Position numbers and translations under genes: made by a program. This document shows positions 1 through 64,000 of a DNA stretch of 64,000 nucleotides, piece by piece. Below the pieces are notes generated by a model that was not told the DNA's origin, ran no database searches, and saw nothing but the letters and a program-made list of their open reading frames with translations. Each line of letters starts with the position of its first letter. The stretch's first letter is position 1. Origin of the DNA: Candidatus Bathyarchaeia archaeon. GTDB lineage: Archaea > Thermoproteota > Bathyarchaeia > Bathyarchaeales > DTEX01. Location of the stretch: contig JAVZNR010000003.1 in assembly GCA_038882715.1 (NCBI GenBank), forward strand, positions 62,001 through 126,000, read 5' to 3'.

Positions 1-2
1 GT

Positions 3-560
3 TTTCAGATGGCTTTAAAGACCAGTAACCTCATTATACTGTTTTTTAGTATGCTCATCGGCGCTATTACAGGCGAGGTTCTTAATGTTGAGGGGCGGAT
101 TGAGGGCTTTGGAAATTTTGTTAAGTCGAAGTTTAGTTCCGGGGAAGATAAGTTCGTTGAAGGTTTTATAACTGCCTTCCTAATCTTCTGTATGGGTTCC
201 ATGACTATCGTCGGCTCGATAGAGGATGGCTTAAACGGGAACCCAAGCATTCTGTACGCTAAATCTATGCTTGACGGCTTCGCATCCATATCGCTTGCGT
301 CTGTTTTAGGCTTCGGCGTCCTCTTCTCAGCTATACCGCTACTACTGTATCAAGGCGGAATAACGCTGCTGGCGTCGCTCTCAAAAGCCTTCTTCACAGA
401 GACCGTAGTAAATGAGCTCAGTGCTGCGGGAGGCATAATATTAATAGGGCTAGGAATAAATCTCCTTGAGATAAGGAAGATAAGGGTCGCGAATCTGCTG
501 CCATCATTAGTGTTCTCCGCAGCCATAACATATCTATTGCCATGCTTACATATCATTTAG
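3..560 (+). CDS. DUF554 family membrane protein, 5' end cut by window edge
   Basis: The reading frame is open to the first base of the window, and the visible protein begins in the middle of the family's conserved segment (FQMALKTSN). The first ATG at position 9 is therefore probably internal and an N-terminal piece of some 40-50 residues is missing. About 185 residues are visible with five or so hydrophobic helices, including FITAFLIFCMGSMTIVGSIE and the glycine-rich GGIILIGLGINLLEI, both typical of DUF554 (YdfK/YqgA-like) inner-membrane proteins. The family's function is unknown. The gene ends 11 bases before the probable start of the following kinase gene, so the two are likely co-transcribed. 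Confidence 0.85.
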   Translation, partial: FQMALKTSNLIILFFSMLIGAITGEVLNVEGRIEGFGNFVKSKFSSGEDKFVEGFITAFLIFCMGSMTIVGSIEDGLNGNPSILYAKSMLDGFASISLASVLGFGVLFSAIPLLLYQGGITLLASLSKAFFTETVVNELSAAGGIILIGLGINLLEIRKIRVANLLPSLVFSAAITYLLPCLHII

Positions 561-571
561 AAGGATTCGAA

Positions 572-1492
572 ATGTTCGATATAGTGACCGTAGGGCATTT
601 TGCAATAGACCTCATATTGCCACCCGGTGAAGTAAAGCCAAGAAGAAGGTTTGGTGGCCCACCGACGTATGTGTCGCTATCCGCTGGCAAGCTTGGCTCA
701 CGGGTTTCAGTCATATCGAGGGTTGGAGGAGACTTTCCAGCAAGATACGTTGAGTGGCTTGAGAAGAGGGGCGTTGACTTATCCGGCCTAAAGATCTGCG
801 AAGGCTCTAGAACCACAAGTTTCCTAATAAAGTATTATCGGGACGGGAGCAGAGACATGTTTCTTAAGGGCAGAGCGCCGCCAATATCTGTTGAGGATCT
901 GCCTCAGTCGCTGGAGGCTAAATCTATTCATATATCGCCTATAGCTGGCGAGGTCTCAGCGGATTTGATCAGAGTGTCCAGCGGCATCACGCCCACAGTA
1001 TCCCTCGACCCCCAGGGGTTACTTAGACGCTTTGACAGCGATGGGAGAATGAGCCTCCGCGGAGTAGATAGCCCAGATTTTCTCAGATACATTAAGGTCT
1101 TCAAGTCTTCTGAGAGGGAGATGAAGGTTTTTACTGGAATAAGCGACATTATTGGAGCCCTGAGAAAGGTTAGGGCTTATGGTGTAGATGTAGCGATAGC
1201 TACGATGGGGGATAGGGGCTCACTGATATCGTTTGATGATAAAGTCTTCAGCGTGCCAGCCGCCAAATCTAGGGTTATTATGGATCCGACTGGTGCGGGA
1301 GACGCGTTTATAGGTGCCTTCCTATCCGAGTACGTTAACGGTGAAGATCCATTATGGTGCGCGTGTGTTGGAGCAGCGGCAGCCTCGTTCCTCATAGAGA
1401 GGATTGGGCCTAAAGGGTTTAAAGGCAGGAAAGACGTTTATAGAAGGGCGTTGGAAGTTTACAGTAAGGCTTTAATCCTCAACCATATATGA
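572..1492 (+). CDS. PfkB/ribokinase family carbohydrate kinase
   Basis: The predicted enzyme of about 306 residues phosphorylates a sugar or nucleoside with ATP; the substrate cannot be read from the sequence. The C-terminal PfkB signature DPTGAGDAFIGAFL, with the catalytic Asp in GAGD, is present, as is an N-terminal FGGPPTYVSLSAGKLG segment matching the first family motif. The frame also opens at ATG 542, overlapping the previous gene, but ATG 572 has an AAGGAT ribosome-binding site just upstream and starts MFDIVTVGHFAIDLIL, the normal family N-terminus. It probably sits in an operon with the DUF554 gene upstream and the small zinc-type protein downstream. Confidence 0.9.
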   Translation: MFDIVTVGHFAIDLILPPGEVKPRRRFGGPPTYVSLSAGKLGSRVSVISRVGGDFPARYVEWLEKRGVDLSGLKICEGSRTTSFLIKYYRDGSRDMFLKGRAPPISVEDLPQSLEAKSIHISPIAGEVSADLIRVSSGITPTVSLDPQGLLRRFDSDGRMSLRGVDSPDFLRYIKVFKSSEREMKVFTGISDIIGALRKVRAYGVDVAIATMGDRGSLISFDDKVFSVPAAKSRVIMDPTGAGDAFIGAFLSEYVNGEDPLWCACVGAAAASFLIERIGPKGFKGRKDVYRRALEVYSKALILNHI

Positions 1493-1530
1493 GGGAAAAT
1501 GTTTAGCTAGTGTTAGAGAGGGTTCCCCGG

Positions 1531-1740
1531 ATGGGTAGGGTTTCTAAAGGCGCTAAATGCAGCGTTGAAGGGTGCGATAAAGAGGCTGTCCGCTCTCTGG
1601 ACTCTGGAAAAGTCCATGCTGCTGGCTTGAAGGTTAGGGATGAGCGGAGGGTTTTCCTCTGCAAAGAACACTACAAGGAGTATAAGAAGGCTTTAAAGAA
1701 GGATAAGATTGTTGATAAGTGGAGAAGAATAATCTCCTAG
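1531..1740 (+). CDS. small Cys/His-rich archaeal protein
   Basis: A basic protein of 69 residues with a CSVEGCDKEA pair near the N-terminus and CKEHYKEY further on, giving a possible C-x4-C...C-x2-H zinc site. Such a site is common in small nucleic-acid-binding or zinc-finger proteins. The start at ATG 1531 follows an AGAGAGGG ribosome-binding site; an upstream GTG at 1510 would add seven residues without a good site. It is encoded between the sugar kinase and thrS on the same strand. I do not recognise a named family; the high Lys content would suit RNA binding, which is inference. Confidence 0.7.
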   Translation: MGRVSKGAKCSVEGCDKEAVRSLDSGKVHAAGLKVRDERRVFLCKEHYKEYKKALKKDKIVDKWRRIIS

Positions 1741-1812
1741 TCAAAGGGAAAATTTATTTTTATAAATGGGTATCAATGTATAATTGTTCTACTTAATGCG
1801 GGGCGTTAGCGC

Positions 1813-3687
1813 TTGAAGATACTTCAGCTCCACTCAAACTTCATAGAGTATCGCCCGGTTGAAAGGGAGATACCCTCCGCCGAGGGTGTCGAGGAAAGGC
1901 TTTATCGCCTAGAGGATTTAGTTGTACTATTCACCTGCGTGGAGAAGAACGACACTGTTGATGTGGCTCATAAAGCCATAGACGAGGTGAAAGAGTTCCT
2001 CGATAAAGTGAAGGTTAACCGAATATTAATTTACCCTTATGCGCATTTAAGCTCCGATCTGGCGGAGCCCTCTGAAGCGCTGAAAATACTTGAAGAGATG
2101 AGGGTTTACGCCAGCAGCCTAGGCATAGAGGCTTATAGAGCACCTTTCGGGTGGTGTAAGGAGTTCTCCGTATCGGTTAAAGGCCATCCTCTTGCGGAGC
2201 AGTTTAAATCAATAGCTTTAGGTGAACGCGAAGCTGGAAAAGAAATAGTGTCTAAAGCCTTAGAGGCTGAGGAGAAAATAGTTTCCCACTGGTTTATCAT
2301 TAAGCCGGATGGAAGCATGATCCCAGTCGAGGAGTTCGATTTCTCCGAATATGAGAACCTGAGGAAGTTCGCCGTATACGAAATGTCTAAGGTTAGGGCT
2401 GTTCAGCAGACCCCGCCCCACGTAACTCTAATGAAGAGACTTGAGATCGCGGACTATGAGGATGCAAGCGACCCTGGAAACTTTAGATGGTATCCTAAAG
2501 GCAACCTGATTAAGTCGCTTATAGAGGAGTTCGTGACCGAGAAGGTTATTGCCTACGGCGCCCTGAAGGTTGAGACCCCAATAATGTACGACATAAAGCA
2601 TCCGGCGTTGGCGAACTATCTACATAGATTTCCAGCCCGCCAATATATAGTCAAGTCTGAGGATAAAGATCTTTTTCTACGCTTCAGCGCGTGTTTCGGG
2701 CAGTTCCTAATGCTTCATGATGCGCAGATATCGTATAGGCAGCTGCCGCTCAAAATATACGAGCTGACACACTACAGTTTCCGGAGGGAGAAGAGCGGTG
2801 AGCTAGCTGGGTTAAGGAGGCTTAGAGCCTTCACGATGCCGGACTGCCACGCGCTGTGTGCGGACATGGAGCAGGCTAAGGAGGAAGCCATTAAAAGGTT
2901 TAAGTTAAGTATGGAGACTCTTGAGGGTATAGGGTTAACTAGAGAAGACTATGAGCTGGCAATAAGGTTTACAAAGGACTTCTATGCGGAGAATAGAGAC
3001 TTTATAGTTTCCCTTGTCAAGCTGTTTGGTAAGCCGGCGCTCGTCGAAATGTGGAATGAACGCTTCTTCTATTTTGTTCTTAAATGGGAATTTAACTTTG
3101 TCGACAACCTAGATAAGGCTTCAGCCTTATCAACGGATCAGATAGATATAGAGAACGCTGAAAGGTATGGGATAACGTATGTTGATGAGAAGGGTGAAAA
3201 AAGGTATCCGCTTATATTGCACTGCTCGCCGAGCGGCGCAATTGAACGCGACATATATGCGTTGCTAGAGAAAGCCTACCGAATACAGAAGACGGGTGGG
3301 ACCCCGATGCTGCCAATCTGGCTGTCACCGACGCAGGTTAGAGTTATACCCGTCAGCGAAAGCTTCTATGGCGAGGCTGAGAAAATAGCGGTAGAGCTGA
3401 TAAGGCGAGGTGTCAGAGCTGACTGGGATGATAGACCGTTAACGATGCAGAAAAAGATCAGGGAAGCGGAGATGGAGTGGATACCGTTCATAGTCGTTGT
3501 TGGTCAGGAGGAGGTTTCGACTGGGAATCTCGCTGTTAGAGATAGGCGCCTAAGAAAGGAGCAGAAGATAAGAAAGATGAGTTTAGATGAGCTGGTAAAC
3601 GAGATAAGGGAAGAGGTCGGGGGAAAACCGTTTAAGCCGCTGACGCTTCCAATAGCCCTGTCTAGGAGACCGCGCTTCTACGGATAG
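1813..3687 (+). CDS. thrS: threonyl-tRNA synthetase, archaeal type
   Basis: This enzyme charges tRNA-Thr with threonine in the cytoplasm. The 624-residue protein has the archaeal N-terminal editing domain of the D-aminoacyl-tRNA deacylase fold (residues 1-140, beginning MKILQLHSNFIEY), then a class II catalytic core. Zinc-site candidates are the Cys in FSACFGQF, the His in MPDCHALCAD and the His in LILHCSPSGAIERD; motif 2 is at FRREKSGELAGLRRLRAFTMPDC. The last 110 residues form the anticodon-binding domain (LPIWLSPTQVRVIPVS). Translation starts with TTG at 1813; no ATG lies near. An AT-rich stretch at 1750-1785 precedes it, so it probably has its own promoter. Confidence 0.97.
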   Translation: MKILQLHSNFIEYRPVEREIPSAEGVEERLYRLEDLVVLFTCVEKNDTVDVAHKAIDEVKEFLDKVKVNRILIYPYAHLSSDLAEPSEALKILEEMRVYASSLGIEAYRAPFGWCKEFSVSVKGHPLAEQFKSIALGEREAGKEIVSKALEAEEKIVSHWFIIKPDGSMIPVEEFDFSEYENLRKFAVYEMSKVRAVQQTPPHVTLMKRLEIADYEDASDPGNFRWYPKGNLIKSLIEEFVTEKVIAYGALKVETPIMYDIKHPALANYLHRFPARQYIVKSEDKDLFLRFSACFGQFLMLHDAQISYRQLPLKIYELTHYSFRREKSGELAGLRRLRAFTMPDCHALCADMEQAKEEAIKRFKLSMETLEGIGLTREDYELAIRFTKDFYAENRDFIVSLVKLFGKPALVEMWNERFFYFVLKWEFNFVDNLDKASALSTDQIDIENAERYGITYVDEKGEKRYPLILHCSPSGAIERDIYALLEKAYRIQKTGGTPMLPIWLSPTQVRVIPVSESFYGEAEKIAVELIRRGVRADWDDRPLTMQKKIREAEMEWIPFIVVVGQEEVSTGNLAVRDRRLRKEQKIRKMSLDELVNEIREEVGGKPFKPLTLPIALSRRPRFYG

Positions 3688-3695
3688 CCGGCGGA

Positions 3696-6188
3696 TTACT
3701 CCTCAATAAACTCAAGCATATCAGTCTCTTTAACGTTGCCTTCGCCTACAGGCACCAGAAAGGTTTTTATCTCATGAGGTTTGAAGGTTGTCGTCCACCT
3801 TTTCCCTAGAAGCATAAAGTTGATCTCAACCGTGGTTTCCGCGCCGTAGCTCTCGTAGCAGCGTAAAATAATGTTCTCCGAATCCTCATGCATCTTAATG
3901 GCGCTCACAACTATGTTATCGTGGCTCACCTTGATAAACGAGTTGTTGGCTGGCAGATCACCCTCGTGTTCACCTTCAATGAACGCTATCGGCTTAACGT
4001 TCAGTATATCAGCGATCTTAACGGTCTGGGCTTCACGCCATGTCCCAGCGTGCGGCAGCAATATTAGATTGAAGCTCTGCCACCCCTGATCTATATAGCG
4101 GTACCTTATGTTGGGCTCCAGCTTATACGGGATGTGATGCGCGTAGGGAGGGCTTCTCAAAACCGTTAGCCTCACTTCAGAGCCAATAACGCTGCAGCTA
4201 TATTTACAGTCGTTACATATGCTTAAACCATAAACCATTTCTTTCCCGTGAATGTTCTCCGCGTACCCGGTCACATCAACCCAGCTCTGGATAGGCTCCT
4301 CCTCGCCGTTACATGGGCGAACTATGTGCCCGTATGGGATAGAATGGGTTGTAACAGGCTCTTTAACACCTACCGGGAAGCTTAATTTAAGCATTTTATG
4401 CTGCTCCTGCCAATTAAGCGAAGCTTTAATCTCAATGTAGGGTAGCTCCCTGTATAGCGAGATATACGTTCGCATTAATGAATCGTTATATTTATTTTCG
4501 ATGCGGAGCGTTGCGCGGGCATCCCCGCTCTCTTCTAAACTCACCTCAGCATCCTTAAAGGCTCCTATCACTTCATCAAAAACTGTTACTCCGTGGCTCC
4601 AGGTATCGCTCAGATCCCTAATAACTATGGGCACATAAGCGTCTCCGCCGAAAACCTTAACACCATTAACCTTATCGTATAGCCTACTAATATATCCTGT
4701 TGACGGATCAACCTCCAGCCTAAACCATTTATTCTCAAGAGCATTTTCCGAAGCGTACATCTCGTCTTTATGGAGATGAGCGCTTCTCCCAGACGTATTA
4801 TAGTAAACCCTATAGCCTAAAGCCGGCGCTTCAGCGATGAAAACTATTCTTTGACGCCAATCCCCAACGTTCGCGGATGATTTTATCCTCTGCATAGGTA
4901 TGGTCCGCCCATAACAGTCTACTAATCCGCCTTCGCCGTCGACGCCTTCAACCTCAACTGGGAAGCGTATCCCCCAAGAATGGGGGTTAAAGACTATTAT
5001 AGGTGTGCCGGGGCCTCTAGTGTCAATTTTAGATGATAGCTTTTGAATCGCGTTATTAAGCACCGCGCTTCCCTCGCTTAGGACCTCGCCATGCATGTTG
5101 CGCACATCTTCATATGCTTCAGCTATAGATGTTCCAGCCAATATATCGTGAAACTGAGCGAAAAGCAGTTTTCTCCAAGCTTTCGTAAGCGTCTCACGCG
5201 GATAGCTCCTCTTAAACAACACGTATGTTAAGACAGCAGCTTTCTCAGCTGTGCATAACAGGTTCTCCGCTAAACGGTTGTTTCGCTTAACTTCGGAGTG
5301 AGCCGAGTAGCAGCCGCTCGCATGATGCTGCAGCTCGCCGCGAAAAACCGGTAGCTGAACATTCTTCTCAACTATTTTCTTGAAAAACATGTTTGGTGAG
5401 CTGAACACTACTTTTGGCAGATCCCCTCTTCTGCTCGCCTCAAATATGCCCATAATGTCTTCCCTGGCAGGTCCGCCCCCATGGTCTCCTCTACCGTAAA
5501 AACACATATAGTCTTCTAGAGGGGGCTTAATTATCTCCATGAACTTTTCAATGCGGTTGAGTATGTCGCCATCAGTCGTGTAAGAGAACGGTATTCTGTA
5601 GCAGAGGACTTTTGAGCCATCCGGGCTCTCCCACCAGAAAACTTCTCCCGGAACCTCCTTATTCTCGTAGGCGTTTGGACGCATGAAAACATAGCTTTTT
5701 AAACGGCACTTAGCGAGGATTTGGGGCAGCATAGCATTATGTCCAAAAGAATCAATATTGTAGCCAACCTCAGCCATCAAGCCGAACTTCTCTTTAAAGT
5801 ATCTCTGGCCGTAGAGGGCTTGTCGGATAAAGCTCTCGCCGCATGGTATATTGCAGTCGGGTTCGATCCACCATCCGCCGACTATTACCCAGCGCCCAGC
5901 TTTAACCATCTGCCTGATTTCCTCGAACATTTCTGGCTCTATGCTCTCAATCCACTCGTAAAACGCCGCTGAAGAGGAAGTGAAGATAAACTCCGGAAAC
6001 TCCTTCATAAGGTTTAGAATGTTTCTAAACGTTGATCTGACAACTTGGCATCCTTCCTGCCATCCCCATAGCCACACTGGGTCTATGTGAGAGTTCCCAA
6101 TCATATGTATGGTGAAATTTTTAATATCCTCTCCAGAAACCTTACTTATGGCCAACAGCGGGTCACCTACCCATAAAGTATCGTGCAA
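3696..6188 (-). CDS. alpha-mannosidase, glycoside hydrolase family 38
   Basis: A retaining, zinc-dependent alpha-mannosidase of 830 residues. The zinc/substrate motif HIDPVWLW begins at His34 (Asp36), and the nucleophile region YNIDSFGHNAMLPQI places the catalytic Asp at about residue 146. WWIEPDCNIPCGES (107-119) and QHHASGCYSAHSEVKRNNR follow as in family members. The middle third is the helical bundle and the C-terminal half the beta-sandwich domain. No signal peptide is seen, so it is probably cytoplasmic and trims mannose from oligosaccharides or free glycans. It is transcribed toward thrS (8-base gap at convergent ends) and away from the aminotransferase gene. Confidence 0.95.
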   Translation of the reverse strand: MHDTLWVGDPLLAISKVSGEDIKNFTIHMIGNSHIDPVWLWGWQEGCQVVRSTFRNILNLMKEFPEFIFTSSSAAFYEWIESIEPEMFEEIRQMVKAGRWVIVGGWWIEPDCNIPCGESFIRQALYGQRYFKEKFGLMAEVGYNIDSFGHNAMLPQILAKCRLKSYVFMRPNAYENKEVPGEVFWWESPDGSKVLCYRIPFSYTTDGDILNRIEKFMEIIKPPLEDYMCFYGRGDHGGGPAREDIMGIFEASRRGDLPKVVFSSPNMFFKKIVEKNVQLPVFRGELQHHASGCYSAHSEVKRNNRLAENLLCTAEKAAVLTYVLFKRSYPRETLTKAWRKLLFAQFHDILAGTSIAEAYEDVRNMHGEVLSEGSAVLNNAIQKLSSKIDTRGPGTPIIVFNPHSWGIRFPVEVEGVDGEGGLVDCYGRTIPMQRIKSSANVGDWRQRIVFIAEAPALGYRVYYNTSGRSAHLHKDEMYASENALENKWFRLEVDPSTGYISRLYDKVNGVKVFGGDAYVPIVIRDLSDTWSHGVTVFDEVIGAFKDAEVSLEESGDARATLRIENKYNDSLMRTYISLYRELPYIEIKASLNWQEQHKMLKLSFPVGVKEPVTTHSIPYGHIVRPCNGEEEPIQSWVDVTGYAENIHGKEMVYGLSICNDCKYSCSVIGSEVRLTVLRSPPYAHHIPYKLEPNIRYRYIDQGWQSFNLILLPHAGTWREAQTVKIADILNVKPIAFIEGEHEGDLPANNSFIKVSHDNIVVSAIKMHEDSENIILRCYESYGAETTVEINFMLLGKRWTTTFKPHEIKTFLVPVGEGNVKETDMLEFIEE

Positions 6189-6213
6189 GACGCATAAAAT
6201 TCTTTAAGCATTA

Positions 6214-7155
6214 ATGGCGAATATTTTATATTTGTCATCTCAGGTAAGGGGAGTGATTGTACTGCGGAATGAAACACTAATATATATTGATGGGAAATAT
6301 TACCCTAAAGATGAGGCTAAAATCTCCGTTTTCGATCACGGCTTCCTGTACGGGGATGGGGTTTTTGAGGGCATACGCGCCTACGATGGCATAGTATTTA
6401 AGCTCAGGGAGCACATAGACCGCCTATATAATTCGGCTCACGCTATAATGCTGGACATACCGTTAACAAAGGAGGAGATGATTGAGGCCGTCCTTGAAAC
6501 ATTGAGGAGAAACGATCTCCGAGACGCCTACATACGGCTCGTGGTAACTAGGGGTGTTGGGGATCTAGGCTTAGATCCGAGGAAATGCGCTAGGCCTTCA
6601 ATCATAATTATAGCCGTCCCTCTGCTTAGGCTATATGACGAAGAGAAGCGTAGAAAGGGCATAAGCATGATAGTGTCTTGGATTAGGAGGGATCCCGTGG
6701 ATGCGACATCCCATGAGATAAAATCCCTAAACTACTTGAACAGCATATTGGCGAAGATCGAGGCGAACAATGCTGGAGCCGACGAGGCGCTAATTTTAGA
6801 TGCTAACGGATATATCTGCGAGGCGACTGGCGAAAACATATTTATCATTAAGGATGGAAAACTTTACACTCCGCCAAGGTCCAGCGGAGCCCTGCCTGGG
6901 ATAACCGCAAGCGTGGTTAAGAGGATAGCCGCAAAACTGGGATACGAGGTTATTGAGCGTAACATAACTGTCACCGAACTATATAGCGCAGATGAGGTTT
7001 TTCTAACAGGGACAGGTGCGGAAATAATGCCTGTAAGAGAAGTTAACAAGCGGAGGATAGGTAAGGGTGAGATGGGGCCTATTACAGAGAAAATCTTTGA
7101 GGAGTTTATGAGGGTTGTGCGTGATCCAAATGAGGGGACACCGATATATCGGTAG
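6214..7155 (+). CDS. ilvE: branched-chain amino acid aminotransferase (class IV)
   Basis: A PLP enzyme that moves the amino group between glutamate and the keto acids of Leu, Ile and Val. Fold type IV features are visible: YIDGKYYPKDEAKISVFDHG near the N-terminus, GDGVFEGIRAYDG, the Schiff-base lysine in HEIKSLNYL (Lys170 of the long form), and EATGENIFI. Start choice is uncertain: ATG 6214 gives 313 residues with an extra N-terminal tail; GTG 6253 lies directly against an AGGGGAG motif and gives a length of about 300, close to the family norm. D-amino-acid transaminase or aminodeoxychorismate lyase are less likely given the length and motifs. Confidence 0.9.
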   Translation: MANILYLSSQVRGVIVLRNETLIYIDGKYYPKDEAKISVFDHGFLYGDGVFEGIRAYDGIVFKLREHIDRLYNSAHAIMLDIPLTKEEMIEAVLETLRRNDLRDAYIRLVVTRGVGDLGLDPRKCARPSIIIIAVPLLRLYDEEKRRKGISMIVSWIRRDPVDATSHEIKSLNYLNSILAKIEANNAGADEALILDANGYICEATGENIFIIKDGKLYTPPRSSGALPGITASVVKRIAAKLGYEVIERNITVTELYSADEVFLTGTGAEIMPVREVNKRRIGKGEMGPITEKIFEEFMRVVRDPNEGTPIYR

Positions 7156-7171
7156 GGCGTTTTCCGCTTAA

Positions 7172-7426
7172 CTACACAACTACAACCTTTCTTACCTGCG
7201 GAACCCTCGCCTTTAAGTATCTTTCCACGCCGAACTGTAGGGTCATCATTGAGAATGGGCAGCCTGCGCATGCTCCTTTAAGCTTGACTTTCACTATTCC
7301 GTCCTCGGTTACGTCGACTAGTTCTATGTCTCCCCCATCAGCCCTTAGGCTCAGCTGAATCTCTTTTATCACTTTTTCAACTTCAGCCTTCAATTTTTTA
7401 ACCACTCCTATAACGTAGTTATACAT
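7172..7426 (-). CDS. NifU C-terminal domain (Nfu-like) iron-sulfur scaffold
   Basis: An 84-residue protein made only of the Nfu domain, which binds a labile Fe-S cluster between two subunits and hands it to apo-proteins. The CxxC pair is in KLKGACAGCPFSMMTL, and the preceding LRADGGDIELVDVTEDG is diagnostic. It is convergent with ilvE (16-base gap) and divergent from dapF. The start may lie at ATG 7426 or the GTG seven codons later. Stand-alone Nfu proteins of this size are common in archaea. Confidence 0.92.
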   Translation of the reverse strand: MYNYVIGVVKKLKAEVEKVIKEIQLSLRADGGDIELVDVTEDGIVKVKLKGACAGCPFSMMTLQFGVERYLKARVPQVRKVVVV

Positions 7427-7532
7427 TCATCATGCATATAAACTTTCCCGGCCAACGCCGTTAATACTTATAAGTTTCCTCTATGAGAAATGATAGGCTA
7501 GTTACATTTAGGGCGATGAGGAGCGATAAAGC

Positions 7533-8384
7533 ATGGTTGAGCTGGTTTTCTGGAAGATGCATAGCTTGGGAAACGACTATATTTTAGTTGATAATAGGGG
7601 CGGCTGGCTGCGTGAAGAAAAGCTCAGCCAGCTGGCCCAAAAGCTCTGCAGGAGGAGGTTTTCTGTTGGGGCTGACGGGCTGCTCCTCGTATGCGGCTCC
7701 ACCGTAGCCGACGTTAAGATGAGGATATTTAACGCTGATGGAAGCGAAGCCGAGATGTGTGGGAATGGAATAAGGTGCCTAGCAAAATATTGTTATGAGA
7801 ACCGTATAGTCGGCAGAAGCGAGATGAGGATTGAAACTCTAGCAGGTGTGAAGACGGTTTGGCTTGATGTGGCTGAGGGCAGGGTTAAATCTGTAACAGT
7901 GGATATGGGTAGCCCAATATTTAGAAGGGAGCATATACCGGTCGCTGGCGAGGGAGAATTTATAGACGAGGAGCTTAAGGTTAACGATAAGGTTTTTAGG
8001 GCAACATGCCTATCGGTTGGCAACCCACACTGTGTAATCTTCGTTGAGGATGTGGATGGCTTCCCGGTTGAGCGCTACGGACCCATAATAGAGAAGAGCC
8101 CGCTCTTCCCCAAGAGGATAAATGTTGAGTTTGTCCAAGTGATTAGGCGGGATTTAATTAAGGTGAGGGTTTGGGAGAGGGGTGTCGGCGAGACCTTTGC
8201 ATGCGGCACTGGCGCATGCGCAAGCGTTGTCGCCGGAAACATGCTTGGTAAAGTGGATAACGAGTGTGCGGTTCGGCTTTTAGGCGGTGAGCTCAAGGTA
8301 AAGTATAGTGACGGTAGGATTTTTATGTCTGGTCCTGCTGAAACAGTTTATAAAGGTATTATTGATTTGGAGGGATTAATTTGA
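7533..8384 (+). CDS. dapF: diaminopimelate epimerase
   Basis: Converts LL- to meso-diaminopimelate in lysine synthesis, using two cysteines as acid and base without a cofactor. Both are in place: Cys76 in EMCGNGIRC and Cys224 in ETFACGTGACAS. The 283-residue length is normal. Its stop codon overlaps the TTG start of the next gene (shared bases TTGA), so the two are translationally coupled and together make the last two diaminopimelate steps. Confidence 0.97.
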   Translation: MVELVFWKMHSLGNDYILVDNRGGWLREEKLSQLAQKLCRRRFSVGADGLLLVCGSTVADVKMRIFNADGSEAEMCGNGIRCLAKYCYENRIVGRSEMRIETLAGVKTVWLDVAEGRVKSVTVDMGSPIFRREHIPVAGEGEFIDEELKVNDKVFRATCLSVGNPHCVIFVEDVDGFPVERYGPIIEKSPLFPKRINVEFVQVIRRDLIKVRVWERGVGETFACGTGACASVVAGNMLGKVDNECAVRLLGGELKVKYSDGRIFMSGPAETVYKGIIDLEGLI

Positions 8385-9547
8385 GGTTTCAGTTGGCTGA
8401 GAGGGTTAAAAAGCTTCCGCCATATCTCTTCGCTGAGCTGGAGAAGATTATAAATGAGAAGCGGCAGCAGGGAGTCGACCTAATATCGTTAAGTATCGGT
8501 GACCCAGATCTCCCGCCGCCGCCATTCGTTTTAGAGGCTCTTAAAGAGGAGAGCTCTAACCCTAAGAACCATAATTACTCGTTTAGTCAGGGCGAACCGT
8601 ATTTCAGGGAGGCTGTTGCAGAATGGTATAAGAAGCGGTTCGGGGTAGACTTGGATCCTAGGAGGGAGGTTATAGCGCTTATCGGCTCTAAGGAGGGCAT
8701 AGCGAACTTTTCCAGAGCCTTTGTTAATCCCGGCGACAGGGTTCTCGTTCCAGATCCAGCTTACCCGGTTTACGCTAACGGCAGCACATTATTGAGCGAT
8801 GGGGTACCTGTCCTCATGCCCCTACTTGAGGAAAATGACTTTAAACCGGATGTAGAGTCGCTGGATCTCAGCGGCATTAAAATGATTTTTCTCAATTATC
8901 CAAACAATCCGACGGCGAGCGTCGTAACTAAAGATTATCTTAAAGCGATTATAGACTTAGCCCGCGAGAAGAACGTTATAGTCTGCTACGATAACGCTTA
9001 CTCCGAGATAACCTTCGACGGCTATAGGGCGCCGAGCATACTTGAGGTTGAAGGCGCCATAGATGTCGCCATAGAGTTCCATTCATGCTCGAAAACATTC
9101 AATATGACCGGCGATAGGATAGGGTTCGCTGTTGGAAACAATGAGCTTATAGATGGCTTGGTGAAAGTCAAGTCTCAGATAGATTCAGGCCCACCAGTCT
9201 ACATACAGAAGGTCGCGGCTAAGGCTCTACAGAGCTATGTTAACGGTGAGCCGCCCGAATACTTGAGGTGGGTGAACAGGGTTTACGCCGAGAGAAGGGA
9301 TGTGCTGCTTAAGGGGTTAAAGGCTGCTGGGCTTGAAGCCAAGAAGCCGCTGGCAACATTCTACGTTTGGGCTAGGTGCGGTGGAAGTTCCATGGAGTTT
9401 GCGTCAAAGCTCCTAGATGCGGGCGTAATAGTTACTCCAGGAGTAGGTTTCGGGAAATACGGGGAGGGATACATAAGGTTCTCGATAACGCAGCCTAAGG
9501 AGCGCATAAAAGAGGCATGTGAAAGAATGATGAGGGCGCTTCTATAA
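8381..9547 (+). CDS. dapL: LL-diaminopimelate aminotransferase
   Basis: A fold-type I PLP aminotransferase of 388 residues that converts tetrahydrodipicolinate directly to LL-diaminopimelate, bypassing the acylated intermediates. NYPNNPT (172-178), the cofactor Asp in CYDNAYSEI and the Schiff-base Lys238 in HSCSKTFNMTG are visible. The close N-terminal motif LPPYLFAELEKIINEKRQQGVD and the partnership with dapF favour DapL over a generic aspartate aminotransferase. After the lysine the sequence reads MTGDRIGF where relatives usually have MTGWR or MTGYR. Start is TTG 8381, overlapping the dapF stop. Confidence 0.9.
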   Translation: MRFQLAERVKKLPPYLFAELEKIINEKRQQGVDLISLSIGDPDLPPPPFVLEALKEESSNPKNHNYSFSQGEPYFREAVAEWYKKRFGVDLDPRREVIALIGSKEGIANFSRAFVNPGDRVLVPDPAYPVYANGSTLLSDGVPVLMPLLEENDFKPDVESLDLSGIKMIFLNYPNNPTASVVTKDYLKAIIDLAREKNVIVCYDNAYSEITFDGYRAPSILEVEGAIDVAIEFHSCSKTFNMTGDRIGFAVGNNELIDGLVKVKSQIDSGPPVYIQKVAAKALQSYVNGEPPEYLRWVNRVYAERRDVLLKGLKAAGLEAKKPLATFYVWARCGGSSMEFASKLLDAGVIVTPGVGFGKYGEGYIRFSITQPKERIKEACERMMRALL

Positions 9548-9670
9548 CATGTAAATTCCTTGCAAAGACGCATATATTGGCTTAAGGCTCAGCTCCCCCT
9601 CTACAATTAGATCCTTTATGGGGAAAATATTTTTAGTGATACTGCATCTAAGACTATTTTGTGACCTGAA

Positions 9671-10462
9671 ATGAAAATATTTATTATGACGGATCTTGAG
9701 GGGGCTTCAGGAGTAGCTGGACAATGGTCGGATATAGATTTCGGCGGCAAGGATTATGAGGCTGCTAGGAGGCTTTTAACAGGTGATGTTAACGCGGCCA
9801 TCGAGGGAGCGTTTGAGGCTGGGGCTAGCGAGGTGGTTGTTTTAGATGGCCATGGAGCCGCGCTGACGATCCTCATAGAGGATCTGGATCCGAGGGCTCA
9901 GCTGATAAGGGGCCGGAGGATTCTTGAGCTTGAGGGCTTAAACGATAGCTTCGATTTAATGTTTGCGGTGGGCGCCCACTCTATGGCTGGAACCCCAGAC
10001 GGCCTTTTAACGCATACGTTATCCCACACGGCCATAGATAATATCTGGCTTAACGGCGTCTTGGTTGGGGAGATAGGGCTGTGGGCGGCTCTTGCCGGAG
10101 ACCATGATGTCCCCTTAGGCTTTGTGGCAGGCGACTATGCGGCTGTGCGTGAAGCCGAAAGTCTCTTAAAGAATGTATGCACGGTCACCGTTAAGTGGGC
10201 TACAAGCAGGTTCGCGGCAAGATGCCTGCATCCAAAAGTCTCTCAGAGACTGATTAAGGAGGCTGCGGCCGCAGCGGTTAGAAGGGCTGGAGAGTTTAAG
10301 CCATTTAAGCCTGAGAGACCGATTGAGCTGAAGGTTGAATTTCACGATAGCGAGAGAGCTGAGAGGCTATCCCATAGAAGAGGGGTTACTAGGCTGGATG
10401 GGAGGACGGTTTCAGCTAAAGGCATGACCATGCATGAGGTCTACTTGCTGCTATTGGGCTAA
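9671..10462 (+). CDS. M55 family D-aminopeptidase (DppA-like)
   Basis: A zinc peptidase of 263 residues that releases N-terminal D-amino acids from short peptides. The metal ligands Asp8 and Glu10 (MTDLEGASGV), His61 (LDGHGAA), His103 (GAHSMAGTPDG) and His115 are all present. It is preceded by an A/T-rich promoter-like stretch (9620-9660) and stands alone. M55 genes often sit beside peptide transporters; here the Opp/Dpp transporter lies 6 kb downstream. Confidence 0.93.
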   Translation: MKIFIMTDLEGASGVAGQWSDIDFGGKDYEAARRLLTGDVNAAIEGAFEAGASEVVVLDGHGAALTILIEDLDPRAQLIRGRRILELEGLNDSFDLMFAVGAHSMAGTPDGLLTHTLSHTAIDNIWLNGVLVGEIGLWAALAGDHDVPLGFVAGDYAAVREAESLLKNVCTVTVKWATSRFAARCLHPKVSQRLIKEAAAAAVRRAGEFKPFKPERPIELKVEFHDSERAERLSHRRGVTRLDGRTVSAKGMTMHEVYLLLLG

Positions 10463-10561
10463 TAGCCGCTAGACAGCAGGCTAGCAGCGCCTCAATTAAT
10501 TAAACTTCATAGCAATGTTAGCTGAATCTACGCCGGATATTTAACAGCGTAAATCTCCACC

Positions 10562-10870
10562 CTACACCTCTTCTGAAAGCGGAATTGGGAGTTTAACTTC
10601 TTCAGCTGGCTCCCAGACTCCTCCTCTCTCGGTTACAGAGACAAGGTGTTCCCAATACCTTATTGGGCCAAACTTGATTACCGACCCGTTCGGGAGACAG
10701 GCGTAGCCCTCAATTGTAGCCCAACTCTCCATTTCAGCGCTCGCATTAACTACATTAACTGGGGATTGCATGGCCGCTATAGCTAAGGCAACGCCCAATA
10801 GAGCGATCAAAACAGGGATGACAAACTTCTTCCTACTGGATGCGCCCATCAACATATTCGGCTTCCCCAT
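10562..10870 (-). CDS. short exported protein, function unknown
   Basis: About 102 residues with a basic N-terminus, a 20-residue hydrophobic stretch (FVIPVLIALLGVALAIAAMQ) and a short soluble domain ending in EEVKLPIPLSEEV, so it is either secreted or tethered to the membrane. A TATA-like stretch at about 10892-10902 places the transcription start near 10870, which favours the ATG there over the upstream TTG at 10891 and implies a leaderless mRNA. No family recognised. Confidence 0.6.
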   Translation of the reverse strand: MGKPNMLMGASSRKKFVIPVLIALLGVALAIAAMQSPVNVVNASAEMESWATIEGYACLPNGSVIKFGPIRYWEHLVSVTERGGVWEPAEEVKLPIPLSEEV

Positions 10871-10968
10871 GACGAAGTGTATGCTGCTCAAAATAAATCT
10901 CTATCGGACATTTAATACGTACTTTAGTTACGTGGCTTAAAATATCTCCTCTTTGCGAAGAATATAGT

Positions 10969-11274
10969 CTACCCTTCAATCAATCTCCTTATCTCTTCAA
11001 AATGTTTTATGAAACGCTTTCCTTTAGGCGACGCTATATAATATGTTTTTCCATCCCTAATCATGGCGCTAACAAGATTCCTCTCCACTAGGAAATCGAT
11101 GTATCTTTTAGCCGCTCTATAGTTCAGCCCAGCGTAAAAGGCTACTTCGTTAAGGCTAAGATAGTTAAATTGAAGGATCTTCATTATCTGCGCACATATC
11201 TCTAACCTCGACCTCCTAGGGTGTCTCGGCCTACCACGTCCAGTAACCCTTACATGAAGAAGGCTCTGAATCAA
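10969..11274 (-). CDS. winged helix-turn-helix transcriptional regulator
   Basis: A 101-residue DNA-binding protein. After a basic N-terminal arm (GRGRPRHPRRSRLE) come three helices and a wing: ICAQIMKILQ, LSLNEVAFYAGLNYRAAKRYIDFLVERNLV (the recognition helix region) and the hairpin MIRDGKTYYIASPKGKRF. This is the single-domain archaeal wHTH arrangement. The target is unknown; it is encoded just upstream of, and divergent from, the vapBC pair. Confidence 0.85.
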   Translation of the reverse strand: MIQSLLHVRVTGRGRPRHPRRSRLEICAQIMKILQFNYLSLNEVAFYAGLNYRAAKRYIDFLVERNLVSAMIRDGKTYYIASPKGKRFIKHFEEIRRLIEG

Positions 11275-11411
11275 ATCGTTCCATCTTAAATATCTTCGTT
11301 CTAATTTGCTGCTTGCGTTGAAGGCCTGTGTGGCAGCCCATATATGTGTTTCTATTCTGCCAAACTGATATTCTCGCCTAGAGGTAAACTTTATATTCCT
11401 AAAATAAGGTA

Positions 11412-11423
11412 GCCATATATGGC
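11412..11423. promoter_or_regulatory. 12-bp palindrome before vapB, candidate autoregulatory operator
   Basis: GCCATATATGGC is a perfect palindrome ending seven bases before the vapB ATG. VapB proteins usually repress their own operon by binding such repeats (known of the family). A TATA-like AACTTTATATTCC lies at 11387-11399, so the site falls at or just after the transcription start. A related CCCATATATG occurs at 11338-11347. Binding is inference. Confidence 0.45.
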
Positions 11424-11429
11424 GGTGAC

Positions 11430-11660
11430 ATGAGTAAGTATGTAACTATCTCCGTGAAAATCCCACGTGAACTCAAAGAGAAACTTGAAAAACTCGGCAT
11501 AAAACCATCAAAACTCCTTAAAAACGCTATAATTGAGGAGTTAAGGAGAAGGGAAATAGAGGAATTAAAGAAGAGTATAGAGGAGGTTAAACCAATCCTG
11601 AACAGAATATCTGCAGAATATGTTGTTGAATCCATTAGGGAGGATAGGGAGCGTAGATGA
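11430..11660 (+). CDS. vapB: VapB-type antitoxin
   Basis: A 76-residue antitoxin. The first 40 residues (KYVTISVKIPRELKEKLEKLGIKPSKLLKNAIIEELRRR) form a ribbon-helix-helix DNA-binding unit; the charged tail (EELKKSIEEVKPILNRISAEYVVESIRED) would wrap the toxin. It overlaps the toxin gene by four bases (ATGA), the classic coupling. ATG 11430 follows GGCGGTGAC. Confidence 0.9.
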   Translation: MSKYVTISVKIPRELKEKLEKLGIKPSKLLKNAIIEELRRREIEELKKSIEEVKPILNRISAEYVVESIREDRERR

Positions 11661-12049
11661 AGTATGTTTTCGACTCCTCATCCATCTTCGAAGCCATAAT
11701 TGAGGATAAAATATCGGTTCTCGCGGGGAATTATACGCTGGATCTAGCCAGATACGAGCTTGGAAACTTGATTTGGAAGAGGAGAGCGCTCGTAAGAGAC
11801 TTGAAAGAGGACGAGTATAGGCGGCTTATGGAGATCGTAAAGAGAACCCTGAACCTTATGGAAGTACTTAACATAAACTGTTGCGAAGCCAGCGTAGCAG
11901 AACTAGCTGGGAACCTAAATTTAACATTCTATGATGCATCCTACATTTTCCTAGCCAAAAGCAGGGGAGTATCGCTCGTGACAGAAGACAAAAACATTAG
12001 AAGTAGAGCTGGAAACTACGTAAAAGTCCTCACGGTAAAAGACCTATAA
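11657..12049 (+). CDS. vapC: VapC-type PIN-domain ribonuclease toxin
   Basis: A 130-residue PIN nuclease. The acidic active-site residues are present: Asp6 (VFDSSS), Glu in ARYELGNLIWKR, Asp in FYDASYIFLA and Asp in TEDKNI. VapC toxins cut tRNA or rRNA when their antitoxin is degraded. The last 20 bases overlap the 3' end of feoB on the opposite strand. Likely a mobile defence or stability module inserted next to the iron locus. Confidence 0.93.
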   Translation: MKYVFDSSSIFEAIIEDKISVLAGNYTLDLARYELGNLIWKRRALVRDLKEDEYRRLMEIVKRTLNLMEVLNINCCEASVAELAGNLNLTFYDASYIFLAKSRGVSLVTEDKNIRSRAGNYVKVLTVKDL

Positions 12050-14024
12050 TCCCCGGATGAAGTTCTTTTAGAGGGTGTCCGGTCGGCCACAGCGCGGCTA
12101 GCAACCTGTAGGCTATTCCGCCGACCGCTACCGCGAAAGCTATTTCGAAGACGGTTATGAGAAGAGCTTTTCTCCAACCAATCTCCTTTATGAGGGCGGC
12201 TATAGTCGATATGCACGGTACATAAAACATGGCGACTATTGCGAAGACAATCATCTGGATTGGGCCAAATCCCGGAACGTCCGCGAAGTCCGTTGTCCCT
12301 AAGAGGGTTGCAAGCATTATGAGCGTGAGCTCTTTTCTTAGAACCCCAAATATGAGCGCTATCCCCGTGACTGCTGGAAGCCCCAGCCATAAGACCGTTA
12401 TGGGGCTTAGGGCAAGCGCTATCGGCTCAAGCAAGCCGAAAACCTCTATAATTTTAATCGTGAAGCTTCCGAAAACTATCAGTGGAAAAGCTATCTTTAC
12501 GAATTCGAGCAGCCTGAACCATGTTTGCTTTAAAACTGTTTTTAAGTGTGGAAGCCTATAGTCATGTATCTCCATGATTAGGGCTGTGGGCTCGCCGGGC
12601 AAAGCCTTGAATGCTATTCTACCTAGAGCAAATATTACGGATAGGTTGAGGGCGTATAGCGCCAGAGCCCATTCAACGCCCAAATACTTCCCAACTAAGC
12701 CGAGTATTATCACGGTGCGGGCTGCGCAGGGCACAAGGGTTGTGACGAAAACGGCTAGCAGCCTCTCCCGCTGAGTCTCCATTATCCTGCATCCCAAGCA
12801 GGCTGGAACATTACACCCGTAGCCGAGTATTAAGGGTATGAAAGCCTTCCCGTGAAGCCCCATCTTATGCATGATGCTATCCATTAGGAAAGCAACCCTA
12901 CTCAGGTAACCCGAATCTTCTAGGAGATAAAGGATTATGTAAAATGGGGCGATGTATGGTAGCGCTATCGTGACGCCTGCAATAACCCCCTCCACAACGC
13001 TCCATGTCAACATCCCAAAGGCTCCGGCGCCAAGAAAATTGTAGAGAAGATCTTCCACGCTGTAAAATAGGCTATTTAGAAGGTCTGAAATGTATCCGCC
13101 AACCATGAAAACCACGTAGAAAATCGATAGGAGTAAAAATATCATTATGATGTATCCGGCAACCCTATGGGTTGTGAAGCTATGTAGACGCTCTTCAAGC
13201 CTCGGTTTTATTGGGGGGACAATTCTCTGCACTTCCCTAGTTATGCGGCCAGCAGCCTCATGCCGCTCAGCCGCTATCACGGTTGAGCAAACATGACCAT
13301 GAATCTCCTCAATCTCCCTCGAAAATCTTTTTGCCGCTTTAACCACGTTTGGGCTTAACTTCGCTACTTCCCTCTCTAGCTCTTCATCCCCCTCAAGCAG
13401 CCTAATCGCCACGTACCTCGGCGGGTAGCGGCAGCCGAGCCCCTCAATCATTTTTGTCAGCGCAATTATTCTCTCCTCAACCTCCCTGCCGAAAGGCACT
13501 ATAGCGGCTTTCGTAGAACCTCCTTTCTCCGCAACTTCAATAGCTTTCTCCAGCAGCTTGAAGACGCCGACCCCTTTTATCGCTATAGTTGGGATAACGG
13601 GGACGCCTAGGATCTTCTCCAGTTTCTCCACATCAATCTCGATGCCCTTCCTCTTAGCCACATCCATCTGATTTAAGGCTAAAACCATCGGCGCCTCCAT
13701 TTCCATGAGCTGCAACGTAAAATACAGGTTTCGCTCAAGAATAGAGGCATCTACAACGTTTATCACGGCGTCCGGCTGCTCATGGATAATATATTCTCTT
13801 GTAACCTGCTCCTCAATAGAATAAGCTGAGATAGAATATATGCCGGGCAGATCAATAATATCTATCGTGTAACCTTTGAAGTGCAGGGTTCCCTCAGCCC
13901 TCTCCACGGTTTTTCCAGGCCAGTTGCCGATATGCTGATGTAAGCCCGTTAGATAATTGAATATCACGGATTTCCCAACATTAGCGTTCCCAGCCAAAGC
14001 TATGCGAAGCCTTCTCTCAACCAT
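12030..14024 (-). CDS. feoB: ferrous iron transporter B
   Basis: Fe(II) permease of about 664 residues with a cytoplasmic G domain (GNANVGKS, then DLPGIYSISAYSIEE and NQMD), a helical spacer to about residue 270, and a membrane domain with two Gate repeats and the core. The conserved cysteine-rich element GYGCNVPACLGCRIMETQRERLL and CAARTVIILG are visible. The upstream TTG at 14039 is possible, but ATG 14024 follows AAAGGG and starts MVERRLRIALAGN. It begins within a few bases of the feoA stop. Confidence 0.96.
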   Translation of the reverse strand: MVERRLRIALAGNANVGKSVIFNYLTGLHQHIGNWPGKTVERAEGTLHFKGYTIDIIDLPGIYSISAYSIEEQVTREYIIHEQPDAVINVVDASILERNLYFTLQLMEMEAPMVLALNQMDVAKRKGIEIDVEKLEKILGVPVIPTIAIKGVGVFKLLEKAIEVAEKGGSTKAAIVPFGREVEERIIALTKMIEGLGCRYPPRYVAIRLLEGDEELEREVAKLSPNVVKAAKRFSREIEEIHGHVCSTVIAAERHEAAGRITREVQRIVPPIKPRLEERLHSFTTHRVAGYIIMIFLLLSIFYVVFMVGGYISDLLNSLFYSVEDLLYNFLGAGAFGMLTWSVVEGVIAGVTIALPYIAPFYIILYLLEDSGYLSRVAFLMDSIMHKMGLHGKAFIPLILGYGCNVPACLGCRIMETQRERLLAVFVTTLVPCAARTVIILGLVGKYLGVEWALALYALNLSVIFALGRIAFKALPGEPTALIMEIHDYRLPHLKTVLKQTWFRLLEFVKIAFPLIVFGSFTIKIIEVFGLLEPIALALSPITVLWLGLPAVTGIALIFGVLRKELTLIMLATLLGTTDFADVPGFGPIQMIVFAIVAMFYVPCISTIAALIKEIGWRKALLITVFEIAFAVAVGGIAYRLLAALWPTGHPLKELHPGIIGLLP

Positions 14025-14292
14025 CCCTTTCAACCTCAACGAGTATTCTCTCTGCTATTCCTCTACCTAACGCGAGCCTAGAACCCCTCACAATAACCTC
14101 AATGGGGCCGTGGAGCGGCGCCGACTTTACAACCGTGACCTTAGTTCCCGGAGTTAAACCCATGTCTGTAAGCCTCCTCTCGAAGCCCCATCCCCCGCGC
14201 CTTCTCCCCCTTCCGGGCCCGCCATCTATAGAGATTACTGTCGCTGTTTCACCATTCCTTAATGCTGTTAGCGGGATCACGACCTTACCCAT
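14017..14292 (-). CDS. feoA: FeoA-domain protein, iron transport accessory
   Basis: A 91-residue SH3-like FeoA protein (from ATG 14292, MGKVVIPLTALRNGETATV), with the family motif LTDMGLTPGTKVTVVKSAPLHGPIEV. It supports FeoB. A glycine/arginine-rich loop (GGPGRGRRRGGWG) interrupts the first strands and is unusual. The longer frame from 14313 overlaps the regulator gene by about 29 bases; ATG 14292 cuts this to eight. Confidence 0.93.
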   Translation of the reverse strand: MGKVVIPLTALRNGETATVISIDGGPGRGRRRGGWGFERRLTDMGLTPGTKVTVVKSAPLHGPIEVIVRGSRLALGRGIAERILVEVERDG

Positions 14293-14980
14293 AAAATGCA
14301 CCATCCTCAACAAGCCTTCTGATGCGTATAACGGACGCTATCTTCGAGCTCAAAACATTGAGGTTCTCCCCAACCATTATTGTAAGCGAGCCATCTAAGG
14401 GGTTTTTACCTAAAACCCTCACGAAAACCCCTGGGAAAGCTCCCAGCCCACTTAGATATCGAAGTAGGTCTTCGTTCTCCTCCACTATCCTTGCGATGGT
14501 GCCCTCAGAGCCGACGTCGAGATCCGTTAAGGGGATGGCTTCCTCCTCGATTAAAGCGCCGCACTCTGTCGGAATAGGGTTTCCATGAGGGCATGTTTTC
14601 GGGTTTTTCAGAGCCTTCTCCAATGACTTAACTACCTCTTCAGTTAAGCCGTGCTCAAGCCTGCAGGCAAGATCATGGGCCTTCTCCCACTCCACGCGGA
14701 GAATATCTACGAGCAAGCGTTCCGCAAGCCTATGCTTCCTTAAAACTTGAATGGCTATCATTCGCCCTCTGCTCGTCAGCTTAACGCCTCGGTAAGGTTG
14801 ATGGGTAACTAAGCCGTTTTTCTCAAGCCACTCAACAGTGTTTGTAACTGTGCCGGGGGTTACACCCATCATCTTAACGATATCCTTAGTCTTAGCCACA
14901 CCGAATTTTTCCTCAAGCCTGTAGATGCACTCAAGATATTCCTCAACCGCCGGGGTAACTTCTTCCATCGTGAAGGACAT
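14285..14980 (-). CDS. DtxR/MntR-family metal-dependent repressor
   Basis: About 231 residues: winged helix (residues 1-65, MGVTPGTVTNTVEWLEKNGLV), dimerisation and metal-binding helices (HRLAERLLVDILRVEWEKAHDLACRLEHGLTE, with the Glu/Cys/His ligands of the family), then a C-terminal FeoA-like SH3 domain (YLSGLGAFPGVFVRVLGKNPLDGS). It heads the feoAB operon and should repress it when Fe(II) or Mn(II) is plentiful. A TATA-like TTAAATA at about 15017-15023 puts the transcription start near 14994, so ATG 14980 (after GGTGCTCG) is preferred to ATG 15001. Confidence 0.93.
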   Translation of the reverse strand: MSFTMEEVTPAVEEYLECIYRLEEKFGVAKTKDIVKMMGVTPGTVTNTVEWLEKNGLVTHQPYRGVKLTSRGRMIAIQVLRKHRLAERLLVDILRVEWEKAHDLACRLEHGLTEEVVKSLEKALKNPKTCPHGNPIPTECGALIEEEAIPLTDLDVGSEGTIARIVEENEDLLRYLSGLGAFPGVFVRVLGKNPLDGSLTIMVGENLNVLSSKIASVIRIRRLVEDGAFYG

Positions 14981-15004
14981 TTTACGAGCACCAAAAAACA
15001 TATT

Positions 15005-15018
15005 TACGATAACTCGTA
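15005..15018. promoter_or_regulatory. candidate DtxR-type operator before dtxR-feoAB
   Basis: On the plus strand, TACGA-TAAC-TCGTA is a perfect inverted repeat of 5-bp arms and 4-bp spacer. It abuts the presumed TATA box (about 15017-15023) and lies upstream of the dtxR start, the right place for metal-dependent autorepression of the iron operon. Only one full copy is seen; a half-like TTTACGAGC follows at 14981-14989. Confidence 0.5.
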
Positions 15019-15143
15019 TTTAACCACTACCCCGCAATACATGCGCGCAAGCTGAGATCCAAGGTAAAATTTCTGGAAAGCCCGGGCTCTTTGGGGGAAG
15101 TTTTAAGTGCATAAAAGCTCTTAATGAGCATTGGAGACGAGTT

Positions 15144-16565
15144 ATGGGCGAGGAGCATGTTTATCAGGAGCGGTTGAAGCGTTACTTAACCGCTATGCGG
15201 AATGAGATGCCTGATCGCATCCCGATCCGACCATTTGTCGCCGAATTCACCGCCAAGTACGCTGGTTACACGTGTCAAGAGGTTACGCACGACTATAGGA
15301 GAGCTTTTGACGCTGTAATTAAATGTGCTAGGGACTTTGATTGGGATGCTATGGTGCCTAACATGGTTTATGTTTGGACAGGGCTCACGCAGGCCCTTGG
15401 CTTAAAATATTATGCTGTGCCCGGCATAGATATCCCTCCGGATAAGCCATTCCAGTATCTTGAACCCCCGGAAAATATGGCTTTCATGAAACCCGATGAA
15501 TATGACATGCTTATAGATGACCCAACATCATTCCTGTATAATGTTTGGCTTCCGCGAGTTTCAGGCGAGATAGGGCTTGGCGAGCCCCTCTCATATAGGG
15601 GTAAGCTCGCTTTAGTGAAGGGCGCCATGGCTATGAGCAACTATTTTAATGCTCTGGGATCGCAGGTGGAGAGAATGCGGAAGGAAACTGGAACAGCGTC
15701 GGCTATAGCTGGGATTCTTAAGGCCCCGCTCGATATAATTGCCGATAAGCTGCGCGGATACATCGGGTTAGTTAAGGATTTACATAGGCGGCCTGAAAAG
15801 GTGCTTGAGGCCTGTGAAGCCCTCGCTCCACATCTGGCGAAGGTTGCGCTTATGACAGCGGATCCGGAAAGGAAGGTGCCGGTAGGCTTCTGGATGCATA
15901 GGAGCTACGTGCCATTCATAAGCATGGAGCACTTTAAGAGGATTCATTGGCCCACCTTGAAACCTATAATTGAAGAGCTCTGGAAGAACGGTCATCAAAC
16001 GCTCTTTTACGCTGAAGGAGACTGGACTCCCCATCTGGATAGCTTCGCTGAGCTACCGGAGGGAAGCATAATATTTCACGTAGATAGAACCGACATGTTT
16101 GAGGCGCGCAAAAAACTGAAAGCCAGATTCTGCTTAAGCGGCGGAATACCTAACTGGCTGCTTGCTCTTGGAAGCCCTGAGGAAGTACGCCATTACTGCA
16201 AGAAGGTGATCGACGTTTTAGCCCCGGATGGAGGATATATTATGGATGCTTCAGCCATAATTCAGGGCGACGCTAAGATTGAAAATGTTAAAGCTATGAC
16301 GGATTTCACGCGTGCATATGGCGGATATCCCCTAAAACAGAAACTAAGCGTAGAGCGAAATGACCCCGCTGAGAAAATGTATGAAGGCGAAACAGCGGCT
16401 TCTCCGCAGAAATCGAATACCAGGCCGGGCATATGTATCCCTTGGGAAGAGAAGCGGAAGGAGCTGCCTCAGATCTCCGGTGATGAGAGGATCTTCAGGG
16501 AGATCTGGGAGGAAATTGAGTCCTTTGGCTACCTATTCATTTGGCAGATTTTACTATCCTTCTAG
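15144..16565 (+). CDS. uroporphyrinogen decarboxylase (URO-D) family protein
   Basis: A 473-residue TIM-barrel protein of the URO-D superfamily, which in archaea includes corrinoid-protein methyltransferases (MtaA, CmuA relatives) rather than true haem enzymes. Visible family segments are RNEMPDRIPIRPFVAEFTAKYAG near the N-terminus, HQTLFYAEGDWTPHLDSF, IIFHVDRTDMFEARKKL, CLSGGIPNWLLALGSPEEV and APDGGYIMDASAIIQGDA. It is longer than HemE (about 340) with about 50 extra C-terminal residues. No corrinoid protein or other haem gene is adjacent, so the substrate is unknown. Start ATG 15144 follows GGAGACG. Confidence 0.8.
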   Translation: MGEEHVYQERLKRYLTAMRNEMPDRIPIRPFVAEFTAKYAGYTCQEVTHDYRRAFDAVIKCARDFDWDAMVPNMVYVWTGLTQALGLKYYAVPGIDIPPDKPFQYLEPPENMAFMKPDEYDMLIDDPTSFLYNVWLPRVSGEIGLGEPLSYRGKLALVKGAMAMSNYFNALGSQVERMRKETGTASAIAGILKAPLDIIADKLRGYIGLVKDLHRRPEKVLEACEALAPHLAKVALMTADPERKVPVGFWMHRSYVPFISMEHFKRIHWPTLKPIIEELWKNGHQTLFYAEGDWTPHLDSFAELPEGSIIFHVDRTDMFEARKKLKARFCLSGGIPNWLLALGSPEEVRHYCKKVIDVLAPDGGYIMDASAIIQGDAKIENVKAMTDFTRAYGGYPLKQKLSVERNDPAEKMYEGETAASPQKSNTRPGICIPWEEKRKELPQISGDERIFREIWEEIESFGYLFIWQILLSF

Positions 16566-16654
16566 CTATGGTTGATCAAGCCTTTTCCAATCGAAAAAAT
16601 TAATTAACCAGCTCTGCTTAAAAGTACTTTCTAGATCCTTTAGGTGGAAGAAGA

Positions 16655-17656
16655 ATGTCTGACTCCCCCCTCCTAAAGGTTAATGATTTAAGAATGTATT
16701 ATAGTGTTGAGGGGGGATGGGTTAAGGCTGTTGATGGATTGATCTTGGACGTTTATAAAAATGAGTGTGTTGGAGTTGTCGGCGAGTCCGGGTGCGGCAA
16801 ATCGAGCCTCGCATTAACTATCATCAGGGTTTTACCCGCTAATTCAAGAATTTTTTCGGGAGAGATCCTTTTTGAAGGTGAAAATATACTTGGGCTATCT
16901 GAGGAGGATTTTAGAAAGCGAATAAGGTGGAAGAAGATTTCGATCGTTTTTCAGGGAGCAATGAACTCTTTGAATCCGGTAATAACGATAGGTGACCAGA
17001 TAGTTGAAACTATACTTGCACATGAAAATGTGTCGAAGAAGGAGGCTTGGGAGAGGGCTGAAAACCTACTTAGATTAGTGGGCATAGACCCAAAAAGGGC
17101 GAAGAGCTATCCTTTTGAATTCAGCGGTGGAATGAAGCAGAGAGCTATGATAGCGATGGCTTTAGCCCTTAATCCCAGCCTCTTAATTGCCGACGAGATG
17201 ACGACGGCTCTAGACGTGATAATTCAAGCCCAGATCATTAATCTGGTAGCCGACCTTAGGAGGAGACTGAACCTTTCATCCATAATAATATCGCATGATA
17301 TACCATTAGTTTTTAGCAGCAGCGATAGGATTTTCGTGATGTATGCTGGAAAAATAGTCGAGTATGGATCTACAGAAGAAATATATTATAGTCCCATGCA
17401 TCCATACACGTTTCTCCTCTTAGACAGCGTACCAGACATTAGGGGGAAGAGGCGCACCCTAGGCTTCATAGAAGGAGCCCCACCAAACCTATTAGACCCG
17501 CCCACCGGATGCCGCTTCCACCCGCGCTGCCCCTTCGCGGTCGACATATGTAGAAAAGAAGAGCCGGAAATGAGCGCCGTCTCCTCTTCCCATCATGTTG
17601 CGTGCCATAGGTTAGAGGAAATTACGTTAAAGAGGGCTCTTAAATGGGCGAGTTAG
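16655..17656 (+). CDS. oligopeptide ABC transporter ATP-binding protein (DppD/OppD)
   Basis: First of two ATPases energising peptide uptake. In 333 residues it shows Walker A GESGCGKSS, the Q-loop in VFQGAMNSLNPV, the signature FSGGMKQRAMIAMAL, Walker B LLIADEMTTALD and the switch His in ISHDIP. The C-terminal oligopeptide extension carries CRFHPRCPF...C, a cysteine cluster that binds Fe-S in some homologues. It overlaps the next gene by 13 bases. Confidence 0.96.
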   Translation: MSDSPLLKVNDLRMYYSVEGGWVKAVDGLILDVYKNECVGVVGESGCGKSSLALTIIRVLPANSRIFSGEILFEGENILGLSEEDFRKRIRWKKISIVFQGAMNSLNPVITIGDQIVETILAHENVSKKEAWERAENLLRLVGIDPKRAKSYPFEFSGGMKQRAMIAMALALNPSLLIADEMTTALDVIIQAQIINLVADLRRRLNLSSIIISHDIPLVFSSSDRIFVMYAGKIVEYGSTEEIYYSPMHPYTFLLLDSVPDIRGKRRTLGFIEGAPPNLLDPPTGCRFHPRCPFAVDICRKEEPEMSAVSSSHHVACHRLEEITLKRALKWAS

Positions 17657-18636
17657 TGAAGGTGAACGATCTTAGAAAATGGTTTCCGGTAAGAACCGGT
17701 CTTTTCTCGAGGTCTAAGAGAAGATATATTTATGCGGTTGACGGGGTAAGCTTCTCCATCCGCGAAGGAGAGATTTTTTGCCTCGTGGGCGAATCGGGCA
17801 GCGGAAAAACAACAACCGGTAGGCTGCTGCTTCGTTTAGAGAAGCCTACTTCAGGAGAGATCCTCTTTGAAGGAAAGAGCATATATTCGTTAGACAAGAA
17901 AGGGCTGAAAGAGTTTAGAAGAAAAGCCCAGATGATTTTCCAAGACCCGTTCAGCTCGCTTGATCCCAGAATGAGCGTTTTTGATAATATATGTGAGGGG
18001 CTCATCATACATAAGATCGGCGGCAGCAGAGAAGAGCGAATCAACATCGTATCTAAGGCTCTAGAGAGCGTAGGCCTATACCCGCCGGAAAACTTTCTCT
18101 CCAAATATCCGCATGAGCTCAGCGGAGGTCAGCTCCAGAGAATAGCTATTGTTTCAGCGCTGGTTTTAGGACCAAAATTTATTGTTGCGGATGAACCGGT
18201 CTCAATGCTAGATATGTCGACCCGCGGCTCAGTGATAAAAACTATGTTGGATTTAAGGAGAAATATGAACGTGACTTTTCTCTTAATAACCCACGACTTA
18301 GGTTTAGTGAAATATATCGGTGACAGGGTTGCCGTCATATATCTGGGCAAGATAGTTGAGAAGGGCGATGCGGAAGACCTTATAGATGCGCCATATCATC
18401 CCTACTCTCAAGCATTAATTTCAGCAGTTCCATCACCCGACCCCAGCAAAAAGATTAGAGATGTGCGGATCAGAGGCGACATAACCATGTCGCTTGAAGT
18501 GGCTAAGGGATGCAGGTTTGCCCCGAGATGCACGCTTGCCGACGAAAAATGCAGAGAGGAAGAGCCGGAACTAATAGAAGTGTCTAATGACCATTATGTC
18601 GCATGCCATAAGGCTCAGGTCGGCAACCAAAACTAG
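17644..18636 (+). CDS. oligopeptide ABC transporter ATP-binding protein (DppF/OppF)
   Basis: Second ATPase of the peptide transporter, 330 residues. Walker A GESGSGKTTTG, Q-loop FQDPFSSLDPRMS, signature LSGGQLQRIAI, Walker B FIVADEPVSMLD and ITHDLG are all intact, and the C-terminal extension again has CRFAPRCTLADEKC. The gene starts inside the end of dppD, so the two are coupled; they should pair on the two permeases encoded at 21.5-24 kb. Confidence 0.96.
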   Translation: MGELVKVNDLRKWFPVRTGLFSRSKRRYIYAVDGVSFSIREGEIFCLVGESGSGKTTTGRLLLRLEKPTSGEILFEGKSIYSLDKKGLKEFRRKAQMIFQDPFSSLDPRMSVFDNICEGLIIHKIGGSREERINIVSKALESVGLYPPENFLSKYPHELSGGQLQRIAIVSALVLGPKFIVADEPVSMLDMSTRGSVIKTMLDLRRNMNVTFLLITHDLGLVKYIGDRVAVIYLGKIVEKGDAEDLIDAPYHPYSQALISAVPSPDPSKKIRDVRIRGDITMSLEVAKGCRFAPRCTLADEKCREEEPELIEVSNDHYVACHKAQVGNQN

Positions 18637-18667
18637 AGATTCCTTAAGGAGAAAACCCGGCATTTAT

Positions 18668-18898
18668 TTATTCCCCGTTCTTTGGGGTTTTCCCCCTCCT
18701 TTTAAGCAATATTCTCAGTATGAAGGGTGGGAAGAGTAGTAGGGACATCATGCCCGCAAATATTAAAATGAGGCCTATCATAGCGATTCCTGACGCGCTG
18801 TCCCTGAAGAGAAAGTACAACGTTAATCCTACGGACAAGACGATTATAACAGCGAAGAAGGCGAGGAGCAATGACTTTAAATATACTTTTTCATCCAT
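18668..18898 (-). CDS. small two-helix membrane protein
   Basis: 76 residues with two hydrophobic helices (LLLAFFAVIIVLSVGLTLYFLF and GIAMIGLILIFAGMMSLLLFPPFILRILL) and a short basic tail. It lies between the peptide-transporter ATPases (convergent) and the binding-protein gene on the same strand. No family recognised. The region past its stop holds a CCCC/GGGG hairpin near 18673-18690, shared by the convergent ends. Confidence 0.55.
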   Translation of the reverse strand: MDEKVYLKSLLLAFFAVIIVLSVGLTLYFLFRDSASGIAMIGLILIFAGMMSLLLFPPFILRILLKRRGKTPKNGE

Positions 18899-18958
18899 TT
18901 TTCCACAACCAATATTCTGAGGAGCAAATATAAAAAATAGGTTGGGGTTAAATGAACT

Positions 18959-21280
18959 TTATTTCTTCCTAAGCGACATTATTATGGCGACTAAAGCCAA
19001 TATTACCGCCACGACGCTTATTCCTATGCTGGCTGTTGCAAGGGTAGATGCGGCAGCCAAACCTGAAACTGTTCCTTCGAGGCTAGATATCTTTCCCTGC
19101 AAAGATGATATTGTGTTCTCTAGGGTTAAAATCTTGTTGCTTGCTGAGGTTATCTCGCTCCTCGCCTCGTTAACCGCGTTTATTAGATCCCTGTAGATTT
19201 CCGGCAGAACGGTTAAGGTTAAAGTTGATGGCCGCTGATACGTGAATAAAGGCGTCACGTACTCCGCTATGACGCTGACCATGTAGTCTCCAACCCCTAT
19301 GACGCCCGTATCGATGTTCGCCTCATAGACCCCTCCACCCATATGCCTTGCACTTACCTCTAAGACTTCTTCCCCAGCCTTCATTAAAGTCAGCTTAACC
19401 GTTCCATTAGTTACGGCTTCACCTTCTGGGCCGACAAGCTTAAACTGGAATTTCGCTCTCTCACCAGCAATCTTCACAGTATCCTTATATACGGTTGACA
19501 CCGACAGAGTCCTAGCAGCCAAATGATACCGAGGATTAGCCCTAAGCGAAATATACTCTCTTGGTTTATAGTCTTCCCATATAAATGGACCGGTACCTAT
19601 CGGAGGAATATTCTCGAAGGCGAACGGATCTGGCAGTCCCTCCCAAATATGTTTGGGTAAAATGTACACTGAAATTATATCGTAAAATTGGAATATACCA
19701 GTTTGGCTTGTGTAAATAATGATTGTGTGTTTGTCCGGCGTTTCAGCCTTTACATAAACGGGTATAATAGGTGCGTAGAGAGCACAAGGGGTTTTAGTTT
19801 TAGCAATAAGGTCAAATGTAAACTTCACGTCCTCTGACGTAAATGGCGTTCCATCGTGCCAAGTAATATTATTGTAAAGGTGGAAGGTATATTTCAGCCC
19901 AACCTTGCCCGGCGCCACTTCCCACGTCTCTACTTTCCAGTCATAAGCTAGTAGCGGTATAACTACATCCTTGCCTTCTGCATCAATGCAACGACGCGCA
20001 AGAGATGAGTAAATGAACCTATAGATCTGTTGCTCTGGGGCTTCCATCCAATTAAGCGGATTATAAGAGCTTGGCCAATAAGCTCTGTTTACTATATAAG
20101 TTCCGCCAAATTCCCTATTAACAGGTTTTACATTCATCATGAATATGTAGCCAGTTGCCTCTTCTACAAACTCCGGCTGAGAAACAGAGATTTCAGGCGC
20201 AGATTTTATTCCATAGAAGTTTCGGAACTGATCCTTTCTCAGACCAGTTCTATAGGCGTAAGCCTCAGGCAAAGGTAAAACATAACATTTATCCTCTATA
20301 ATCTCTTGAACTTTCCATACGAGCCTTTTTGCTTCTTCTACGTTCATTGTTGTCTGAAGGTTCTCAAGAACTTTATCTAGCTCCGGATCCTGAATACCGA
20401 AATGGTTTATCGAAGAGACGCCAGGAGGCTGATAGCTTGAGCTGTGGAAAGCCCAGAAATACCATCTTGCAGGGTTCATAACATCGGCAGTCGCGTAGTT
20501 AGCAAATATGTTGAAGTCTCTTTCAATATACGTCATACGCTCAGTGCTAGGCCAATCAGGTGGATGTACAACTTCTACCTCTATGCCGATCTTAGCAGCA
20601 TCCTCCTTAAGCTTTAAACCAAGCTCTATTCTCTCCGGGCTATAGCCTGGACACACGTACTTTATTATACCCATTTCTTTTCTACCAGGACTATACCATT
20701 TTCCGTCCTTGAAGACCCATCCAGCGTCTTCAAGCTCTTTCTTTGCTAATTCAAGACTATAGGAATACCTTACACGTACATCCACACGAGGGTTGATCCA
20801 CTCTTGAAAAAGTGGCGGAATAAATCCCCATGTTGGTCCAACAGCGCCTGGCTTCCATATTACTGATACGGCATAGTCGTAATCAATTAGATGGGCAATA
20901 GCCCTTCTAACTTCTAATTCGCTGGTCGGCCACTTCTTAATATTGAAGCCTAAATAACCGTTGTATGTTGGTTTTCTGTATAACACCAGTTGAATGTTAG
21001 GATTTTCTCCTGCGGCAAGCCAATCTTCTTCAGGGATTGTACCCATATATTGTCCAGCGCATGAAAGTTCTCCTCTCTTAAATAGCTCCCATACCGTTAT
21101 TGTCTCTGTAATGAACCTAAACACTATTCTGTCAATGTAGGGGCCATAAATATAGGGTGCATATGTAGGCTTCGGATATACTATTTCTTGTTGCTGGGCT
21201 GAAGCGATGTTTGCGGGTGGAGCTATGTGTAGTGTGGCTCCGAGAATTACTAGCAGAATTAAGGCGGTGCTCTTTCCCAT
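18959..21280 (-). CDS. peptide ABC transporter substrate-binding protein (SBP family 5)
   Basis: A large membrane-anchored binding protein of about 773 residues. A signal peptide (MGKSTALILLVILGATLHIAPP...ASAQ) opens it; the family 5 binding core follows, with FRFITETITVWELFKRGEL, a helix-rich middle, and YTFHLYNNITWHDGTPFTSEDVKFTFD (the usual family 5 signature). After residue 620 come a beta domain, a predicted coiled coil (RSEITSASNKILTLENTISSL) and a C-terminal membrane helix ending in SLRKK. ATG 21280 is preferred because AGGTGA precedes it. It is transcribed against its own ATPases and permeases. Confidence 0.92.
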   Translation of the reverse strand: MGKSTALILLVILGATLHIAPPANIASAQQQEIVYPKPTYAPYIYGPYIDRIVFRFITETITVWELFKRGELSCAGQYMGTIPEEDWLAAGENPNIQLVLYRKPTYNGYLGFNIKKWPTSELEVRRAIAHLIDYDYAVSVIWKPGAVGPTWGFIPPLFQEWINPRVDVRVRYSYSLELAKKELEDAGWVFKDGKWYSPGRKEMGIIKYVCPGYSPERIELGLKLKEDAAKIGIEVEVVHPPDWPSTERMTYIERDFNIFANYATADVMNPARWYFWAFHSSSYQPPGVSSINHFGIQDPELDKVLENLQTTMNVEEAKRLVWKVQEIIEDKCYVLPLPEAYAYRTGLRKDQFRNFYGIKSAPEISVSQPEFVEEATGYIFMMNVKPVNREFGGTYIVNRAYWPSSYNPLNWMEAPEQQIYRFIYSSLARRCIDAEGKDVVIPLLAYDWKVETWEVAPGKVGLKYTFHLYNNITWHDGTPFTSEDVKFTFDLIAKTKTPCALYAPIIPVYVKAETPDKHTIIIYTSQTGIFQFYDIISVYILPKHIWEGLPDPFAFENIPPIGTGPFIWEDYKPREYISLRANPRYHLAARTLSVSTVYKDTVKIAGERAKFQFKLVGPEGEAVTNGTVKLTLMKAGEEVLEVSARHMGGGVYEANIDTGVIGVGDYMVSVIAEYVTPLFTYQRPSTLTLTVLPEIYRDLINAVNEARSEITSASNKILTLENTISSLQGKISSLEGTVSGLAAASTLATASIGISVVAVILALVAIIMSLRKK

Positions 21281-21503
21281 ATAAGTCACCTAAACCTAAC
21301 TTATTACCATGTTGATTTATAAGATTTTTCATTTGTTCATGATGACAGTCAATCCTTCAACTAGTGCTTTTGCCTTTTCCCTTAATCCAGCGCCTACCCC
21401 CTTGACGCAAACAAACTAAGGGCTTAAACGTAAAAATTTTTATTAGCAATTTAATTTTTATAATTGATTTAAGCTTACTGTTTGGGTAAAGGAAGAAACT
21501 TAG

Positions 21504-22493
21504 ATGGGGTTTAAAGCATACGTCTTAAAAAAAGCTTTTTACAGTATATTGCTAGTTTTTCTAGTTTCTACATTAAATTTCATAATTTTTAGGCTTATGC
21601 CCGGCGATCCCTACGCAGTTATGATTAGAGAGTATATAATGACCCCTGAGATGATCGATGAGGTTTTGAATAGGTGGGGGCTTAAGAAACCTTTATGGGA
21701 GCAATACCTCCTCTACATGGTGAATTTGTTTCAGGGTAACTTTGGTATATCTTTCCGCACATTTAGGCCCGTTCAAGTCGAGATTATGGAGCGCTTGCCC
21801 AACACCATCGCTTTAGTAAGCTGCTCAGTTATAGCTTCAACGATACTCCAAGTCCTGATAGGCTTTTATATCGCCTCAAGACGCGGCAAACTTTCAGACT
21901 CCATAATACTTTCAATCGGCATAGTCCTTAATAGCACACCGGTCTTCTGGCTGGGGATGACGCTCTTATATTTCCTATCCTTTAATTACCATATTTTTCC
22001 AGCCGCGGGTACAACTACCCCTCCACCTAACAATCCAAAGGATCCGATATCGTTCATAATCGATTACTTATGGCATATGACTCTGCCCTTCACGGCTCTA
22101 ACGGCGATAATTTTGGGTGGAGGAATAATTTCCGTGAGAAACTTGGTTTTAGATGCCTTATCGCAAGATTTCGTTGTTGTTGCGAGGGCTAAGGGGCTTA
22201 AAGAAAGAGATGTGCTCTATAGGCATGTGTTCAAAAATGTTCAACTTCCTATAGTTACCAGCGCTGCGATAAGCATAGCGCGCTCGGTGGGTGGCGCCAT
22301 GACCACTGAAACCGTTTTCACATGGTATGGGATGGGAAGATACACCTTTGACTCGATCTCAAACCTCGATTATCCATCCCTACAGGGAATATTCTTTGTA
22401 ATCTGCGTCCTCGTCATAGCTGCTAACTTCATAGTTGATGTAATTTATGGAATACTTGATCCTAGAGTGAAGTATGGTGAGGGCGCCGGATGA
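21504..22493 (+). CDS. peptide ABC transporter permease (DppB/OppB)
   Basis: 329 residues with six predicted membrane helices. The N-terminal FRLMPGDPYAVMIREY and the EAA loop (VVVARAKGLKERDVLYRHVFKNVQLPIVT) are characteristic of the DppB branch. It forms the channel with the next gene product; the two reading frames overlap by four bases (ATGA). The intergenic space upstream is divergent with the binding-protein gene and probably carries both promoters. Confidence 0.95.
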   Translation: MGFKAYVLKKAFYSILLVFLVSTLNFIIFRLMPGDPYAVMIREYIMTPEMIDEVLNRWGLKKPLWEQYLLYMVNLFQGNFGISFRTFRPVQVEIMERLPNTIALVSCSVIASTILQVLIGFYIASRRGKLSDSIILSIGIVLNSTPVFWLGMTLLYFLSFNYHIFPAAGTTTPPPNNPKDPISFIIDYLWHMTLPFTALTAIILGGGIISVRNLVLDALSQDFVVVARAKGLKERDVLYRHVFKNVQLPIVTSAAISIARSVGGAMTTETVFTWYGMGRYTFDSISNLDYPSLQGIFFVICVLVIAANFIVDVIYGILDPRVKYGEGAG

Positions 22494-23950
22494 TCATAGA
22501 TAAGTATCAGAGGGAGAGAATAGCCTACTTCTGGAAACAGTATAAGCGGAGTAAGAAGGGGATTATAGGCCTAATAATACTAATATCCTTCGTTTTAATG
22601 GCGATATTCGCACCATTCTTAACTCCATATGACCCTATTCGCGATAGAGAACTCGCCGAGTGGCTGGCTTATCCAGAATGGATTGGAGTAATTAACCGCG
22701 AGATGGCGGATCTGCCAAGTAACATAAAGGTATCGGTTTTAGAGAGATCCCTTAGGGGTGAAGGTAAGATAACACTATCGAACAGTTCAGTTATCCTCGC
22801 AACCGTTGAGGGCAATTCCCTCATCGTGAAGTCAGCCGGCTCCGCCTTCAACGCTGAAAAGCTAGAATTAGCTACCGAGTTTGAGTATACCTTCAGCCCA
22901 CCTAAATCATTTGGCATAATTCTGCTCGGAAAACTGGTCGATAGCTCGGATAATTTTGCCATTAAAGCGTCTTTCGAAGTAGTTAGACCTGATGGCGAGG
23001 TCGTTTGGGTTTGGGATAGCGGCTTCACGCATGGCTTCACAAGAAGGCTTATGGTGGGCGAGAGGATCTACATAAAATCATCCCAGCCGGATCTACTCGT
23101 ATATCTCGGTTTACCAACCTACAGGGACTCTCTCGCCAAAAAGGTTTTCATAAGTAAAGGGCAGTACCAGCTGAGAGCAACCTACGAATTCATTAACCTT
23201 GAACCGGGGAAAAACGTAAACTTCACCCTTAAGATTTATGAAATCCAATTTATGGTGTTTGGGATGCGCTTCGGTCTACTGGGCACAGACGACATGGGTA
23301 GAGACGTTTTCACCCAGATTATTTACGGGTCACGTGTTTCACTGCTCATAGGTATATCAGCCTCCATAATCTCCGTATCCCTCAGCGTGTTAATCGGCGT
23401 CGTAGCTGGATACATGGGTGGAAAGACGGATGAAGCGCTCACTAGGATTTCAGACTTAATAATGGTGTTGCCAGCCTTACCGCTGATGATAGTTGTCGCA
23501 GCAATGATTGGAGGAGGACTACTGCAAATAGTCATACTTTTATCTCTGCTCGGATGGGCTCCCGGCGCCAGAAATATACGCGCCTTCGTGCTCTCCATAA
23601 AAAATAAACCCTACATCGAGGCGTGTAAAGTCAGGGGGGCTGGAACATGGCGAATAATCTTTAAACACATTATACCCTCGGTCTTACCAATAGCTTATGC
23701 TGCCGTGGCTCTTTCAGCGCCTATAGCCATAGTGACCGAGGCTGAGCTAGCCTACCTCGGCGTAGGCGGCGACCCCTACATGATATCTTGGGGCAGAATG
23801 CTACAGTATGCTCAGAGGGGCGGAGCATTCCAATACGGCGCATGGTGGTGGATTATACCGCCCGGACTCTGCATAGCGCTGCTCTCCTTGGCGTTCGTAT
23901 TAATAGGGCACTCCCTAGACGAAATCTTTAACCCAAGACTCAAGCGATAA
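22490..23950 (+). CDS. peptide ABC transporter permease (DppC/OppC) with large inserted domain
   Basis: 486 residues, against about 300 in typical DppC. The first helix (GIIGLIILISFVLMAIFAPFL) and the DppC motif TPYDP are followed, not by the usual short loop, but by about 195 residues rich in beta strands (roughly residues 52-245). The standard core resumes at FGLLGTDDMGRDVFTQIIYGSRVSLLIGI. The EAA loop YIEACKVRGAGTWRIIFKHIIPSVLP is intact. The insert should sit on the outer face near the binding protein; its role is unknown. Confidence 0.93.
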   Translation: MIIDKYQRERIAYFWKQYKRSKKGIIGLIILISFVLMAIFAPFLTPYDPIRDRELAEWLAYPEWIGVINREMADLPSNIKVSVLERSLRGEGKITLSNSSVILATVEGNSLIVKSAGSAFNAEKLELATEFEYTFSPPKSFGIILLGKLVDSSDNFAIKASFEVVRPDGEVVWVWDSGFTHGFTRRLMVGERIYIKSSQPDLLVYLGLPTYRDSLAKKVFISKGQYQLRATYEFINLEPGKNVNFTLKIYEIQFMVFGMRFGLLGTDDMGRDVFTQIIYGSRVSLLIGISASIISVSLSVLIGVVAGYMGGKTDEALTRISDLIMVLPALPLMIVVAAMIGGGLLQIVILLSLLGWAPGARNIRAFVLSIKNKPYIEACKVRGAGTWRIIFKHIIPSVLPIAYAAVALSAPIAIVTEAELAYLGVGGDPYMISWGRMLQYAQRGGAFQYGAWWWIIPPGLCIALLSLAFVLIGHSLDEIFNPRLKR

Positions 23951-24055
23951 AACACTCATGTCATCCATATTTTTGCTGGCTGATTAACCTTATTTTTTCG
24001 CTTTTTAAGCAGTAGTCTAATCGTGTTAAAGAGAAATAAAATGTGGTTGAAATGA

Positions 24056-24508
24056 TTATGTTGATGATAGCGCGACTCCAGTTATAACTATGTCAAAGTT
24101 GAAGCTGCTCACACCCGACGCATTTGGTGAAACCATTAGCGTTAAAGTTAAACCCAACACTTTGCCAGGCAGAATCCGTTGCCCGCTATAGTCCCATGTC
24201 AGCGAGAAATATTTCGAAGCGTCTTCAGGACTCCAATTCTCTGTGGACAGCAATAGCGTTACTGCTGTGCTACCAGTGTTCTTAATGTATACAGTGATGC
24301 TTTTTACAGAGCCTGGACTAAGAACGCCCCAGTTAATCGATGTTAAAGGCTTTCTGCACGCCTTATCCATGTAAACCGAGATACCAACCGTCAATATTCT
24401 TTTATTGTTGCTTTCTTTTTTAATGGTCAATCCCAAAGACTGATCTACCGTTAAGGTGGCAACAATCAAGGCTAGGACTAATGAGATGAGAGCCGTTCTT
24501 CTCATCAT
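24056..24508 (-). CDS. small secreted beta-sandwich-like protein
   Basis: 150 residues with an N-terminal signal peptide (MMRRTALISLVLALIVATLTVDQS) and a beta-rich body: INWGVLSPGSVKSITVYIKNTGSTAV, LSTENWSPEDASKYFSLTWDY and FNFDIVITG. The repeat of an N-terminal tag, a WG.(L/I)SPG turn and a LTWDY strand is shared with the broken paralogue just upstream, so this is a tandem duplication. It is probably surface exposed; function unknown. Confidence 0.75.
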   Translation of the reverse strand: MMRRTALISLVLALIVATLTVDQSLGLTIKKESNNKRILTVGISVYMDKACRKPLTSINWGVLSPGSVKSITVYIKNTGSTAVTLLLSTENWSPEDASKYFSLTWDYSGQRILPGKVLGLTLTLMVSPNASGVSSFNFDIVITGVALSST

Positions 24509-24514
24509 CTCACG

Positions 24515-24549
24515 CCCAAACTCTCATAAACGCCAAATTAGAGTTTGGG
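24515..24549. repeat. 10-bp inverted repeat between the two secreted paralogues
   Basis: CCCAAACTCT at 24515-24524 pairs perfectly with AGAGTTTGGG at 24540-24549 around a 15-base loop. It lies in the 70-base gap between the tandem secreted-protein genes on the minus strand, just before the start of the downstream copy. It could fold in the mRNA or bind a regulator. Confidence 0.5.
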
Positions 24550-24578
24550 TAAGCCACCATGTTTATGCTTAGCTTCTA

Positions 24579-25028
24579 TTAGCTCTCTGTTCCAGTTATG
24601 ACTATGTTAAAGCTGAAGTTTGTTATTCCTTGAATACTGCTTGAGACAGTTAGCGTTAAGGTTACTTTTAGGGCGCTGTTTGATTGGATTTTTGTTTCAC
24701 TTGTATAGTCCCATGTTAGAGTCATGTAGCTTCCAGCATTAGATGGGTTCCAGTTCTCCGTCGATAGTGACAGTGTTATTGGAACATTCCCCGTGTTCTT
24801 CACATATATTTGAACCGACTTGGATCCTCCAGGAGAGATGGTTCCCCAATCTATCGATGTTACTGGATTTGTGCATGCGCTATCCCAGTAGACCGCTAAA
24901 TTTACTGATGCTATAACCCCCGATGAGTTGACGCGGACGCTGGATGAGAGTAGACCAAAGGCGTATCATGCGCTGGCTAAGATTAGTCCCGCCGCCATCA
25001 TAACCCATATAGCTCTTTTGATGTTCAT
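24579..25028 (-). pseudogene. secreted beta-sandwich-like protein, interrupted by TGA
   Basis: Reading from ATG 25028 gives MNIKRAIWVMMAAGLILASA, then TGA at 24968-24966, then in the same frame YAFGLLSSSVRVNSSGVI and a complete body with IDWGTISPGGSKSVQIYVKN and TENWNPSNAGSYMTLTWDY, ending at 24579. The body aligns throughout with the intact neighbour at 24056-24508. The stop falls inside the signal peptide, so the mature domain would be lost from export unless the codon is read through. A TATA-like ATAAATATA at about 25057-25066 fits a promoter. A nonsense mutation is the simplest reading; a sequencing error is possible. Confidence 0.75.
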
Positions 25029-25056
25029 AGAGACCACAATTTAAAGATACCATTAG

Positions 25057-25344
25057 AATATATTTATACCCTTCGGGAACGCGCTGCTCGCCGGTGTAGC
25101 GGGCTTTTTCTCAAAAAAGCTAAGGTTTTCACCACCGGTCAGCGGAGCCCTAGCAATGATTCCATACACGCCCTACATTTGGTTCGCATGCTTAGTGTAT
25201 GGCCTTCCATCAGCCGCAATAGCCTTCATAGTTACGAAGGCTTGGATAGAAGTTATGATCTCAGGCACCATCGTGGGACTCATACTACGCAGACACGAAA
25301 TTAAAAATTTCCTCGAATTGTTTAAACCTGATAAACCTAAGTGA
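25057..25344 (+). pseudogene. membrane protein remnant lacking its N-terminus
   Basis: The frame is open from 25057 (after a TAG) to 25344 and encodes about 95 residues with hydrophobic helices (FGNALLAGVAGFFSKK, YIWFACLVYGLPSAAIAFIV, IEVMISGTIVGLILRR), but the only ATG, at 25156, lies inside what looks like continuous transmembrane sequence. The 5' part overlaps the promoter region of the divergent secreted gene. It looks like the C-terminal part of a polytopic protein such as a transporter subunit. A short real protein from 25156 cannot be excluded. Confidence 0.45.
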
Positions 25345-25418
25345 AAGTGTTAACAGAAGCGCTGATAAGGGGAAGAGTCATTGGCATCATGATGATATAG
25401 GACTTAAACCCAGAAAGG

Positions 25419-25512
25419 TGGTGGACCGGGCGGGATTCGAACCCGCGACCTCCGCCGTTCTCGGCTAGATTTTCATGCGAGGGCGGCATTCGTACCACTA
25501 AACTACCGGCCC
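25419..25512 (-). tRNA. tRNA-Ala(CGC) with an 18-nt intron
   Basis: The transcript starts GGGCCGG and ends CCGGTCC-A followed by encoded CCA (25421-25419). The acceptor has the alanine identity pair G3:U70. Anticodon CGC is at 25479-25477. The anticodon stem CCGCC/GGCGG is separated by 25 bases, 7 of loop plus an 18-nt intron (25475-25458) after position 37. A bulge-helix-bulge is visible: central helix CTCG/CGAG, bulges CA^T and AA^C, each cut after its second base, which fixes the intron ends. Confidence 0.95.
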
Positions 25513-25620
25513 ACCTTATTTTTCATTAAATATTTCTTTTAAAGTTTCAGATTTATTCTTTGCGAATTAATTGTTGGATAAAGTTTAAAATTTAGTTTGC
25601 TCGCTTTCTCTTAATTAGAG

Positions 25621-26121
25621 ATGTATCGCGAGAAAAGCATGGGGCTTCTTGAAGTTATATCTCGGATTTTTGAGGGTGGAGAGTATTTGGGCATTCTTCC
25701 AGAGGGGGTTGTGGGCGTTGACCTCGTCACACCTGAGATAGTTAGGGTGACGTTTGTGGATAAGGTTGACCATAACCTTTTTTATGAGATAGCCGTTAAG
25801 GAAGGCTTCTCGGTTGATGCGCAAGGATATGCTCCGAGAATAGTGGATAAAGGTAATATTGTTGCCAGAATAGGCAGCAGATCTGATCCAGGGGCGGAGC
25901 GCAGCATCTTCATGTATCTCTTTCCGTCATCAGCTGAGGCAATGAGCATTTATATGAGGGCTACAGCGGTGAGACTTGGAGTCCTAAACCCTGAAAACGG
26001 CAGAATAAATGTTGAGAAGCTCCTAAAATATAACCTGAAGGTTATAGGGCTCGTCGAGAGATATAGAAAAAACCGCTACAAAAACTTGATTGCGGACAAT
26101 GAAGATGTGAGACTTGTCTAA
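25621..26121 (+). CDS. conserved-looking protein of unknown function
   Basis: A soluble 166-residue protein starting at ATG 25621 with no membrane segment. It opens MYREKSMGLLEVISRIFEGGEYL and contains a beta-rich centre (VVGVDLVTPEIVRVTFVDKVDHNLFYEIAVKEGF) and a helical C-terminus (YRKNRYKNLIADNEDVRLV). I do not recognise the family. It lies between two intron-bearing tRNA genes, with a T-rich promoter-like stretch upstream (25525-25615). Confidence 0.65.
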   Translation: MYREKSMGLLEVISRIFEGGEYLGILPEGVVGVDLVTPEIVRVTFVDKVDHNLFYEIAVKEGFSVDAQGYAPRIVDKGNIVARIGSRSDPGAERSIFMYLFPSSAEAMSIYMRATAVRLGVLNPENGRINVEKLLKYNLKVIGLVERYRKNRYKNLIADNEDVRLV

Positions 26122-26160
26122 GAGCAAATCGCATCCTTTTTCGCCGCACGGAGACGAAAA

Positions 26161-26169
26161 ACATATATT
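26161..26169 (+). promoter_or_regulatory. TATA box of the tRNA-Tyr gene
   Basis: ACATATATT lies 28-36 bases before the first base of the tRNA, the usual distance for an archaeal TATA box; the spacer is T-rich. Confidence 0.5.
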
Positions 26170-26196
26170 TCTTTTCTGTGTATTTTTGTTTTTGGT

Positions 26197-26405
26197 CGGG
26201 CGGTAGCTCAGCCTGGTAGAGCTTCCGAACCAGCCTGACATATGACCGGAAGTAGCGGGCTGGTGGAGAAGCTGTAGGCGCTACCTGCATGGTAGTCGCC
26301 GTTCAGCCTACCGGGCGTACAGAAACCGGAGTGTCGCAGGAGGGCCTAAGCAACATGAGACCTAAGCCTTAGGCTCGGCGAATTCAAATCCTGCCCGCCC
26401 GACCA
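26197..26405 (+). tRNA. tRNA-Tyr(GTA) interrupted by three introns
   Basis: Acceptor strands CGGGCGG (26197-26203) and CCGCCCG (26395-26401) give C1:G72, the archaeal tRNA-Tyr hallmark, followed by A73 and encoded CCA. Anticodon GTA is at 26274-26276. Introns: 26228-26270 (43 nt, position 30/31; central helix CTTC/GGAG, bulges CG^A and AA^G, 7-bp intron stem ACCAGCC/GGCTGGT); 26278-26324 (47 nt, 37/38; central helix CTGT/ACAG, bulges AG^G and AA^A); 26341-26382 (42 nt, 53/54; 9-bp intron stem 42-50/68-76, bulges GG^A and AA^T, relaxed central helix). Removal leaves 77 nt with full stems and the T loop TTCAAAT. Confidence 0.95.
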
Positions 26406-26490
26406 CCAATAATTTTCAGAAAAATTTGTAAAGATCTCGCCTAAAAATGCTTGTGCATAGAGCGTCTTGATGCTTTAACCCCTATTTTTT

Positions 26491-26955
26491 CTAGAATTTT
26501 TCGTATCTCCACATTACTGTGTCGCCTTCCTTAAGGATGTATTTGTCGGATGCTACTGGCCCCCACTCCCACTCTTTCTTTTCTGGATTCCATATGTACC
26601 ATATCCAGTATCGGTTAGCTTCGCCGCCGACACCGTTTATGCTGGTTACGAATGCTCCCATTTCGGGGTAAGTTATGTTCTCGACGCGTGCAACGACTTT
26701 GGTTGCGAGCAGAAGACTGGCTTCCCTTGGTACAAGGGTGTTGTTATGCCATGTTCTTGTTTCATTTCCATAGTCGATTAAGATGTTCACGGGCATTGTG
26801 AGCCTCTTCAGGTCGGCGGAGGCTCTTTCGTAAAGGCTTCTGTAGTGGACGCTCTCACTATAGTAGTATGCCGCTAGATATGATGCGACGATCAGCAGGC
26901 AGAGGAAACCTAGCGAAACCCACATCCATGCGCTTCTTCCAACCATATCTTTCAC
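26491..26955 (-). CDS. membrane-anchored DUF4430-type protein
   Basis: 154 residues: an N-terminal membrane anchor (WMWVSLGFLCLLIVASYLAAYY), a short spacer, then a domain with INVEY-like start MPVNILIDYGNETRTW and the typical ending NRYWIWYIWNPEKKEWEWGPVASDKYILKEGDTVMWRYEKF. DUF4430 (transcobalamin-like) domains are often encoded beside ECF-type importers, as here: the next gene upstream overlaps by four bases and looks like a membrane substrate-capture subunit. A ligand such as a vitamin is likely but not identified. Confidence 0.75.
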   Translation of the reverse strand: MKDMVGRSAWMWVSLGFLCLLIVASYLAAYYYSESVHYRSLYERASADLKRLTMPVNILIDYGNETRTWHNNTLVPREASLLLATKVVARVENITYPEMGAFVTSINGVGGEANRYWIWYIWNPEKKEWEWGPVASDKYILKEGDTVMWRYEKF

Positions 26956-27533
26956 CTCCCGGTAAACACTAATTTTTTAACTGTTACAATGAGTGGGCTA
27001 CAGCCGAAGAAAAAGAAGAAGAAATTGGATGCTTCGTGAGCAACTGCGAAGGGTGCGCCCGATATTATGGCCATTAGGGGCGGCAACCCAACTATAACAA
27101 CCGACACGATATTCGTAAACAGATCATAGAAGAAGGTTGCAAAGAAGCCGATTATACCAAACATTAAATTCGTTAGCCAGAGTTCCCCTCTCCCCAGCTC
27201 TCCTATAGAACGGATGCTCGAACCCAGCTTAAACCTCGCCGACAACCAGCCGGCTATAGCGTAAAAAGTTTCCCCTAGGCAGGTGGCGGCGAGCACCACC
27301 GAATTAAACCCGTAGGGGTTTATGGTTCCGTAAACGAGCCAAATTAAAATCCCAACAAGCATACCGGGAATAAGCCCCATTAAATATCCGCTGATGAAAA
27401 CGAAAAGATCCATGAACTTAACATTCGGTATCCAGATCATAGCATAGTTGGACGCTAAGCTAGCCGACGTCATTAAGGCTATCAGACTCAGATTTTTAGT
27501 CGAAAATAATTGTCCGTGTAAAGATCTTTTCAT
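26952..27533 (-). CDS. polytopic membrane protein, ECF transporter S-component-like
   Basis: About 193 residues with five to six helices, among them FISGYLMGLIPGMLVGILIWLVYGTINPYG, a glycine/proline pattern common in S components (ECF vitamin or metal uptake), and a striking FFFFFFG run near the C-terminus. The frame extends to 27554, but ATG 27533 (MKRSLHGQLF) is preferred since the upstream bases belong to a perfect palindrome and a TATA box. It forms an operon with the DUF4430 gene. No ECF ATPase is nearby, so it must share one encoded elsewhere if the assignment holds. Confidence 0.7.
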   Translation of the reverse strand: MKRSLHGQLFSTKNLSLIALMTSASLASNYAMIWIPNVKFMDLFVFISGYLMGLIPGMLVGILIWLVYGTINPYGFNSVVLAATCLGETFYAIAGWLSARFKLGSSIRSIGELGRGELWLTNLMFGIIGFFATFFYDLFTNIVSVVIVGLPPLMAIISGAPFAVAHEASNFFFFFFGCSPLIVTVKKLVFTGR

Positions 27534-27564
27534 ATACTTGGATGGATAATCCATCCAAGTATAT
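27532..27564. promoter_or_regulatory. 33-bp perfect palindrome at the start of the ECF-like operon
   Basis: ATATACTTGGATGGAT (27532-27547), one central A, then its exact reverse complement to 27564. On the minus strand the outer edge carries a TATA-like CTTATATA and the inner edge reaches the ATG at 27533, so the palindrome occupies the space between TATA box and start codon, where a repressor dimer would block transcription. A regulatory RNA hairpin is the alternative. Confidence 0.7.
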
Positions 27565-27620
27565 AAGTTTTTAGCCGAAAGGAAATATTTATTTAAGGAT
27601 GCGTAGGGGAGAGGTTTACT

Positions 27621-28490
27621 TTGAGTGAAGACCTGAGGGGCAGGATTGCTGGCTTGGAGCAGGAGATTTCTGGTTTGCTTGTTGAGTTGGAGAGGTTGGA
27701 TGCTGATGCTCGTAGGCTTGCTGAGGAAAGGAGGGTTTTGGTCGGTAAAATAAGGGATCTTAAGGCTAGAGCATCAGAGTATAAGGGTAGACGTGACAGC
27801 TTAAATGGGGAGGTTAAGGGTTCTAAGGCTGTTCTGGCTGAACTTAAGCGAGAGTACGTCGAAAAGGTTGAGGCTCTGAAGAGGTTAAAGCGTAATATTA
27901 AAGAGTATTTAAGGTTGAGGCCAGCTAAGAGCGAGGAAGCTTTAGCTAAAGAGATTGCCAGCCTAGATTGGAGGATTCAAACAACCCCTATGTCGATTGT
28001 TGAGGAGCAAAAGATTATTGAGCAGATTAAAGCTCTGGAGAGGCAAATGGATTTTTATCGAAAATTGAGAACCATGGAGGAAGAGGCTAGAAGCCTGGAG
28101 AATCGCCTCAAAGAGTTAGAGAGCGAGGTTACCCTTCATAGGAAGAGGATTGCTGAGAATGTTGTGGAGAGCCAGAAGTTCCATGAAATGATGATTAAAA
28201 CGCTTAATGAGATTAAGGAGTTGAAAAGTAGGTTGAGCGATGTTAACAGCAGATATATGGAGAATAGGAGTAAGGCGGCGAACCTTCGCCTTAAACATAA
28301 AGATCTACTTAATCAAATTTACGCTATTAGGAAACTTATTAGGGAGGAGGAAGAGCGGAGGCGGCGTGAATCCATCGTTGCCATTAAGGAGAAGGTGAGG
28401 AAAGAGGCTCTGGAAAAGATTAAACGCGGGGAAAAAGTATCGTTTGAGGAGTTTAAGATTCTGGTTGGGGAGGAGGGGGAAGAATCTTAA
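27621..28490 (+). CDS. archaeal coiled-coil protein (COG1340-like)
   Basis: 289 residues, nearly all predicted coiled coil: heptad-rich from residue 3 (LRGRIAGLEQEISGLLVELERL) to about 255, with a break at LRPAKSEEALAKEIASLDWRIQTTPMSIVEEQKIIEQIKALER. The break is a recognisable archaeal family segment, sometimes misnamed phosphoserine phosphatase. The C-terminus ends KIKRGEKVSFEEFKILVGEEGEES. Start is TTG 27621 after GGAGAGG. Function is unknown; a structural or adaptor role is plausible. Confidence 0.8.
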   Translation: MSEDLRGRIAGLEQEISGLLVELERLDADARRLAEERRVLVGKIRDLKARASEYKGRRDSLNGEVKGSKAVLAELKREYVEKVEALKRLKRNIKEYLRLRPAKSEEALAKEIASLDWRIQTTPMSIVEEQKIIEQIKALERQMDFYRKLRTMEEEARSLENRLKELESEVTLHRKRIAENVVESQKFHEMMIKTLNEIKELKSRLSDVNSRYMENRSKAANLRLKHKDLLNQIYAIRKLIREEEERRRRESIVAIKEKVRKEALEKIKRGEKVSFEEFKILVGEEGEES

Positions 28491-28570
28491 GATAAGCACT
28501 GCTTTATTTTACGCTAAAACTTATTTCTAGGGGTTAACATATTATCTTTAAGTATTATGGGAGAAAAGTA

Positions 28571-29785
28571 ATGCCGGGTCAAGGGGAACAAGATTCAAAG
28601 AACGAAAGTGAAGAACGTATATTGGTTGTTTGTGTCGATAGAGATAATGATATTGGCAGGAAAGCCGGCGTCAAGACGCCGATCCTCGGCAAAAAAGAAA
28701 ATATTGATGCCGCGCTTAAACTTCTGCTTGCTGATCCTGAAGAGGCTGACGCGAATGCCATGTTTGAGGCTGTGAGGATCTGCGATAACTTAGAGCGGAG
28801 TGAGTCGGGAGGCATTTTATGTCAGGTCGCAACGATAGCTGGCTCCGAGCTCGGTGGAATAGCTTCCGACAGAAAACTTATTTCGGAGCTTAACGAGGTT
28901 TTGAGAAGATTTAATCCTAGCAGCTTAATTCTTGTCACAGATGGCTTTTCAGACGAGGATATTCTGCCATTAATACAGTCTAGGATACCGATCTCATCGG
29001 TGAGGCGAGTCGTAGTGAAGCATAGTGAAACCATAGAGGAGACAGCTGCCCTCTTCTCAAGATACTTGAGAAAAATACTGGAGGAGCCTAAGTACTCTAG
29101 GATCTTTCTCGGCCTGCCCGGGATTCTGCTCGTGATGCTTGGCATACTGTCTTTTTTAGCAGTATTCATAAAGTACGATATTTGGGCGTGGGCTTGGATT
29201 ATAGGGTTAATGATAGTCGGCGGCTACCTTATAGGTAAAGGCTATGGGCTGGATAAGAAGATATTTGCCGCTCTCTCAAAATTTTCGTCGCCGCATGGAT
29301 TGGTATCCGTCTCGTCACTGGTTTTCGGCGTTCTCCTAATAGTGGTGGGCGTATATCAGGCAACCTCTCAGGTGCTAAGTAGCCCAGATATCCTGCCAAG
29401 CCCGCTTCCAACGGATCCAAATATTTGGCTCAGCTTTATGCCTAGGATCCTAGGCATAATTATCTCAGCCTCAACGACAATAATCGTCATAGGGGTATCC
29501 ATAATACTCTTCGGAAGAGCGCTTGGACACCTGCTTGAACGCGACCCTAGATTTTGGAGGACCATTGTTTTTATTGCGGTTTGCGCGTGGTCTTGGAAAA
29601 TCTTTAATGAGATTGCGAAAATATTGATTGATCCCGCTTTACCTTTAGACAACCTCATAGCATCTGTGGTTATCGGCATAATTATAGCCGCGGTGTCGGC
29701 TCCCGTAGCCCATATTTTAAGTAGGAGATATAGGGTCTTCTTTAAAGAGGGAGGCGAGGAGAAAAGCGATGAAGAGGGGAAGTGA
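28571..29785 (+). CDS. DUF373 family membrane protein
   Basis: 404 residues. The N-terminal cytoplasmic part (ERILVVCVDRDNDIGRKAGVKTPILGK, then DSSD-like ANAMFEAVRICD and LVTDGFSDEDILPLIQ) is the DUF373 domain found in most archaea. From residue 185 there are six or more membrane helices (FLGLPGILLVMLGILSFLAVFI onward). Function unknown. Its last 17 bases overlap the long form of the next gene, suggesting co-transcription with MTA phosphorylase. Confidence 0.9.
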   Translation: MPGQGEQDSKNESEERILVVCVDRDNDIGRKAGVKTPILGKKENIDAALKLLLADPEEADANAMFEAVRICDNLERSESGGILCQVATIAGSELGGIASDRKLISELNEVLRRFNPSSLILVTDGFSDEDILPLIQSRIPISSVRRVVVKHSETIEETAALFSRYLRKILEEPKYSRIFLGLPGILLVMLGILSFLAVFIKYDIWAWAWIIGLMIVGGYLIGKGYGLDKKIFAALSKFSSPHGLVSVSSLVFGVLLIVVGVYQATSQVLSSPDILPSPLPTDPNIWLSFMPRILGIIISASTTIIVIGVSIILFGRALGHLLERDPRFWRTIVFIAVCAWSWKIFNEIAKILIDPALPLDNLIASVVIGIIIAAVSAPVAHILSRRYRVFFKEGGEEKSDEEGK

Positions 29786-29789
29786 TTTG

Positions 29790-30596
29790 ATGCGCGGTTC
29801 AAATAGGGTTGAGAAGATTAGTATAGCGGTTATAGGGGGATCTGGCTTAGAGGAATTGTTCAGCGGCTCAGAGAAAATTAATGTTGGGACGCCTTACGGT
29901 TTTTCCCACGCTCTCTCTATATGCGAGTTCGAGGGAAAGCGGGTTGCTTTCTTACCTAGGCATGGGTACAAACATAGTGTTCCACCCCATAGAGTTAACT
30001 ATAGGGCAAACATGTATGCGCTATATAGGCTTGGGGTTGAGAGGATCATAGCGACAAACGCTGTCGGAGCGATAAACCTCAACTTTAAGCCCGGAGACCT
30101 AGTTATTCCACACGACTTAATAGATTTCACAAGTCAGCGTCACTCAACATTCTTCGATCAGCTGCCAGTCACCCACATCGATTTTACCGAGCCATATTGC
30201 CCGGAGATACGTAAGGTTCTCATAGAGAAGTCTAGAGGTCTGGGCGCGGTGCATGAGCAGGCTGTTTACGTCTGCACTGAGGGGCCGCGCTTTGAGACGC
30301 CGGCTGAGATACGTATGTTTAGGATGCTGGGCTGCGATGTTGTTGGCATGACCGGTATGCCTGAAGCGGCGCTCGCGCGGGAGCTCGGCATGTGTTATGC
30401 GACTCTATGCTTTGTTTCCAATATGGCGGCTGGGATCTCCGGCCGCCTCACGTATGAGGAGGTTTCTGAGACGTCGAAAATCGTTATGCCGAAAGTTCGC
30501 AGGGCTGTGGCGGAAACGATCGTCTCTTTGCCTGAAACTAGGGGCTGCCAGTGCTCTCTCTCAGCTAAGCTGGGAAGGGCGAAGGAATCGGATTAA
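29790..30596 (+). CDS. mtnP: S-methyl-5'-thioadenosine phosphorylase
   Basis: Cleaves methylthioadenosine, a by-product of polyamine or archaeal lipid-related SAM use, with phosphate to adenine and methylthioribose 1-phosphate. The 268-residue purine-nucleoside-phosphorylase-fold protein has VIGGSGLEELF, LPRHGYKHSVPPHRVNYRAN, NAVGAINLNFKPGDLVIPHDLIDFT and MTGMPEAALARELGMCYAT, in the family order. Start at ATG 29790 keeps the usual short N-terminus; ATG 29769 overlaps the previous gene. Confidence 0.95.
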   Translation: MRGSNRVEKISIAVIGGSGLEELFSGSEKINVGTPYGFSHALSICEFEGKRVAFLPRHGYKHSVPPHRVNYRANMYALYRLGVERIIATNAVGAINLNFKPGDLVIPHDLIDFTSQRHSTFFDQLPVTHIDFTEPYCPEIRKVLIEKSRGLGAVHEQAVYVCTEGPRFETPAEIRMFRMLGCDVVGMTGMPEAALARELGMCYATLCFVSNMAAGISGRLTYEEVSETSKIVMPKVRRAVAETIVSLPETRGCQCSLSAKLGRAKESD

Positions 30597-30612
30597 TTGA
30601 GGGGAAAGCCTA

Positions 30613-31395
30613 ATGCTGAAAACGATTCTCTCACTTCTCGGCGTATATAAGATCTATGAAAAATGGCTTCTGCACCAGATAAAAAATCAGAGCGTGCCGG
30701 AGCACGTGGCCATAATATTGGATGGCAACCGCAGATGGGCTAGAGAGAGCGGGCTTGAACCGTGGCTTGGCCACTATTATGGCGCCGACAAAACCAAGGA
30801 AGTCTTAAAATGGTGCCTAGATCTAGGCGTTAAAAGCATAACGTTTTACGCGTTTTCCACAGAGAATTTTCGGCGGCCGAGGGAGGAGGTTGAGAAGCTA
30901 ATGTGTCTGTTTAAAGAGAAGCTCCAAGAAGCCTTAAAGAGCGAGGAGATACATCGATATAGGGTTAGGGTTAAAGTTATTGGGAGGGTGCATCTGCTTC
31001 CCAAAGATTTGCAGGAGATGATTTACAGGGTTGAGGATGAAACAAAAAATTATAGCGATCGATACCTGAATTTAGCCATAGCTTATGGTGGAAGGGCGGA
31101 GATAGTCGACGCCGCCAGAAAGATTGCCGAAGAGGTTGCTCTAGGTAAAATTGCACCTGAGGAAATAGATGAAAATCTTTTTGAGCAGTATCTGTACACC
31201 GCTTTCCTACCGAAGCAGGATCCAGACCTAATTATAAGGACATCTGGCGAGGAGCGGTTGAGCGGCTTCCTCCTCTATCAATCAGCCTACAGCGAGCTCT
31301 GTTTCCTAGATGTTTATTGGCCGGAGTTTAGGCGCATAGATCTATTGAGAGCCATTAGAACCTATCAGAAGCGTAAAAGAAGATTTGGGACCTAA
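30613..31395 (+). CDS. uppS: cis-prenyltransferase (polyprenyl diphosphate synthase)
   Basis: Makes the long cis-polyprenyl diphosphate carrier used for glycan assembly and protein glycosylation. The 260-residue protein shows the catalytic P-loop ILDGNRRWARESG (Asp-Gly-Asn-Arg-Arg-Trp-Ala), YAFSTENFRRPREEVEKLM and RTSGEERLSGFLLYQSAYSELCF. The spacing to mtnP is 16 bases with AGGGGAAAG before the ATG, so it belongs to the same operon. Confidence 0.96.
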   Translation: MLKTILSLLGVYKIYEKWLLHQIKNQSVPEHVAIILDGNRRWARESGLEPWLGHYYGADKTKEVLKWCLDLGVKSITFYAFSTENFRRPREEVEKLMCLFKEKLQEALKSEEIHRYRVRVKVIGRVHLLPKDLQEMIYRVEDETKNYSDRYLNLAIAYGGRAEIVDAARKIAEEVALGKIAPEEIDENLFEQYLYTAFLPKQDPDLIIRTSGEERLSGFLLYQSAYSELCFLDVYWPEFRRIDLLRAIRTYQKRKRRFGT

Positions 31396-31422
31396 ACAGT
31401 TTTAGAAGTTTTTAGCGAAACG

Positions 31423-32628
31423 CTAAGCTCTCTTCTTAGCGCTTACAATCGATATAACGTCTCCATCCTTAAGCACATAGTTTTCGCCGAGCCTCTTCTT
31501 GGTTCTAGCGTCCACAGCGTATATGAAGCTCTCGCCCAGCTCCGTGTGGATCATGTAGGCTAGCTCCCTGGATGTTGTACCGCTTGAAACCAGCCTCGCT
31601 TCGGGTAAAACCCTACCATAATGATCTGTCAGCTTATCCGGGTCTTCAACGGGGTAAACCACTATCATCTTCAAAAGTTCTCGGAAAGCGGCATTTATGG
31701 CGTCCTGAACCCCCGTCGACCCATACTTGTCAAGTATCTTGTCTCTAACGGCTTTAAGGGCGTCAGCCTGCCTACCAGTGATCTTCGCCGGATCCTTCAC
31801 CTCAAACTTCGAGTCTCCGGGAACATACTTGATCAGATCCCTCTCAGCAGCTCTCCTTAAAGCCAGCTCGGCTTCAGCGCAGCACGGCACAACAATGTAA
31901 CCAGTCTCCTTCAACCTCTTAAAATTGTCCTCGGCGAAGGGCAGATCCATTTTATTTGCAGCTATAAGCATAGGCTTCGAAATCCTCCTTAAAGCATCAA
32001 CGAAACTCAGAAACTCATCATCGCTCCACCTAGTCGGTTTTTCACCGCTTAACCCGGTAATCCTCAAAGCGTCAAGTATATGCCTCCTCCTTATCGCTAA
32101 GCCACTTAACCTCTCCTCAAGAAGCGATGGTAGGTCTGCAGCCCCAGCCTCCACGGTTCTAGCAATTCTAGGCCAATCCCTCTTAATTATTTGAGCGAAC
32201 CACATGGTTAACTCTCGCTCCAAGAACTTCACATCCTCAAGTGGATCATGCATCCCCGGCTTCACCAGCCTGCCTTCAATGTCCGTTGAGCCGGAGGCGT
32301 CGACGACATGTATGAGGGCGTCAGCCTTCCTGATTTCGTCGAGAAACTGGTTTCCTAAGCCTCTGCCCCGCCACGCGTCTGGAACTAGGCCAGCGCAATC
32401 TATCAGCTCAACCGGAATTAATCTAACGCCGTCGATGCAGATAGAGTTCACCGGGTTATCTTTAACTTTCAGCTCCCTGCATACGCATTGCGTTCTAAAG
32501 TATCCGATCCCCCTATTGGGTTTTATCGTTGTGAAAGGATAGCTCGCTATCTCAACCATTACGAGCGTCGCGGCGCTGAAAAAAGTTGATTTTCCAACGT
32601 TTGGCTTACCAACTATGCCGACAATCAT
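31423..32628 (-). CDS. YchF-type translation-associated GTPase with TGS domain
   Basis: About 401 residues of the Obg/YchF superfamily in its archaeal form. G1 GKPNVGKST, G3 DCAGLVPDAWRGRGLGNQFLDEIRKAD, G4 NKMD and the C-terminal TGS domain (EDPDKLTDHYGRVLPEARLV...YVLKDGDVISI) are visible. It likely works at the ribosome. The frame is open to 32718, but the first 30 residues have no counterpart in the family; ATG 32628 begins MIVGIVGKPN, as expected. Confidence 0.9.
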   Translation of the reverse strand: MIVGIVGKPNVGKSTFFSAATLVMVEIASYPFTTIKPNRGIGYFRTQCVCRELKVKDNPVNSICIDGVRLIPVELIDCAGLVPDAWRGRGLGNQFLDEIRKADALIHVVDASGSTDIEGRLVKPGMHDPLEDVKFLERELTMWFAQIIKRDWPRIARTVEAGAADLPSLLEERLSGLAIRRRHILDALRITGLSGEKPTRWSDDEFLSFVDALRRISKPMLIAANKMDLPFAEDNFKRLKETGYIVVPCCAEAELALRRAAERDLIKYVPGDSKFEVKDPAKITGRQADALKAVRDKILDKYGSTGVQDAINAAFRELLKMIVVYPVEDPDKLTDHYGRVLPEARLVSSGTTSRELAYMIHTELGESFIYAVDARTKKRLGENYVLKDGDVISIVSAKKRA

Positions 32629-32741
32629 TATTCTTAACCTTCCTCTAAAACTAAAATAAGTGTTTAGGTTAAATGAGCCTTCCGGTAAACCCTGCCCTAA
32701 AATCATGTACGCGAGCAATTAGGGAAAGAAGAGAATGGGAG

Positions 32742-34877
32742 CTATATCTCTGTTATGGAGCCTTCTTTAACCTCAACTTCTTTGAAAGTGCCATCAGCAT
32801 AATATAAAAGTGTGCCTGAAGCAGCGCTTTCAACAAAAACTCTTCCGTCCGGCAGCCTAAAGACTTTTACTGGGAAGCGCGGGAGCATGTATTCTTTCAG
32901 CCCTATGACCGCTCTACAGTCTTCAACAGGCACTAGGTTAACCACCTCAACATCAAGCTCATCAAGCGAGACCCTGAGCTCGTCACTTTGCGCAAGTATT
33001 CCGCGCTCGCCACTAAACGTTTCATAGTAAGCGTAATCTGCGCGTTTAACCGGGAAGGGGAGCGCGTCAAGCGATATGGAGTCCTCTATTCTCCCACCCG
33101 CCCCGCTGACGTTGAATACGGCGACGGATATGCTCCCATTAGTTTCCGATGCTACTTTCAGGAGAACGGGCTCATTATATGGATCCCTAAACAAAACATC
33201 TCTAGTTGGCAGCGCAGGCCTATCGACTTTAATTAGCCTTCCATCTGGTAGAACAAAGCGTTTCAGCAGGCCTATATCCGTCTTCTCCGTCTCTCTATCC
33301 GTTATGTATATGGGGCCTCCGCTGAACACCCTGGCCATAGCGTGGATCTTCGCGTACGGGTCATAGGACATGAACATGTCATAGTCCGGGTATGCTATGT
33401 GGCTGAAGAGTAAAGCGTTATATACGCTGAAAATCGTGTGAAGTTTAGCGTCAGCCTTCCAGAACGGTATATAATCCATTGATACTCTCATAACGTTGCT
33501 GAAGAGGAAGTTGCTGTAGTTTTCCGGAACCATGCACATACAATTTAATACGTCTAAGCCCTTGGCGTAGGCCGCCGCCTGCATAGCCAACTCAACATTT
33601 TCGGCAGCTTCGCCAACTATGGAGAACCCATCGTACAATGCGTGTATAACCCACTGATTATCTACTTTAACGAAATCCACACCGCTGCCCCTCACCCAAG
33701 AGAAGAACCTCTCATACAGTTTAAACGCCTCAGCCATGGCTGGCTTGGGAACATAGCCTCCAACAAACTTCGAGAAGAACCCTTCGCAGTCAAGCTCCCT
33801 CGCAACCTCTTCCTCAAAGCCGCCCCAATGAATGTTTATTGTGTGCCACAACCCCACTAAATCCACGCCGAGATCCTTAAGGGACTTAACTACGCCGCCT
33901 ATGCCCTCCGGAAAACGCCTATTCGCGGATAGCTTCCTCAGAACTCTCTGCGGCCAGCCTTCACGGCTCGCCTCCTCCTGCCATCCATCATCTATTATAA
34001 CCCACCCCAACTTTAGCCCCCTATTGATCAGCCCGCCAACTATTTTAACGATGTTTTCATGTGATAAGTCATCGGTTAATAGAGCGTTCCAAGAACACCA
34101 CCCGATCTTATCCATCACTATAGGCTTCTTCTTCACGCGTCTAGGCTTAAATGTAACATATGAGGACGCCGCATTAACACAGTTCTCAATAGCCCTGTAA
34201 GGGTCGCTGTCCACGGCCAGCGAAGCGATAATGCTATGCTCGATACGCTTAGAGATTCTGCCTGAAAAAACCTTAAGCTTTAAGCCCGGCCACAGGTACG
34301 CTGTGGTCTTGTCCGTAAGCGTAAGTAAAGCCAGATACTTGTCGCCGTAATCCGCCAAGAGAAATATGCTGTAATAGGGTGCTTCCTCAAAGCTCTTTGA
34401 GAATACTGGATACGCCCAGCATGGGTAGCCGCGGACATAATCCTCATGCTCTATGTAGCCTAGCTCCGGCGGATACTCTGGGTGGTCGGGCGGTCTTGGG
34501 CTTTTAGGCTCCTTACCTATAGCCGTTTGATTATAATATCCAAACGCGTTCGAATAGCATTTCGCTGAATCTTTATGAGTTGTCAGCGCTAAGACTCCAC
34601 AGGGCTTATCGGCGTTAAAATCAATTTCTAAAGGAAACCTATGGCTCAAATCCTTTAAGGACGACGCTGAAAAACTGATGACGCCTCGTGAACTCTCGGC
34701 AGCCAAACTTATGTTCACGAGAGCATCATCGCACCTAAACTTGTATTCTTCGCGCCCATCAGCCTTAAAAGCCCCAAAACACTCACAGGTAGACTTGGAA
34801 CCGTCAGCAAAAACCGCTGTAACGGAACTTATCTCTATCGGTAAGCCTCCAACTTTAAAACACAACCTATCCGGCAT
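32742..34877 (-). CDS. GH36-type glycosidase (raffinose synthase / alkaline alpha-galactosidase branch)
   Basis: About 711 residues of clan GH-D. GWCSWNALLTDDLSHENI, LGWVIIDDGWQEE and the nucleophile motif VDFVKVDNQWV (Asp in KVD) place it in the raffinose-synthase-like branch; LWHTINIHWGG and MDYIPFWKADAK follow. Archaeal members can be alpha-galactosidases. No signal peptide; probably acts on imported oligosaccharides, like the GH38 enzyme at 3.7 kb. ATG 34877 (MPDRLCFKVGGLPIEISS) is preferred to the upstream 34898 start. Confidence 0.88.
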   Translation of the reverse strand: MPDRLCFKVGGLPIEISSVTAVFADGSKSTCECFGAFKADGREEYKFRCDDALVNISLAAESSRGVISFSASSLKDLSHRFPLEIDFNADKPCGVLALTTHKDSAKCYSNAFGYYNQTAIGKEPKSPRPPDHPEYPPELGYIEHEDYVRGYPCWAYPVFSKSFEEAPYYSIFLLADYGDKYLALLTLTDKTTAYLWPGLKLKVFSGRISKRIEHSIIASLAVDSDPYRAIENCVNAASSYVTFKPRRVKKKPIVMDKIGWCSWNALLTDDLSHENIVKIVGGLINRGLKLGWVIIDDGWQEEASREGWPQRVLRKLSANRRFPEGIGGVVKSLKDLGVDLVGLWHTINIHWGGFEEEVARELDCEGFFSKFVGGYVPKPAMAEAFKLYERFFSWVRGSGVDFVKVDNQWVIHALYDGFSIVGEAAENVELAMQAAAYAKGLDVLNCMCMVPENYSNFLFSNVMRVSMDYIPFWKADAKLHTIFSVYNALLFSHIAYPDYDMFMSYDPYAKIHAMARVFSGGPIYITDRETEKTDIGLLKRFVLPDGRLIKVDRPALPTRDVLFRDPYNEPVLLKVASETNGSISVAVFNVSGAGGRIEDSISLDALPFPVKRADYAYYETFSGERGILAQSDELRVSLDELDVEVVNLVPVEDCRAVIGLKEYMLPRFPVKVFRLPDGRVFVESAASGTLLYYADGTFKEVEVKEGSITEI

Positions 34878-35009
34878 ACATATCCACCACACAAGCAATC
34901 ATAGCAAAATTCCGACAAGGAGTTATTTAATATTTGCTAACAGCGTAAAACGAACCTCGCAGAAATAGCATGAAAGTCTTTCTTAATGGAGCAAAAATTA
35001 GAGTTTAAG

Positions 35010-35191
35010 TTTTATCCCCAAACCCAAACCCCCTCTCTCATACCCCCTCCTCCCTACTTCCCCCTACCTACCCTTTCCCCCCTACTACCCTTTACCTACC
35101 TCTCAAGAGTGGATAGTGTTTGCTTGCGTGCTTGCTTGCTCGCTCTTGCTTGCTCTAAAAAAACAAAAAAGAAAAAAGAAAAAACAAAAAC
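35010..35191. repeat. low-complexity tract: G-free C/T run, TTGC array, A-rich run
   Basis: Bases 35010-35106 contain no G on the plus strand and are mostly C and T with scattered A. Bases 35120-35156 are a degenerate array of TTGC/GCTT units. Bases 35157-35191 are almost all A. No coding frame here is credible. The A-run reads as T-rich on the minus strand directly after the stop of the small gene at 35199, so that part may serve as its terminator. The rest of 34899-35198 shows no gene. Confidence 0.7.
35157..35191 (-). terminator. oligo-T terminator after the small membrane gene
   Basis: Read on the minus strand this is a run of five-to-seven-base T tracts separated by single G or C, starting eight bases after the stop codon at 35199. 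Archaeal RNA polymerase terminates at such tracts. Confidence 0.55.
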
Positions 35192-35198
35192 TAAGCTT

Positions 35199-35387
35199 CT
35201 AGGCTCTACGCTTAAACCATAGGTAGACTGCTATGGCGACAACGAAGGTTGAGATTAGCATGACTGTGAAGAAGCGTATTTCAGGGCTTATTGGGTATTG
35301 GCTTGCTATGTAGTTTATTGTTAGTGGGAAGACGAAGAATATTGTGAAGAGCCAGATTAGGAGGATGAAGAGCCTATTGCTCTCCAT
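35199..35387 (-). CDS. small two-helix membrane protein
   Basis: 62 residues with two hydrophobic segments (LFILLIWLFTIFFVFPLTINYIA and FFTVMLISTFVVAIAVYLWF) and a basic end FKRRA. The ATG overlaps by 14 bases the end of another short frame on the same strand, so the pair may be bicistronic. No family recognised. Confidence 0.55.
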   Translation of the reverse strand: MESNRLFILLIWLFTIFFVFPLTINYIASQYPISPEIRFFTVMLISTFVVAIAVYLWFKRRA

Positions 35388-35532
35388 AGATTTTCAGCTC
35401 CTCAAGGAGTTTTAGGGCTTCTTTCCTAGCCTCTAAGTATGCTTTTACGCCTAGCTCTCTGTTTCCATATTGATAGACTACTTTGGGAATAGGTTTATAG
35501 CCTTCTGGATTAGTGGAAGGTTTTCGGTCCAA
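35374..35532 (-). CDS. short soluble ORF upstream of the two-helix protein
   Basis: From TTG 35532 the frame gives 52 residues, starting DRKPSTNPEGYKPIPK and ending in a charged helix, AYLEARKEALKLLEELK. The open frame continues upstream without a start to about 35606, so this may also be the 3' remnant of a longer gene. Coupling to the 35387 gene by a 14-base overlap supports translation. No family recognised. Confidence 0.35.
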   Translation of the reverse strand: MDRKPSTNPEGYKPIPKVVYQYGNRELGVKAYLEARKEALKLLEELKIYGEQ

Positions 35533-35644
35533 ATATGTTTTTAAAGTAAAGTGGCTATAAAGGGATGTTATAGAGGGTCTTCCGAAAAATTTAAGCCAAC
35601 TTTAAAGTTAAAAAAGGTTTAAAAGGAAAATGGATGGGGGAGTG

Positions 35645-37960
35645 ATGAGTAGTATTCTTAGAATTATTCTTTTATTGGCAAGCTTAAGCCTTATTTTGCT
35701 TAATTCATTCAAATGCATAAACGCAACTATTGACAGTCCAGGCACATCACGTGACGTCAGCACTACTATTATTTCTGGATGTATTCTTCACAAAAGTCCA
35801 CTTTTCGCATAAAGGGGTCTTGGCGAATTCGATTTATATATCGAAGATATCTCTGGCAAAATCTTAAAACATGAGAAAAAGACTTTAATTGGCATAGGGT
35901 CATATGACTTCACATGGGATACGGATTATAATTTTGGGGGCTTCTTCGTTGTAAAGGGATCTGAGGGTTACTATTATTCCTTCGAATGGATATTTCAAGA
36001 GTGGGTCTGGGACGTTTATCCATTATGGGGACATTGGGTGGATGTTGGTTCGTCATTTGACTATGCTTATGATGGCATAGCTTCAGCCTTCTCGACTGAA
36101 GGGACTCTTCGCTCGAATGATCAATATTATAAAGTGGGTTGGTCGGAGGGACAAGCTATAGCTGTTTCTATTAGGGGTAATCCAGGCACAAACTTTGATG
36201 TCTATATTTATGATGGAGCACGCCGTCTAATCGCAAGTGCCACGGGAACATCGTATCCGGACACTGTTGCTTTTGTTACGGGGAGCTGGCCCACCTACAT
36301 AAAAGTCCATCCACGCAGCGGTTCAGGAGAATACCGCCTGCAACATGGACGTCCTTCACTTGATGACCATAATGTTTCACCAGTTTACGTTAGACCTGGA
36401 CAAACTTTCTTGGTCGGGTACAAGATTCGTAGCCCATTTTACGATAACATTCAAGTGGGTCTTGGTTGTAGCATAAGAAGCCCTTCTAACCGCGTAATCG
36501 ATGACCCGTCACATGATGTTCTTGTTTCAGTATCCTACGGGACAAACTGGTATTACCGTAGCTTCACGGTGCCTTTAGATGCCGAGGAAGGCTGGTATGA
36601 TGTTTCTTGGGCTATTTGGGGAAAATATAGTCCCAGCAGTGGTTTTGATGTAGAATTTGACTCGGACTGGTGGGTGCCGGACCAACTTTATGTTTCCCGA
36701 ACAAAGGCGGTTAACTTTCAGATTCTAGATGAAGCCGGAAGCGCAGTTAGTGGGGCCTCGTTAGTCTTCGCAGGATCAAGCTACTCTCATGGTAGTTCAA
36801 TAAATATTGCACCAAGCTCATATTCGCTCTCTACTGGGATCATTCCAAGCGGCTACAGATTCAGGCAGTGGGAGACTAGTGGAGGAGTAAGCGTAATATC
36901 TCAGACATCTCCCTCCACAACAGCTACTGTCAGCGAAGACGGCACCATAACCATGCGTCTCCAGAGGACAGCCATGGTAACATTCTCGGTTACAGGCATG
37001 GGTTCAGACGCTGACGCTAGTGGAACAATTTTAACCGTTGACGGAGTCAATTATGCATATGCAGATTTACCAAAGTCATTCACTTGGGATGTTGGTTCAT
37101 CGCATAGCTTCTCTTGGAGCGACCCTGTGAGCGCTGGCTCAGATAAGCGATACGTCTGGGTCTCTACAAGCGGTCTTTCAACGGCTAAAAGTGGAACAAT
37201 TAATGTGCCATCTGATGGCGGCTCCATATCCTCCACATATAAAACACAGTATACTTTGACCATAAACGTTAACCCGCCCAGCTCGGGATCAACAAATCCT
37301 ACTGTTGGAACATACTGGTATGACTATGGTTCGGATGCCCTAATTTCAGCAACATCTAGTGTAGATTATATTTTCCAAAAATGGCAACTTGACGGTTCCG
37401 ACTACTCAACAAACAACCCAGTGACAGTTACAATAAATGAGCCATATTTGTTAACTGCTTATTTCGCGAAAATTCAAACAACAACTCACTACATTAATGT
37501 TGATAATCGCCTATTTTTAGTTATCATTAAAAGCAATTCAATAATATCAAATATGGCTTTAAACAAAGAACATAAAAAATTAACCTTCAATGTTGAAGGC
37601 CTAACTGGAACTGAGGGAATATGCAATGTAACAGTTCCAAAGGATTTATTGAATGCTAACATCGCGGATTGGAACGTGCTAATTGACGGAACAAGTCCTA
37701 AAAGCCTCATAATAAAATGGAATCAAACACACACGTTCATATACTTTACCTACACCCATAGCACTCATCTAGTAGAAATCAAAGGAACAGAAGTCGTGCC
37801 AGAATTTAACATTGTAACCATGGTCCTAGCGTTTACGGCTTTAACAACACTAACAATTGCCATTAAAAAAGAAGGGTTAAAACATAGACTAAGACTCCTA
37901 ATTTTAAAATGTAGTAGTGTAGTCAGTACTAGTAACAAACATATTAGGAAACGTAATTAA
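35645..37960 (+). pseudogene. large secreted surface protein with C-terminal anchor, interrupted by TAA
   Basis: ATG 35645 opens a signal peptide (MSSILRIILLLASLSLILLNSF); after 55 residues TAA at 35810-35812 stops the frame, which then runs open in the same phase to 37960. The downstream part has a pre-peptidase-like region (NFDVYIYDGARRLIASATG), beta-sandwich segments and three cell-surface repeat units of the type YSLSTGIIPSGYRFRQWE / YTLTINVNPPSSG...QKWQ. It ends with a VVPEFNIVTMVLAF motif, membrane helix and basic tail, the archaeal PEF-type C-terminal sorting arrangement. The exported full-length protein cannot be made without read-through. Internal start GTG 36038 would lack the signal. 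Confidence 0.75.
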
Positions 37961-38022
37961 TTACCACGTCACACCAAAATACCCTATGGGATACACGGTT
38001 GTGCCGCTAAGCCCCGGCAATC

Positions 38023-38102
38023 TGATACTCAAGTAACAGTTGGATAGTTTTTTCATCCAAGGTTTCGCGCGAAACCTTTTCTAGGCTGATGCTTGAGTAT
38101 CA
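38023..38102. repeat. nested inverted repeats at the 3' end of the element operon
   Basis: An 11-bp perfect outer stem (TGATACTCAAG at 38023-38033 with CTTGAGTATCA at 38092-38102) encloses a hairpin TTGGAT/ATCCAA (38040-38045/38055-38060) and the 20-bp palindrome AAGGTTTCGCGCGAAACCTT (38059-38078). The outer right arm contains the stop codon of the minus-strand gene ending at 38100. It may terminate or protect the mRNA, or mark an element boundary. Confidence 0.6.
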
Positions 38103-38818
38103 CCTGCGCCTTTCCCTATACGTCTTCTTTATGCGCTTGAGTTCCGTTTCGAATGATAGGATTGCCTTCAGTAGGGCTATGTCCTTAGGCTTCAGGTCTA
38201 GGCTGGCTTCATTATATGTTTTGATTCCCAGCTTGTGGATTGTGTAGGCTGCTACGGCGTCCACTATGCTCTGGCTTAGGCTTATTCCAGCCGCCTTTGC
38301 AATCCCATACACCTTGCGCATGAGCCTGCCGGCATACTCAGCAGCCACATGATTGCCACGCAGCCCGCATCTATCCAGAACCGTGCTTATTCTCGAAAGC
38401 ATGCGCTTAAGCGGGTCAGGCTCGCCTCCGCCGGCCTCGGAGCGGAGCCTCAGAACCCTAGCCGATCCGCCTGCCCCCTCCGTCCAAGTATCCGCTCCAA
38501 GTCCCGACTGGTCAGGCTTGAGCCCAGGTTTCTTCCGAACGCAAGGCTGCACTCAGGGTTCCAGTGGGCCTCGTAGTGTCCGCCGGCTCCGTCCTTATCG
38601 CCCGGATCATCGAACTCCGGGAACGGTATGCGGGCCTCCTCGATTTCCTCCAGCCAGACCAATCCGCATTTCGCGCATACAACCTCCCCATTCGAGTGTA
38701 TGAGGCTGCCGCCGCACTCAAGGCACAGGCCCAGCTGAGCCGCCAGCTCGGACAGCTGGTCGCGGCTTAGCCTCTCAAACATAAGCTTTAATAGGGCTGT
38801 GCCTGTGAGCGCGCTCAT
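38100..38818 (-). pseudogene. TFIIB-like zinc-ribbon protein with a -1 frameshift
   Basis: Two overlapping frames make one protein. The first (38818-38450) has the zinc ribbon CLECGGSLIHSNGEVVCAKCGLVW near residue 32 and LGSSLTSRDLERILGRRG. The second, one phase back, continues RLRSEAGGGEPDPLKRMLSRISTVL and RLMRKVYGIAKAAGISLSQSIVDAVAAYTIHKLG, which resembles one cyclin-like TFB repeat. Adding one G to the GGG at 38456-38458 joins them into about 239 residues. Canonical TFB has two repeats and about 300 residues, so this would be a short, element-borne factor. Two separate proteins cannot be excluded. Confidence 0.55.
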
Positions 38819-38819
38819 A

Positions 38820-39637
38820 CTACAGCCTCCCCCTCCAAACAGCGTATAGGAACGCTGCTAGAGCGATTATCAGGGCCAGCAAGGACCCCCACTTTTTAGC
38901 GGCATCCATGCCCCGCAGCCCCCCGCTAACCGTGAAGGAGACTAGGCCCTGGCTCGTTAACTCGGCTCCGAGGGGCCGGCTGCATACACCACGACTGGCA
39001 CGGCTATATCGTCTGCGGTTGCGTTAGCTGGAACCCTCAATTTAACGCTAATATAGGCTCTTCCAACGCTGCTCTCTGGGCTGCTTGTGAAGGCCCGCGG
39101 CAGGCGCTCCTCAACCCTGAACCAATCCGCGCATGACTTAAACTCAACCCTTATGATCAGAATGCTGGAGCCGCTGAACTCAACCGGGATCTGGAAGATC
39201 TTCTCCGCGCCGGCCTCCACTACGCCTAAGCTAACGGCTTCAACCCTAATCGCCGCGGCTGGAAGGCCTGAGACGTGAATCGGCCAGAAGACCTTAACAG
39301 CGGATTCAGCCGGCAGACCGCATATTTCGAGGCAGCCCCTAACCCCGAAATACGTCCAATTAGAATGCGGCTGATCGTTAACCGTAACCCTCAGGGGCGG
39401 CTCCGTGCAGTTAAATATAGCGCAGCACCCCTCAGTCTTGAGGGCCAGAACCCTGACATCGCCGAACCATTGGGCCTCCGCTATCATATGATCGCCCTCA
39501 ACCGTGAAGGGTCCAACCCGCACAGAAAACTTAGCCCAGCATGGAAAAGCCTGAAAAAGCCAAAGCAGAATTACAATCAACAAGATTATGGAAAGACTTT
39601 GGTGCGGGGAAAGAGATTTATTCCCCTCTTCTGACAA
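38820..39637 (-). pseudogene. membrane-anchored exported protein, frameshifted near its C-terminus
   Basis: The main frame (39637-38957, 226 residues) has an N-terminal hydrophobic helix (LSIILLIVILLWLFQAFPCW) and a beta-rich body with a Cys-rich centre. It stops at YAAGPSEPS, but one phase over the sequence continues LGAELTSQGLVSFTVSGGLRGMDAAKKW and a membrane helix LLALIIALAAFLYAVW, ending TAG at 38822-38820, one base before the ATG of the next gene. One extra C in the CCCC run near 38980 would restore it. The tight junction argues that the shifted tail was once translated. Confidence 0.6.
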
Positions 39638-39684
39638 AGTTTTATTTTGGTATATTGGGTCTATACGCGGGGGTGTCCGAGTGG
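39610..39684 (+). repeat. 75-bp repeat copy A, tRNA-Leu promoter and 5' end
   Basis: Aligned without gaps to 48515-48589 it matches at 63 of 75 positions, and the last 24 bases include the first 18 of tRNA-Leu, GCGGGGGTGTCCGAGTGG, exactly. Differences are mainly C/T transitions in the promoter. The copy covers the end of the integrase gene and the start of the exported-protein gene on the minus strand. Candidate attachment site or old tRNA duplicate. Confidence 0.75.
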
Positions 39685-41170
39685 ACAGCCTTGTCCAGAC
39701 AAGTTTGTACCCCCGCGTGAGGTTGGGAACATCTCTTCTCTAAGCATTTTAATGAACGTTTCCTTGATTAGTTTCTTCCTCTCCTCCTCCATTTCCTTGC
39801 TTGTGATAACGGTTCTATGCGGCTTGATTATAGCCCTCTTAAGCATCTCCCTATCTACATCAAATCCCTTGCTCTTTATAAAGTCTTCCAGTAGGGCTAT
39901 GAATTGCTCGTCTGGCGTTGGCCTGGGCTTAATTCTCAGGTCCGCCGCCGCATATATGCTTCTCAGGAAGTCAACGCCCTTCATCTCCACGGTTTTATCG
40001 TAGGGGCTTCGGACATGCCCCATCATGTACTCAACGTAGATTGTCTTCACGCCCTTGGCCTCAAGCTGGGTTTTAAAGAACTTCCTTAAGCTATGCGCCC
40101 TGAGTTCATAGCGCCTCTTTCCCCTTCCATTGAGCAAACCAGCCTTGCGGTAGAGCTCGTGGACTATGTCGCGGAGCCTATCAGTCGTTATGCCTGGGGG
40201 TATGAGCCCCCTTTTAATGTATGAGGCTGCAAGCCTCTCGTTCCTCACGATTGGAGATTCATCAACTATTTCCTCAGGCGGAATCTTTCTGGTTCCCATC
40301 CTACGCATGCTGAGATAATCATTTAAGGCATCCACGGCCTCCTTAGCTAAGAAAGTGTCGTAATTAGAGTACTGCCCCTTTGTTATCTGAGCTTCAACGT
40401 GAACGTGGACTGGTATAATCCCGCGCTCCAGATCCTCTTTAACATGTCGATACTTCAGCCTGACAAGCGTGGAGGGCCTGAATCCCCCAAGAGCCATGAA
40501 CGTGATAATAACCTTTCCCTGGAGGTCGGCAACCTCAAGTAGGCGCTGCAGTTCTTCCTGAGTTGGAGGACGATCGTTAAACGTGGGCGCGCGCCTAATG
40601 TTTTTCCTAACCACGGGGAGCAGCTTAACCCCATCAATAAAGTTGGCGTGATAGAAGCATTTTAGAGCCTTGTAGACGTTTAGGATTGTTCCATCGCTCA
40701 TCCCGGAGCTACGCGTCTCCGTGATAAACCAATGGATCCTCTTGTTTACGTCCTCGCTCCTCGCTTCTTCAATAAGCTGGTCTGGAGATAATCCAGCCCC
40801 ACTCAGAGTAGCGTTTAATCCAATAGGAGTATGTTTCAAGGGTCCGCGCGGCCCTCACGGCTGCAGCCATATTCATCATTGCGCTTGATGACAGGACAAA
40901 AGAGGCGAGTTCAGGAGACTTTGAGCATAATGCCTCAATAACCTTGCCCGCTAAATCGGAAATGAACTTTGGTGATGGAGTGAAGCCTATACAGTTGGAG
41001 GCCGGAGGGGCTACAGGTGTTACCTGCGGGTTCTTCAGCCTCCAGTAAGCGCCCCTCTCGATTTGGACGTAAATCTTACCGCTAACGTTATCCAAAACTA
41101 TCTCGTACTGCCCAGTTTTCTTTAAAACTATGGGTCCGGTAATTGCCGCTTGTTCCACGGCTTCAAGCAT
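39661..41170 (-). pseudogene. tyrosine recombinase (integrase) with a +1 frameshift
   Basis: The N-terminal frame (41170-40769) ends TLETYSYWIKRYSEWGWIIS; the second (from 40839) carries on GLSPDQLIEEARSEDVNKRIHW. Removing one G from the GGGG run near 40800 joins them as a SAM-like core-binding domain. The catalytic part has GGFRPSTLVRLKY (first Arg), RAHSLRKFFKT (HxxR), MMGHVRSPY and a later Tyr. Full length is about 500 residues, as in archaeal plasmid and virus integrases. Its last 18 codons run through the tRNA-Leu-like repeat. It is divergent from an abrB gene across an inverted repeat. Confidence 0.85.
39665..39718. other. tRNA-derived three-way junction
   Basis: ACGCGGGGGT (39665-39674) pairs perfectly with ACCCCCGCGT (39709-39718). 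Inside are two hairpins: GTCC-GAGT-GGAC (39675-39686), derived from the tRNA-Leu D-arm region, and CTTGT-CCAG-ACAAG (39690-39703). The closing stem contains the tRNA-Leu acceptor 5' strand; there is no anticodon or T arm. It could be an attachment site, a structured RNA or the 3' end of the int mRNA. Confidence 0.6.
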
Positions 41171-41180
41171 GTTTACAATT

Positions 41181-41201
41181 CTTACATGTAAAGAATGTAA
41201 G
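41181..41201. promoter_or_regulatory. inverted repeat between int and abrB
   Basis: CTTACA-N9-TGTAAG lies just upstream of the integrase start (41170) and 55 bases before the abrB start, so one regulator, perhaps the AbrB protein, could control both directions. Confidence 0.4.
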
Positions 41202-41256
41202 GAGTAAGATATTTAAGATTTTCCCTACAAAACTTAAATGTAGGAGGAAAAACGGA

Positions 41257-41403
41257 TTGCAAAAAACTCTTGGAGCGGCTAAAATAAGCACGAAGGGGCA
41301 GGTTACAATCCCAGCTGAAGCGAGGAGAAGATTTAACCTCAACGCGGGCGATCTGGTCCTCTTCATTGAGGAGGATGGCAAACTCATTTTGAAGAAGGGG
41401 TAG
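41257..41403 (+). CDS. AbrB/MazE-type (SpoVT-AbrB domain) DNA-binding protein
   Basis: 48 residues forming one swapped-hairpin domain: AKISTKGQVTIPAEARRRFNLNAGDLVLFIEEDGKLIL. TTG 41257 follows TAGGAGG with nine-base spacing, which decides the start; the longer frame from 41143 would overlap the integrase. It may repress the element's own genes or act as a lone antitoxin; no toxin follows, since the next gene is convergent. Confidence 0.85.
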   Translation: MQKTLGAAKISTKGQVTIPAEARRRFNLNAGDLVLFIEEDGKLILKKG

Positions 41404-41655
41404 CTACTCAACCCTAACATTCCGCATCTCCAGGATATCGCTTTTTAGGATGACGAGGCCGGATTCGAAGGAAAACTCGCTTTTATCCGCGCCCTTATCC
41501 CACAGTATCCACAGGGCCTTATCGCTCTCCTTAACGATCCAGCCTACCGTCTCGCGGACGATTGGGGATAGGAGGCTGTGTTTGCTATTGCGGAAGAGAA
41601 CATGGTCTAGATATCGGATATATACGAGCCGCTTTAGCCCATTATCTTTATCCAT
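41404..41655 (-). CDS. hypothetical protein of the integrated element
   Basis: 83 residues from ATG 41655, which follows GGAGGTGGACTG: DKDNGLKRLVYIRYLDHVLFRN at the N-terminus, then ETVGWIVKESDKALWILWDKG and a beta-rich end. It overlaps by eight bases the 50-residue ORF upstream, and its stop meets the abrB stop on the other strand. The VYIRYLDHVLFRN...GWIVKE..W..LWD pattern recurs in small archaeal element proteins, but I cannot name a family. Confidence 0.65.
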   Translation of the reverse strand: MDKDNGLKRLVYIRYLDHVLFRNSKHSLLSPIVRETVGWIVKESDKALWILWDKGADKSEFSFESGLVILKSDILEMRNVRVE

Positions 41656-41800
41656 CAGTCCACCTCCAGTCTCCGCTTGGATCAAGCGCCAGTTTCCCCT
41701 CTTTGAGCAACATTTTGAAGAGTGAATCCGCTTCTCCACGGCTTAGGCCGAGACTCATGACAGCATTTAGGAACTTCGAAGCAGCCCTAAAAATACTCAT
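41648..41800 (-). CDS. 50-residue ORF between the MCM-like gene and the next
   Basis: Starts at ATG 41800, overlapping the stop of the MCM-like gene by ATGA, and stops at 41648 inside the start of the following gene. The product, SIFRAASKFLNAVMSLGLSR at its N-terminus then GEADSLFKMLLKEGKLALDP, is helical with a final DWRWTDG. Double coupling supports real translation. Function unknown. Confidence 0.55.
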   Translation of the reverse strand: MSIFRAASKFLNAVMSLGLSRGEADSLFKMLLKEGKLALDPSGDWRWTDG

Positions 41801-43819
41801 CTTTTAACGAATTTTACGCCTTTAGGCGTGAAGCTGTAGCCGTCTTTATCGCTTCGAAGCAGCCCTAAACCCTTAAGAATATTAACTTTCCGCGTAATCG
41901 TCTTCTCGTCTGTCTCCAAAAATGCTGCCAGCTCGTCTCGCTTAGCTTTGCCGTGCTTGACAATGTAGTCAATTATTCGGAATATGTAGCTGTCCTGTAA
42001 TGTCCCGCCCCTTAGCTTTATATCTGATTGCATCTCCTCCATTAGTGCCTTATTTATGGCTGAAAACTCCTCATCGCTTAGATTTCTTAACGTTCGTTGA
42101 ACCTCCGCGTATTTGTCTAGCTCGATGTCACGGGCGCAAAAGTCGAGCCATTCATACGCGAGTTTGTAATGTCTTTCAGAGGGCTCTAATTCACCCTCAA
42201 GGAGCGCAAAGCTGTAGGCGATAACAGCCAGCTTGTATGGAATATTCCTTAATAATAATGGTATATCTTCCACCCCGTAGCGTTTCTCAAGCTCTTTGCT
42301 CAGCTCCATGATCTTAGGCCAAAGATCGCTTGGAATCCTGTACGTGATTTCTTGGCTTAAGTTCCATCTGAGAATTGTTCTTGCAGCATCAAGTACCCTT
42401 TTATCGTCTTCGGTTAGGCTGTAAACGGTTGAGTCATAGCGGACGTCTATTGGAATTCCATAAGTGTAGATTGCAAAGGCGAATCGCGCTAAGAACTTGC
42501 TGTCGAAAATCTTTAATGCCACGCATTTATAAACAAGCTCATCGAAGGGTTGAGCTGGGTTGTTGAGTATTTTTAGCCGGCACCTTGCCCACAGCTCCAT
42601 GTTCTTAATACCGGCTATCGTGCATATCCCATCCCTTCTACTCTCGATCTGCTCGTCTAAGGCGTGTGGAGGTATATTATCAATAATAATGAAGCTTAAA
42701 TCCGCGCTTGGAAGGGCGCCTTTCTTCGCAACCCAACCTATTCCCTCAACCTTCTCTAAACCAACCGTCAGGCCCGCCTCGGTTTTACGCCCCCGTAGAT
42801 ATTTGCCGGCTCCCAGCCAGTTGATTAGGAACCTCGCCCTCTGGCTCTTATAATTGGTGCTGGGCCCCAGCTCCCCAGTAGTTGCGCCTAGCTCCTTATC
42901 TCCGCTTTCAGGTGTTTGAACCCACACGGGGCTGGCTATCGTTAGGAGATCTGCCATGAAACCCTTGCGCACCTCATCGCCTTTAGCGTTAGCTGCCTTC
43001 CGAAGGATCTCAGCTATCTGCCATATTCCCGATCCCTCTAAGCCATCAGGCTTAGCAATTCCCCGTAATACTTCACGGGCTTTCTCGACTTCCTCGGCTG
43101 GCGGAGCCAGAACCTCGCTCTCGCTTGTGAAAGCCACAATTAATACGCCTATTCTTCCACGATAACCTCTACAAAGCCAGCCCTCAGCAATAATCCAGTT
43201 TGGGCATCTCCGTAAATCGCATCTCTCCCCGTGGATGAACCAAGCGCGCCCTTCCCCTCCACTTAAATCGTAGACTAACGCATGGGTTACAGCCCACTCA
43301 CTTCGTCCCTGATAAATGACTTTCTTACGCCACTCTGGGCAACGTTAAAAGTTTCGCTTTTCAGCAAATACTGAGAGGGCATCGAGAGGATTATTAGTGT
43401 CAAAGTAAGTGGCCCAGGCCGAGGGATCAAAGCGCCTTTCATCATTAACGCTTAACTTTAAGCCTTTCCTAAGTGGGCACTTATCTATCTCGCATTCCCC
43501 CTGGCTCTTTACACTTGAAAAGAATCTCTGAAAAACGGCTGACTGGAGTGGCTAAAGCGGATATTTGCACGCGGCCCCTAAATGGCCGATCACCCGTGAA
43601 ACTAAACGTTTCGCCTACTTCAGTAGCAGGCGGCAGTTCCGTAGGTAATGTGATCTTAGGCGGGGCTCTTGCTTCCATAGGGAGTAGATTTCTAAGCATC
43701 CCTTGGATGTAATCCTCACGTAGGAGCTTCTCACGCCACCTATACTCCTTCAATATGGTTACAGATTGTTCAGGCGTATAGCCCCAGTATAATAGGCGCT
43801 CTAAAGTTCCCATGTCCAC
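41797..43819 (-). pseudogene. MCM-like replicative helicase of the element, twice broken
   Basis: Three collinear pieces. 43819 to about 43500: N-terminal part ending CKEPG before a GGGGG run (43497-43501) where one G too many shifts the frame. From there to TAA 43347-43345: EIDKCPLRKGLKLSVNDERRFDP, completing a zinc-type CxnCxnC. After the TAA the same frame goes on through RCPEWRKKVIY to 41797. The AAA+ part keeps KTEAGLTVGLEK, WVAKKGALPSADLSFIIIDNI (aligned with Walker B) and LWARCRLKILNNPAQP (the ARt..aaaNP region), but no GxxGxGKS Walker A is found. The C-terminus is a winged helix (AFLETDEKTITRKVNILKGLGLL). Confidence 0.65.
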
Positions 43820-43852
43820 CTCGGAGGGGCTTGGCTTGCCGGCAAGCCCGCC

Positions 43853-44173
43853 TTACAAATATTCATCTAAGACTTTATCTTTCTCTCGAACCTCCTTCAA
43901 TGTGTAGCCTAACTCGTTCTCATAGTTCTCCCAGCCACCTTCAGGCCGCTCAGCCTCCTTAATAGCGCCAATGAAGACAACATTAGCGCTTTTGCTCCCA
44001 TACTTCGCATATAGCTCATCCAATAATTGCTGGGCATCGTTAATTTCCAATGGCGTCCCTTCAACATGATAGCCTGTAATCGTAAAGAATCGATCTTGGC
44101 TATAGACTTCGATATTGCCATGTCTAAAATTCTCAATTTTGCCCTCGCCTCTCTTAGCAACTTGAGTAATCCT
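43853..44173 (-). pseudogene. PrimPol (primase-polymerase) C-terminal remnant
   Basis: The frame is open from just after TAG 44176-44174 to 43853 and has no early start codon. It reads ENFRHGNIEVYSQDRFFTITGYHVEG, the conserved end of the archaeo-eukaryotic PrimPol catalytic domain (iEvYs..RyfTiTG), then helices QQLLDELYAKYG and a charged tail. The catalytic DxD region is gone, so the 5' two thirds were deleted at about 44.17 kb. It directly precedes the MCM-like gene, a common replication pair of archaeal plasmids. Confidence 0.6.
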
Positions 44174-44251
44174 CTAAGTCCATGAATTTAAAAAGGCTCG
44201 GCGTTCTTAGGAAAAGACGTGATTGACATTTAAACAATTAAAAATAGAAAA

Positions 44252-44279
44252 AGAGAAGATTTTGCGGGAGATATCGCCA
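44252..44279 (+). repeat. 28-bp direct repeat, copy 1 (left of relBE)
   Basis: Ends TTTTGCGGGAGATATCGCCA. It matches 44871-44898 at 26 of 28 bases. The region from here to 44388 otherwise holds only a fragment (RFKCVGCKTLI in one frame) and the relB promoter. Confidence 0.7.
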
Positions 44280-44388
44280 ATTATCTTGGCATAAGAAGAC
44301 AGATAATAAGGTTTATAGGTTTAAATGTGTGGGATGCAAAACTTTAATTTAGAGCATTTTCTCCATAATTATTTTAGGTGTTAAAGAG

Positions 44389-44595
44389 TTGGACATATCT
44401 GTTTCTGAAAGCCAGTTGAGGCTTATACTAAATAGACTGGATATGGTTAGGCTGGAGCTTTTGAGACTTAGAGCCATGCTTCTACCAGAGGAGGAGCTGA
44501 GCGAGGAAGAGAAGAAAGAGCTTGAAAAGGCTCGAAAGGAGATAGCGGAAGGTTCAGGCATAAGCCTTGAAGACCTCATTAAGGAGATAGGCTGA
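44389..44595 (+). CDS. relB: RelB-type antitoxin
   Basis: 68 residues: a helical N-terminal half (SESQLRLILNRLDMVRLELLRLRAMLL) and an acidic tail (EEELSEEEKKELEKARKEIAEG...SLEDLIKEIG) suited to wrap the toxin. TTG 44389 is the only usable start, after AGGTG. The RelE gene follows after six bases. Confidence 0.8.
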   Translation: MDISVSESQLRLILNRLDMVRLELLRLRAMLLPEEELSEEEKKELEKARKEIAEGSGISLEDLIKEIG

Positions 44596-44601
44596 CAACA
44601 A

Positions 44602-44865
44602 ATGTTTCAGATAATCTTATCTCAGAGAGCTAGAAAATCCATCGAGAAACTCCCTGAGCACTATAAAAGAAGGATTATTGAGCTGCTCTTAATTTTTCGT
44701 GAGAATCCGGTTCCAGCTGAATATTACGACGTCAAAAAGATCAAAGGATACACAGACACTTATAGGGTTAGAATCGGCGACATTCGAGTGATCTACGAAA
44801 TATTATGGAACCTTAATAAGGTTCATGTATTATTGGTTGAATGGAGAGAAAGAGCCTACCCTTAA
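44602..44865 (+). CDS. relE: RelE-type mRNA interferase toxin
   Basis: 87 residues with the RelE/ParE fold signature: ILSQRARKSIEKLPEHYKRRIIELL, YDVKKIKGYTDTYRVRIGDIRVIYEI and VHVLLVEWRERAYP. Basic active-site residues (Lys and Arg of KIKG, YRVRIGDIRV) are kept. RelE toxins cut ribosome-bound mRNA. The pair lies exactly between 28-bp direct repeats. Confidence 0.92.
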   Translation: MFQIILSQRARKSIEKLPEHYKRRIIELLLIFRENPVPAEYYDVKKIKGYTDTYRVRIGDIRVIYEILWNLNKVHVLLVEWRERAYP

Positions 44866-44870
44866 ACAAA

Positions 44871-44898
44871 AGAGAGGGTTTTGCGGGAGATATCGCCA
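44871..44898 (+). repeat. 28-bp direct repeat, copy 2 (right of relBE)
   Basis: Begins six bases after the relE stop; 26 of 28 bases equal copy 1. It leads directly into the tRNA 3' end at 44911. Confidence 0.7.
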
Positions 44899-44910
44899 CG
44901 TTGGGATTGA

Positions 44911-44933
44911 TTCAAATCCCACCGGCCCCACCA
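44911..44933 (+). other. orphan tRNA 3' end, candidate attachment site
   Basis: T loop TTCAAAT, T-stem strand CCCAC, acceptor strand CGGCCCC, A73 and CCA in perfect order, with no matching 5' half upstream. Such 23-bp tails are what integrases leave when they recombine inside the T arm. The parent tRNA (5' GGGGCCG, perhaps tRNA-Pro) is not in this window. Confidence 0.7.
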
Positions 44934-45040
44934 TCACTGAACCTAGGACGGTGGGCTCAGGGCTTTTGGAGTTTGGTTTGTGGCTTTTGAGGAGGGGTAA
45001 TAGGGAAAGCACAGTTAAAAAGGAAACTGAGGATTATTAA
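44934..45040 (+). pseudogene. N-terminal fragment of a tyrosine integrase reading out of the tRNA tail
   Basis: The frame that passes through the tRNA tail continues as GSGLLEFGLWLLRRGNREST, the start of a tyrosine-recombinase core-binding domain (lleF..WLlrrG.resT), then stops at 45040. SSV-type integrases carry their attachment site in the 5' coding part and leave just such an int(N) piece on integration. The rest of the gene is absent. Confidence 0.5.
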
Positions 45041-45347
45041 GTCTTTAAGTGGTTCTCCTCAAGATATGACGTTTCAAGTTCAGGCCTCATGCCGCATAAC
45101 TGCCTAAAATCCATTTATATGTCTTTGATGAACGCCTTCAACTCGCCTTCTTTTCCTAAAGAATCTTGTGTTGTAAATGTCTTGAAGGTACTAACATTTA
45201 TATTCGTATGTATGAATATTTTTAAATCGCCTTTTTCATGTAAATCTGCCTTTTTTCAAAAGGAATTTTTTACGAAAACCTTTTATATTTTTATAAACCT
45301 ATAAGTATCGTCATTTATTTACATATTTCGCTGTTAGGTGATAGTAA
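45041..45347. other. AT-rich intergenic region before the inositol phosphate operon
   Basis: About 300 bases without a credible gene. Two T-rich blocks (45205-45260 and 45265-45305) and TATA-like ATTTATAT and TTTTATATT stretches suggest the operon promoter lies here, most likely at 45279-45300. Confidence 0.5.
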
Positions 45348-46427
45348 ATGGTTATCAGAGTCGCTATAGCTGGTATTGGTAATTGCGCTTCGGCACTAGT
45401 TCAAGGTGTAGAGTACTATAAGGATGCTAGAGATGATGAAGTCGTTCCAGGGCTAATGCATGTGAACTTCGGTGGATATCATGTCAGAGACATAGAATTT
45501 GTTGCAGCCTTCGACGTTAATAAGTTGAAGATCGGAAAGGATTTAAGTGAAGCGATCTTCACCGAGCCAAACTGCTGCGCAGTATTCGTTGAAAATATGC
45601 CAAAACTGGGCGTTAAAGTTCTTCCAGGACCAATCCTTGATGGCGTTGGCCCGCATATGAAGGATGCGTTCAAAGTATATTCGGAGGAAGAATACGAGCC
45701 TGTAGATGTTGCTTCAGTCCTTAAAGAAGTAGACGCTGATATGCTCGTAAACTTCCTGCCAGTTGGCAGCTATCATGCTACCCGCTATTACGCTGAGGCG
45801 GCACTTAAGGCTGGATGCGCCTTTGTCAACTGTATACCAGAGTTTATCGCGAGTGATAAAGAGTGGGCTACTAGATTCGAGATGGCTAAGTTACCTATTG
45901 CTGGTGACGATGTTAAGAGCCAGCTTGGCGCAACTATCCTGCATAGAGCCCTCATTAACCTGTTTGTCGAAAGGGGCGTTGCAATCGATGAAACCTATCA
46001 GCTAAATATTGGCGGAAACACTGACTTCCTAAATATGACCCTTGAGGAGAGATTGAAGACTAAGAGGATAAGTAAGACCAAAGCTGTAACGAGCCTCATT
46101 TCATATGATGTGCCAACTAGAATTGGTCCGTCAGATTACGTTCCATTCCTTAAGGATAAAAAGATATGTTATATTTATATTAAAGGGAGGAATTTTGGGA
46201 ATCAGCCTATCAGGGTTTCGCTGAAACTTGAGGTTGAGGATTCACCAAATAGTGCAGGTATGGTTATAGACGTTATAAGGGCCGTTAAGATAGCGCAAGA
46301 TAGGGGTATATCTGGACCATTAATTAGTATATCAGCATACGCCTTTAAACATCCACCAGTTCAAGTCGATGATCATATTGCTCGTAAATGGGTTGAGGAA
46401 TTCATTGAAGGTAAAAGGGAGCGCTAA
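45348..46427 (+). CDS. ino1: myo-inositol-1-phosphate synthase, archaeal type
   Basis: Isomerises glucose 6-phosphate to L-myo-inositol 1-phosphate with NAD. The 359-residue protein is of the short archaeal/bacterial form: Rossmann start IRVAIAGIGNCASALVQGVEYY, GVKVLPGPILDGVGPHMKD, FVNCIPEFIASDKEWA, the catalytic GDDVKSQLGATILHR and NIGGNTDFLNM. First gene of a three-gene operon whose other members activate and couple inositol phosphate. Confidence 0.96.
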   Translation: MVIRVAIAGIGNCASALVQGVEYYKDARDDEVVPGLMHVNFGGYHVRDIEFVAAFDVNKLKIGKDLSEAIFTEPNCCAVFVENMPKLGVKVLPGPILDGVGPHMKDAFKVYSEEEYEPVDVASVLKEVDADMLVNFLPVGSYHATRYYAEAALKAGCAFVNCIPEFIASDKEWATRFEMAKLPIAGDDVKSQLGATILHRALINLFVERGVAIDETYQLNIGGNTDFLNMTLEERLKTKRISKTKAVTSLISYDVPTRIGPSDYVPFLKDKKICYIYIKGRNFGNQPIRVSLKLEVEDSPNSAGMVIDVIRAVKIAQDRGISGPLISISAYAFKHPPVQVDDHIARKWVEEFIEGKRER

Positions 46428-46474
46428 GCAGCCCCTTCCGGCTTTAACAATATTTTTCGGCTTTTAGGTGATGA

Positions 46475-47260
46475 TTGTTGAAGGCCCTTATAATTGCTGC
46501 TGGCTGTGGAGAAAGATTAAAGCCGTTTACGCTTACTGAACCTAAGCCTTTAATGCCGCTTTTAGGCTCAAGAATAATTGAGAGAATTATAGTCTCCATA
46601 AGAAATGCTGGAATAAGTGAAGTTGTAATAGTTATAGGTTACTTGGGTAAAAAGATAATGGATTTTCTTGGCGACGGGTCAAAATACGGTGTAAAAATAA
46701 GATTTGTGGAGAATAAGTTTTGGAGGCTGGGTAATGGTGTCTCCGTATATGTGGCTCGGAGAAAAATTAGGGGAAGATTCCTGCTCCTTATGGCAGATCA
46801 CGTTTTCGATCCAAAGGTTTTATCTATGCTAAAAGATTTTAGTAGCAATGTTGCCGCTGATGAATGTGTGCTTTGCGTTGATACTAGAATGAAATATGTT
46901 TTTGACATGGATGATGCTACGAAAGTTAAAATCGTTAATGGTAGAATCGTTGATATAGGGAAGGATTTAGAAGATTTTAATGGAATAGATATGGGCATTT
47001 TTCTATGCTCACCCATAATCTTTGAGACTTTAAAAGATAATATTAGAAGGGGACTTTATACCTTAACCGATGCTGTTAAAGAATTAGCAAGACAGGGTAA
47101 AATGAAACCCCTCATTATTGATGAGGAGGAGTTATTTTGGATCGATATAGATACATTTAAGGCTCTGGAGATAGCTGCGGCTCTTTTAGAGATGAAATCT
47201 ACGCTGGAAAAATTTAGAGAAAGCCCCTATGCCCCTCCTATTGACAACCTAGATATTTAG
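46475..47260 (+). CDS. CTP:inositol-1-phosphate cytidylyltransferase-like nucleotidyltransferase
   Basis: A 261-residue nucleotidyltransferase with AAGCGERLKPFTLTEPKPL (residues 8-26), the LLMADHVFDP metal motif and DGMFLCSP-like GIDMGIFLCSP. By context it should turn inositol 1-phosphate into CDP-inositol, the first half of the bifunctional IPCT/DIPPS enzyme known from Archaeoglobus; here the halves are separate genes. A sugar-phosphate substrate is the alternative. Start is TTG 46475 or the next TTG, after AGGTGAT. Confidence 0.85.
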   Translation: MLKALIIAAGCGERLKPFTLTEPKPLMPLLGSRIIERIIVSIRNAGISEVVIVIGYLGKKIMDFLGDGSKYGVKIRFVENKFWRLGNGVSVYVARRKIRGRFLLLMADHVFDPKVLSMLKDFSSNVAADECVLCVDTRMKYVFDMDDATKVKIVNGRIVDIGKDLEDFNGIDMGIFLCSPIIFETLKDNIRRGLYTLTDAVKELARQGKMKPLIIDEEELFWIDIDTFKALEIAAALLEMKSTLEKFRESPYAPPIDNLDI

Positions 47261-47297
47261 GCTGCTGGAAATCAGCGGGAGGAGAGTGGCTTAAAAT

Positions 47298-47966
47298 ATG
47301 TTTGAGAAAGAGAAGGGCCCATCAGATTTTTTAGCATACTATATTCATAGACCTATAGAAAATTTCATTGTGCAAAAGCTGATAAATACAAGGATAACCC
47401 CCAACCAATTAACTATAGCGACTAATATTGTCGCCTATATCGTCGCCATACTTTACTTTTCGGGCTATCTTCTCCCTGGCTCGATTTTAAGCTTTGTTGT
47501 CGGATTAATGGATGGATTAGACGGTAAGCTTGCGAGGGCAAGGAAACAGACGACAAGACTTGGCAAAATGGAGCACGCCTTTGACCTACTTTTTGAATTC
47601 TCGTGGCTAATAGCATTAGCGCTCTTCTTATACAGAGAATCTGGGGAATCTCTATCTCTTTTACTCTGCTTATTCTCGATCCTCCTAATATCATTTTATC
47701 GATGCTGTTACGATATATTCGGCAGAACCATGGGCATAAGTCTAGACATATATGGAGATTTTGAGAAAGTCTTCAGAAGAATTGCTGGAAGGAGAAACTT
47801 GTATAATATTCACATACTTTTAGGGGTGCTTTTTAATGTGCCATTATATGCGTTAGCAAGCATAATGATCCACGCTGCCATAACATCTATAATATATGCC
47901 TGGAGAGCAATGAAACACCTACATAAAGCGGACACGATGGATTCTCATCTCAAGAAGTCTATATAG
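47298..47966 (+). CDS. CDP-alcohol phosphatidyltransferase family, likely di-myo-inositol-phosphate-phosphate synthase
   Basis: 222 residues with about six membrane helices. The CDP-alcohol motif begins DGLDGKLAR (Asp72, Asp75, Gly76), then eight residues and Gly, but reads GKMEHAFDLLFE where G-x3-D-x3-D is expected, so the last two Asp are displaced or replaced. Known DIPPS enzymes join CDP-inositol to inositol phosphate, giving the precursor of the thermoprotectant di-myo-inositol phosphate. Archaetidylinositol phosphate synthase is the alternative; the dedicated cytidylyltransferase next door argues for DIP. Confidence 0.75.
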   Translation: MFEKEKGPSDFLAYYIHRPIENFIVQKLINTRITPNQLTIATNIVAYIVAILYFSGYLLPGSILSFVVGLMDGLDGKLARARKQTTRLGKMEHAFDLLFEFSWLIALALFLYRESGESLSLLLCLFSILLISFYRCCYDIFGRTMGISLDIYGDFEKVFRRIAGRRNLYNIHILLGVLFNVPLYALASIMIHAAITSIIYAWRAMKHLHKADTMDSHLKKSI

Positions 47967-47994
47967 GATGTTAGCGCATAGCAGCAGGTTTAGG

Positions 47995-48276
47995 TCAAAG
48001 CTCAATTATTATTGTGATTTTCGATACAGATGCTCTGCAAATTTTTCTTACACCTCTTTTGCCCCTCTGATAATTCGCTTTGATTAATCCAGTCTCCTCA
48101 AGGAGCTGTATCTGCTCACTTACATAAGCCTCGCTTAAACCCAACCTCTCAGCTATTGATGAAACATCCAAACTCTCTTTGGAAAGTATCTGCAATATTT
48201 TTAGGCTTGTTGAAGTTAAAATTTCAGCTATCTTTAAAGCATCCTCACCTTTCACTATAAGCTCATCTGACTGCAA
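47995..48276 (-). CDS. winged-helix regulator, ArsR-like
   Basis: 93 residues: ALKIAEILTSTSLKILQILSKESLDVSSIAERLGLSEAYVSEQIQLLEETGLIKANYQRGKRGVRKIC is a complete single winged helix, ending in a beta strand SKITIIIEL. It converges on the inositol phosphate operon. Its own promoter would lie in the AT-rich 48300-48400. Confidence 0.85.
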   Translation of the reverse strand: MQSDELIVKGEDALKIAEILTSTSLKILQILSKESLDVSSIAERLGLSEAYVSEQIQLLEETGLIKANYQRGKRGVRKICRASVSKITIIIEL

Positions 48277-48571
48277 ATGAGTTTTTCATCCCCCTAGTTC
48301 GCTTCCAATTAACTTAACTAACCTTTAATGTCCTTTAAATTTTTTATGATTATAAGCTCCAAAATCGCCTTAATATTAAAATCGCATTTTCCACTCTCAC
48401 TTTATATGATTGTAGAAAAAGAAAAATAGGGTTGCGGGAGATATCTCCAAACAAAGGAATGGAAAGCGCGGTCTCCATTATCAAGCGGGAGCATCTGCCT
48501 ACTACCTAATGGAGAAATAGATTTATCCCCCTTCTCCAACAAAATTTTATCTTGGTACATTGGGCCCATAA
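48277..48571. other. intergenic region with repeat copy 3 and the tRNA-Leu promoter
   Basis: No gene is seen. It holds the third copy of the TTGCGGGAGATATC repeat at 48432-48449, here completed to the palindrome GGAGATATCTCC, and repeat copy B (48515-48589). AATTTTATCT at 48542-48551 is the TATA box of tRNA-Leu. Confidence 0.6.
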
Positions 48572-48589
48572 GCGGGGGTGTCCGAGTGG
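48515..48589 (+). repeat. 75-bp repeat copy B, promoter and 5' end of tRNA-Leu
   Basis: Intact partner of 39610-39684 (63 of 75 bases). It contains the TATA box and the first 18 bases of the functional tRNA. Both copies are on the plus strand, so they are direct repeats enclosing 8.8 kb. Confidence 0.75.
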
Positions 48590-48657
48590 TCAAAGGAGGC
48601 AGGCTTAGGACCTGCTGCCGTAGGGCTGCGTGGGTTCGAACCCCACCCCCCGCACCA
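48572..48657 (+). tRNA. tRNA-Leu(TAG)
   Basis: Class II tRNA: acceptor GCGGGGG/CCCCCGC, anticodon stem GCAGG/CCTGC with loop CTTAGGA giving anticodon TAG, a long variable arm (TGCCGTAGGGCTGC), T arm GTGGG-TTCGAAC-CCCAC, A73 and encoded CCA (48655-48657). No intron. An integrase remnant ends 42 bases downstream on the opposite strand. Confidence 0.97.
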
Positions 48658-48698
48658 CCACATGAAAATCATGAGGGGGGTTCATCCAAGAATCCCCT

Positions 48699-49334
48699 TT
48701 AATACTTTGGTTTTCTGAAGATTTTGACGCCGTCAACCTCGCAGACATACTCGAAGCCGGCTTCTACTAAAGCGCATGTCTCCCCAACGGTCTTAGCGGT
48801 TTTGGAAACATATTCTTTAGCATCCCTGAATAACGCCTCCTCAAGCTGCACGTAGATAAGCGTGTTCTTAATGTTTTTATGGCCTAGTATCTGCATGACA
48901 TGTACAATATCTCTTGTCTTATGGTATTCCATGGTTGCCTTCCAGTGGCGCAGAGTATGGAAGGTTATTTTAGTCAGCATGGGGTTCTTTAGTTTACGCG
49001 CAAGGCGATTACGCTGCCTCCTAAAGTGGTTAGCGAAGTGTTTCAGGCGTTCTTGCGGTTTAGAGAAAACCCACTCGCCTTTATCCATAGGTAGGCTGTT
49101 AAGCATTTCGAGGAGCTTTTGGCTTATTGGAAGTATACGTGGTTTACTCCCCTTTTCAGGGCGGATTCTCACAGTTCTAGTAGCTGAGTCTATATCGCTC
49201 CATTTTAAGTGCCAAGCTTCCCCTGAACGCGCCCCCGTTTCCTTTAGGAGCTGAAGGAAGGTTGCCACCCTCTTGCTGCATCCAGCTATTAACTGATCGA
49301 TCTCATCCTCACTTGGAATAAATGGGAGACTCCT
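48699..49334 (-). pseudogene. tyrosine recombinase catalytic-domain remnant
   Basis: Open from after TAG 49337-49335 with no start codon before GTG 49268. It starts LPFIPSEDEIDQLIAGCSKR and has the full catalytic set: ETGARSGEAWHLKWSDID (first Arg), FHTLRHWKATMEYHKT (HxxR), QILGHKNIKNTLIYV (GH and Tyr). The N-terminal core-binding domain is missing, so it is an int(C)-like piece, left next to tRNA-Leu. The fold itself looks undamaged. Confidence 0.8.
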
Positions 49335-49452
49335 CTAGTCGTCCTTTGGGCTTTAGATGCATGAAAATTTGGGGATTTGAAGAAGGCGGCTGTCATCTAT
49401 GGATTATTATGATGCCGCCTGAAATTAATTATTTGCTTTCCATAATGTTTCC

Positions 49453-50805
49453 TTACCCTAAGATTTTCTTAGCTATTTTAAATGTCCGGTTGGCTAGATG
49501 CATGATCCTACTATTATTGTATCCTATGACATAGCTCTCCACGGTATCGTTTAATGGCTTTATCCATTTTTCCGGAAGGTTTCTTGCGCCTAGGATGACG
49601 CCCATTATTGAGCCCGTGGTTGCGCCGTTGCAATCGGTATCTAATCCTCCCATGACGCTTATCGTTATACTTTTCTCGTAGTCTCCCTTTCCATATAATA
49701 GACCCATAACAACTATAGCAGCATTATTTATCGTGTGAACGGGATGATAATGCCCATACTTCTCGAATATCCTGCTCCACGTATCCCTCCAGTCAGCATA
49801 CTCCTTGCTCCACGCTAAAACATCCCTAACAGCCTCGGCGAGCCTAGACTTTCCGGGAATCGCCGATAAACCCGTTTCAACAACCTCTTCTATATCGCTC
49901 GTCGTGAAGGCTGCGCTTATCATGGCGCTGACAAACATCTCGCCGTATATGCCGTTCTTTACATGTGAGAGGCTTGCATCCCTGTAGGCTAGGCTGGCGG
50001 CCAGATCCGGGTTGCCTGGAGCCACATAGCCCCACATATCAGCCCTTATCTGGGCGCCGATCCACTCCCTATAAGGATTCATATATGTGGCTGTCTCGGG
50101 TGGCTGTAAACCATTAACTAGGTTTCTATAGGCTGCTCTTTCAGCCGTGTAAACCTGAAGGTATGGGAGTAAATGCAGCCATGTCTCACCAACATTCATC
50201 GCTGTAAAGCTCATCCCATAATTCTCCAAGATATATAGGTTAATTATCGTGTAGTCTATGTCGTCGTCGCGGGCCATACGGCTTATCTGGCCGCGTAAAA
50301 CGCCTATGCCAGTCTTCTTAAACATTCTGTCGATGTAGAGGAGCCTATCCCTCAACCATTCAGGCGCTTCTTCAGGCAGACTCGATATGGGTGGAAAATA
50401 ATCTCTTAGCGGATACTCCCCGGCGATATTTAGCCAAACCTCAATCTGCTTCCGGGTGAAGCCCTCAACGGGCTTCCCAAGGAGGCAGCCCGCGCAGCGG
50501 CCAAGCCATCCACCATAAATCTTATCGAATAAATCCTCGTCAGAAAGCCTAACGCTTATTTTCTCAAGCTTCCTCGGCCGTTCAGCCATTATGCCTGGTA
50601 GATCAGAAGGCTCCCTATATGGGAAATCCGGTTTAAGCGGGCATACCTCCAAAGCCTCAAGAAGAGCCTTTAACTCGGATAAAGTTATATCTTCGATCCT
50701 TGAAGCCTTCTCCTCAACCCCCGTAACATCGCAGCCTTCCTCCCTCCTCTGAACCATTTCATCTCTCACAATCTGTCTAAAATCTTCAACCCGCATGCAA
50801 GCCAC
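49453..50805 (-). CDS. ADP-ribosylglycohydrolase (DraG) family protein
   Basis: 450 residues. After a helical N-terminal part of about 90 residues comes the all-alpha hydrolase core: YGGWLGRCAGCLLGKPVEG, ARDDDIDYTIINLYILE (metal Asp cluster), and SVMGGLDTDCNGATTGSIMGVILGA (second cluster, GGDTD-type). It removes ADP-ribose or a related group from a protein or small molecule; the N-terminal extension sets it apart from classic DraG. Isolated gene, 158 bases from the next. Confidence 0.88.
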   Translation of the reverse strand: MACMRVEDFRQIVRDEMVQRREEGCDVTGVEEKASRIEDITLSELKALLEALEVCPLKPDFPYREPSDLPGIMAERPRKLEKISVRLSDEDLFDKIYGGWLGRCAGCLLGKPVEGFTRKQIEVWLNIAGEYPLRDYFPPISSLPEEAPEWLRDRLLYIDRMFKKTGIGVLRGQISRMARDDDIDYTIINLYILENYGMSFTAMNVGETWLHLLPYLQVYTAERAAYRNLVNGLQPPETATYMNPYREWIGAQIRADMWGYVAPGNPDLAASLAYRDASLSHVKNGIYGEMFVSAMISAAFTTSDIEEVVETGLSAIPGKSRLAEAVRDVLAWSKEYADWRDTWSRIFEKYGHYHPVHTINNAAIVVMGLLYGKGDYEKSITISVMGGLDTDCNGATTGSIMGVILGARNLPEKWIKPLNDTVESYVIGYNNSRIMHLANRTFKIAKKILG

Positions 50806-50963
50806 CTATTAAGGGAATTGACCGGAGATTATTTAAGAATTTTCAGCTGTACAACTAAACCTTCAGGGTATCGGAATTTTCTACTAAAATTATGCAGGCT
50901 TCGCTGCTGGTCAAAAGCTAACGGGTTTTTGCGCTGGGCTCTTTAAGTAGCTCTGGGATTAGC

Positions 50964-52505
50964 TCATGTTATCTCTATGGATATTTTTGTGAAGCCGGCT
51001 TTCCTACCTATTCTCTCAAGCTTCTTTTGGCATTTTCTTGAGACTACTTGGTAGAATTCTCTGGGAACATGTATGGTTAGGGTGTCGCCGTCAGCCTCAA
51101 TACTGTAGTTCTGAGTGTATTTCTCAAGTAAGGGCCCCACGCTGTTAGATATAGCTTTCTCTTTAGGTGTTTTGTGTTTAACTGGGATCACGAAGGTTTT
51201 CTCGCCGAAAACGTACATCTCGTATTCGGGTTCATCAGTTAAGAAATCTTTTATTACAACGACTGGTCTAGCTAGGTCTGCGTCTCTGAGGCCGTGGGGG
51301 ATCTTAACCACATTCTCAACGCTGTAAACCTTCTCAACCCCACCGTTCCTTATGAATATGACTGTATCTATTACTGAGGGTATTACGCCCAGCTCAACCC
51401 TGCCTATGAAGCGTTGGATAGCGTCTATAGCCGTGGTTGCGTGGACGACGCCAACCATACCTACACCCGCGAGCCTTAGATCAGTGTATATCTTAAAGTC
51501 TTCGGTGTCTCTCATCTCATCGAATATTGTATGGTCAGGCCTGCTTAGAAGCAGAACATCATGGATTTCCTGCGAGGTCCCGCTAACCTTTGAGTACTGG
51601 GTGACCTCGTCGGGTAGCTGGAGGTCTCTTGGGGCCTCAATGGTCTTAACTATTCTGCCCATGCTTAAGTAGAACTCGGCTAGGGCTTGGGCGAAAGTTG
51701 TCTTACCCATACCTGGGGCGCCAGCTATCAGTATGCCCTCGGCCTGTCTTTCAAGCCTCTTAAGGAGCTTTGGCGGCAGGTTGTAGTCATCAAGAGACAT
51801 GTGAACTATGGGCTTCACGACTGTGACCTCTAAGCCATCGCTGAAGGGTGGTTTAGTTATCACTATCCTGTAGACGCCCAATTGAACTATCGTTGAGCCC
51901 TCAGTGCTCGTCTCTATGAAGCCCTCTCCAGCCCTAGCTTTATCAAGGATTTCGTGAACAAGGCTTTCAATTTCATCTCTACTTAAGGCTCTGTCACTAA
52001 TGGCCTCGAAAACCCATTTGCCCGGCACCCCTCTCTTAACCCTGGGGGGCAGGTTCTCCTTTAGGTGGACGGACATGACGTCTGCCCCTTTAAAGAGGTC
52101 TATGAGACCAACTCCAGCCTGAACTTTATCGTATAGGGTTTTGATGCCTAAAGCCCTAGCGATCATGGCTGAAACGTAATCAGCAGTAATTAGGGTTGAG
52201 CCTGTTTTGAGGGCTAGCTCCCTTAAAGCCTCTTTCGGACTTGAACCTGAGCCCCCATTTAAAAGTTCGAATGGGATACCCCTTTCCTCCGCTATTTTGC
52301 GTGCCCTTTCAAGCTCCCTAACGCCTCTAAAGTCCCCTTTTAAAGCCCTCTGCTCAATATATTCGATTATGGAGCTGTGGATGAGAACCCTACCATCTAT
52401 TCTCCCCTCTAGCATAAGCCTACTAAGCAGCCCGCTTTCCACAGCTATTATGTCTGGAAGATACACGGTTTCCACTTCTCTCAAGTGGAGAAACATATGC
52501 GGCAT
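50964..52505 (-). CDS. PIN domain - ATPase - KH domain protein (PilT-like, archaeal)
   Basis: 513 residues, three parts. 1-135: PIN-type fold (LPDIIAVESGLLSRLM, TGSTLITADYVSAMIARALGI). 235-420: secretion-type ATPase with Walker A GAPGMGKTTFAQALA, Walker B DHTIFDEMRD and the His box HATTAIDAIQRFIGR. 455-513: KH domain (FYQVVSRKCQKKLERIGRKAG). The architecture is conserved across archaea, role unproven; RNA handling is likely. Confidence 0.92.
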   Translation of the reverse strand: MPHMFLHLREVETVYLPDIIAVESGLLSRLMLEGRIDGRVLIHSSIIEYIEQRALKGDFRGVRELERARKIAEERGIPFELLNGGSGSSPKEALRELALKTGSTLITADYVSAMIARALGIKTLYDKVQAGVGLIDLFKGADVMSVHLKENLPPRVKRGVPGKWVFEAISDRALSRDEIESLVHEILDKARAGEGFIETSTEGSTIVQLGVYRIVITKPPFSDGLEVTVVKPIVHMSLDDYNLPPKLLKRLERQAEGILIAGAPGMGKTTFAQALAEFYLSMGRIVKTIEAPRDLQLPDEVTQYSKVSGTSQEIHDVLLLSRPDHTIFDEMRDTEDFKIYTDLRLAGVGMVGVVHATTAIDAIQRFIGRVELGVIPSVIDTVIFIRNGGVEKVYSVENVVKIPHGLRDADLARPVVVIKDFLTDEPEYEMYVFGEKTFVIPVKHKTPKEKAISNSVGPLLEKYTQNYSIEADGDTLTIHVPREFYQVVSRKCQKKLERIGRKAGFTKISIEIT

Positions 52506-52601
52506 AACACCCTAATAAACGTTTCTCAGCAAAACTCTTCTGGCTAAACGCCTATTAGGAGCAGAATCCATTTATAGGTTGTTATTATAGGCGCCTGCAT
52601 C

Positions 52602-53333
52602 TCACTGCTTTAACTCGGTTATTTTTTTGACAGCCTCTATCTCCTCTCTTAACTCGTGTAGTTGCGCTGAACCCTCAACTATTTTTCTCTTTAAGATTAT
52701 TTGTGTGAAGACCATTCCGTTAGGTATGAGTATCTCCGTCGAACCATCCTTCGTCTCCAGAGTTAAATGCATTAGCCTCATCTCCTTAACAATCCCGGTC
52801 TGCCCGGCTACGGTTATCATGTCGCCAAACTTGAATGGCCGCGTCAATATAAGAAATATGCCCGCAACGAAGTGTGAGAGAACCGATTGCGTTGCGAAGC
52901 CGGCAATCAAGCCTCCAAAAGAGCCGATCGTTATAGCGGCCCACGGCCCAGCGCTAAGTATCGATGTAACTATTGCGAGGAGTACCGCGATCCCGAGCGC
53001 CCAAACAACTGTCTTAACGGTTGCGGCGGATGATTGATCCGTTAGTCTACGCATGTAGTGGTAGACGGCGTTGCTGAAGGAGTTGACGATCAGGTATCCT
53101 ATCGCTAGAACCAGCGCGGATTGAACGTACACTAAATAGGGGTTAACCGCCAATACTATGTCGCTGTATGGCTGTAAAATGGATGGGATAGATTCTCTAG
53201 ATGTCCATCCAAAGAAGAAGTTTATGAGCGACAACAATATAGACAGGAAAATTATGTAAAATAGTGTTTTTAACCCCTTAGCCCTAAAGCTTGAGGGTGG
53301 ACTAACGCCCTTAACTTTGCTTTTAGCACCCAA
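52602..53333 (-). CDS. MscS family mechanosensitive channel
   Basis: 243 residues with four hydrophobic helices; the pore helix region GSFGGLIAGFATQSVLSHFVAGIFLILTRPF and the beta domain start KFGDMITVAGQTGIVKEMRLMHLTLETKDGSTEILIPNGM are diagnostic. It releases solutes on osmotic downshock. The C-terminal vestibule is short and ends in a charged helix. Confidence 0.95.
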   Translation of the reverse strand: MGAKSKVKGVSPPSSFRAKGLKTLFYIIFLSILLSLINFFFGWTSRESIPSILQPYSDIVLAVNPYLVYVQSALVLAIGYLIVNSFSNAVYHYMRRLTDQSSAATVKTVVWALGIAVLLAIVTSILSAGPWAAITIGSFGGLIAGFATQSVLSHFVAGIFLILTRPFKFGDMITVAGQTGIVKEMRLMHLTLETKDGSTEILIPNGMVFTQIILKRKIVEGSAQLHELREEIEAVKKITELKQ

Positions 53334-53410
53334 TATAAGGTCACCAGGCCATTTTCCAAGGAGAATATGTTATCGGCCGAATCTTTAAAAGTATTGCGAG
53401 AACCATCAGA

Positions 53411-53914
53411 TTATCCATTTTTCCATGCGCTGTTTACAACCTCTATGAGAATTTTCGACCCCAGCTCAACCGATTCTCTAACTTCCGGGCTTACATTTTC
53501 TCCTAGATTAAGGCTTTTTGGCTCCACGCCTAGGAGCATGACCTTTGCGCCCACACACCTACCTATAAGATCAGCTAGAATGTGTAGCGGTATGCTATGT
53601 GTCGATAACGCTACGCCGGATATATGCTCCGGTGGGATAAGCCTAATTTCGCCGGGTTTTCCGCCGAAGCTCGCGGCATCGATGAGAAGAACATGTGTGG
53701 GCTTAAACCGCCTTATATGCCCAATGAAGTTTTCTGGGGCCACGCCGCCATCTATGAGCTTAACGTTTTTAGGCAGTTTTCCCCTAAGCCTATTTATAAA
53801 CTCAGGGCCTAAGGCGTCGTCCCCTCTGAGGGTGTTGCCGACACCTAGTATTGCGAGTCTGGAGTAGCCTCTCAGCCAAGCCTTAAGCTCTTCTCTTAAA
53901 TTTGATTTAAACAT
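53411..53914 (-). CDS. hydrogenase maturation protease (HycI/HyaD family)
   Basis: Removes the C-terminal tail of the [NiFe]-hydrogenase large subunit after nickel insertion. 167 residues: LAILGVGNTLRGDDALGPEFI (metal Asp in GDD), LIDGGVAPENFIG, VLLIDAASFGGKPGEI and STHSIPLHILADLI (His ligand). It heads away from the HdrC gene, in a hydrogenase/redox neighbourhood with hypF 1.6 kb on. Confidence 0.93.
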   Translation of the reverse strand: MFKSNLREELKAWLRGYSRLAILGVGNTLRGDDALGPEFINRLRGKLPKNVKLIDGGVAPENFIGHIRRFKPTHVLLIDAASFGGKPGEIRLIPPEHISGVALSTHSIPLHILADLIGRCVGAKVMLLGVEPKSLNLGENVSPEVRESVELGSKILIEVVNSAWKNG

Positions 53915-54020
53915 CGCTCATCAATTATAGGGAGACGCCAAACTTAAATATGTGTTTTGATTTCTTTAAAGAAAAATATAGGTGGAAATATTCATCCCTA
54001 ATTGTTAGGAGGGCAGATTA

Positions 54021-54572
54021 TTGTCCGAGGATGAGGGGGCAAGGCCTTCTAAAATAGACCCGAAATTTAGGTATGAAGTTGCTAGGATGCCTGGCGGAAA
54101 AAGCATTCTTCAATGCTTTCAGTGTGGGACATGTACCTCAGACTGCCCTGTCGCAAGGTTCAATGAAAAATATAGGCCTCGATATATCATCCGCATGGCG
54201 CAGCTGGGTTTAAGAGAAAGGGTTTTAAATAGCGATTTTCTCTGGCTATGTGCCTCATGCTTCACATGCACAGACCGCTGCCCACAAGGCGTTGAGGTTG
54301 CGAGCGTGATAAGAACCCTGAAGAATATGGCTGCCATGGAGGGGCGAATACCTCAGGTCTTTAAGGATATTCTGGGGACGCTCCTTAAAACCGGCTACAT
54401 TTATGAGATACCGGAGTCTAGGATTAAGAGGCGGGAGGCTCTCGGTCTCCCGCCTCTTCCCAAAGCGAACATTGAGAGCTTAGCGAGAACCTTCGGGAGT
54501 ATGAACATTAAAGCCTTCCTTGAGGGTGAGGATCCTTCCAAGAAAATCCGGGAGGTTAAGTTATGGGCGTAG
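54021..54572 (+). CDS. hdrC: heterodisulfide reductase subunit C-like 4Fe-4S protein
   Basis: 183 residues with two CxxCxxCxxxC sites, CFQCGTCTSDCP (about residue 34) and CASCFTCTDRCP (about 75), each binding a 4Fe-4S cluster. It passes electrons to the HdrB subunit, whose gene overlaps by ten bases. Start TTG 54021 follows TTAGGAGGG. No hdrA is in the window. Confidence 0.93.
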   Translation: MSEDEGARPSKIDPKFRYEVARMPGGKSILQCFQCGTCTSDCPVARFNEKYRPRYIIRMAQLGLRERVLNSDFLWLCASCFTCTDRCPQGVEVASVIRTLKNMAAMEGRIPQVFKDILGTLLKTGYIYEIPESRIKRREALGLPPLPKANIESLARTFGSMNIKAFLEGEDPSKKIREVKLWA

Positions 54573-55453
54573 CGCCTAAATACCTGCTTTTCCTTGGCTG
54601 CGCCATCCCCTATAGGGTTCTGTCTTTCGAGGTTTCCGCGAGGAGAGTTTTAGGTAAGCTGGGTGTGGAGCTCGTTGAGATGCCTGAATTCAATTGCTGC
54701 GGTCTTCCGCTCGAACCCCTAAGCCATGAGCTCACACTTATGCTTTCAGCGAGAAACCTCGCCGTAGCTGAACGGGTTGGCCTAAACATTTTAACCTTAT
54801 GCCCGGGATGCGCCGGCACTCTGAAGAAGACTAATAGGGCGCTTAAGGAGGAGAAGGCGCTTAGGGAGGAGGTTAATAAGCGTTTAAGCGAGGTTGGATT
54901 AGAGTTTAAGGGGAGCATAGATGTTAAACATATATCTCAGGCCCTAATCGAGGACATAGGCCTAGCCAATATTAAGAAGGCTATTGTAAGGCCGCTTAAG
55001 GGGCTTAAGGTCGCGGAGCATAGTGGATGCCATCTCTCGAGGCCTAAAAAATACATTGAGTTTGAGGATCCCGAGAACCCGAAGGCCCTTAAGATGCTCA
55101 TCGAGGCTACTGGGGCTAAATGTGTTGAGTATAAGGGTGAGACGGAGTGCTGCGGCTCAACTATAGCGGCCATAGACGATAAGGTTTCGCTCTCACTAGT
55201 TAGGGAGAAGCTCCTCAATGTTAAAGAGGCCGGGGCAGACGCGCTGATAACGGTGTGTCCAGCCTGCCATGTGATGTATGACGCGAACCAGATACGCGTT
55301 GAGAGGATGTTCGGCGAAAAATATGAGGTGCCGGTGCTGCATTACACGCAGCTTCTGGGCTTAGCTATGGGCATGAGCCCAGAGGAGCTGGGCTTCGATG
55401 AACTGCGCGTAAAACCGTTAAAGATGCTGGAGAAAATTCAGGTGATAAAATAA
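54563..55453 (+). CDS. hdrB: heterodisulfide reductase subunit B-like protein
   Basis: 296 residues with two CCG-type cysteine motifs that hold non-cubane 4Fe-4S clusters: FNCCGLPLEP...LCPGCAGTL and HSGCHLSRP...ECCGSTIAAID...CPACHVMYD. With HdrC it reduces a disulfide; in non-methanogens the partner may differ from CoM-S-S-CoB. Confidence 0.94.
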   Translation: MGVAPKYLLFLGCAIPYRVLSFEVSARRVLGKLGVELVEMPEFNCCGLPLEPLSHELTLMLSARNLAVAERVGLNILTLCPGCAGTLKKTNRALKEEKALREEVNKRLSEVGLEFKGSIDVKHISQALIEDIGLANIKKAIVRPLKGLKVAEHSGCHLSRPKKYIEFEDPENPKALKMLIEATGAKCVEYKGETECCGSTIAAIDDKVSLSLVREKLLNVKEAGADALITVCPACHVMYDANQIRVERMFGEKYEVPVLHYTQLLGLAMGMSPEELGFDELRVKPLKMLEKIQVIK

Positions 55454-55495
55454 AACCTATTTTATCATCATTTTCTTTTTAAGGATACGTTAGAT

Positions 55496-57778
55496 ATGCG
55501 TTTAAGAGTAATTGTTTCCGGCATAGTGCAGGGGGTCGGGTTCCGCCCATTCATATATCGAATAGCGTTAAAGAATAATTTGAAGGGCTACGTTAGGAAT
55601 AGGGGCGACTCCTGTGTAGAAATACTCGTAGACGGCTCAGAAGAGGACGTTAAGGTTTTCTTAAGGGATTTGGTTGAGAAGAAGCCTCCGCTGGCAAAAA
55701 TACACGAGGTTATAGCTACGCCAGCCGAGTTCTCCGGAGAGATATATGAGGACTTTAAAATATATAGGAGCTCCGAAGAGGCCGATTTATCCGGTTCGGT
55801 TATACCGCCGGACATAGCGATATGCGATGAGTGTCTCGCCGAGATGCGCGATCCCTCAAACCCCAGATACAATTACTTCTTTATAACATGCGTGAACTGT
55901 GGGCCGAGATACACTATAATCGAAGACATCCCATACGATAGGGAGAACACTACCATGCGCGACTTCCATATGTGCGACTTCTGCAGGTCGGAGTACGCTA
56001 ACCCAGCGAATAGGAGGTTCCATGCGCAGACGGTCGCGTGCCCAAAATGCGGGCCTAAAGCGTATCTGGTGGCTGGCAGCGGCGAGATCGTCGAATGCCA
56101 CGACCCAATTAGGGAGGCTGGCAAGCTTATATCTGAGGGCCATATTGTCGCGGTTAAAGGCTACGGGGGCTTTCATATAGCGGCTTCAACGCTTCTAGAT
56201 GAACCGCTTGAAAAGCTTAGGGAGGCGAAGCATAGGAGGCAGAAGCCCTTCGCCATAATGGCTAGAAGCCTAGACGCCGCTAAAACTTTCGCCGAGGTCA
56301 GTCGATGGGAGGCCGAAGCCTTAACCTCACATACGCGCCCCATAGTTTTATTGAATAAAAGCGAGAACTACTATCTGTCCGATCTGGTTGCGCCGGGCCT
56401 ACATAATGTTGGAGTTATGCTCCCCTACACGGGGCTACACTATATGCTCTTCGATCAAGTCCGCGATCCGGCGTTCGTTATGACCAGCGCTAACCCGCCG
56501 AACTACCCTATAATTAAGGATGATGATGAGGCTTTCGCGAGGCTGCAGGGGTTGGTTGACTATTTTCTGCTGCATAATAGGCGCATAGCTCATAGATGCG
56601 ACGACTCAGTTATACGCCTGCATGGGGATAGAAGCGTCTTCATAAGGCGGTCGAGGGGCTACGCTCCCGAACCAGTGATGGTGAAGCTCAACGTTAAACG
56701 TTGCGCGCTAGGTTTAGGTGGAGAAGAGAACAATACAGCGTGCCTCGTATCCGGCGGTAAAGCCTTCCTATCACAGCACATAGGCGACGTAGAGAATATT
56801 GAGACCCTAGAGTTTCTTGAATCGGCCTCTGATAGGCTGGCGCGTTTAACGAACAGCAGGATCGACGCCGTCGCATGCGACCTACATCCAAAGTTCGCCA
56901 CAACAATGCTTGCGAAGAGGCTTTCCGAAGAGCGCGGTTGGCTTATGGTTCAGGTTCAACATCACTACGCGCATACAGCGGCCCTTATGGCTGAGCATGG
57001 TTTAAGCGAGATTATAGCTATTTGCTGCGATGGCTATGGTTACGGCGAAGATGGGGGAGCATGGGGAGGAGAAATAGTGTTCGGCTCACTTAACTTGATG
57101 GAATTTAAGCGGCTCGGCCACTTGGAGGAGCAGCCGATGCTTGGCGGCGACATGGCGACAAAGTATCCGTTGAGGATGGCGGCCAGCATACTATATAAGC
57201 GTGTGGATGTGGAGGATTGGCTGATAGAGAACAGCGTGCATCTTCCCCACGGCGCGAGGGAAGCGCATTTAATACTCTCACAGCTCCGGAGGGGCGAGAC
57301 CAAGATTAAAACAACCAGCTGCGGTAGGGTTCTAGACGCAGCCTCAGCGGTTCTGGGAGTATGCTACGAGAGAACATATGAGGGTGAGCCCGCAATGAAA
57401 CTGGAGTCAGCCGCCATGCATGGAGCGGACGCCCTCAAAATCAAGCCGCGGATCAACGGCAACATCCTCAATACAACGGAGATAATCGTCTCGCTCTTCG
57501 AGGGAAGACACAAGTTTTCAAGGAGGGATCTAGCCTACTCCATCCATATTTATTTGGCTAGAGGTTTAGCGGAACTAGCGATGGAATTAGCCGCGGAGAA
57601 CAACGTGAAGAACGTTGGCTTTACTGGCGGGGTTGCATGCAACCAGATAATCGCCGAAGAGATGCGCAGAATCGTTGAGCAGCACGGGCTAAACTTCTTC
57701 GTACATGAATCAGTGCCGCCCGGCGACGGCGGGCTATCATTCGGGCAAGCCGTAGTCGCCTCCACAATCAAGCTCTAA
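55496..57778 (+). CDS. hypF: hydrogenase maturation protein HypF (carbamoyltransferase)
   Basis: Makes the thiocarbamate that becomes the CN ligands of [NiFe]-hydrogenase. 760 residues: acylphosphatase domain (1-90, GIVQGVGFRPFIYRIA), two zinc fingers CDECLAEMRDPSNPRYNY...CVNCGPRY and CDFCRSEY...CPKCGPKA (about 108-185), YrdC-like domain (200-385, KGYGGFHIAA) and Kae1-like domain (HHYAHTAALMAEHGL, DGYGYGEDGGAWGGE, TGGVACNQ). All key motifs intact. No hydrogenase structural genes are in the window. Confidence 0.97.
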   Translation: MRLRVIVSGIVQGVGFRPFIYRIALKNNLKGYVRNRGDSCVEILVDGSEEDVKVFLRDLVEKKPPLAKIHEVIATPAEFSGEIYEDFKIYRSSEEADLSGSVIPPDIAICDECLAEMRDPSNPRYNYFFITCVNCGPRYTIIEDIPYDRENTTMRDFHMCDFCRSEYANPANRRFHAQTVACPKCGPKAYLVAGSGEIVECHDPIREAGKLISEGHIVAVKGYGGFHIAASTLLDEPLEKLREAKHRRQKPFAIMARSLDAAKTFAEVSRWEAEALTSHTRPIVLLNKSENYYLSDLVAPGLHNVGVMLPYTGLHYMLFDQVRDPAFVMTSANPPNYPIIKDDDEAFARLQGLVDYFLLHNRRIAHRCDDSVIRLHGDRSVFIRRSRGYAPEPVMVKLNVKRCALGLGGEENNTACLVSGGKAFLSQHIGDVENIETLEFLESASDRLARLTNSRIDAVACDLHPKFATTMLAKRLSEERGWLMVQVQHHYAHTAALMAEHGLSEIIAICCDGYGYGEDGGAWGGEIVFGSLNLMEFKRLGHLEEQPMLGGDMATKYPLRMAASILYKRVDVEDWLIENSVHLPHGAREAHLILSQLRRGETKIKTTSCGRVLDAASAVLGVCYERTYEGEPAMKLESAAMHGADALKIKPRINGNILNTTEIIVSLFEGRHKFSRRDLAYSIHIYLARGLAELAMELAAENNVKNVGFTGGVACNQIIAEEMRRIVEQHGLNFFVHESVPPGDGGLSFGQAVVASTIKL

Positions 57779-57832
57779 ACAGCCGACTATAATCATCGAA
57801 ATCAGAGAAATTTTTCCATACGCAACAACCGT

Positions 57833-57862
57833 AGTTACATACGAAAAACTAAGCCTGTAACT
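57833..57862. promoter_or_regulatory. 7-bp inverted repeat before a broken antitoxin gene
   Basis: AGTTACA (57833-57839) and TGTAACT (57856-57862) end three bases before ATG 57866. Fits an autoregulatory operator of a ribbon-helix-helix antitoxin. Confidence 0.35.
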
Positions 57863-57865
57863 TAT

Positions 57866-58017
57866 ATGTACAGCATGAGACGCAAGATTTACAGCATAAG
57901 AATTAATCCAGAAGTCTGGGAGAAACTTTGCGAGAGCACTTAAAGGTCATTGAGAATGAGCGGCATAAGAGGACCATAATGCTTGATTTTGTAAGGTTCT
58001 TTGAGGAATGGCGATAG
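57866..58017 (+). pseudogene. ribbon-helix-helix antitoxin-like gene, frameshifted
   Basis: ATG 57866 gives MYSMRRKIYSIRINPEVWEKL then stops at TAA 57941; one phase back the sequence continues LKVIENERHKRTIMLDFVRFFEEW to TAG 58015. One missing T near 57940 explains it. The strand-helix start KIYSIRINPEVWEKL is typical of VapB/CopG antitoxins. Confidence 0.5.
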
Positions 58018-58019
58018 CT

Positions 58020-58196
58020 ATGGCTTTAAGGGCTAAGGACCTTATGGATACCATTTGCCGGCGCTGCCGCTATTATAGCGAGTGCACTTATGATTATGGT
58101 TGCCCAGCCTTCCGCGCCCTAAAAGCAATACTCAATCCCGTTATGAGGGTTCATAACATGAGCGAAGAAATCCTCGAGAGGCTTGAGCTAACATGA
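58020..58196 (+). CDS. small cysteine-rich protein
   Basis: 58 residues from ATG 58020, three bases after the previous frame. CRRCRYYSECTYDYGC holds four cysteines that could bind zinc or an Fe-S cluster; the rest is helical (AFRALKAILNPVMRVHNM). No family recognised; belongs to the group of small genes next to tRNA-Arg. Confidence 0.5.
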   Translation: MALRAKDLMDTICRRCRYYSECTYDYGCPAFRALKAILNPVMRVHNMSEEILERLELT

Positions 58197-58291
58197 GCCG
58201 AGAGGTTCTCGCTACCAACGGAAATTTTTTCGTAGCGTGACAACTGCAGGTTAAGAGCTTAAAATTAAGCTATTTCCGAAAATCGTAAAAA

Positions 58292-58313
58292 CTACATTAT
58301 ATATTTGATGTAG
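58292..58313. promoter_or_regulatory. inverted repeat spanning a TATA box
   Basis: CTACAT-N10-ATGTAG with TATATATT in the spacer. It stands upstream of an antitoxin-like fragment, so a repressor could cover the TATA box. Confidence 0.35.
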
Positions 58314-58484
58314 GATCATAGGCGCAGGCAACACATTCTATGCCTGATTGAGAGGGAACTCGCCCAGGAGATAGCGGGTCTCGGCTACGACATAGACGCC
58401 TTTGTGGAGCAGGCTATAAGGGAGAAGATAAGGGCTATCAGATGCCTCTATAAGAATTTTGGGTTAGAGAATAGTCAGGGCTAA
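58314..58484 (+). pseudogene. antitoxin-like fragment without a start codon
   Basis: The frame gives RRRQHILCLIERELAQEIAG, then LGYDIDAFVEQAIREKIRAI, ending at TAA 58482-58484. The LGYD(I/V)D.FVE.AIREK helix pair is common in VapB-type antitoxins, but no ATG, GTG or TTG precedes it in frame. The rest of 58485-58725 holds no credible gene; a 12-bp tandem repeat (GGGTACACCCCA, GGGTGCACCCCA) is at 58621-58644. Confidence 0.4.
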
Positions 58485-58725
58485 CGTCTCTGACTACAGT
58501 TGTCGGCTACTGGAAAATTTTTCTCGTCTATCGGGCATATAGGCGCTGAAATGGGCTTCAGGACACCAAACCAGCTATTGGAAGCCATCCTAAAAGAACA
58601 GTTCTTCAGGGCAAGGCTAAGGGTACACCCCAGGGTGCACCCCACAGAAGACCCAAACCTTTATATGCCCGTAGAGAAGCCCGTTTTAAACTGCTTTCCA
58701 AAAACAGGGCAAAAAACAAATTCTT

Positions 58726-58803
58726 TGGCGGACCCGGGGGGAGTTGAACCCCCGACCCTCGGCTTAGGAGGCCGATGCCCTATCCTGGCTAGGCCACGGG
58801 TCC
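58726..58803 (-). tRNA. tRNA-Arg(CCT)
   Basis: Acceptor GGACCCG/CGGGTCC with G73 and encoded CCA (58728-58726). Anticodon stem TCGGC/GCCGA with loop CTCCTAA gives anticodon CCT. T arm CGGGGG-side with loop TTCAACT. No intron. Broken small genes crowd its 3' side, as expected of an integration target. Confidence 0.96.
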
Positions 58804-58840
58804 ACAATTAATTTTATTTTTTTGGGTTAAAAATAAACTT

Positions 58841-59806
58841 TTATTCTTCGCAGCCAATAATTCTTCTGTCAACTTGTTTATAGAATCCTTTTTCTAGCCA
58901 TGTTCTGCGCATTATGTCTATTTTTTCCGGGGAGTACTTTAATGTGTGTCCTGGCGCAAGGATTATTCCTCCGCTTTCTCCGAGGCGGCAGCATTCCTCT
59001 GTTTCCTTAGCAACTTCCTCTGGGCTTCCTATGTCTAGGGTTCTTGCGCTCACCCCGCCCCAAAGCGATATGGTTTTCCCAAACCTCTCAATTATTTTCA
59101 GCCAGTTGTTGCATTCTCTCTGAATGTTCAGTATGTCGACGCCTATCTCCACTAGGTCGGGTATTAAATCCTCAACTCTTCCATCGCTATGCTGATATAC
59201 GAGTACACTGTTCCTTTTAGCCACCCGATAAAGTTTAGCTTGGTATGGTTTTATGAATGTTCTCCATTTTTCCGGAGATATTAGTAGGTGATCCTCCATA
59301 CCCCAATCATCGCCGTAACAGACCACGTCAATGTTAACCTTCTCGATAAGCTCCTCAGTTATAGCGACCTTTACTTCAGCAATACGCTCTATAAGCCTCC
59401 TCAACGCATCCTGATGCCTGAAAGACCAGATGAAGAATCTCGTCATGCCTAGAAGCAGCCAAGCCCTTTCGAATAGGCCCCAACCATTATCGCCTAGGAG
59501 CACGGTTCTCCGTCGATCAACCCTCGAAGCCTCCAGCATAGCCCGCCCAATTATATGGGCTTCATATGGCGACGGCATAGGGTAATCGTCGACCATGTCC
59601 GGGGACTTCAATGGGTGATCCACCGGGAAACTATCTGAGCGGCTATCCTTCAGCTCCCATCGCACACCCCATGAATCCAATCCAAAATCGCATCTTTCAA
59701 TTAAGCCGTGATGAACTGTGACGGCTGATTTATCGAAGAGGGGGCATGGAAGCCAATAGGTTTCCTCATGCTTGACGGCTAAAAGAAAGTTTCCACGAGG
59801 GTTCAT
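58841..59806 (-). CDS. uroporphyrinogen decarboxylase (URO-D) family protein
   Basis: 321 residues of the URO-D/corrinoid methyltransferase superfamily, distinct from the 473-residue member at 15 kb. Family features: FGLDSWGVRWE near the N-terminus, VVCYGDDWGMEDHLLISPEKWRTFIKPYQAKLY, VLVYQHSDGRVEDLIPDLVEIGVDILN and GGIILAPGHTLKYSPEKI. Missing HemE signatures make haem synthesis unlikely. Convergent with nothing; divergent from moaA. Confidence 0.85.
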   Translation of the reverse strand: MNPRGNFLLAVKHEETYWLPCPLFDKSAVTVHHGLIERCDFGLDSWGVRWELKDSRSDSFPVDHPLKSPDMVDDYPMPSPYEAHIIGRAMLEASRVDRRRTVLLGDNGWGLFERAWLLLGMTRFFIWSFRHQDALRRLIERIAEVKVAITEELIEKVNIDVVCYGDDWGMEDHLLISPEKWRTFIKPYQAKLYRVAKRNSVLVYQHSDGRVEDLIPDLVEIGVDILNIQRECNNWLKIIERFGKTISLWGGVSARTLDIGSPEEVAKETEECCRLGESGGIILAPGHTLKYSPEKIDIMRRTWLEKGFYKQVDRRIIGCEE

Positions 59807-59918
59807 TAAAAACGCTCCTCCGCAAAAATAAGCTGCTTCTTGAACCCTTAATACTTTTCGAGATAAAAATAAATCTCCGCGGTTCCCCTATATCTTTAAG
59901 CGGTTAGAGTGATTCAAC

Positions 59919-60836
59919 TTGACAATTAAGGATAGTTTCGGCAGACCCGTTGAAAACCTGCGGGTATCTGTAACGCAAAGATGCAATTTTAAGTGCATTT
60001 ACTGCCACCGCGAAGGCCAGATCTTCAACTCCAGTGTTGAGCTTTCGGCTGGGGAGATAGAGCGTATAGTTAAGGTTGCAGCCTCACTGGGCGTTTACGG
60101 GGTTAAGTTAACGGGCGGAGAACCCCTTTTAAGGAAGGATATCGTTGAAATCGTGCGTAGAATAAGCACTATACCCGGCATACGAGACGTATCCATGACC
60201 ACAAACGGCTTCCTCCTCAAAGAGTACGCTCGGCAGCTAAAGGAGGCGGGGCTTTCACGGGTTAACGTTAGCTTAGACACATTGGATGCGGAAAAATTTA
60301 AGATGATTACAGGCGTTGACGCACACGAGAAGGTTATTGGGGGAATAATTGAGGCTTCGAAGGCTGGCTTGAACCCAATTAAAATCAACATGGTTCTCTT
60401 AAAGGGAGTGAACTGCGACGAAGTAGAAGATATGATTAAATTTGCTGAGGAAAACCGCCTAGTGCTCCAGCTGATTGAGCTTGAGCAGCCGCGTGAAGAC
60501 CCCTTCTACATAAAATACCACGTTGACCTAAATGATTTAGAGAATAAGCTTAGGGAGAAGTCTTTAAAGATCATTGTTAGATCGATGCATCATAGAAGAA
60601 AATATGTTTTGAGGAGCGGAGCCGAGGTTGAAGTGGTTAAGCCGATGCATAACACTGAGTTCTGCCTTCACTGCAATAGGATCCGGTTGACTTCCGATGG
60701 GAAGCTTAAACCATGCTTATTCAGACACGATAACTTGGTAGATGTGCTCAACCCGATGAGGAACGGAGCCGACGACCAGCACTTAAAGAGTCTCTTTATT
60801 GAGGCTGTGAGGAGAAGGAAGCCTTTCTTCACCTAA
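59919..60836 (+). CDS. moaA: GTP 3',8-cyclase, molybdenum cofactor synthesis
   Basis: Radical SAM enzyme of 305 residues converting GTP to 3',8-cH2GTP. N-terminal cluster CNFKCIYCHREG (CxxxCxxC), GVKLTGGEPLLRKDI, NVSLDTLDAEKFKMITG, and the C-terminal second cluster CLHCNRIRLTSDGKLKPCLF. It ends RKPFFT rather than the GG tail of many homologues. Start TTG 59919. Molybdopterin or tungstopterin enzymes are implied. Confidence 0.95.
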   Translation: MTIKDSFGRPVENLRVSVTQRCNFKCIYCHREGQIFNSSVELSAGEIERIVKVAASLGVYGVKLTGGEPLLRKDIVEIVRRISTIPGIRDVSMTTNGFLLKEYARQLKEAGLSRVNVSLDTLDAEKFKMITGVDAHEKVIGGIIEASKAGLNPIKINMVLLKGVNCDEVEDMIKFAEENRLVLQLIELEQPREDPFYIKYHVDLNDLENKLREKSLKIIVRSMHHRRKYVLRSGAEVEVVKPMHNTEFCLHCNRIRLTSDGKLKPCLFRHDNLVDVLNPMRNGADDQHLKSLFIEAVRRRKPFFT

Positions 60837-60892
60837 ATTCGCTTAAATTTAATTTTAAGCGTCTGAATAAAGTCTACTGGCGGTGATTTGGG

Positions 60893-61939
60893 ATGCGGGA
60901 TGGGAAAGTTAGGTTTGGTATAATTGGGACAGGTGTTGGGGCTAATTTCTGCGCTAACGGATTGGCGCTGATAGCCGGCGAGGGATTATCCGAGCTCGTC
61001 GCGGTCGCCAGCCAGAGGGAAGAAAAAGCTAAGGGTTTTGCATCTAAGTGGGGGTTGAAATACTGGTATACGGATTATAGGAGAATGTTAAAGGAGGCTC
61101 CGATAGACGCCGTTATAGTGAATACGCCGCATTATCAGCATTATCCTATGGCTATAGACGCCATGGAGAGCGGCAAACATGTCCTAGTGGATAAGCCGAT
61201 GGCTATAAGCCTAAAGGAGGCTGATGACATGATTATGACGGCTAGGAGAAATAACGTTAAGCTAGGTGTGATTCTGCAGTCGCGTTTCGATCCAACCATG
61301 AGAAAATTGAAGGATGCCGCCGATAACGGTGTTTTCGGGAAATTGATTCTCGGAGAAGCCGTAGTCGAATGGTTCAGAAGCCAAGAATACTATAGCGAAA
61401 GCCCTTGGAGAGGCCGCTGGGCAACTGAGGGCGGAGGCGCCCTAATAAATCAAGCCATACACACCATTGATCTGCTAATATGGGTGATGGGCAAACCCAA
61501 GTATCTTTGGGCTCAAATGGACACCTTCGCCCATAAAATAGAGGTTGAGGACGCAGCTGCCGCGGTAATAAGGTTTGAGAATGGAGCTATAGGCGTAATC
61601 CAAGGGAGCACCGCCGTTTACCCCGGCCTGCCAACAAGGCTTGAGGTTCATGGAACCAAAGGAACAGCCATAATCGAGGGCGAGGTTCTGAAAAGATGGG
61701 CTGTGATCGGTGGGGAGGAGATTGTCTCCGAGGGAGCAAAAGAGGGGTTAAAATCTTGGGCTAGACCTGAACTTGTTCCAGCAACCAATCATGCCTCTCT
61801 GCTGAGAGACTTCGCTAAAGCCATTATTGAGGGTAGGGAGCCTACCGTAAACGGCGTTGAGGGGAGAAAGTCCCTTGAGGTTATAATAGCTATATATGAG
61901 TCCGCTAGAAGAAATAATATTGTAAGTTTCCCACTTTAA
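60893..61939 (+). CDS. Gfo/Idh/MocA family oxidoreductase
   Basis: 348-residue NAD(P)-dependent dehydrogenase of sugars or cyclitols. Rossmann motif FGIIGTGVGANFCANG, HVLVDKPMAISLKEADDM (the EKP-like Lys), and GGGALINQAIHTIDLLIWVMG with the catalytic His. Substrate not readable; myo-inositol is one option in view of ino1, though the genes are 15 kb apart. Followed after 13 bases by a PurE-like gene. Confidence 0.92.
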   Translation: MRDGKVRFGIIGTGVGANFCANGLALIAGEGLSELVAVASQREEKAKGFASKWGLKYWYTDYRRMLKEAPIDAVIVNTPHYQHYPMAIDAMESGKHVLVDKPMAISLKEADDMIMTARRNNVKLGVILQSRFDPTMRKLKDAADNGVFGKLILGEAVVEWFRSQEYYSESPWRGRWATEGGGALINQAIHTIDLLIWVMGKPKYLWAQMDTFAHKIEVEDAAAAVIRFENGAIGVIQGSTAVYPGLPTRLEVHGTKGTAIIEGEVLKRWAVIGGEEIVSEGAKEGLKSWARPELVPATNHASLLRDFAKAIIEGREPTVNGVEGRKSLEVIIAIYESARRNNIVSFPL

Positions 61940-61952
61940 GGGGAGGAGAAAT

Positions 61953-62438
61953 ATGAGGGGAAAAGTCGTAATTTTGATGGGTTCGAGAGGCGACATGGAT
62001 TTTTCGCGTGAAATCGCTAAATACTTGGATGCCTTAGGCGTAGAATACGAGTTTAGGGTTGCTTCAGCACATAAGACTCCGAGAAAGGTTCTTGAGATAC
62101 TTGAGGAATATGAGGGGGAGAAAATAGTCTACATAACAGTCGCCGGCAGATCTAATGCTTTAAGCGCCTTCGTCGACGCTAACACGCTGAAGCCTGTAAT
62201 AGCGTGCCCGCCCTATTCGGAGAAGTTCGGCGGCGCAGACATATACTCTTCGCTTAGGGTTCCAAGCGGTATAGGTTCTGTTGTAACCATTGAGCCGGAA
62301 GGGGCAGCCATAGCGGCAGCTAAGATCCTCGCATTAGAGAGCCCAGAGCTAGCGGATAGAATCCGCAAATATCAGGAATCAAAGAGGGCTGAAATAGAAG
62401 AGGCGGATAAAGCGATCAGAATAAAGGGCAGAGCGTAA
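61953..62438 (+). CDS. PurE-like AIR carboxylase/mutase family protein
   Basis: 161 residues of the PurE fold: VVILMGSRGDMDFSREIAKYLDALGVEYEFRVASAHKTPRKVLEIL matches the phosphate-binding GSxSD (here GSRGD) and SAHRTP motifs. Then ITVAGRSNALSAFVDANTLKPVIACPP replaces the usual AGAAHLPGM, so it belongs to a divergent subgroup. Purine synthesis is likely but a different substrate is possible. Confidence 0.8.
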   Translation: MRGKVVILMGSRGDMDFSREIAKYLDALGVEYEFRVASAHKTPRKVLEILEEYEGEKIVYITVAGRSNALSAFVDANTLKPVIACPPYSEKFGGADIYSSLRVPSGIGSVVTIEPEGAAIAAAKILALESPELADRIRKYQESKRAEIEEADKAIRIKGRA

Positions 62439-62545
62439 TACAGCGGTCAAAAAATTTCTATAATGTTTTTTAGGCCATAAAAATGTGTGAGGGAGGCGCC
62501 AGGAGCGGGTAAGCACTTTACTGCTTAAGCTGAAGATTTTCTCTC

Positions 62546-63052
62546 CTAGATGGAAGATGCCGCTTCAGATGATTGGGGAGCGCTTTCCTCTACAGGTGAA
62601 GGGGCTTTAGCTGGCTCCTCAATCTTCTCCTCGCACTTAGCTTCTTCAGCGGGCTTTGGCGCTATGCTCTCCAGAGCACATTTTATCTCGTTTATCTCGT
62701 TCCTCGTGGATTCTAAGCCGAGAGATATGGCTTTGCTCTGCTTCTCATATGTCTCATAATCGATTTCGCCGGCGGCGTGAAGAATCTCAATATTGGCCAA
62801 AAAGATCTCTAGCACATCCGCTTGTTTCTTCAGATTCTCAGCTCTACTCTTCATTTTGCAGGATAAAGTCTCTAGATAATTCTTCACATCGGATAGAGCC
62901 TCGTTTATCTCTTTACTCAAGCACTCGTATGTTTGACTTGAGATCCTGTTGGAGGATAGTAGATCGTCTAATGCCTGCTTCTTCTTTTTCAACAGCTCCA
63001 AATCTTTTGTGGCTAATTCAAAGACATATTTCCATAGGCTCACATTTAACAC
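62546..63052 (-). CDS. coiled-coil protein with acidic/proline tail
   Basis: 168 residues. Two helical hairpins (LELLKKKKQALDDLLSSNRISSQTYECLSKEINEAL and NLKKQADVLEIFLANIEILHAAGEIDYETYEKQSKAIS) repeat an I(S/D)(S/Y)xTYExxSKxI pattern, followed by a disordered tail rich in Glu, Ala, Pro and Ser. It resembles proteins that assemble through helical pairs, but no family is certain. Confidence 0.65.
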   Translation of the reverse strand: MLNVSLWKYVFELATKDLELLKKKKQALDDLLSSNRISSQTYECLSKEINEALSDVKNYLETLSCKMKSRAENLKKQADVLEIFLANIEILHAAGEIDYETYEKQSKAISLGLESTRNEINEIKCALESIAPKPAEEAKCEEKIEEPAKAPSPVEESAPQSSEAASSI

Positions 63053-63174
63053 CCAAGCGTTCTTTGAGTAAGATGATAGATAATTTTTGCTATCACGTAG
63101 AAATACTTGAGAATATTACATCAATAAATATGAGGGTAATAAATGCCCCGGTTCTCTTTGTTTAAATTATTATG

Positions 63175-63231
63175 GAAAAATTTATATTTGAAATTCATAT
63201 TATGCAAATATATAATTGAAAAATTTATATT
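63175..63231 (+). repeat. two 14-bp direct repeats at the padR promoter
   Basis: GAAAAATTTATATT occurs at 63175-63188 and again at 63218-63231, 43 bases apart. The first can serve as TATA box for a leaderless mRNA starting near the TTG at 63216; the second overlaps the start codon. PadR regulators often bind such AT-rich sites in their own promoter. Confidence 0.4.
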
Positions 63232-63569
63232 GTATAAATAAATATGATAATTTAGATATATTCATATTAGTAGAGCTCGCAAAATCACCCTTAAGTGGAT
63301 ATGACATTATGTTGCTCATCCATAAGAAGTTTAACCTTATGATGAGCTCTGGAACAGTTTACCTAACGCTTTATTCTCTTGAAAGGGAAGGGTTAATTAA
63401 GAGTAAAGTTCACAATAGTTCCAGAAAAAGAGTGTACGCTTTAACCTATAAAGGCGAAGAGTTTATAGGAAAAGTCCTTTCACTGCAAGAAAACATTAAA
63501 ACAATAGTCTCGAAAATATTTGATGATGGTAAATACGTTGTTTGCAAATCAAACTTAACAAAGATTTAA
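63216..63569 (+). CDS. PadR family transcriptional regulator
   Basis: 117 residues with the PadR winged helix: LDIFILVELAKSPLSGYDIMLLIHKKFNLMMSSGTVYLTLYSLEREGLIKSK and SRKRVYALTYKGEEFI. No other start codon lies downstream before the conserved helix, so TTG 63216 is accepted. The ABC ATPase that follows after 54 bases is its probable target operon, an arrangement usual for drug or peptide efflux. Confidence 0.88.
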   Translation: MKNLYCINKYDNLDIFILVELAKSPLSGYDIMLLIHKKFNLMMSSGTVYLTLYSLEREGLIKSKVHNSSRKRVYALTYKGEEFIGKVLSLQENIKTIVSKIFDDGKYVVCKSNLTKI

Positions 63570-63623
63570 ATATAAAAGCGTTCACATGTTATTTAATTGA
63601 AGATTAAGGAGGAAAACTTCTTA

Positions 63624-64000
63624 ATGGAGAAATCGGTTCCCGCCGTTAAAACCATTGATGTCCACAAGGACTATTATCTTAGGGGAGAAGTGGTTCACGC
63701 CCTGCGCGGAATATCTCTTGAAGTGTCCCGTGGGGAATACGTGTCTATTATGGGTCCTTCTGGTTCGGGTAAGACTACGCTGTTTAATATGATTGGCGGC
63801 ATAGATAGGCCCACTAAGGGCGACATCTTTATAGATGGTGTAGACTTATCTAAAATACCGTCGAAGTCAATGGCCTGGCTTAGGTGCCGTAAGATCGGGT
63901 ATATTTTCCAGACCTTCAACCTTATACCGGTTCTAACAGCCAAGGAGAACGTTGCGTTACCAATGGTTTTTCTCGGCGTCCCGAAGGAGGAAAGGGAAAA
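63624..64000 (+). CDS. ABC transporter ATP-binding protein (MacB/LolD type), 3' end cut by window edge
   Basis: ATG 63624 follows AAGGAGG. The visible 125 residues include the N-terminal VHKDYYLRGEVVHALRGISLEV, Walker A GPSGSGKTT, PTKGDIFIDGVDLSKI and the Q-loop YIFQTFNLIPVLTAKENVALPM, typical of the MacB/LolD branch that works with FtsX-type permeases. The remainder, with Walker B and the signature, lies beyond base 64000. Confidence 0.93.
   Translation, partial: MEKSVPAVKTIDVHKDYYLRGEVVHALRGISLEVSRGEYVSIMGPSGSGKTTLFNMIGGIDRPTKGDIFIDGVDLSKIPSKSMAWLRCRKIGYIFQTFNLIPVLTAKENVALPMVFLGVPKEERE

Follow-up and report, generated by a model that had tools for sequence, protein, structure and literature searches.

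Background

The closest described systems each resemble, in part, the locus reported here. Thermoproteales possess multi-intron tRNA genes, for example some with three introns each (PMC4390854), and three is also the maximum given for an archaeal tRNA gene in reviews and in the tRNAscan-SE 2.0 paper (PMC8450103, PMC4033280, PMC4390854). According to a 2010 study, as cited in PMC4033280, similar introns at unrelated places imply that these introns are mobile. The tRNA-Thr gene of Caldiarchaeum subterraneum has one or two introns, and displays recent intron gain and loss in a natural population together with a partial tRNA copy nearby (PMC3293823). Pairing of an intron with its own exons is known from the box C/D guide intron of archaeal pre-tRNA-Trp (PMC11408192). 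Finally, archaeal H/ACA sRNAs follow rules that call for 7-9 bp in the lower stem and for a U plus N left unpaired (PMC4652768, PMC7991803), with 14-16 nt between the closing pair of the upper stem and the ACA (PMC4652768).

Here we describe a tRNA-Tyr(GUA) gene of a Candidatus Bathyarchaeia archaeon, located in a window (the whole stretch of DNA that was analysed) of 64,000 nucleotides. As in the Thermoproteales, several short bulge-helix-bulge (BHB) introns occupy canonical and noncanonical sites, and the endonuclease appears to be of the (alpha-beta)2 type. In contrast to the Thermoproteales, this is a different class and a different tRNA, its relatives reach four introns, and intron 2 pairs with the D-loop. 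The original prediction, a tRNA-Tyr gene of Thermoproteota with three introns, holds up in both observation and interpretation: it is supported by the sequence and by comparison with 69 orthologues. What is new beyond that reading, which held none of it, are the four-intron relatives, the gain, loss and apparent transfer of introns 1, 3, and 4, and the conserved helix between intron 2 and the D-loop.

Structure of the tRNA-Tyr gene

The gene occupies positions 26197-26405 of the window on the plus strand, as do all of its parts described below. It is arranged as exon 1 (31 nt), intron 1 (43 nt), exon 2 (7 nt), intron 2 (47 nt), exon 3 (16 nt), intron 3 (42 nt), and exon 4 (23 nt). Re-reading of the sequence confirmed these coordinates, the intron lengths, and the predicted sites at 30/31, 37/38, and 53/54. 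Exon 1 (26197-26227) covers tRNA positions 1-30 and includes the D-loop segment GCCTGGTAG (26211-26219, approximately positions 15-22), the partner of intron 2; this exon is near-invariant among the 69 orthologues, which were themselves found with exon 1 as the query. Exon 2 (26271-26277) is a micro-exon, GCTGTAG, that spans positions 31-37 with the anticodon. Exon 3 (26325-26340) covers positions 38-53, and exon 4 (26383-26405) covers positions 54-76 with an encoded CCA; in this last exon, TTCAAA precedes the site at which relatives have their 59/60 intron. A second CCA follows the encoded one (ACCACCA, 26402-26408), as it does in several relatives (L012, L013, L015) and not in all. Upstream, at approximately 27-40 nt from the gene, lies the BRE/TATA-like box AAAAACATATATTT (26157-26170), probably its promoter element; a comparable A/T-rich box is found upstream of the orthologue in L158.

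The predicted 77-nt product, with C1:G72 and anticodon GTA, was also borne out: the spliced 77-mer gives a cloverleaf fold and is called as tRNA-Tyr(gta) by ARAGORN. The unspliced gene was found neither by ARAGORN nor by Rfam RF00005, and an essential tRNA gene of Bathyarchaeia genomes is in this way missed by standard tRNA finders.

All three junctions display the anticipated pattern of a 3-nt bulge with its predicted cut after the second base (marked here by a slash). Intron 1 (26228-26270) has the central helix CTTC:GGAG with bulges CG/A and AA/G, while intron 3 (26341-26382) has CGCA:GGCG with bulges GG/A and AA/T. In both introns a 9-bp run, the inner helix h', lies directly inside the bulge. 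This length had been given correctly for intron 3, and for intron 1 it replaces the 7 bp of the original prediction. The central helix of intron 3 is 3 bp plus an A51.G mismatch rather than 4 bp. A BHB had been claimed at every junction, which holds for introns 1 and 3. Intron 2 (26278-26324) has bulges AG/G and AA/A and a 4-bp central helix, CTGT:ACAG in the DNA and CUGU:ACAG in the transcript; because the inner helix h' is absent, its motif is relaxed rather than a full BHB.

When the introns were shuffled, the joint motif pattern of intron 1 was reached at a rate of 5e-6 and that of intron 3 in 0/200,000 cases; for intron 2, the central helix alone gave P=0.036. The strong argument that these are introns is comparative. 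Among the Bathyarchaeia orthologues, the central helix keeps its register in 61/61 genes for intron 1, in 68/69 for intron 2, in 23/23 for intron 3 (with one A.G mismatch in 16 and all four pairs in 7), and in 26/26 for the additional intron 4 of relatives (with one mismatch in 6). Moreover, intron removal yields a 73-nt tRNA body of near-constant sequence in all 69 distinct orthologues.

tRNA genes and splicing enzymes of the host

The host genome (G000) comprises 1.64 Mb in 22 contigs and is 95% complete. An intron-free tRNA-Tyr(GTA) gene elsewhere would speak against the three-intron reading, and none was found in this genome: tRNA-Tyr(GTA) is absent among its 33 RF00005 matches, and BLAST of the gene gave a full-strength match at the 26197-26405 locus only. 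Within the 95% of the genome that is covered, this is the only tRNA-Tyr(GUA) gene found.

Two ARAGORN calls of Tyr(ata), L041 and L062, were rejected as artefacts of unremoved introns. After intron removal L041 is Ile(gat). By eye, L062 is Arg(TCG) with two introns at 29/30 and 37/38, and L063/L064 are an Arg(TCT) with introns near 8/9 and 37/38 and an Asn(GTT) with introns near 8/9 and 31/32. Noncanonical tRNA introns seem to be common in the host genome. The window also holds a tRNA-Ala(CGC) gene (25419-25512, minus strand) with an 18-nt anticodon-loop intron, which ARAGORN without introns miscalls as tRNA-Ser(cga) at 25388-25476.

The original prediction expected a heteromeric splicing endonuclease of broad specificity, and the gene content of the host agrees with this. 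Two PF01974 genes encode separate alpha (catalytic) and beta (structural) subunits. The alpha subunit is closest to EndA of A. pernix (3p1z, 2e-44) and has the EHAP histidine, and the KPK of its specificity loop aligns with KPR, in keeping with the Lys-Pro-(Lys/Arg) rule. The K-P-K loop motif of broad-specificity endonucleases has been described (PMC12397907). The beta subunit lacks the catalytic EHAP histidine. These genes suggest an enzyme of the (alpha-beta)2 type, which would assemble as a heterotetramer. An RtcB ligase gene is present as well.

Intron patterns of the orthologues

Searching with the 31-nt first exon returned 68 stretches, nearly all from Candidatus Bathyarchaeota. Together with the family genomes that carry the gene, these gave 69 distinct complete genes; three more genes were incomplete and were left out. 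The genomes compared are mostly MAGs. Coding the sites 30/31, 37/38, 53/54, and 59/60 in this order as 1 (intron present) or 0, the patterns were 1100 in 35 genes, 1111 in 19, 0100 in six, 1101 in five, and 1110 and 0111 in two each. Pattern 1110 is shared by the window gene and G011 and by no other of the 69. Intron 2 is kept in 69/69 orthologues, and intron 1 is absent from eight. By eye, two genes from another family of the class (L160, L161) also carry four introns, whose sites differ from those above and include the variable region. At the level of the phylum, the exon search pattern was too strict outside the order.

The four introns present in 19 of the 69 Bathyarchaeia orthologues are one above the published maximum that we found. 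Our literature search, with most subscription papers outside its scope, found no report of archaeal tRNA genes with four introns and no survey of Bathyarchaeota tRNA introns; such genes are to be taken as not found in the literature rather than as never described. With them, the highest intron number known for a tRNA gene would rise to four.

Conservation of intron 2 and its pairing with the D-loop

Intron 2 has a characteristic layout, consisting of CAGC, a 9-mer, two bases, and ACA. In the host, the 9-mer CTACCGGGC (26308-26316), hereafter the anti-D element, is the complement of the D-loop segment at 26211-26219. All nine bases pair with the exon D-loop in 65 of the 69 genes. The preceding CAGC (26304-26307) is the complement of exon GCTG (positions 31-34), a match seen as complementarity, with the exon GCTG invariant. 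The ACA (26319-26321) stands at a fixed 2 nt past the anti-D element; between the ACA and the 3' splice site lie anywhere from 3 to 18 nt. An upper hairpin (26277-26300) takes in exon G37 and has a covarying stem.

The CAGC-9-NN-ACA spacing is rigid in 64/69 genes and in 22 further genes. Outside the class, four families of the phylum (f15, f18, f20, f47) share this layout in the 37/38 intron of tRNA-Tyr, 15 of 18 such loci having been retrieved, and seven additional genes within the class share it as well. All of these come from a motif search, so that what counts as independent evidence is that they lie in tRNA-Tyr and that the element fits their own D-loop. The anti-D element is also retained in the eight genes without intron 1.

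Two exon positions display compensatory changes. At Y17, C faces an intron G in 16/16 genes and T faces A (51) or G (2), while at Y20, C faces G in 15/15 genes and T faces A (47) or G (7). Both positions change at least four times on the EF-1alpha tree. The Watson-Crick pairs total 577, against 533 +/- 4.4 (maximum 547) over 2000 random re-pairings of exons and introns, a control that ignores relatedness. RNAalifold picked the D-loop:intron-2 helix unprompted (-46.8, versus -41.3 with the D and anticodon stems forced); its covariance term, whose sign was ambiguous, was left out of the evidence. Intron 2 is ancient and constrained, and the covariation supports its pairing with the D-loop of its own tRNA. 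We are highly confident that the window gene, its introns, and the D-loop:intron-2 helix are real as described. The likeness to the guide intron of pre-tRNA-Trp lies in the pairing with own exons; here, in contrast, the partner is the D-loop, the pairing is not known to lead to a modification, and window intron 2 contains neither the C box RUGAUGA nor the D box CUGA.

Gain, loss, and apparent exchange of introns

Intron changes were counted on an EF-1alpha tree of 55 rows, built as a quick IQ-TREE run with 19 weak forks. EF-2 was dropped as a marker because many genomes carry two paralogues. The two EF-2 genes, found in many Bathyarchaeia genomes, are divergent, and in several cases they are adjacent on opposite strands. 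The minimum number of changes on the EF-1alpha tree was seven for intron 1, zero for intron 2, and nine each for introns 3 and 4. Members of the clade that contains the host's family mostly have introns 3 and 4, which elsewhere occur in scattered genomes. Within the host's genus, intron 4 is missing from the window genome and from G011, intron 3 from two genomes, and both introns from three. With one to four introns in this single gene across many genomes, gain, loss, and transfer can be traced directly.

An identical 23-nt intron 4 (59/60) occurs in seven genes whose introns 1 and 2 differ. L068, from the host's genus, and its sister L108 match at about 90% in the flanks, at 37/39 positions in intron 1, and at 41/47 in intron 2. 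The intron 4 of L068 matches that of L108 at 12/23 positions and those of distant lineages at 23/23; intron 3 is absent in L108. Searched with zero mismatches in 30 genomes, the intron-4 sequence was found in tRNA-Tyr genes only, plus an incomplete tRNA-Tyr copy in G396. The identity of this intron in otherwise diverged genes suggests transfer by recombination, most simply inside the tRNA-Tyr gene itself; that such a very short and constrained intron arose by convergence is a weaker alternative. This differs from the mobility case of the 2010 study, as far as that is reported in PMC4033280, in that an identical intron is shared by the same gene across lineages. Introns 1, 3, and 4 are dispensable, having been gained, lost, and apparently exchanged between lineages.

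The G396 copy lacks the first ~10 bases and has all four introns; 7.7 kb separate it from the intact gene, and both have the same orientation (L279 G396:C9:12518; L277). The copy recalls the partial tRNA copy near the C. subterraneum tRNA-Thr gene, which itself has at most two introns. The intervening 7.7-kb stretch was considered as an integrated element, which is unsupported: the part read holds oxidoreductase and transporter ORFs, with no integrase recognised by eye.

Possible roles of the intron 2 helix

Eukaryotes depend on their tRNA-Tyr intron for Psi35. For archaea, the D-loop:intron helix turns the reason for retaining the tRNA-Tyr intron into a testable question. Judging from the enzymes present and their homologues, an (alpha-beta)2 endonuclease would act on the BHBs and the relaxed BHB alike, cutting behind the second base of the bulge, with RtcB joining the exons afterwards. 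In the precursor, the D-loop:anti-D helix, followed by GCUG:CAGC and the G37 hairpin, would form a rod-like fold that holds the D-arm. Such a fold would compete with the anticodon stem and the 37/38 motif while being compatible with the intron-1 motif; it could in this way ensure that intron 1 is spliced before intron 2, and tether the 7-nt anticodon exon. Exon 2 has only seven bases, so cutting both of its neighbours before ligation would lose the anticodon, a loss that would be avoided if the helix hid the intron-2 motif until intron 1 had been joined.

By nearest-neighbour energies, taken as a guide only, the intron-1 motif wins in 61/61 genes over the alternative of an anticodon stem with the 37/38 helix; in 51 of these genes it also accommodates the anti-D helix at no energy cost. 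Energy models are poor on BHBs and pseudoknots, and all folds served as guides. Unconstrained minimum free energy folds rarely show the intron-1 BHB (the window gene prefers a shifted 6-bp helix), and energies were for this reason used only to compare forced states. Our preferred reading, which we hold tentatively and at less than even confidence, is that splicing order and the tether of the anticodon exon may explain the conservation of the anti-D element. Splicing intron 1 first cannot be the whole purpose, since the element is kept in the eight genes without that intron.

The same helix might instead take the structural place of the inner helix that the 37/38 motif lacks, and be required by the endonuclease rather than for splicing order or modification; we consider this possible and somewhat unlikely. 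The lack of h' in window intron 2 and the persistence of the anti-D helix where intron 1 is absent are consistent with it; however, in nested folds this helix cannot coexist with the anticodon stem or with the central helix of the 37/38 motif, and genes without a spacer after the ACA have little room for both helices. If all the introns were neutral or selfish, the D-loop complementarity would be what any tolerated intron needs for folding, and the frequent changes of introns 1, 3, and 4 on the tree agree with this. Yet intron 2 is unchanged on that tree, and its anti-D element is conserved at fixed spacing across families of the phylum, leaving this explanation improbable. Although standard tRNA finders miss the gene, it is hardly credible that the locus is decayed or misassembled and holds no working tRNA gene, given near-invariant exons in 69 genes from many assemblies, the compensatory changes, the promoter-like box, and its standing as the only tRNA-Tyr gene found.

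Psi35 is usually made by the enzyme TruD/aPus7. Intron 2 could be a cis-acting H/ACA-like guide for this modification, a role that we judge improbable. In this scheme the D-loop:anti-D helix (9 bp) would act as the lower stem, GCUG:CAGC as the 3' guide duplex, and the G37 hairpin as the upper stem, with the ACA following and U35-A36 as the unpaired target U plus N. The layout and its CAGC-9-NN-ACA spacing are rigid, and the ACA stays fixed while the 3' splice site shifts. The lower stem, formed with the exon D-loop, has 9 bp in 65/69 genes, within the 7-9 bp range of H/ACA sRNAs, and U35-A36 is unpaired in most local folds. No TruD match was found in two f18 genomes and one f64 genome, and both f18 genomes carry the element. 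Against this role, the distance from upper stem to ACA is mostly 18 nt (a 3-nt spacer plus CAGC-9-NN) rather than 14-16 nt, no K-turn or K-loop was seen by eye in the upper-stem hairpins, and TruD/aPus7 occurs in 20/21 genomes of the family and in 28/32 others. A further difference from archaeal H/ACA sRNAs is that guide and target would be in cis. We give a low probability to a broader proposal, in which a Thermoproteota tRNA-Tyr intron kept across classes would refold the precursor, open the D-arm, and form an H/ACA-like U35 pocket ending in ACA, directing Psi35 and/or ordered splicing in cis, with Bathyarchaeia stacking up to four introns on that scaffold. The idea that the anti-D element acts as a guide in trans was also weighed, and nothing tested supports it. 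As a separate observation, the tRNA-Tyr genes of f18 (L295, L296) apparently contain additional D-arm insertions of a different kind.
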